The notes under the pieces were generated by a model, which was given only the letters and a program-made list of their open reading frames with translations, did no database searches and was not told the DNA's origin. 12,674 bases of DNA from Anaerolinea sp. GTDB taxonomy: Bacteria > Chloroflexota > Anaerolineae > Anaerolineales > Anaerolineaceae. This document shows, piece by piece, positions 1-12,674 of the stretch (within the stretch, counting starts at the first letter, position 1; every line of letters begins with the position of its first letter). The translations under genes and the position numbers were made by a program. The stretch is taken from contig PNNU01000048.1 of assembly GCA_013824385.1 (NCBI GenBank), positions 1 through 12,674 of the forward strand, written 5' to 3'.

Positions 1-1034
1 ACGACCTGCGGCATGCGGCTTGAGCCGCCCACCAACACCAGTTCATCAATATCGGAGGGTTTCAGGCTGGCATCTTTGAGCACGTTTTCAAATGGTTTGT
101 TGCAGCGATCCAGTAATTTTGCAGTCATCTGCTCGAATTTGGAGCGGCTGAGTTTGAGCATCAAGTGTTTGGGACCGTTGGCATCCGCGGTAACGTAAGG
201 CAGGTTGATCTCGGTTTCCATCACAGTGGAAAGCTCAATCTTGGCCTTTTCGGCGGCCTCACGCAGACGCTGCAGTGCCTGACGGTCTTTGCGCAGGTCT
301 ATGCCCTGGTCGCGCTGAAATTCATCCGCGGCCCAGTTGACGACCACTTCATCCCAGTCGTCGCCGCCCAGGTGGGTGTCGCCGCTGGTGGATTTAACTT
401 CGAAGACGCCCTCGCCTACTTCAAGCACGGAAACATCAAAGGTGCCGCCGCCCAGGTCAAAGACGAGGATCTTTTCGTTTTTCTTTTTATCCAGACCGTA
501 GGCTAGTGCGGATGCGGTTGGTTCGTTGATGATACGCAGCACTTCAAGACCGGCGATCTTGCCCGCGTCTTTGGTAGCCTGACGCTGGCTGTCGTTAAAG
601 TACGCCGGAACAGTGATAACAGCCTGGGTGACTTTTTCACCCAAAAAGGCTTCGGCATCCGCTTTCAACTTAGCCAGGATCATGGCGGAAATTTCTTGCG
701 GGGAATAATCTTTGCCGGTGGCAGGGATGCGTACCTGCGCATCTTTAGCGGGGCCAGAGATGACTTCATAAGGCACCATCTTGCGTTCGGTGGCTACTTC
801 ATCGAAGTGGCGCCCCATGAAGCGTTTGATGGACGAAACGGTGTTCTCAGGGTTAATCACAGCCTGTCGCTTGGCGGTTTGTCCCACCAGACGTTCGCCG
901 TTCTTGGTGAAGCCAACAACAGATGGGCATAGACGGCTGCCTTCCGCGGTGGTGATGACCACCGGGTCGCCGCCCTGCATAACTGACACGACTGAATTAG
1001 TAGTACCAAGGTCAATTCCAATAATTTTCGACAT
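1..1034 (-). CDS. dnaK: Chaperone DnaK (Hsp70), 5' part, runs off left edge
   Basis: Hsp70 chaperone that binds and releases unfolded peptides in an ATP cycle with DnaJ and GrpE in the cytoplasm. The minus strand reads 344 codons without interruption from ATG at 1034. Phosphate-1 motif GIDLGTTNS is near residues 6-14, followed by [15 protein letters not shown], the VPAYFND strand, [12 protein letters not shown], the phosphate-2 motif [13 protein letters not shown], and finally [14 protein letters not shown], the adenosine-binding segment, at the window edge. Only the nucleotide-binding domain is therefore present; the substrate-binding domain lies outside. A good Shine-Dalgarno (GGAGG, complement of 1043-1047) precedes the start by 8 bases. 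No CIRCE operator (TTAGCACTC with its inverted copy) is visible upstream. No dnaJ or grpE lies upstream on this strand; the gene just upstream carries DnaJ-like zinc motifs but no J domain. Identification is certain; the gene is partial only because the window ends. Confidence 0.98.
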
Positions 1035-1173
1035 AATTAAAACCTCCACGATTTCAAAGGGATTTGTTGCATTAGAGTAGTATTACTATATCCCCTGAGT
1101 ATTAAAAGAATGTAAACAAATCATTTGATTTTCATTGGAGGATAATTCTTTAACCACTAAAAACACAAAAAAA

Positions 1174-1366
1174 CGAGAATCGAGAACTGAGAACAGAGAA
1201 CCGTAAAAACAATAACTGGGAATTGAGAGTAGAGAATTGTAAAATCGAGAACAGAGAACAGAGAACCGTAAAACCAAGAATCGAAAACCGACCTTTCACC
1301 CTTCTCTCGGGGGAGCTAAATCCGTGGAACCGAGAATCGAGAGCTGAGAAACGTAAAAAGCAATAA
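1174..1366. repeat. Purine-rich GAGAAC-type interspersed repeats, left flank
   Basis: The 380-base gap between dnaK and the next gene contains no credible gene but is filled with variants of one unit. A unit of the form CGAGAATCGAGAACTGAGAA, then CAGAGAAC, then CGTAAAAACAATAA begins at 1174. A shorter version (CGAGAATCGAGAGCTGAGAA, then ACGTAAAAAGCAATAA) runs 1331-1366. Degenerate copies lie between them, with GAGAA followed by N, C/T and GTAAAA near 1225-1235 and 1255-1275. Runs of GAGAAC dominate. The stretch 1151-1176 (TAACCACTAAAAACACAAAA) looks like a second simple repeat type. Copies of the same GAGAAC word occur in the opposite orientation at 2376-2410, on the other side of the 1415-2287 gene. 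No spacers of constant length are present, so this is not a CRISPR. Confidence 0.75.
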
Positions 1367-1414
1367 TCAATAATGGAGGACCAATTTTCCTTATAATGTC
1401 TTTATACTAATATT

Positions 1415-2287
1415 CTATAAACGATTATCCAATGTGAACATTAATAAACTTGCAAGACTAAGCTGTTGCATGGCAATGTTATTAGTGATATTTTCATTAC
1501 CGTGAGCTTTTGGATTGCGAATTCCTGTCATAGATCCTGCAAATATTTGCAAATATCCTTGTTGAAGATTTTTGCCAGTTTCAGTTGAAACATCACCTAG
1601 TTTAATTATTGGTTGTGATAAAGAGAATGCTTTATTCATTAATGCTGCTCCATCTAGTTCTTCACCAATTTCATCTCGGACAATTATTTTAATTATGCTA
1701 TTTATTTCTTTAAAAGCTGCTTCAACTGAATCAGAATAATGTTTTGAAATAAATCGACTTTTTGATACTTTTAGAATTCTTGGATGAATGAGAGACCAAA
1801 AAGGGTCTTTTTCCGTTTCATCGGTATCATCCTCAAGGTTGACAAAACCAGTACCAAGACAAACTTCGCAAACTTCTCCGGTAGCTCTTCCATCACTGTC
1901 CCAAGCTCTTCCAATGCCGTCACAAAATCTGCACTTAATTATGTTTTTATTATTAAGGTTAATTTTATTTAAACCTTTTCCATGGCAAACAGGACATGGA
2001 AAATTTGGAAATTCATCTTCAATGTAAAGTTCTGATGGATAAACACCATCTCCTTCACAAAAAGCGCACTCAATGAAGGAACTATCCCTGTCGGTTAATG
2101 TCAAATACCCCTCTTTAATTTTTTGTAATAATTGGGAGATTTTTAATTCAAAGGTTTTTCTTTGATTCTCTTCATCAACGCCAAAGGGACCACCTTCAAT
2201 AAATCTCATGCACCAATTTAAAAAATCTAATTCCTTTTTTGTTAAGATTACAGAAATAAACTCTCCAATTTTCATTTCGCCATCCAT
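1415..2287 (-). CDS. DnaJ-type zinc-finger / Ymh (TIGR02391) HEPN-domain protein
   Basis: A 290-residue protein of two recognisable parts. Residues 74-147 carry four CxxCxGxG motifs: CAFCEGDG at 74, CPVCHGKG at 98, CRFCDGIG at 119 and CEVCLGTG at 140. This is the number and pattern of the DnaJ cysteine-rich domain, expected to bind two zinc ions. Residues about 168-290 match the Ymh/TIGR02391 pattern: HPRILKVSKSRFISKHYSDS, an AAFKEIN helix, LMNKAFS, GYLQIFAGSMTGIRNPKAHG and LSLASLLMFTLD. The RNPKAH sequence (R257, H262) is an R-x4-H motif typical of HEPN RNases and nucleic-acid-binding proteins. Residues 1-70 are helical and unrecognised; there is no J-domain HPD, so it is not a DnaJ. The start could be Met1 or Met5 (2275); neither has a clear ribosome site. 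The gene is AT-rich and lies between inverted purine repeats, suggesting transfer. A role in RNA-targeting defence is inference only. Confidence 0.85.
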   Translation of the reverse strand: MDGEMKIGEFISVILTKKELDFLNWCMRFIEGGPFGVDEENQRKTFELKISQLLQKIKEGYLTLTDRDSSFIECAFCEGDGVYPSELYIEDEFPNFPCPVCHGKGLNKINLNNKNIIKCRFCDGIGRAWDSDGRATGEVCEVCLGTGFVNLEDDTDETEKDPFWSLIHPRILKVSKSRFISKHYSDSVEAAFKEINSIIKIIVRDEIGEELDGAALMNKAFSLSQPIIKLGDVSTETGKNLQQGYLQIFAGSMTGIRNPKAHGNENITNNIAMQQLSLASLLMFTLDNRL

Positions 2288-2314
2288 TTATGTTTTGTTA
2301 TGAAAAATTGTCAA
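2287..2314 (-). promoter_or_regulatory. Candidate promoter of the zinc-finger/HEPN gene
   Basis: On the minus strand a perfect TTGACA (complement of 2309-2314) is followed after 16 bases by CATAAA (complement of 2287-2292). That -10 overlaps the first possible ATG. If it is used, transcription would begin about 5 bases before the second Met codon at 2275, giving a nearly leaderless message starting MKIGEF. The -10 match is only 4 of 6, so this is tentative. Confidence 0.35.
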
Positions 2315-2375
2315 ATTTCTATTTTGATGAAATCATATTTAATCCAAAGAATTCCTTGAAATAAATTGGTTTAAA

Positions 2376-2410
2376 CAGTTCTCTGCTCTCTACTCTCTGT
2401 TCTCTGAACT
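2376..2410. repeat. Purine-rich repeat, right flank, inverted to 1174-1366
   Basis: CAGTTCTCTGCTCTCTACTC continues with TCTGTTCTCTGAACT. Its complement is made of the same GAGAAC and AGAGAGTAGAGA words seen at 1174-1366, so the two blocks face each other across the AT-rich gene. The repeat touches the stop codon of the divergent PAP2 gene (TAA, complement of 2410-2412), leaving essentially no spacer. Confidence 0.65.
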
Positions 2411-2868
2411 TACTTAGGCCAGATGAGCCACATGATCAGGGCGGTGACGAGGCCGGTGAGTACGCCGCCCAGTACTTCTACGGGGGTGTGACCGAGCATT
2501 TCTTTGAGTTTCTTTTGTTCTTCGGTGGGGGTTTTGGTGATGACGAACCAGTCATCCAGCATTCTATTGAGGGCTTCGGCATGGTAGCCGGCTTCACGTC
2601 TTACGCCTGCGGCGTCGTAGACCACGATCATGGTGATGGCCACGGCAATGGCGAAAGCCGGGTTGTCAAATCCACTGAAGAGGCCGATGGCCAGTGTGGT
2701 GCCTGATAAAGTTGCGGAGTGTGAACTGGGCATGCCGCCGGTGCCGAAAGCCAGTTTGACATTGAACTTGCGGTGCATGATGAAAAACACCGGAATCTTT
2801 AAAATGGAAGAGATTATCCAGGCAGTGATACAGGTGATCAGTTCGGGGTATTGTGCAAGGCCAGTCAT
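2410..2868 (-). CDS. Divergent PAP2 family (DUF212/YuiD-like) membrane protein
   Basis: A 152-residue integral membrane protein of the divergent PAP2/DUF212 family. Its signature is GGMPSSHSA (residues 44-52), the equivalent of the PAP2 phosphatase SxxxH motif, followed by VYDAAGVRREAGYHAEALN (83-101) and GHTPVEVLGG (126-135). Hydrophobic segments lie near residues 10-30, 52-86 and 131-150. The length is normal for the family. Its biochemical activity and substrate are not established; a lipid-phosphate phosphatase role is only suggested by the motif. It begins 3 bases after the xseB stop with an AGAGG ribosome site that lies inside the end of xseB, so it is very likely the last gene of an xseA-xseB operon. 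Its 3' end abuts the inverted purine repeat. Confidence 0.93.
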   Translation of the reverse strand: MTGLAQYPELITCITAWIISSILKIPVFFIMHRKFNVKLAFGTGGMPSSHSATLSGTTLAIGLFSGFDNPAFAIAVAITMIVVYDAAGVRREAGYHAEALNRMLDDWFVITKTPTEEQKKLKEMLGHTPVEVLGGVLTGLVTALIMWLIWPK

Positions 2869-2871
2869 GGC

Positions 2872-3102
2872 TTAAACCTCTTTGTCTGTTGCAGATTTTG
2901 AGGTGTTAAGTTCCTTGATACGCAGTTCTGCGTTATCCAACAGAGAGGTGCAGTACTGCGACAAAATCTGGCCGCGCTCAAAAAGGACCATGGTTTCGTC
3001 GAGGGGCTGCTGTTGATTTTCCATCGCTTCAACTATGGATTCGAGTTCGCTGAACGCCTGTTCATAGGTTAACTCTACCGGGGTTTTATCCGTTTTAGCC
3101 AT
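2872..3102 (-). CDS. xseB: Exodeoxyribonuclease VII small subunit
   Basis: A 76-residue small subunit of exonuclease VII, which binds XseA to form the cytoplasmic single-strand DNA exonuclease. The family pattern is clear: LTYEQAFSELESIVEAMENQ, then PLDETMVLFERGQILSQYC, then LDNAELRIKEL, which forms two helices. The chosen start is the ATG at 3102 (MAKTDK). AGGAGG lies 8 bases upstream of it, inside the xseA 3' end. A GTG at 3111 would add three residues but would overlap that ribosome site. The gene overlaps the end of xseA by 8 bases, which indicates translational coupling. A slightly Ser/Thr/Lys-rich tail ends it three bases before the divergent PAP2 start. Confidence 0.95.
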   Translation of the reverse strand: MAKTDKTPVELTYEQAFSELESIVEAMENQQQPLDETMVLFERGQILSQYCTSLLDNAELRIKELNTSKSATDKEV

Positions 3103-4330
3103 CCTTACCACCTCCTGGAATTGATGTCACCTGGGATTGTATCGTGCCATCCGACACTTTAATTGAAACTTGATCTGAATACTTTACTTGTTTGACGCTG
3201 CTGACAACGCGGCCTGCGGAATCACTGACGATGGCGTAGCCGCGCTGTAGCACGGCAAACGGATTAAGCGAGGCGAGCCGGTTTTGGATGTTTTTCACCT
3301 GGCTGCGCTGCATGCGCAATTCATTATTAAACGCCAGTTCCGCGCGGCTGGCAAGTTCATCCAGACGCTGGCGGTCGTTACGCACCAGCCAAAGCGGAGA
3401 GAGAGTATCGAGCCGGTGTTTGAGATCCATAAGATCAACGGCTGCTTGAGTTGTAGCTGCCTGCAAAGCATAACCCAGGCGGGAAGACAAGGCTGACAGA
3501 CCTTCAAAAAGTTCTGCCCGATCGGGGGTGCACAGTTCCGCGGCGGCAGTGGGGGTGGGGGCGCGCAGGTCCGCGGCAAAATCGGAGAGGGTGAAATCCG
3601 TCTCATGGCCCACACCGGTGATCACGGGGGCAATCGAATTGACCACGGCGCGGACGACGCGTTCGTCGTTGAATGCCCACAGGTCCTCGAGAGAGCCTCC
3701 GCCACGGGCGAGGATGATCACATCCACGTTGCCGAGGTCGTTGAGTCGTTTGAGTGAATTAACCAGGGCGGGAGGCGCCTCATCCCCTTGTACGGGGGCG
3801 GCGGCCAGCACAACCTCGGCCAGCGGATAGCGCCGGCGCAGGGTGTTGAGCATATCCTGCAAGGCGGCACCGGTGGGGGAAGTGATAATGCCGATACGCT
3901 GAGGAATTTCAGGCAGCGCGCGTTTTCGTGAGACGTCGAACAAGCCTTCCGCTTCGAGGCGGGCTTTGAGACGCATGAATTCCTGGTATAGGGCGCCTTC
4001 GCCGGACATGCGTACCGCGTCGACATATAACTGGTACTGTCCGTCGCGTTCGTAGATGCTGATGGCGCCGTGGGCTTCAATGGCCATGCCGCTCTGCAGC
4101 ATCAGCGGCAGGCGGGCGGCGTTCATCTTCCAGATCACGCACTTGAGGGCGGAGCTAGGGTCTTTGAGGGTGAAGTAAATATGGCCGGAGGTTGGTCGCG
4201 ACAGGTTGGATATTTCGCCCCGAATCCACACATCGCGCAGGATCTCGTCGCTATCCATCAATTCACGCAGGTAGCGCGAAATGTCGCTAACCGTCAGGGA
4301 TGTGATTTGAAAAAGGGAGGGCTGCCGCAT
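3095..4330 (-). CDS. xseA: Exodeoxyribonuclease VII large subunit
   Basis: The 411-residue catalytic subunit of exonuclease VII, which degrades single-stranded DNA in both directions to short oligonucleotides and acts in repair and recombination. The N-terminal OB-fold spans about residues 10-105 (SLTVSDISRYLREL, VWIRGEISN, SGHIYFTLKD). The catalytic domain follows with QRIGIITSPTGAALQDML (144-161), VIILARGGGSLEDLWAFNDE (204-223) and VITGVGHETDFTLSDFAADL (236-255) followed by RAPTPTAAAE. The C-terminal half is helical and ends in the usual LQRGYAIV segment. It is a little shorter than the E. coli enzyme, mostly at the ends. The start at 4330 gives the family N terminus directly, yet no Shine-Dalgarno precedes it; with a -10 box 13 bases upstream the message may be leaderless. 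It is the first gene of the xseA-xseB-PAP2 unit. Confidence 0.97.
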   Translation of the reverse strand: MRQPSLFQITSLTVSDISRYLRELMDSDEILRDVWIRGEISNLSRPTSGHIYFTLKDPSSALKCVIWKMNAARLPLMLQSGMAIEAHGAISIYERDGQYQLYVDAVRMSGEGALYQEFMRLKARLEAEGLFDVSRKRALPEIPQRIGIITSPTGAALQDMLNTLRRRYPLAEVVLAAAPVQGDEAPPALVNSLKRLNDLGNVDVIILARGGGSLEDLWAFNDERVVRAVVNSIAPVITGVGHETDFTLSDFAADLRAPTPTAAAELCTPDRAELFEGLSALSSRLGYALQAATTQAAVDLMDLKHRLDTLSPLWLVRNDRQRLDELASRAELAFNNELRMQRSQVKNIQNRLASLNPFAVLQRGYAIVSDSAGRVVSSVKQVKYSDQVSIKVSDGTIQSQVTSIPGGGKDG

Positions 4331-4343
4331 ATTGATTTAATAT

Positions 4344-4371
4344 AACATACCCTCCCCTTTTTAGTTGTCAA
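4344..4371 (-). promoter_or_regulatory. Candidate xseA promoter
   Basis: Minus-strand TTGACA (complement of 4366-4371) lies 16 bases from TATGTT (complement of 4344-4349), with TATATT also present a few bases further on. Predicted transcription would begin within about 0-7 bases of the xseA ATG at 4330. The perfect -35 and the lack of a ribosome site support a leaderless operon transcript. Confidence 0.55.
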
Positions 4372-4372
4372 T

Positions 4373-4401
4373 CACACAAGTGTGTTTTTGTTTTCACACA
4401 C
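4373..4401. terminator. Weak hairpin cluster downstream of the lipoprotein gene
   Basis: Two overlapping hairpins can form: CACACAAGTGTG (4373-4384), followed on the plus strand by TTTTTGTTTT, and GTGTGT (4380-4385) pairing with ACACAC (4396-4401). The first would terminate plus-strand reading, where no gene needs it. The second lies right after the lipoprotein stop on the minus strand but lacks a U tract. It may be a weak terminator for that gene. Confidence 0.3.
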
Positions 4402-4402
4402 C

Positions 4403-5212
4403 TTAGAGACCAGGTGTACCAAGTGCAGTAGCGGTTCCTGTTTGTTCAGCAGAGGATATCGAAGTGGCGGTGGGTGGGACCGGTGTGGAAGTAGGCAAGG
4501 CCGCTGCAGTTTGTGCAACCGAGTAAGCGGTGGCAGCGGCATAGGCAGTATTGAGGGCATTGGCTGTGGCTGTCAGATTAGCAGTTGGAGTGATGGTGCC
4601 TGTGGTTGTGGCGGTCAGCGAAGTGGAGACCACTATAACCACTGTAAAGGAGGCGCCAAAGGATTTACCGGCGGCGTTTTGCAGGATCCAGGTGCCGGTG
4701 TAAGTACCCTTGGTGATGGGTGCCACCAGGTTCACTGAGATATTATCCGCGTGGCCCGAGGTGACGGCGGGGATGGCGGTGGCAACGCCGCTCATGGCGG
4801 TTCCGCTGAGGAAGGCGACCTTGTAAGAGGTTGACCAGTTGCAGGTGCCGGTGTTCTTGAGCGACCAGGTTTTAGTGAAGGTTTGCCCGGGGGTCACGAC
4901 CGTGTTATCGGGGATGGTGACATCGGAGACAAAAACTGAATTGTCACAGGTGGATACCATCGCAGTTCGGGTGGGGGTGGCGAGGATGGCTGCCGTGTTG
5001 GTCGCCAGCGGAGTCAGAGTAGCCGTGGGTGAGGGCGTCATGCTGGGTTGGGGGGTGACCGTTGGCATGGAAACTGCCAGGGTTTGCGCTACGGATGTGT
5101 AGAGCACATCCATGGTAGCCTGGGTGAGCGGCGCTTCAGTGGGTTTGGCGCAGGCGCTCAATACGAGCAGGCAACAGACAACAAGAATGAGTATTCTTTT
5201 TTTGTTAAACAT
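4403..5212 (-). CDS. Lipoprotein with NBR1-type Ig-like domain
   Basis: A 269-residue exported protein. Lys/Arg at residues 4-6, a hydrophobic core (7-18) and the lipobox LSAC with Cys21 mark it as a lipoprotein anchored outside the cytoplasmic membrane. A Thr/Pro/Ser/Ala-rich linker (about 45-85) leads to one Ig-like domain of the N_BRCA1_IG type at about 88-195. Its markers are CDNSVFVSDVTIPDNTVV, PGQTFTKTWSLKNTGTCNW (109-126, with the conserved GTCNW) and GTYTGTWILQNAAGKSFG (169-186). The tail (about 200-269) is again Thr/Ala/Pro-rich. Such proteins are frequent in Anaerolineae; their ligands are unknown and a cell-surface binding or scaffolding role is inferred. Ribosome site AAAGGA lies 7 bases before the ATG. 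The gene has its own candidate promoter and appears monocistronic. Confidence 0.88.
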   Translation of the reverse strand: MFNKKRILILVVCCLLVLSACAKPTEAPLTQATMDVLYTSVAQTLAVSMPTVTPQPSMTPSPTATLTPLATNTAAILATPTRTAMVSTCDNSVFVSDVTIPDNTVVTPGQTFTKTWSLKNTGTCNWSTSYKVAFLSGTAMSGVATAIPAVTSGHADNISVNLVAPITKGTYTGTWILQNAAGKSFGASFTVVIVVSTSLTATTTGTITPTANLTATANALNTAYAAATAYSVAQTAAALPTSTPVPPTATSISSAEQTGTATALGTPGL

Positions 5213-5291
5213 AAATAATCCTTTTAGTTCAAACTTGAAACTTTTGATTGTTAAATTTCGAATACTTTTACCATCCCCAATAATAACCCTG

Positions 5292-5322
5292 ATTATACAT
5301 ACTTAACCGTTGAACCAGTCAA
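5292..5322 (-). promoter_or_regulatory. Candidate promoter of the lipoprotein gene
   Basis: On the minus strand TTGACT (complement of 5317-5322) precedes a perfect TATAAT (complement of 5292-5297) with a rather long 19-base spacer. The predicted leader is about 75 bases. The spacing is not ideal, so the -10 is more trustworthy than the -35. Confidence 0.4.
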
Positions 5323-5427
5323 GAGTGGACAAAAAACTGAGTAAGTAAAAAACAAGCAGAAAAATCCGATTAAGCCGCTTAAATAATTTCATATAGAAAT
5401 AAATCATCAACCAGGAAGGTTTTTTTC

Positions 5428-5538
5428 AATGAAAAAACCGGCGAGTACATCTTTTGCTGCTACCCAAAGATGAAAGATGGAGTCGAAAACCTTATCTTTC
5501 ACCGCGGTGAAACCGGGTTTGTGATCCTCAATCGCTAA
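5428..5538 (+). pseudogene. Truncated HIT-family gene relic
   Basis: This ungapped 111-base stretch matches bases 8679-8789 of the intact HIT gene at 95 of 111 positions. In frame it reads NEKTGEYIFCCYPKMKDG, then VENLIFHRGETGFVILNR and a TAA stop, corresponding to residues 16-51 of the 160-residue protein. The N terminus and the catalytic HxHxH region are missing, and nothing similar continues on either side. Seven of the fourteen changed codons are synonymous, which suggests the copy diverged while still functional, or came from a related genome, before it was truncated. The first Cys of the C-x-x-C pair is Tyr here. It is not expected to encode an active protein. Confidence 0.85.
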
Positions 5539-5647
5539 CCTTCACAAACCAATGCCTCTTTGAGTTGTGGGTGAATAACTCAATTGGTGTTAGAAAATTT
5601 AATACTTTTTGCTTCGATTAAAACTCAAAAACCAAATAGAAACAAAA

Positions 5648-5673
5648 GCAACCAGGAGCATGCTCCTGGTTGC
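5648..5673 (-). terminator. Perfect 26-bp palindrome, terminator of the RCC1 gene
   Basis: GCAACCAGGAGC, AT, GCTCCTGGTTGC is an exact inverted repeat with no mismatch. On the minus strand it begins 29 bases after the RCC1 gene stop and is followed by TTTTGTTTCTATTT, which gives the stem plus U-rich tract of an intrinsic terminator. The plus-strand side is A-rich (AACAAAA), so termination is favoured only in the minus direction. Confidence 0.8.
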
Positions 5674-5702
5674 CAATTAAACATTATTGTATTAGAAAAG
5701 GA

Positions 5703-8345
5703 TCAGGGTTCAAGTACATAGACTGGCAAATTGCTGTCGATGGTGGAATCGTTGCCTAACTGTCCGTAGGTATTTTCTCCCCAGCACATGGCCGTATTGC
5801 CTTCACCAACCAACACACAACTATGATTTCTGCCAATGCCAATCTCTTTTGCTTCCGAAATTCCAGTTGTTAGCACTGCGCTGGTGGATTCTTGATTGGT
5901 GCCATTGCCAAGTTGACCATATTGATTGTCTCCCCAACAGGACGTAGTGCCATCCGCATTTAGAGAACAACCATGATTAATGCCGGTTTCGACCATATAG
6001 GCAGGTTTTGAACCTTCAATAAATTTGGATAAAGGATCGTTATTCCAGCATTTTACCTGACCATTGAAATTGATGGCACAGCCACCCATGTTCCAGCGAT
6101 CACCAAAGAGGAAGAGAGAGTTGCCCATTTCTTGAACCAGGGTAGCTTGTTCGGCACTCCATGCATCCACACTACCGGCTGCATCGCCTAAAAGGGCTTC
6201 CTGTCCGGCTGCGATTGCGTTTTGAAGCTTATTGAGAAGTGATTTTACAGGTTTGGTGCGGTTAATAGTAGAGCCGTCATTGAGTTGACCGAGGCCGTTC
6301 TCACCCCAGCACCAGACATCCATATTTTTCAACAGAGCACAGGTAAATTCTTCTCCGCCGGTGATGTCGATGGCTTTATCAGGAAGACCATCCACAAAAA
6401 CAGGTAAACTGGTATCTGTGGTCGCGCCATTGCCGACCTGTCCGGATTCATTTTCACCCCAGCACCACACCTCACCATTTGATTTTAAGGCACAGGTATG
6501 AAGGCTACCAGCAGTAAGATCAACAACTTCATTGAGGTCCTTGACAAACACGGGTTTTAATTGGTTATCGTTTGTTCCATCACCTACTTGCCCTGAGGCA
6601 TTCAAACCCCAGCATAACACTTCGCTATTTCCAGCGGTCATACAAGTATGACCCAGACCCGCGACGATGATTCGAGTGCCAGTTACAGGGATCTGTAACC
6701 CGCCTGTTACAGGAATCAAAAGATTGGAAGCTGCTTGAACCACCGGTTGTGAGGGATTTGCAACACAATCGTTGCCAATCAATTGTTCATCTGGTCCACA
6801 AACGATGGGTTCGCATTCATTACCCACTAACTTGGTGCCGATCTCACAAACGATGGGTTCGCATTCATTGCCCACTAACTTGGTGCCGATCTCACAAACG
6901 ATGGGTTCGCATTCATTGCCTACCAACTTGGTTCCGGTCTCACAAACGATGGGTTCGCAACCAACACCCTCTGTGAATTTTTGGCCTGTCGGGCAACTTT
7001 TGCATTTTGCTGGATCTGTACAGCCTGTGACAGTCGGCTGTGTATATTTCAAAAAGGTAAACTGTACGTTCTTCGGGCTTTGACCGGTTCCATTTGCCCA
7101 AAGGAACCATAATTCCTGATTGATTTGAATTTTCGAATCGTTTAAACCGCTTGTAATGTAATTTGCATAAGTTTGCTGTTTAGTGCTTAATGGAGTAACG
7201 CCACTAGCGTTTCCAAGCACATTTTTTACGTGACCAAGTAGATTCCAATAGACCATTCTTTCGTCTGAGTTGGACCATGGGGTAAAACCATCAACGGTTT
7301 GCTCTGACATGTTGGCAGCCAGAATTAGGTCATCAATTCTTTGTTCAGCGGTGAGACCTAAAGTACGTTCGTCAGGGTTATCTTGAAAATATTTAATGAC
7401 ATCTTTATCAGTGGGGTTTTTCAGGATCATGCGGTAATTTTTATTGATGTTGATGGGAATCTGAGGTTCACCGCAATCCCATTCGAAATTGGTAGAGCTA
7501 TTATTGGCGTCTTTAACTCTATAATAATCACCTGAACTGTAAACGATCAGATTGGCTTCAATCGTGGCTGCATCATTTGCAGGGTTTACCAAAGTTAAGG
7601 CATCATTTAGCTGCCCGCCTGCATTAACAATCACCTTGTCGGCATATACTCCGCTTGTGGTGCCAAAATCGGCGTTAAGGGTCAAGGATTTTAATGTCGC
7701 AAAACCAGGATTGGTAACCGTTGGAGGAGTGCTGTCCGCATTGACTGAAACAGAATTAAACCCGGTGAAGGATAATTTTTTTGTGCTATTAATTATGACA
7801 TCTTCATTGTAAGTGCCTGTTGCCACATAAATGTTGGTGTCAACCGTGAGTGCCGATGCGGCAGTGATGGCTGCCTGGAATGGAGTGTCTGATGAAAGGC
7901 AAGTCACGTTGGTCGGACATCCTGTTCCGCTTTTGGTATAACCCACCCATTTAGTCCCATCCCAGAAGAAGGGATCGCTATCGCTAAGGATTACGCTTGC
8001 CTCTTGGCTGGCCATTGCAATGGGTTCCCCGGTTTCGTCAGTCAGGGTCATACCTTCGTTATCCAGAATAGTAACAATATCTGAAAGGTCTTCAGTTAGC
8101 GGTAAAGATTCGATTTCGGGGGCTTGTGTGGCTTCGGCAGCAATAACATTTTCGACTTCTGTTGGCAATTGCTCGGCTTCTGGTGTTTCAGTGGGGATTG
8201 TATCTTCGGTAACCGTTTCTGTGGCTAAGGCATCTGTGCTGATTGGTTGTTCATCTTGTGCAAATACTAACGTTGGTGTAATCGAGCCAAAGAAGAGAAT
8301 AACAATGATACTTACATAAAATAATTGTTTACCGAACGTTTTCAT
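5703..8345 (-). CDS. Secreted RCC1-repeat (beta-propeller) protein with Cys-rich tandem repeats
   Basis: An 880-residue exported protein. Its signal peptide has a basic start, a hydrophobic core (9-28) and a likely cleavage after VFA29. An acidic Thr/Glu/Pro-rich linker spans about 30-90. Residues about 125-290 include FFWDGTKWVGYT and a region resembling the start of a right-handed beta-helix (NIYVATGTYNEDVIINSTKK). Residues about 320-440 are unassigned. A Cys-rich segment (about 460-525) repeats the 16-residue unit CEPIVCEIGTKLVGNE. RCC1-type repeats from about 560 to the end contain five clear blades with H/F-x-C and CWGxNxxGQ signatures plus one degenerate blade (CAINFNGQVKCWNND). The paired Cys in each blade suggest extracellular disulphides. 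A helical, non-RCC1 insertion (about 701-753) interrupts the propeller. AGGAG lies 7 bases before the ATG. The function is unknown; a surface binding or adhesion role is inferred. Confidence 0.88.
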   Translation of the reverse strand: MKTFGKQLFYVSIIVILFFGSITPTLVFAQDEQPISTDALATETVTEDTIPTETPEAEQLPTEVENVIAAEATQAPEIESLPLTEDLSDIVTILDNEGMTLTDETGEPIAMASQEASVILSDSDPFFWDGTKWVGYTKSGTGCPTNVTCLSSDTPFQAAITAASALTVDTNIYVATGTYNEDVIINSTKKLSFTGFNSVSVNADSTPPTVTNPGFATLKSLTLNADFGTTSGVYADKVIVNAGGQLNDALTLVNPANDAATIEANLIVYSSGDYYRVKDANNSSTNFEWDCGEPQIPININKNYRMILKNPTDKDVIKYFQDNPDERTLGLTAEQRIDDLILAANMSEQTVDGFTPWSNSDERMVYWNLLGHVKNVLGNASGVTPLSTKQQTYANYITSGLNDSKIQINQELWFLWANGTGQSPKNVQFTFLKYTQPTVTGCTDPAKCKSCPTGQKFTEGVGCEPIVCETGTKLVGNECEPIVCEIGTKLVGNECEPIVCEIGTKLVGNECEPIVCGPDEQLIGNDCVANPSQPVVQAASNLLIPVTGGLQIPVTGTRIIVAGLGHTCMTAGNSEVLCWGLNASGQVGDGTNDNQLKPVFVKDLNEVVDLTAGSLHTCALKSNGEVWCWGENESGQVGNGATTDTSLPVFVDGLPDKAIDITGGEEFTCALLKNMDVWCWGENGLGQLNDGSTINRTKPVKSLLNKLQNAIAAGQEALLGDAAGSVDAWSAEQATLVQEMGNSLFLFGDRWNMGGCAINFNGQVKCWNNDPLSKFIEGSKPAYMVETGINHGCSLNADGTTSCWGDNQYGQLGNGTNQESTSAVLTTGISEAKEIGIGRNHSCVLVGEGNTAMCWGENTYGQLGNDSTIDSNLPVYVLEP
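6797..6958. repeat. 48-bp in-frame tandem repeat inside the RCC1 gene
   Basis: The word CACAAACGATGGGTTCGC recurs at 6797, 6845, 6893 and 6941, exactly 48 bases apart. That gives three full units plus a partial fourth. The units differ at only a few positions (for example TTACCCAC, TTGCCCAC and TTGCCTAC). Being a multiple of three, the unit adds 16 residues per copy with two Cys each. The near identity points to recent expansion, and copy number could vary between strains. Confidence 0.95.
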
Positions 8346-8376
8346 GCAACACTCCTAAAGAATTTGATAACCCAAT

Positions 8377-8403
8377 AAAAAAACCGACCAAAAAGGCCGG
8401 TTT
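8377..8403 (-). terminator. Intrinsic terminator inside the RCC1 gene leader
   Basis: On the minus strand AAACCGGCC (8403-8395), a UUUUU loop (8394-8390) and GGUCGGUUU (8389-8381) form a 9-bp stem with one G-U pair, followed by four more U (8380-8377). This is a standard intrinsic terminator, but it lies about 30 bases before the RCC1 start codon and downstream of its promoter. It would stop the gene's own transcript unless it is prevented from folding. Confidence 0.75.
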
Positions 8404-8418
8404 CGCAATTGGCTCCCT

Positions 8419-8488
8419 TGACACCCGTTCACTTTTCAATGAACCTGCGACCAAACTAAGTGTCAAATTCTTCGCCGCCGAAAACTAC
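8419..8488 (-). promoter_or_regulatory. Structured 5' leader element (candidate riboswitch or attenuator sensor)
   Basis: Upstream of the leader terminator the minus-strand RNA can form a 7-bp closing stem, UUGACAC (8466-8460) with GUGUCAA (8425-8419). It encloses a hairpin, GUUCAU (8444-8439) with GUGAAC (8432-8427). A third hairpin, UUUUCG then GCGG then CGAAGA, lies just 5' of this. GGUCGC (8452-8447) could alternatively pair with GCGAAACC, which includes part of the terminator's 5' arm. I do not recognise a known riboswitch class; the element is defined only by its pairing potential and position. Confidence 0.45.
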
Positions 8489-8511
8489 TATAATATAAAA
8501 TAATTACATTT

Positions 8512-8539
8512 ATATTACCACACATTTACTTAATGTCAA
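8512..8539 (-). promoter_or_regulatory. Strong promoter of the RCC1 gene
   Basis: Minus strand: a perfect TTGACA (complement of 8534-8539), a 16-base spacer ending in TGTGG, then TAATAT (complement of 8512-8517). Predicted transcription starts near 8505, giving a leader of about 160 bases that contains the structured element and terminator. It is divergent from the HIT gene on the other strand. Confidence 0.7.
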
Positions 8540-8633
8540 GGCTTTTTTTTGAAATTAAGCATATTTTGATTAATTATACAGGCTTAGCCAAATTCATGTA
8601 AAATTAAACCAATATAGGAAAAGGATACGAGCG

Positions 8634-9116
8634 ATGGAAAACCTTTGGTCCCCCTGGCGCATGAAGTACGTCACTGACAATGAAAAACCTGGAGAGTGCA
8701 TCTTTTGCTGCTACCCAAAGATGAAAGATGGCGTCGAAAACCTGATCGTTCACCGCGGGGATAATGCGTTCGTGATTCTCAACCGCTACCCTTACACCAG
8801 CGGGCACGTCATGGTGGTGCCTTTTCAGCATGTAGCCTCCATTGAAGAGCTGACGGCGGATATCCGTGCAGAGATGATGGAGATGGTCAACGAGACACTT
8901 GGCGTGCTGCGCAAGGTCTATCAGCCGGAGGGGTTCAATGTGGGCATCAACCTGGGTGTGGCGGGCGGAGCGGGGATTGCAGAGCACGCGCACGTGCACA
9001 TCGTTCCGCGCTGGGGCGGCGACACCAATTTCATGTCCACCACGAGCGAGACGCGCGTCATCCCCGAGGACTTGCGGGTGACCTACGAGCGCATATCCGC
9101 GGCGTGGAAAAGTTAG
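8634..9116 (+). CDS. HIT-family protein, Ap4A phosphorylase-like
   Basis: A 160-residue nucleotide hydrolase or transferase of the histidine-triad superfamily. The start MENLWSPWRMKYV and the end HAHVHIVPRWGGDTNFMS match the branch containing mycobacterial diadenosine tetraphosphate phosphorylase. The triad is His118-Ala-His120-Val-His122, where the middle His is the expected nucleophile that becomes nucleotidylated. Cys22 and Cys25 (CIFC) are the likely zinc ligands. NRYPYTSGHVMVVPFQHV (50-67) is the usual substrate-loop strand. An AAGGA ribosome site lies 8 bases before the ATG. Upstream, TGTAAAAT (8597-8604) resembles an extended -10, but no good -35 is visible. A truncated relative lies at 5428-5538. 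The gene is alone on the plus strand and divergent from the RCC1 gene. The exact substrate (Ap4A or another dinucleotide) is inferred from family resemblance. Confidence 0.93.
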   Translation: MENLWSPWRMKYVTDNEKPGECIFCCYPKMKDGVENLIVHRGDNAFVILNRYPYTSGHVMVVPFQHVASIEELTADIRAEMMEMVNETLGVLRKVYQPEGFNVGINLGVAGGAGIAEHAHVHIVPRWGGDTNFMSTTSETRVIPEDLRVTYERISAAWKS

Positions 9117-9159
9117 CAAATTCAACCAAACAAGCCCGCTATTTCTTCGATTTGGTAGC

Positions 9160-9187
9160 TTCCATTAAAGAATAAATTCGCTATAAT
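9160..9187 (+). promoter_or_regulatory. Candidate promoter of the CPBP protease gene
   Basis: A perfect TATAAT at 9182-9187 is preceded after 16 bases by TTCCAT (9160-9165), a poor -35. The -10 and its position about 60 bases before the start codon make a promoter likely; activator help may be needed. Confidence 0.4.
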
Positions 9188-9210
9188 TAACTGATTCCCT
9201 GATTACAAAG

Positions 9211-9228
9211 CAAAACAAATTTGTTTTG
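9211..9228. promoter_or_regulatory. 18-bp perfect palindrome in the CPBP leader
   Basis: CAAAACAAATTTGTTTTG is an exact inverted repeat between the TATAAT box and the start codon at 9246. It ends where the purine-rich GGAG (9228-9231) begins. As DNA it could be a dimeric repressor site downstream of the promoter; as RNA its AT-rich stem would be weak. It has no T tract, so it is not a terminator. Confidence 0.4.
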
Positions 9229-9245
9229 GAGACCATAAAGCAAGC

Positions 9246-10037
9246 ATGCAATCTACTTTATCGCCCGCCAAAGAAAAATCCGTATTAATTACCATCATGG
9301 TTGCCGCCATCCTTTTACCGGTGCTGTTCTTTGGCGCAATAAAGCTTTTTAACCTCAGGGGTCTGCCCGTCTATTTTGCGCAGCTTGGGTTGTACGCTGT
9401 TTTCTATTTGCTGGCCTTCTGGGGGATGAAGCAGAGTCGAATTAAATTGCCTTTCAGCGGACGTAAAGTGCTTGAATCGCTCACGATTCTGCTGGCAAGC
9501 TGGTTAATCTACGTTATTTTCATTTCTGCGACTGGCATCGTCCGTCTGTCGGATGAACTTGCGGCGCTGCAGTCCGTTGACGCATGGAAGGTGTGGGCGC
9601 AGATCGTCAGCACCTGGTTCTTCGTGGGCATTGGCGAGGAAGTGCTTTTCAGGGGTTATTTCTTGAAAAAATTATTGGCGTATTACGAGAGTAAAAACCC
9701 CAAAAGCAAAACACTGCTGGCAGTGCTGGTTTCGAGTGCTTTCTTCTCGATTTGGCATCTGCCAGTGCGGCTCTTTTCGCTGATCAACGGCGAGATTTCT
9801 ATCGGGCTGATTCTGATCAGCCTGGTCATGCTCTTCTTATTGGGGGCCGGTTTTGCATGGCTGTTCCTCCGTAGCGGTAACATTCTGCTCGTGGGATTGG
9901 TCCACGGCGTGATGGACTATCCGCTGATCGGAAAAGACAGCCAGCTTTCTTTCATCATCCTGATCGCAGCGATCGGATTGGTGGAGTTTTTCCAGTTGGT
10001 AAAACGCAGATACAACGCAGACAACCATCGCAGCTAA
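9246..10037 (+). CDS. CPBP family intramembrane metalloprotease (CAAX/Abi type)
   Basis: A 263-residue multi-pass membrane protein with the three motifs of the CPBP (CAAX protease and bacteriocin-processing) family. These are GEEVLFRG (residues 130-137, Glu131, Glu132 and Arg136), FFSIWHLP (167-173, His171) and LVHGVMDY (218-225, His220 and Asp224). The two Glu and two His are the expected metal and catalytic residues. Hydrophobic segments lie at about 13-31, 43-60, 75-97, 117-129, 156-170, 186-209 and 234-250, enough for seven or eight helices. The length is typical. The biological substrate is unknown; members process prenylated or secreted peptides or provide bacteriocin immunity. No close Shine-Dalgarno precedes the first Met (GGAG lies 14 bases away), so the start is uncertain. 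An 18-bp palindrome in the leader may be an operator. Confidence 0.92.
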   Translation: MQSTLSPAKEKSVLITIMVAAILLPVLFFGAIKLFNLRGLPVYFAQLGLYAVFYLLAFWGMKQSRIKLPFSGRKVLESLTILLASWLIYVIFISATGIVRLSDELAALQSVDAWKVWAQIVSTWFFVGIGEEVLFRGYFLKKLLAYYESKNPKSKTLLAVLVSSAFFSIWHLPVRLFSLINGEISIGLILISLVMLFLLGAGFAWLFLRSGNILLVGLVHGVMDYPLIGKDSQLSFIILIAAIGLVEFFQLVKRRYNADNHRS

Positions 10038-10090
10038 TTTATCGTTAGTAATACCAAGTTGGAAAAATTTCTGCTTCTTCAAGGATGATG

Positions 10091-10621
10091 ATGAAAACCA
10101 AAAAACTTATTTTTTTGATTGCCATATCAATATGTATTTTGGTTACCACACCAATTCCAATTCTTAGATTTTTTCAAATTCTCAACAAACGCGGATCCCT
10201 GCCCCCAGATGATGCCATGAAATATTACCAGGCGTTTCCAACCCCCGGCAGCGACCTGAGGTTTATTGAAGCCAATGTTGAGATTCGTATTCCGCCGAGC
10301 GCCAGTGAGATCTATGCCTGTATAGGTGGTTTCAATGAAAAAGATTCGCGAGTGCGGTTTAACCTTCCGCCGCCTGATTTCCCCTTGTTTATCAGAACCA
10401 CTTTTTGTGAGAGTCCGTTTATCCCCATCGATCCGCGAGAATTGCACCACAGTGAATTTGATCCAGAGTGGTGGAATCCAGACATGGCAACTAACTTGAC
10501 GGAATGCGTCGGCGGCACCAGTTATACTGAGCAACAGATCATGGTGGATCGCACTGACAACAAAAGCATGGTTATTTACGTGTTAACATTAATGGAAGCG
10601 TTTGAAGGACCGACTGAATAA
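10091..10621 (+). CDS. Small exported or membrane-anchored protein of unknown function
   Basis: I do not recognise a family. From the ATG at 10091 it is 176 residues. Three ATG codons follow one another at 10085-10093; the third is preferred because AAGGA (10081-10085) overlaps the first and stands 5 bases from the third. An N-terminal Lys-rich start and hydrophobic stretch (KLIFLIAISICILV) make a signal anchor or uncleaved signal peptide. No signal-peptidase or lipobox site is obvious. The rest is a Pro-rich, mildly acidic domain with Cys79, Cys108 and Cys141 (counted from the first ATG), the motif GGFNEKDSRVRF and a Trp pair (DPEWWNPD). It begins 53 bases after the CPBP stop and ends 48 bases before the aminotransferase, so the three may be cotranscribed. 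The uninterrupted frame, ribosome site and topology support a real gene. Confidence 0.65.
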   Translation: MKTKKLIFLIAISICILVTTPIPILRFFQILNKRGSLPPDDAMKYYQAFPTPGSDLRFIEANVEIRIPPSASEIYACIGGFNEKDSRVRFNLPPPDFPLFIRTTFCESPFIPIDPRELHHSEFDPEWWNPDMATNLTECVGGTSYTEQQIMVDRTDNKSMVIYVLTLMEAFEGPTE

Positions 10622-10669
10622 AGCACTTACAGGCTGGTATAGTGTTCACTACCGATCAGGAATAATCTC

Positions 10670-11833
10670 ATGAAAATTGCTAAATTTGCCACGGAACATT
10701 TCTTTGCCAAATATGAATTCACCACCCCTTACCAACTGTGCAACTCTGATTGTGATACGCTTTCAGTGGATGAACTGCTTAAGATGGCGGGCGTGCCCCT
10801 CGCGGACTTCGGCAAACTTTCGCTGGGATACACTGAATCGCTGGGCAATCTGCCGTTGCGCGAGAGTATTGCGGCGGGGTACAAATACATTATGGCTGAG
10901 GATGTGATCTTTTTGGGTTCGCCGATTGAGGGTATTTACCTGGCGGCTCGGGCAATCCTTGAGGCGGGTGATGAAGTGATTGCGCTCAGCCCGGCTTATG
11001 ACGCGCTGGTGAATATGTTCGAGCACGTGGTTGGCTCAGAAAACGTACGCAAGTGGCGCTTCAAACCCACTTCCACCCAATGGGAACTGGATTTTGAAGA
11101 ATTGGAGTCGCTGATCAACGATAGAACAAAGTTGATTGTAGTGAATTTTCCGCATAACCCCACCGGGTTCGTGCCCACACAGGCGCAGTTGGATCAATTA
11201 GTAACCAGTGTATATTCACACAACCTGTTTCTTTTTTGCGATGAAATGTATTTTGGGTTGGCGCATCAGGGCACGCCGTCCATTCCCTCTGTTGCTGAGT
11301 TAAGTCCGCGGGCGGTGGTGCTCTCGGGGCTCTCCAAGACTTATGGGCTGCCGGGTCTGCGCAGCGGGTGGCTAATCGTGCAGGATAAGGCGCTGCGCGA
11401 CGAGATTATCAACTGGAAGTTCTACACCAGCATCTGCCCGCCTGCACCCACGGAGTTTCTAACTGTCGCGGCGCTCAAGGTTAAGGAAAAATTACGTGAC
11501 CGCAGCCTGGCACAGATCGAAGCCAACCTGAAGCTGGCGGATGACTTCTTCGCGCGTTGGCCGCAGCTTTTCACCTGGCGGCGCCCGCTGGCCGGGTCCA
11601 CTGCGCTGGTGGAGATGCATGTGCCCTCTGTGGAAGTGTTCGCCGAGAAGATGGCGCGTGAAGCGGGTGTGCTCATCCAACCCGCCACCACTCTGGGCTG
11701 GGATGATCAGCATTTTAGATTGGGGCTGGGAAGGTCCGCGTTTGGGGTGGCGCTGCAGAAGTTTGAAGAGTATATAACCTCACGCAGAGACGCAGAGGGC
11801 GCAGAGAAAAACTATATTATTAAAAAGTTTTAA
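10670..11833 (+). CDS. PLP-dependent aminotransferase, class I/II
   Basis: A 387-residue fold-type I aminotransferase. The features in order are LSLGYTESLGNLPLRESIAA (51-70) near the substrate arm, FLGSPIEGIYLAARAILEAG (81-100) in the cofactor phosphate region, NFPHNPTG (159-166, Asn of the PLP ring contact), CDEMYFGL (Asp and Tyr of the ring contacts), LSGLSKTYGLPGLRSGW with Lys223 as the Schiff-base lysine, and RLGLGR near the C terminus (carboxylate-binding Arg). It resembles the branch that includes capreomycidine-synthase-like enzymes, but the substrate cannot be read from sequence. AGGA lies 8 bases before the ATG. The natural end seems to be around FEEYI (365-369). The last 18 residues, beginning TSRRDAEGAEK, are translated from an inserted CGCAGAG repeat, so the original stop has probably been replaced. 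Confidence 0.93.
   Translation: MKIAKFATEHFFAKYEFTTPYQLCNSDCDTLSVDELLKMAGVPLADFGKLSLGYTESLGNLPLRESIAAGYKYIMAEDVIFLGSPIEGIYLAARAILEAGDEVIALSPAYDALVNMFEHVVGSENVRKWRFKPTSTQWELDFEELESLINDRTKLIVVNFPHNPTGFVPTQAQLDQLVTSVYSHNLFLFCDEMYFGLAHQGTPSIPSVAELSPRAVVLSGLSKTYGLPGLRSGWLIVQDKALRDEIINWKFYTSICPPAPTEFLTVAALKVKEKLRDRSLAQIEANLKLADDFFARWPQLFTWRRPLAGSTALVEMHVPSVEVFAEKMAREAGVLIQPATTLGWDDQHFRLGLGRSAFGVALQKFEEYITSRRDAEGAEKNYIIKKF
11780..11810 (+). repeat. Left 31-base CGCAGAG inverted repeat of the GxxExxY cassette
   Basis: TCACGCAGAGACGCAGAGGG followed by CGCAGAGAAAA. It is the inverted partner of 12289-12319 with 28 of 31 positions matching. Internally it is three spaced CGCAGAG words. It lies inside the aminotransferase reading frame and codes for SRRDAEGAEK, a peptide tail that this kind of repeat often creates at the ends of proteins. 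Confidence 0.9.
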
Positions 11834-11878
11834 AAACAAAAGAGGGAAAAAATAGGAGTGGAAGAAAAGAGAGGGAGA

Positions 11879-12262
11879 ATGATCGAAAATGAAATTACAA
11901 AAATTGTCATTGACTCGGCCTACAAAATCCATACAAGAATTGGACCAGGCCTTTTAGAATCTGCGTATCAAGCCATTATTGTTTATGAACTGAAAAATAG
12001 AGGGTTACATGTGGATTCTGAAATACCTATGCCGATCCATTACGAGGATGTCAATCTGGATGTTGGATTTCGCGCTGATTTGATAGTTGAAAACAAAGTA
12101 ATTGTTGAATTGAAGTCAATTGAAAAATTAGCTGAAGTTCATAAAAAGCAATTGTTGACTTACTTAAGAATTTCAGGGTTACAAGTTGGGTTGTTGATCA
12201 ATTTTGGTGCCCCATTAATTAAAGATGGGATTTTTAGGATTGTTAACGGGCTCAAGGAATAA
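11879..12262 (+). CDS. GxxExxY protein (PD-(D/E)XK nuclease-like)
   Basis: A 127-residue protein of the GxxExxY family (TIGR04256; PDDEXK_3). From the ATG at 11879 it reads MIENEITKIVIDSAYKIHTR, then the name-giving GLLESAY. Next come DVGFRADLIVENKVIVELKS, containing the D-x(n)-E-x-K pattern of PD-(D/E)XK nucleases, and HKKQLLTYLRISGLQVGLLI with the conserved Gln. The end INFGAPLIKDGIFRIVN is also typical. A GTG at 11858 would add seven residues; ATG is preferred because family members begin close to the ENEIT segment and AGAGAGG lies just upstream. Nuclease activity is predicted from the fold motifs and is not established for this protein. It is strongly AT-rich compared with both neighbours and sits between inverted CGCAGAG repeats, consistent with an acquired selfish cassette. 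Confidence 0.92.
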   Translation: MIENEITKIVIDSAYKIHTRIGPGLLESAYQAIIVYELKNRGLHVDSEIPMPIHYEDVNLDVGFRADLIVENKVIVELKSIEKLAEVHKKQLLTYLRISGLQVGLLINFGAPLIKDGIFRIVNGLKE

Positions 12263-12292
12263 AAAACCCGGTTTTTTCGAAAACCAGGTTTT
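12263..12292. terminator. Bidirectional hairpin terminator between GxxExxY and gatB
   Basis: AAAACC (12263-12268), C, GGTTTT (12270-12275), loop TTCG (12276-12279), AAAACC (12280-12285), A, GGTTTT (12287-12292). This is a 12-pair stem with one mismatch and a UUCG-type loop. It lies between convergent genes. The minus side ends in six T, which fits termination of gatB; the plus side ends in four T, which serves the GxxExxY gene less well. Confidence 0.75.
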
Positions 12293-12319
12293 CTCTGCGA
12301 TCTCTGCGGCTCTGCGTGA
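12289..12319 (-). repeat. Right 31-base CGCAGAG inverted repeat of the GxxExxY cassette
   Basis: On the minus strand this reads TCACGCAGAGCCGCAGAGAT followed by CGCAGAGAAAA. It differs from the left copy at three positions and defines a cassette of 540 bases (11780-12319). Its outer end is 9 bases from the gatB stop, so the repeats border the 3' ends of both host genes. Confidence 0.9.
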
Positions 12320-12328
12320 GAATAAGTT

Positions 12329-12674
12329 TTAACTTAATAACTCTTCCAGTACCTGTTTAGCCTTGGCGGCGTCGGCTTTGCCGCGACTCTTTTTCATCAC
12401 ACCGCCCACGAACCAGCCGATCAGGGTGACTTTGCCGCCCTTGTAAGCCGAAACTTCATTGGGGCTCTCGGCCAGCACTTCTTCGCACACGGCGCGGATG
12501 GCGGAATCGTCGCTCACCAATCCCAGGCTTTCTTCGGACACTATCGCTTCAGGAGATTTTCCGCTTTGCTGCACTTTTTGCAGCAGACTCTTGCCGGTGT
12601 TGATGTTGATGGTGCCTGCATCCACCAGTTTGAGGATGGAGGCCAGCGCAGCGGGGGTCAGCGCCATTTCGGCA
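12329..12674 (-). CDS. gatB: Asp-tRNA(Asn)/Glu-tRNA(Gln) amidotransferase subunit B, C-terminal part
   Basis: The C-terminal 114 residues of GatB, the subunit that binds misacylated tRNA and the amidation centre of GatCAB, which makes Gln-tRNA(Gln) and/or Asn-tRNA(Asn). The segment is the helical YqeY/tail domain, with LASILKLVDAGTININTGK, LLQKVQQSGKSPEAIV, GLVSDDSAIRAVCEEVLAES and the family end segment YKGGKVTLIGWFVGGVMKKS followed by RGKADAAKAKQVLEELL. The reading frame continues beyond the right window edge (AEMALTP), so the Met near 12667 is internal and not the start. It is convergent with the GxxExxY gene and shares the hairpin terminator at 12263-12292. Its presence implies indirect Gln/Asn tRNA charging, normal for most bacteria. 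Confidence 0.96.
   Translation of the reverse strand, partial: AEMALTPAALASILKLVDAGTININTGKSLLQKVQQSGKSPEAIVSEESLGLVSDDSAIRAVCEEVLAESPNEVSAYKGGKVTLIGWFVGGVMKKSRGKADAAKAKQVLEELLS

Follow-up and report, generated by a model that had tools for sequence, protein, structure and literature searches.

A four-knuckle CxxCxGxG module joined to a Ymh/HEPN domain in Anaerolinea: a candidate single-protein RNase effector

Organization of the gene and its product

The window, a 12,674-nt stretch of an Anaerolinea sp. contig (PNNU01000048.1), carries an open reading frame (ORF) with an ATG start codon encoding a protein of 290 residues, hereafter Zn-Ymh. The features of the locus, with the evidence in brackets, are listed below.

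1415..2287, reverse strand: Zn-Ymh gene, 290 aa, with a helical N-terminal part, a four-knuckle CxxCxGxG module and a Ymh/HEPN domain (ORF, Pfam, NCBIfam, model)
2114..2239, reverse strand: N-terminal helical part, residues 17–58 (secondary structure of the model, motif tally, alignments)
2045..2068, reverse strand: zinc motif 1, CAFCEGDG, residues 74–81 (motif search, alignment)
1973..1996, reverse strand: zinc motif 2, CPVCHGKG, residues 98–105 (motif search, alignment)
1910..1933, reverse strand: zinc motif 3, CRFCDGIG, residues 119–126 (motif search, alignment)
1847..1870, reverse strand: zinc motif 4, CEVCLGTG, residues 140–147 (motif search, alignment)
1439..1789, reverse strand: Ymh/HEPN domain, residues 167–283 (PF09509, E 3e-26; HEPN-like predicted fold)
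1709..1723, reverse strand: E189-x3-K193, fitting the second conserved HEPN motif Ex3[KR] (invariant in 41/41 rows)
1502..1519, reverse strand: RNPKAH, R257–H262, predicted RNase active-site motif (R257, N258 and H262 invariant in 41/41 rows)
1175..1210, no strand: repeat arm lying 3′ of the gene, GAGAAC-type, low complexity (inverted-repeat search)
2369..2404, no strand: its inverted counterpart, lying 5′ of the gene (inverted-repeat search)

All four CxxCxGxG motifs that the first-pass annotation had reported between residues 74 and 147 were found, beginning at residues 74, 98, 119 and 140, and by sequence reading they hold eight of the nine cysteines of the protein. Seven of the eight motif cysteines are invariant in all 41 aligned zinc-fused rows, and C122 is present in 90% or more; this conservation indicates that the four-motif pattern did not arise by chance. 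The reported lack of a J domain holds as well: the string HPD is absent, and no J-domain family is among the Pfam matches down to a significance of E 1. A promoter and terminator scan gave no signal above that of shuffled sequences.

The zinc module

The module had been described as a full DnaJ-type zinc finger. The motifs themselves support this likeness, and the DnaJ domains 7zhs, 1exk and 2ctt appear in the ten structure rows listed, but the score against the DnaJ cysteine-rich domain (PF00684) is 25.5 bits, below the cut-off of 32.7, and the spacing differs: gaps of 16/13/13 residues in Zn-Ymh versus 9/18/6 in all four DnaJ proteins read. DnaJ spacing is itself variable, as the first two gaps in the E. 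coli protein (1exk) are 9 and 14. In the two alignments shown, the module lies on DnaJ with a shift of one motif. Judged by its sequence, the zinc part forms a CxxCxGxG module of its own, akin to the one in DnaJ but distinct from it; possibly, it represents a doubled unit.

Anti-TRAP/RtpA (PF15777) possesses one CxxCxGxG pair resembling motifs 1 and 2. However, it has two motifs according to the available part of PMC2896485, Zn-Ymh scores 25.4 against a cut-off of 32, and the HEPN part is left uncovered. The best solved match to the single sequence is the zinc segment of UvrA (E 0.0022 over the whole chain), although none of the individual stretches passes and the HEPN part is again uncovered. 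The zinc region also matches phrog_127, a PHROG family of antiterminator Q-like proteins (E 4.2e-7); its match to Q structures is insignificant (E 0.3).

Loci L090, L091, L094, L097, L098 and L099, from genomes of the same phylum as the genome of homologous locus L001 (see below), encode small proteins that consist for the most part of four to six CxxCxGxG motifs, with several consecutive in places. These proteins may be relatives of the Zn-Ymh zinc module.

The C-terminal Ymh/HEPN domain

The assignment of the C-terminus to the Ymh/TIGR02391 family is well supported by profiles, PF09509 scoring 92.1 bits (cut-off 25) and TIGR02391 67.3 bits (cut-off 39.45), so that in the proposed check against both Pfam families this half passed the cut-off while PF00684 fell below. 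Structure prediction agrees: in a single-chain model the domain adopts a helical, HEPN-like fold in which the motif lies where helix 3 ends, and its best solved matches are HEPN proteins. The closest is 2hsb, from a group in which the motif histidine is usually missing (PMC3710099, available part), and the nearest folds include 7ae9 and 7ae2, a HEPN toxin whose structure was determined together with its MNT antitoxin. A search of solved structures by sequence with both family profiles recovered no HEPN chain.

The HEPN motif is defined as Rx4-6H with a polar residue following the arginine, and many HEPN families have a second motif, Ex3[KR] (PMC3710099, available part). The first is satisfied by R257-N258-x3-H262, and 170 of the 171 proteins fetched contain RNPxxH. 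The curated profile, the invariant R257/N258/H262 and E189-x3-K193, and the predicted fold together identify the C-terminal half as a HEPN domain, as far as sequence and model can tell. Other HEPN families perform metal-independent cleavage requiring both R and H (PMC3710099) and are usually dimeric (PMC13092281), according to the portions of these sources at hand.

Zn-Ymh could instead be a regulator with no RNase activity, its HEPN domain binding RNA or protein and its zinc module working like that of anti-TRAP or of antitermination protein Q. The phrog_127 match points in this direction, as do the likenesses to anti-TRAP, below the cut-off, and to Q structures, insignificant. However, the invariance of the predicted catalytic residues and the near-universal RNPxxH would be difficult to account for in an inactive enzyme, and we consider this reading unlikely.

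Recurrence and distribution of the fusion

With Zn-Ymh alone as the query, 352 matches were obtained, of which the best 120 were examined and 41 had three or more zinc motifs. Searching with an alignment of these 41 gave 1810 matches at E 1e-10, and again the best 120 were examined. Among the matches listed from both searches, 171 distinct proteins were fetched, with four motifs in 60, three in 22, two in 3, one in 2 and none in 84, counts that describe these lists and not frequencies in nature. Thus, the suggested survey of homologs for domain order yielded 82 proteins, query included, with at least three motifs; 80 of them are no longer than 216–320 aa, all 80 being counted between 216 and 300 aa, with a median of 241 aa. 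On this sequence evidence, the fusion of zinc module and Ymh domain is a real recurring architecture.

A simple motif recognized the helical N-terminal part in 21 of the 171 proteins, three of which (P0041, P0043 and P0044) have no zinc motifs. In the Ymh-domain tree, P0041 and P0043 are closest to zinc-bearing rows, which suggests loss of the zinc module. P0044 and the window protein are, by path and with no branch support, closest to zinc-free rows; the Ymh domain of the latter sits on a long branch of the 110-row tree. When proteins with at least two motifs are labeled as fused, 16 changes are required on the Ymh-domain tree of 219 rows and 14 on that of 110 rows, compared with about 67 and 34 after shuffling, and well-supported branches force four and one of them, respectively. 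A single origin of the fusion is neither excluded nor shown by these sequence trees. Ymh is also found with a different type of zinc front end, since loci L013, L032, L041 and L042 carry a DUF2321 zinc ribbon scoring above the DUF2321 cut-off.

A scan of species genomes with the alignment matched at least 68 loci; among the matches listed, a Ymh frame was found by pattern in 64 and the zinc fusion in two, L001 and L002. Whole-genome searches of samples of 400 Chloroflexota and 395 Bacteroidota genomes (the latter at E 1e-20), and of the two orders, represented by 251 and 198 genomes (E 1e-40), found the full fusion in the seed genome only. No match to Zn-Ymh was obtained in 50,697 phage records or in a viral-contig scan. 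Matches were found in 56 plasmid records, none covering over 80% of the query, and the best 20 of the 56 begin at residue 129 or later. The zinc-fused Ymh family is scattered.

In several Bacteroidales loci (L004, L006, L007, L009, L016, L023 and L025), a 276-aa ORF lies just upstream of a zinc-free Ymh gene on the same strand and may encode its operon partner.

Composition and neighborhood in the window

An AT-rich composition and flanking repeats had been taken to suggest gene acquisition. The Zn-Ymh gene has a GC content of 33.3% (GC3 21.6%) versus 46.7–58.0% for the four genes that follow on one side (DUF212/PAP2, xseB, xseA and a lipoprotein gene); this supports foreign composition, and the gene was probably acquired from elsewhere. 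The L001 homolog has 32.6% GC in a 48.1% locus, and that of L002, with 39.6% in a 33.7% locus, is richer than its surroundings, so two of the three zinc-fused genes (window and L001) are AT-rich relative to their loci.

The repeats are also present, as inverted arms of 36 nt, 75% complementary and 1158 nt apart. We considered them as mobile-element ends and keep this as a hint only: such arms are absent among the five longest repeat pairs of L002 and of L001, whose contig ends 17 nt past its Zn-Ymh gene. The GAGAAC pattern occurs in none of 147 other loci.

Another AT-rich gene in the window (11858–12262; GC 35.3%) encodes a PDDEXK_3 protein (PF13366, E 3.5e-40) and lies within 11779–12320, flanked by CGCAGAG-type inverted arms of 48 nt, 79% complementary (11779–11826 and 12273–12320); this arm pattern occurs in 0 of 147 loci. 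Both genes, each AT-rich and between low-complexity inverted arms, may be cassettes of one kind. Elsewhere in the window, an intergenic stretch of 116 nt (5427–5542) is 86% identical to part (8678–8793) of the HIT gene at 8634–9116 and is perhaps a decayed second copy of it. An RCC1-repeat gene (5703–8345; 880 aa) contains four 48-nt repeats (6749–6972), encoding 16-residue units with two cysteines.

By Pfam, the neighbors of the Zn-Ymh gene are dnaK on one side and DUF212–xseB–xseA on the other, with no defense genes among these. dnaK follows the Zn-Ymh gene immediately downstream, on the same strand; on the upstream side, 122 nt separate the Zn-Ymh gene from that of DUF212, a gap without any ORF of 60 aa or more on that strand. 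The genes xseA, xseB and PAP2 occur in order in 15 of 20 Chloroflexota loci, and dnaK stands beside them in none of 13 longer Chloroflexota stretches, two of which end at a contig edge; the window neighborhood therefore looks particular to this genome. In an empty-site test no empty site could be named, the window DnaK being unmatched in the 13 longer stretches.

The position next to dnaK, together with the DnaJ-like zinc motifs, brings to mind a protein-quality RNase whose zinc module binds unfolded protein as DnaJ does and which works with DnaK, cutting RNA upon misfolding. However, the module departs from DnaJ in score and spacing, the protein lacks HPD, and dnaK is not found in this setting in the 13 longer stretches. 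Because the window DnaK is unmatched in L001 and L002, such a DnaK-linked stress RNase is the weakest of the rival explanations, and we regard it as very improbable.

Defense context of homologous loci

Besides the window, the context of the zinc-fused gene is readable at L001 and L002. The next ORF listed in L002 is AbiU-like (PADLOC E 3.1e-107; AIPR PF10592, E 7.5e-43), and directly upstream of the L001 gene are a RelE-like gene, whose 26.5 bits narrowly miss the cut-off of 27, and an HTH_3 gene, whose 43.2 bits exceed its cut-off of 23. Candidate neighbors of the defense-island kind were seen at these two loci but not beside the window gene.

This context also bears on a stress-type toxin–antitoxin reading, with a HEPN RNase held by a partner, such as the L001 HTH protein, and freed when the partner is degraded. 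The RelE-like/HTH pair fits it, as does the HEPN toxin with MNT antitoxin among the nearest folds (7ae9 and 7ae2). On the other hand, no ORF of 60 aa or more lies on that strand between the window gene and DUF212 upstream of it, the L002 neighbor is AbiU-like, and no partner recurs across the three contexts seen; we therefore give this reading little credence.

The wider survey took in 119 proteins, encoded by the ORFs closest to the Ymh gene at 68 loci; truncated sides were left out, as were ORFs shorter than 100 aa and proteins longer than 900 aa. ORF calling in this survey was naive, and in L001 a wrong-strand ORF was chosen over the HTH gene. At E 1e-15, PADLOC matches of the nearest ORFs include PDC-S14 in nine, a type III methyltransferase in four and GajB in two. 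In all, the nearest ORFs matched 236 PADLOC families, and a set of 81 genes lying no closer than 7 kb matched 71, totals of overlapping families that are not protein counts; the distant genes also match BrxL and type I methyltransferases. Since genes this far away match PADLOC models too, we claim no enrichment of defense genes beside Ymh genes.

Relation to known systems

The Ymh family (PF09509/TIGR02391) shares the C-terminal domain with Rx4H and Ex3K, and the table of PMC3710099 gives it as solos, as fusions to pMORC, AbiJ-NTD1 and AbiTii, and in operons with restriction–modification systems. The available part of this source gives zinc ribbons for other HEPN families but no CxxCxGxG module for Ymh. 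We found no description of the zinc-module–Ymh architecture in the open-licence literature; Zn-Ymh thus joins a known HEPN family to a front end found nowhere described there.

Among defense systems, the Ymh part matches positions 142–261 of 270 in protein B of PD-lambda-3 (PADLOC PD-Lambda-3_B; E 3e-13, with no curated cut-off given in PADLOC), but the best stretch is the Ymh part alone and the zinc module lies outside it. PD-lambda-3 has been used as an abortive-infection control (PMC13190303) and is placed under PD-(D/E)XK nucleases (PMC10952713), as the available parts of these papers have it, so the system may have an effector besides HEPN. PADLOC matches to Aga_HEPN (4.6e-9) and CARF_HEPN_mCpol (7.3e-4) are weaker. 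A system that may work alike is DS-11, which combines a sensing domain and HEPN in one protein and, in the text available, loses defense upon mutation of the HEPN catalytic residues (PMC13092281); its sensing domain is CBS instead of a zinc module.

Proposed function

On balance, we lean toward Zn-Ymh being an RNase effector of the defense or toxin kind that acts as a single protein and was acquired horizontally. By analogy, an effector role in defense is consistent with the PD-Lambda-3_B match, the AbiU-like neighbor in L002 and the RelE-like/HTH pair in L001. In the mechanism that we infer, the Ymh domain, with its predicted HEPN fold, would be a metal-independent endoribonuclease using R257, N258 and H262, probably acting as a dimer. 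The four-knuckle module, which may bind two zinc ions per protein, and the short helical N-terminal part would probably bind a trigger or target (nucleic acid or protein) or set the oligomeric state, and they would hold the RNase off until infection. On this reading the zinc module may be a recognition part, as the first-pass annotation had suggested; either it or the N-terminal part could sense the trigger, with protection against phage as the outcome.

More speculatively, and with considerable doubt, Ymh/HEPN proteins may be plug-in one-protein RNase defense effectors whose zinc heads, four-knuckle or of the DUF2321 type, are exchangeable for trigger recognition, the four-knuckle head recognizing a phage product.

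HEPN effectors are common in phage defense, and to our knowledge it is unknown what switches many of them on. A compact single-protein family in which a zinc module is fused to a predicted RNase would provide a simple setting in which to ask whether infection is sensed by a zinc head. The family also indicates that CxxCxGxG modules occur outside chaperones, fronting predicted effectors.
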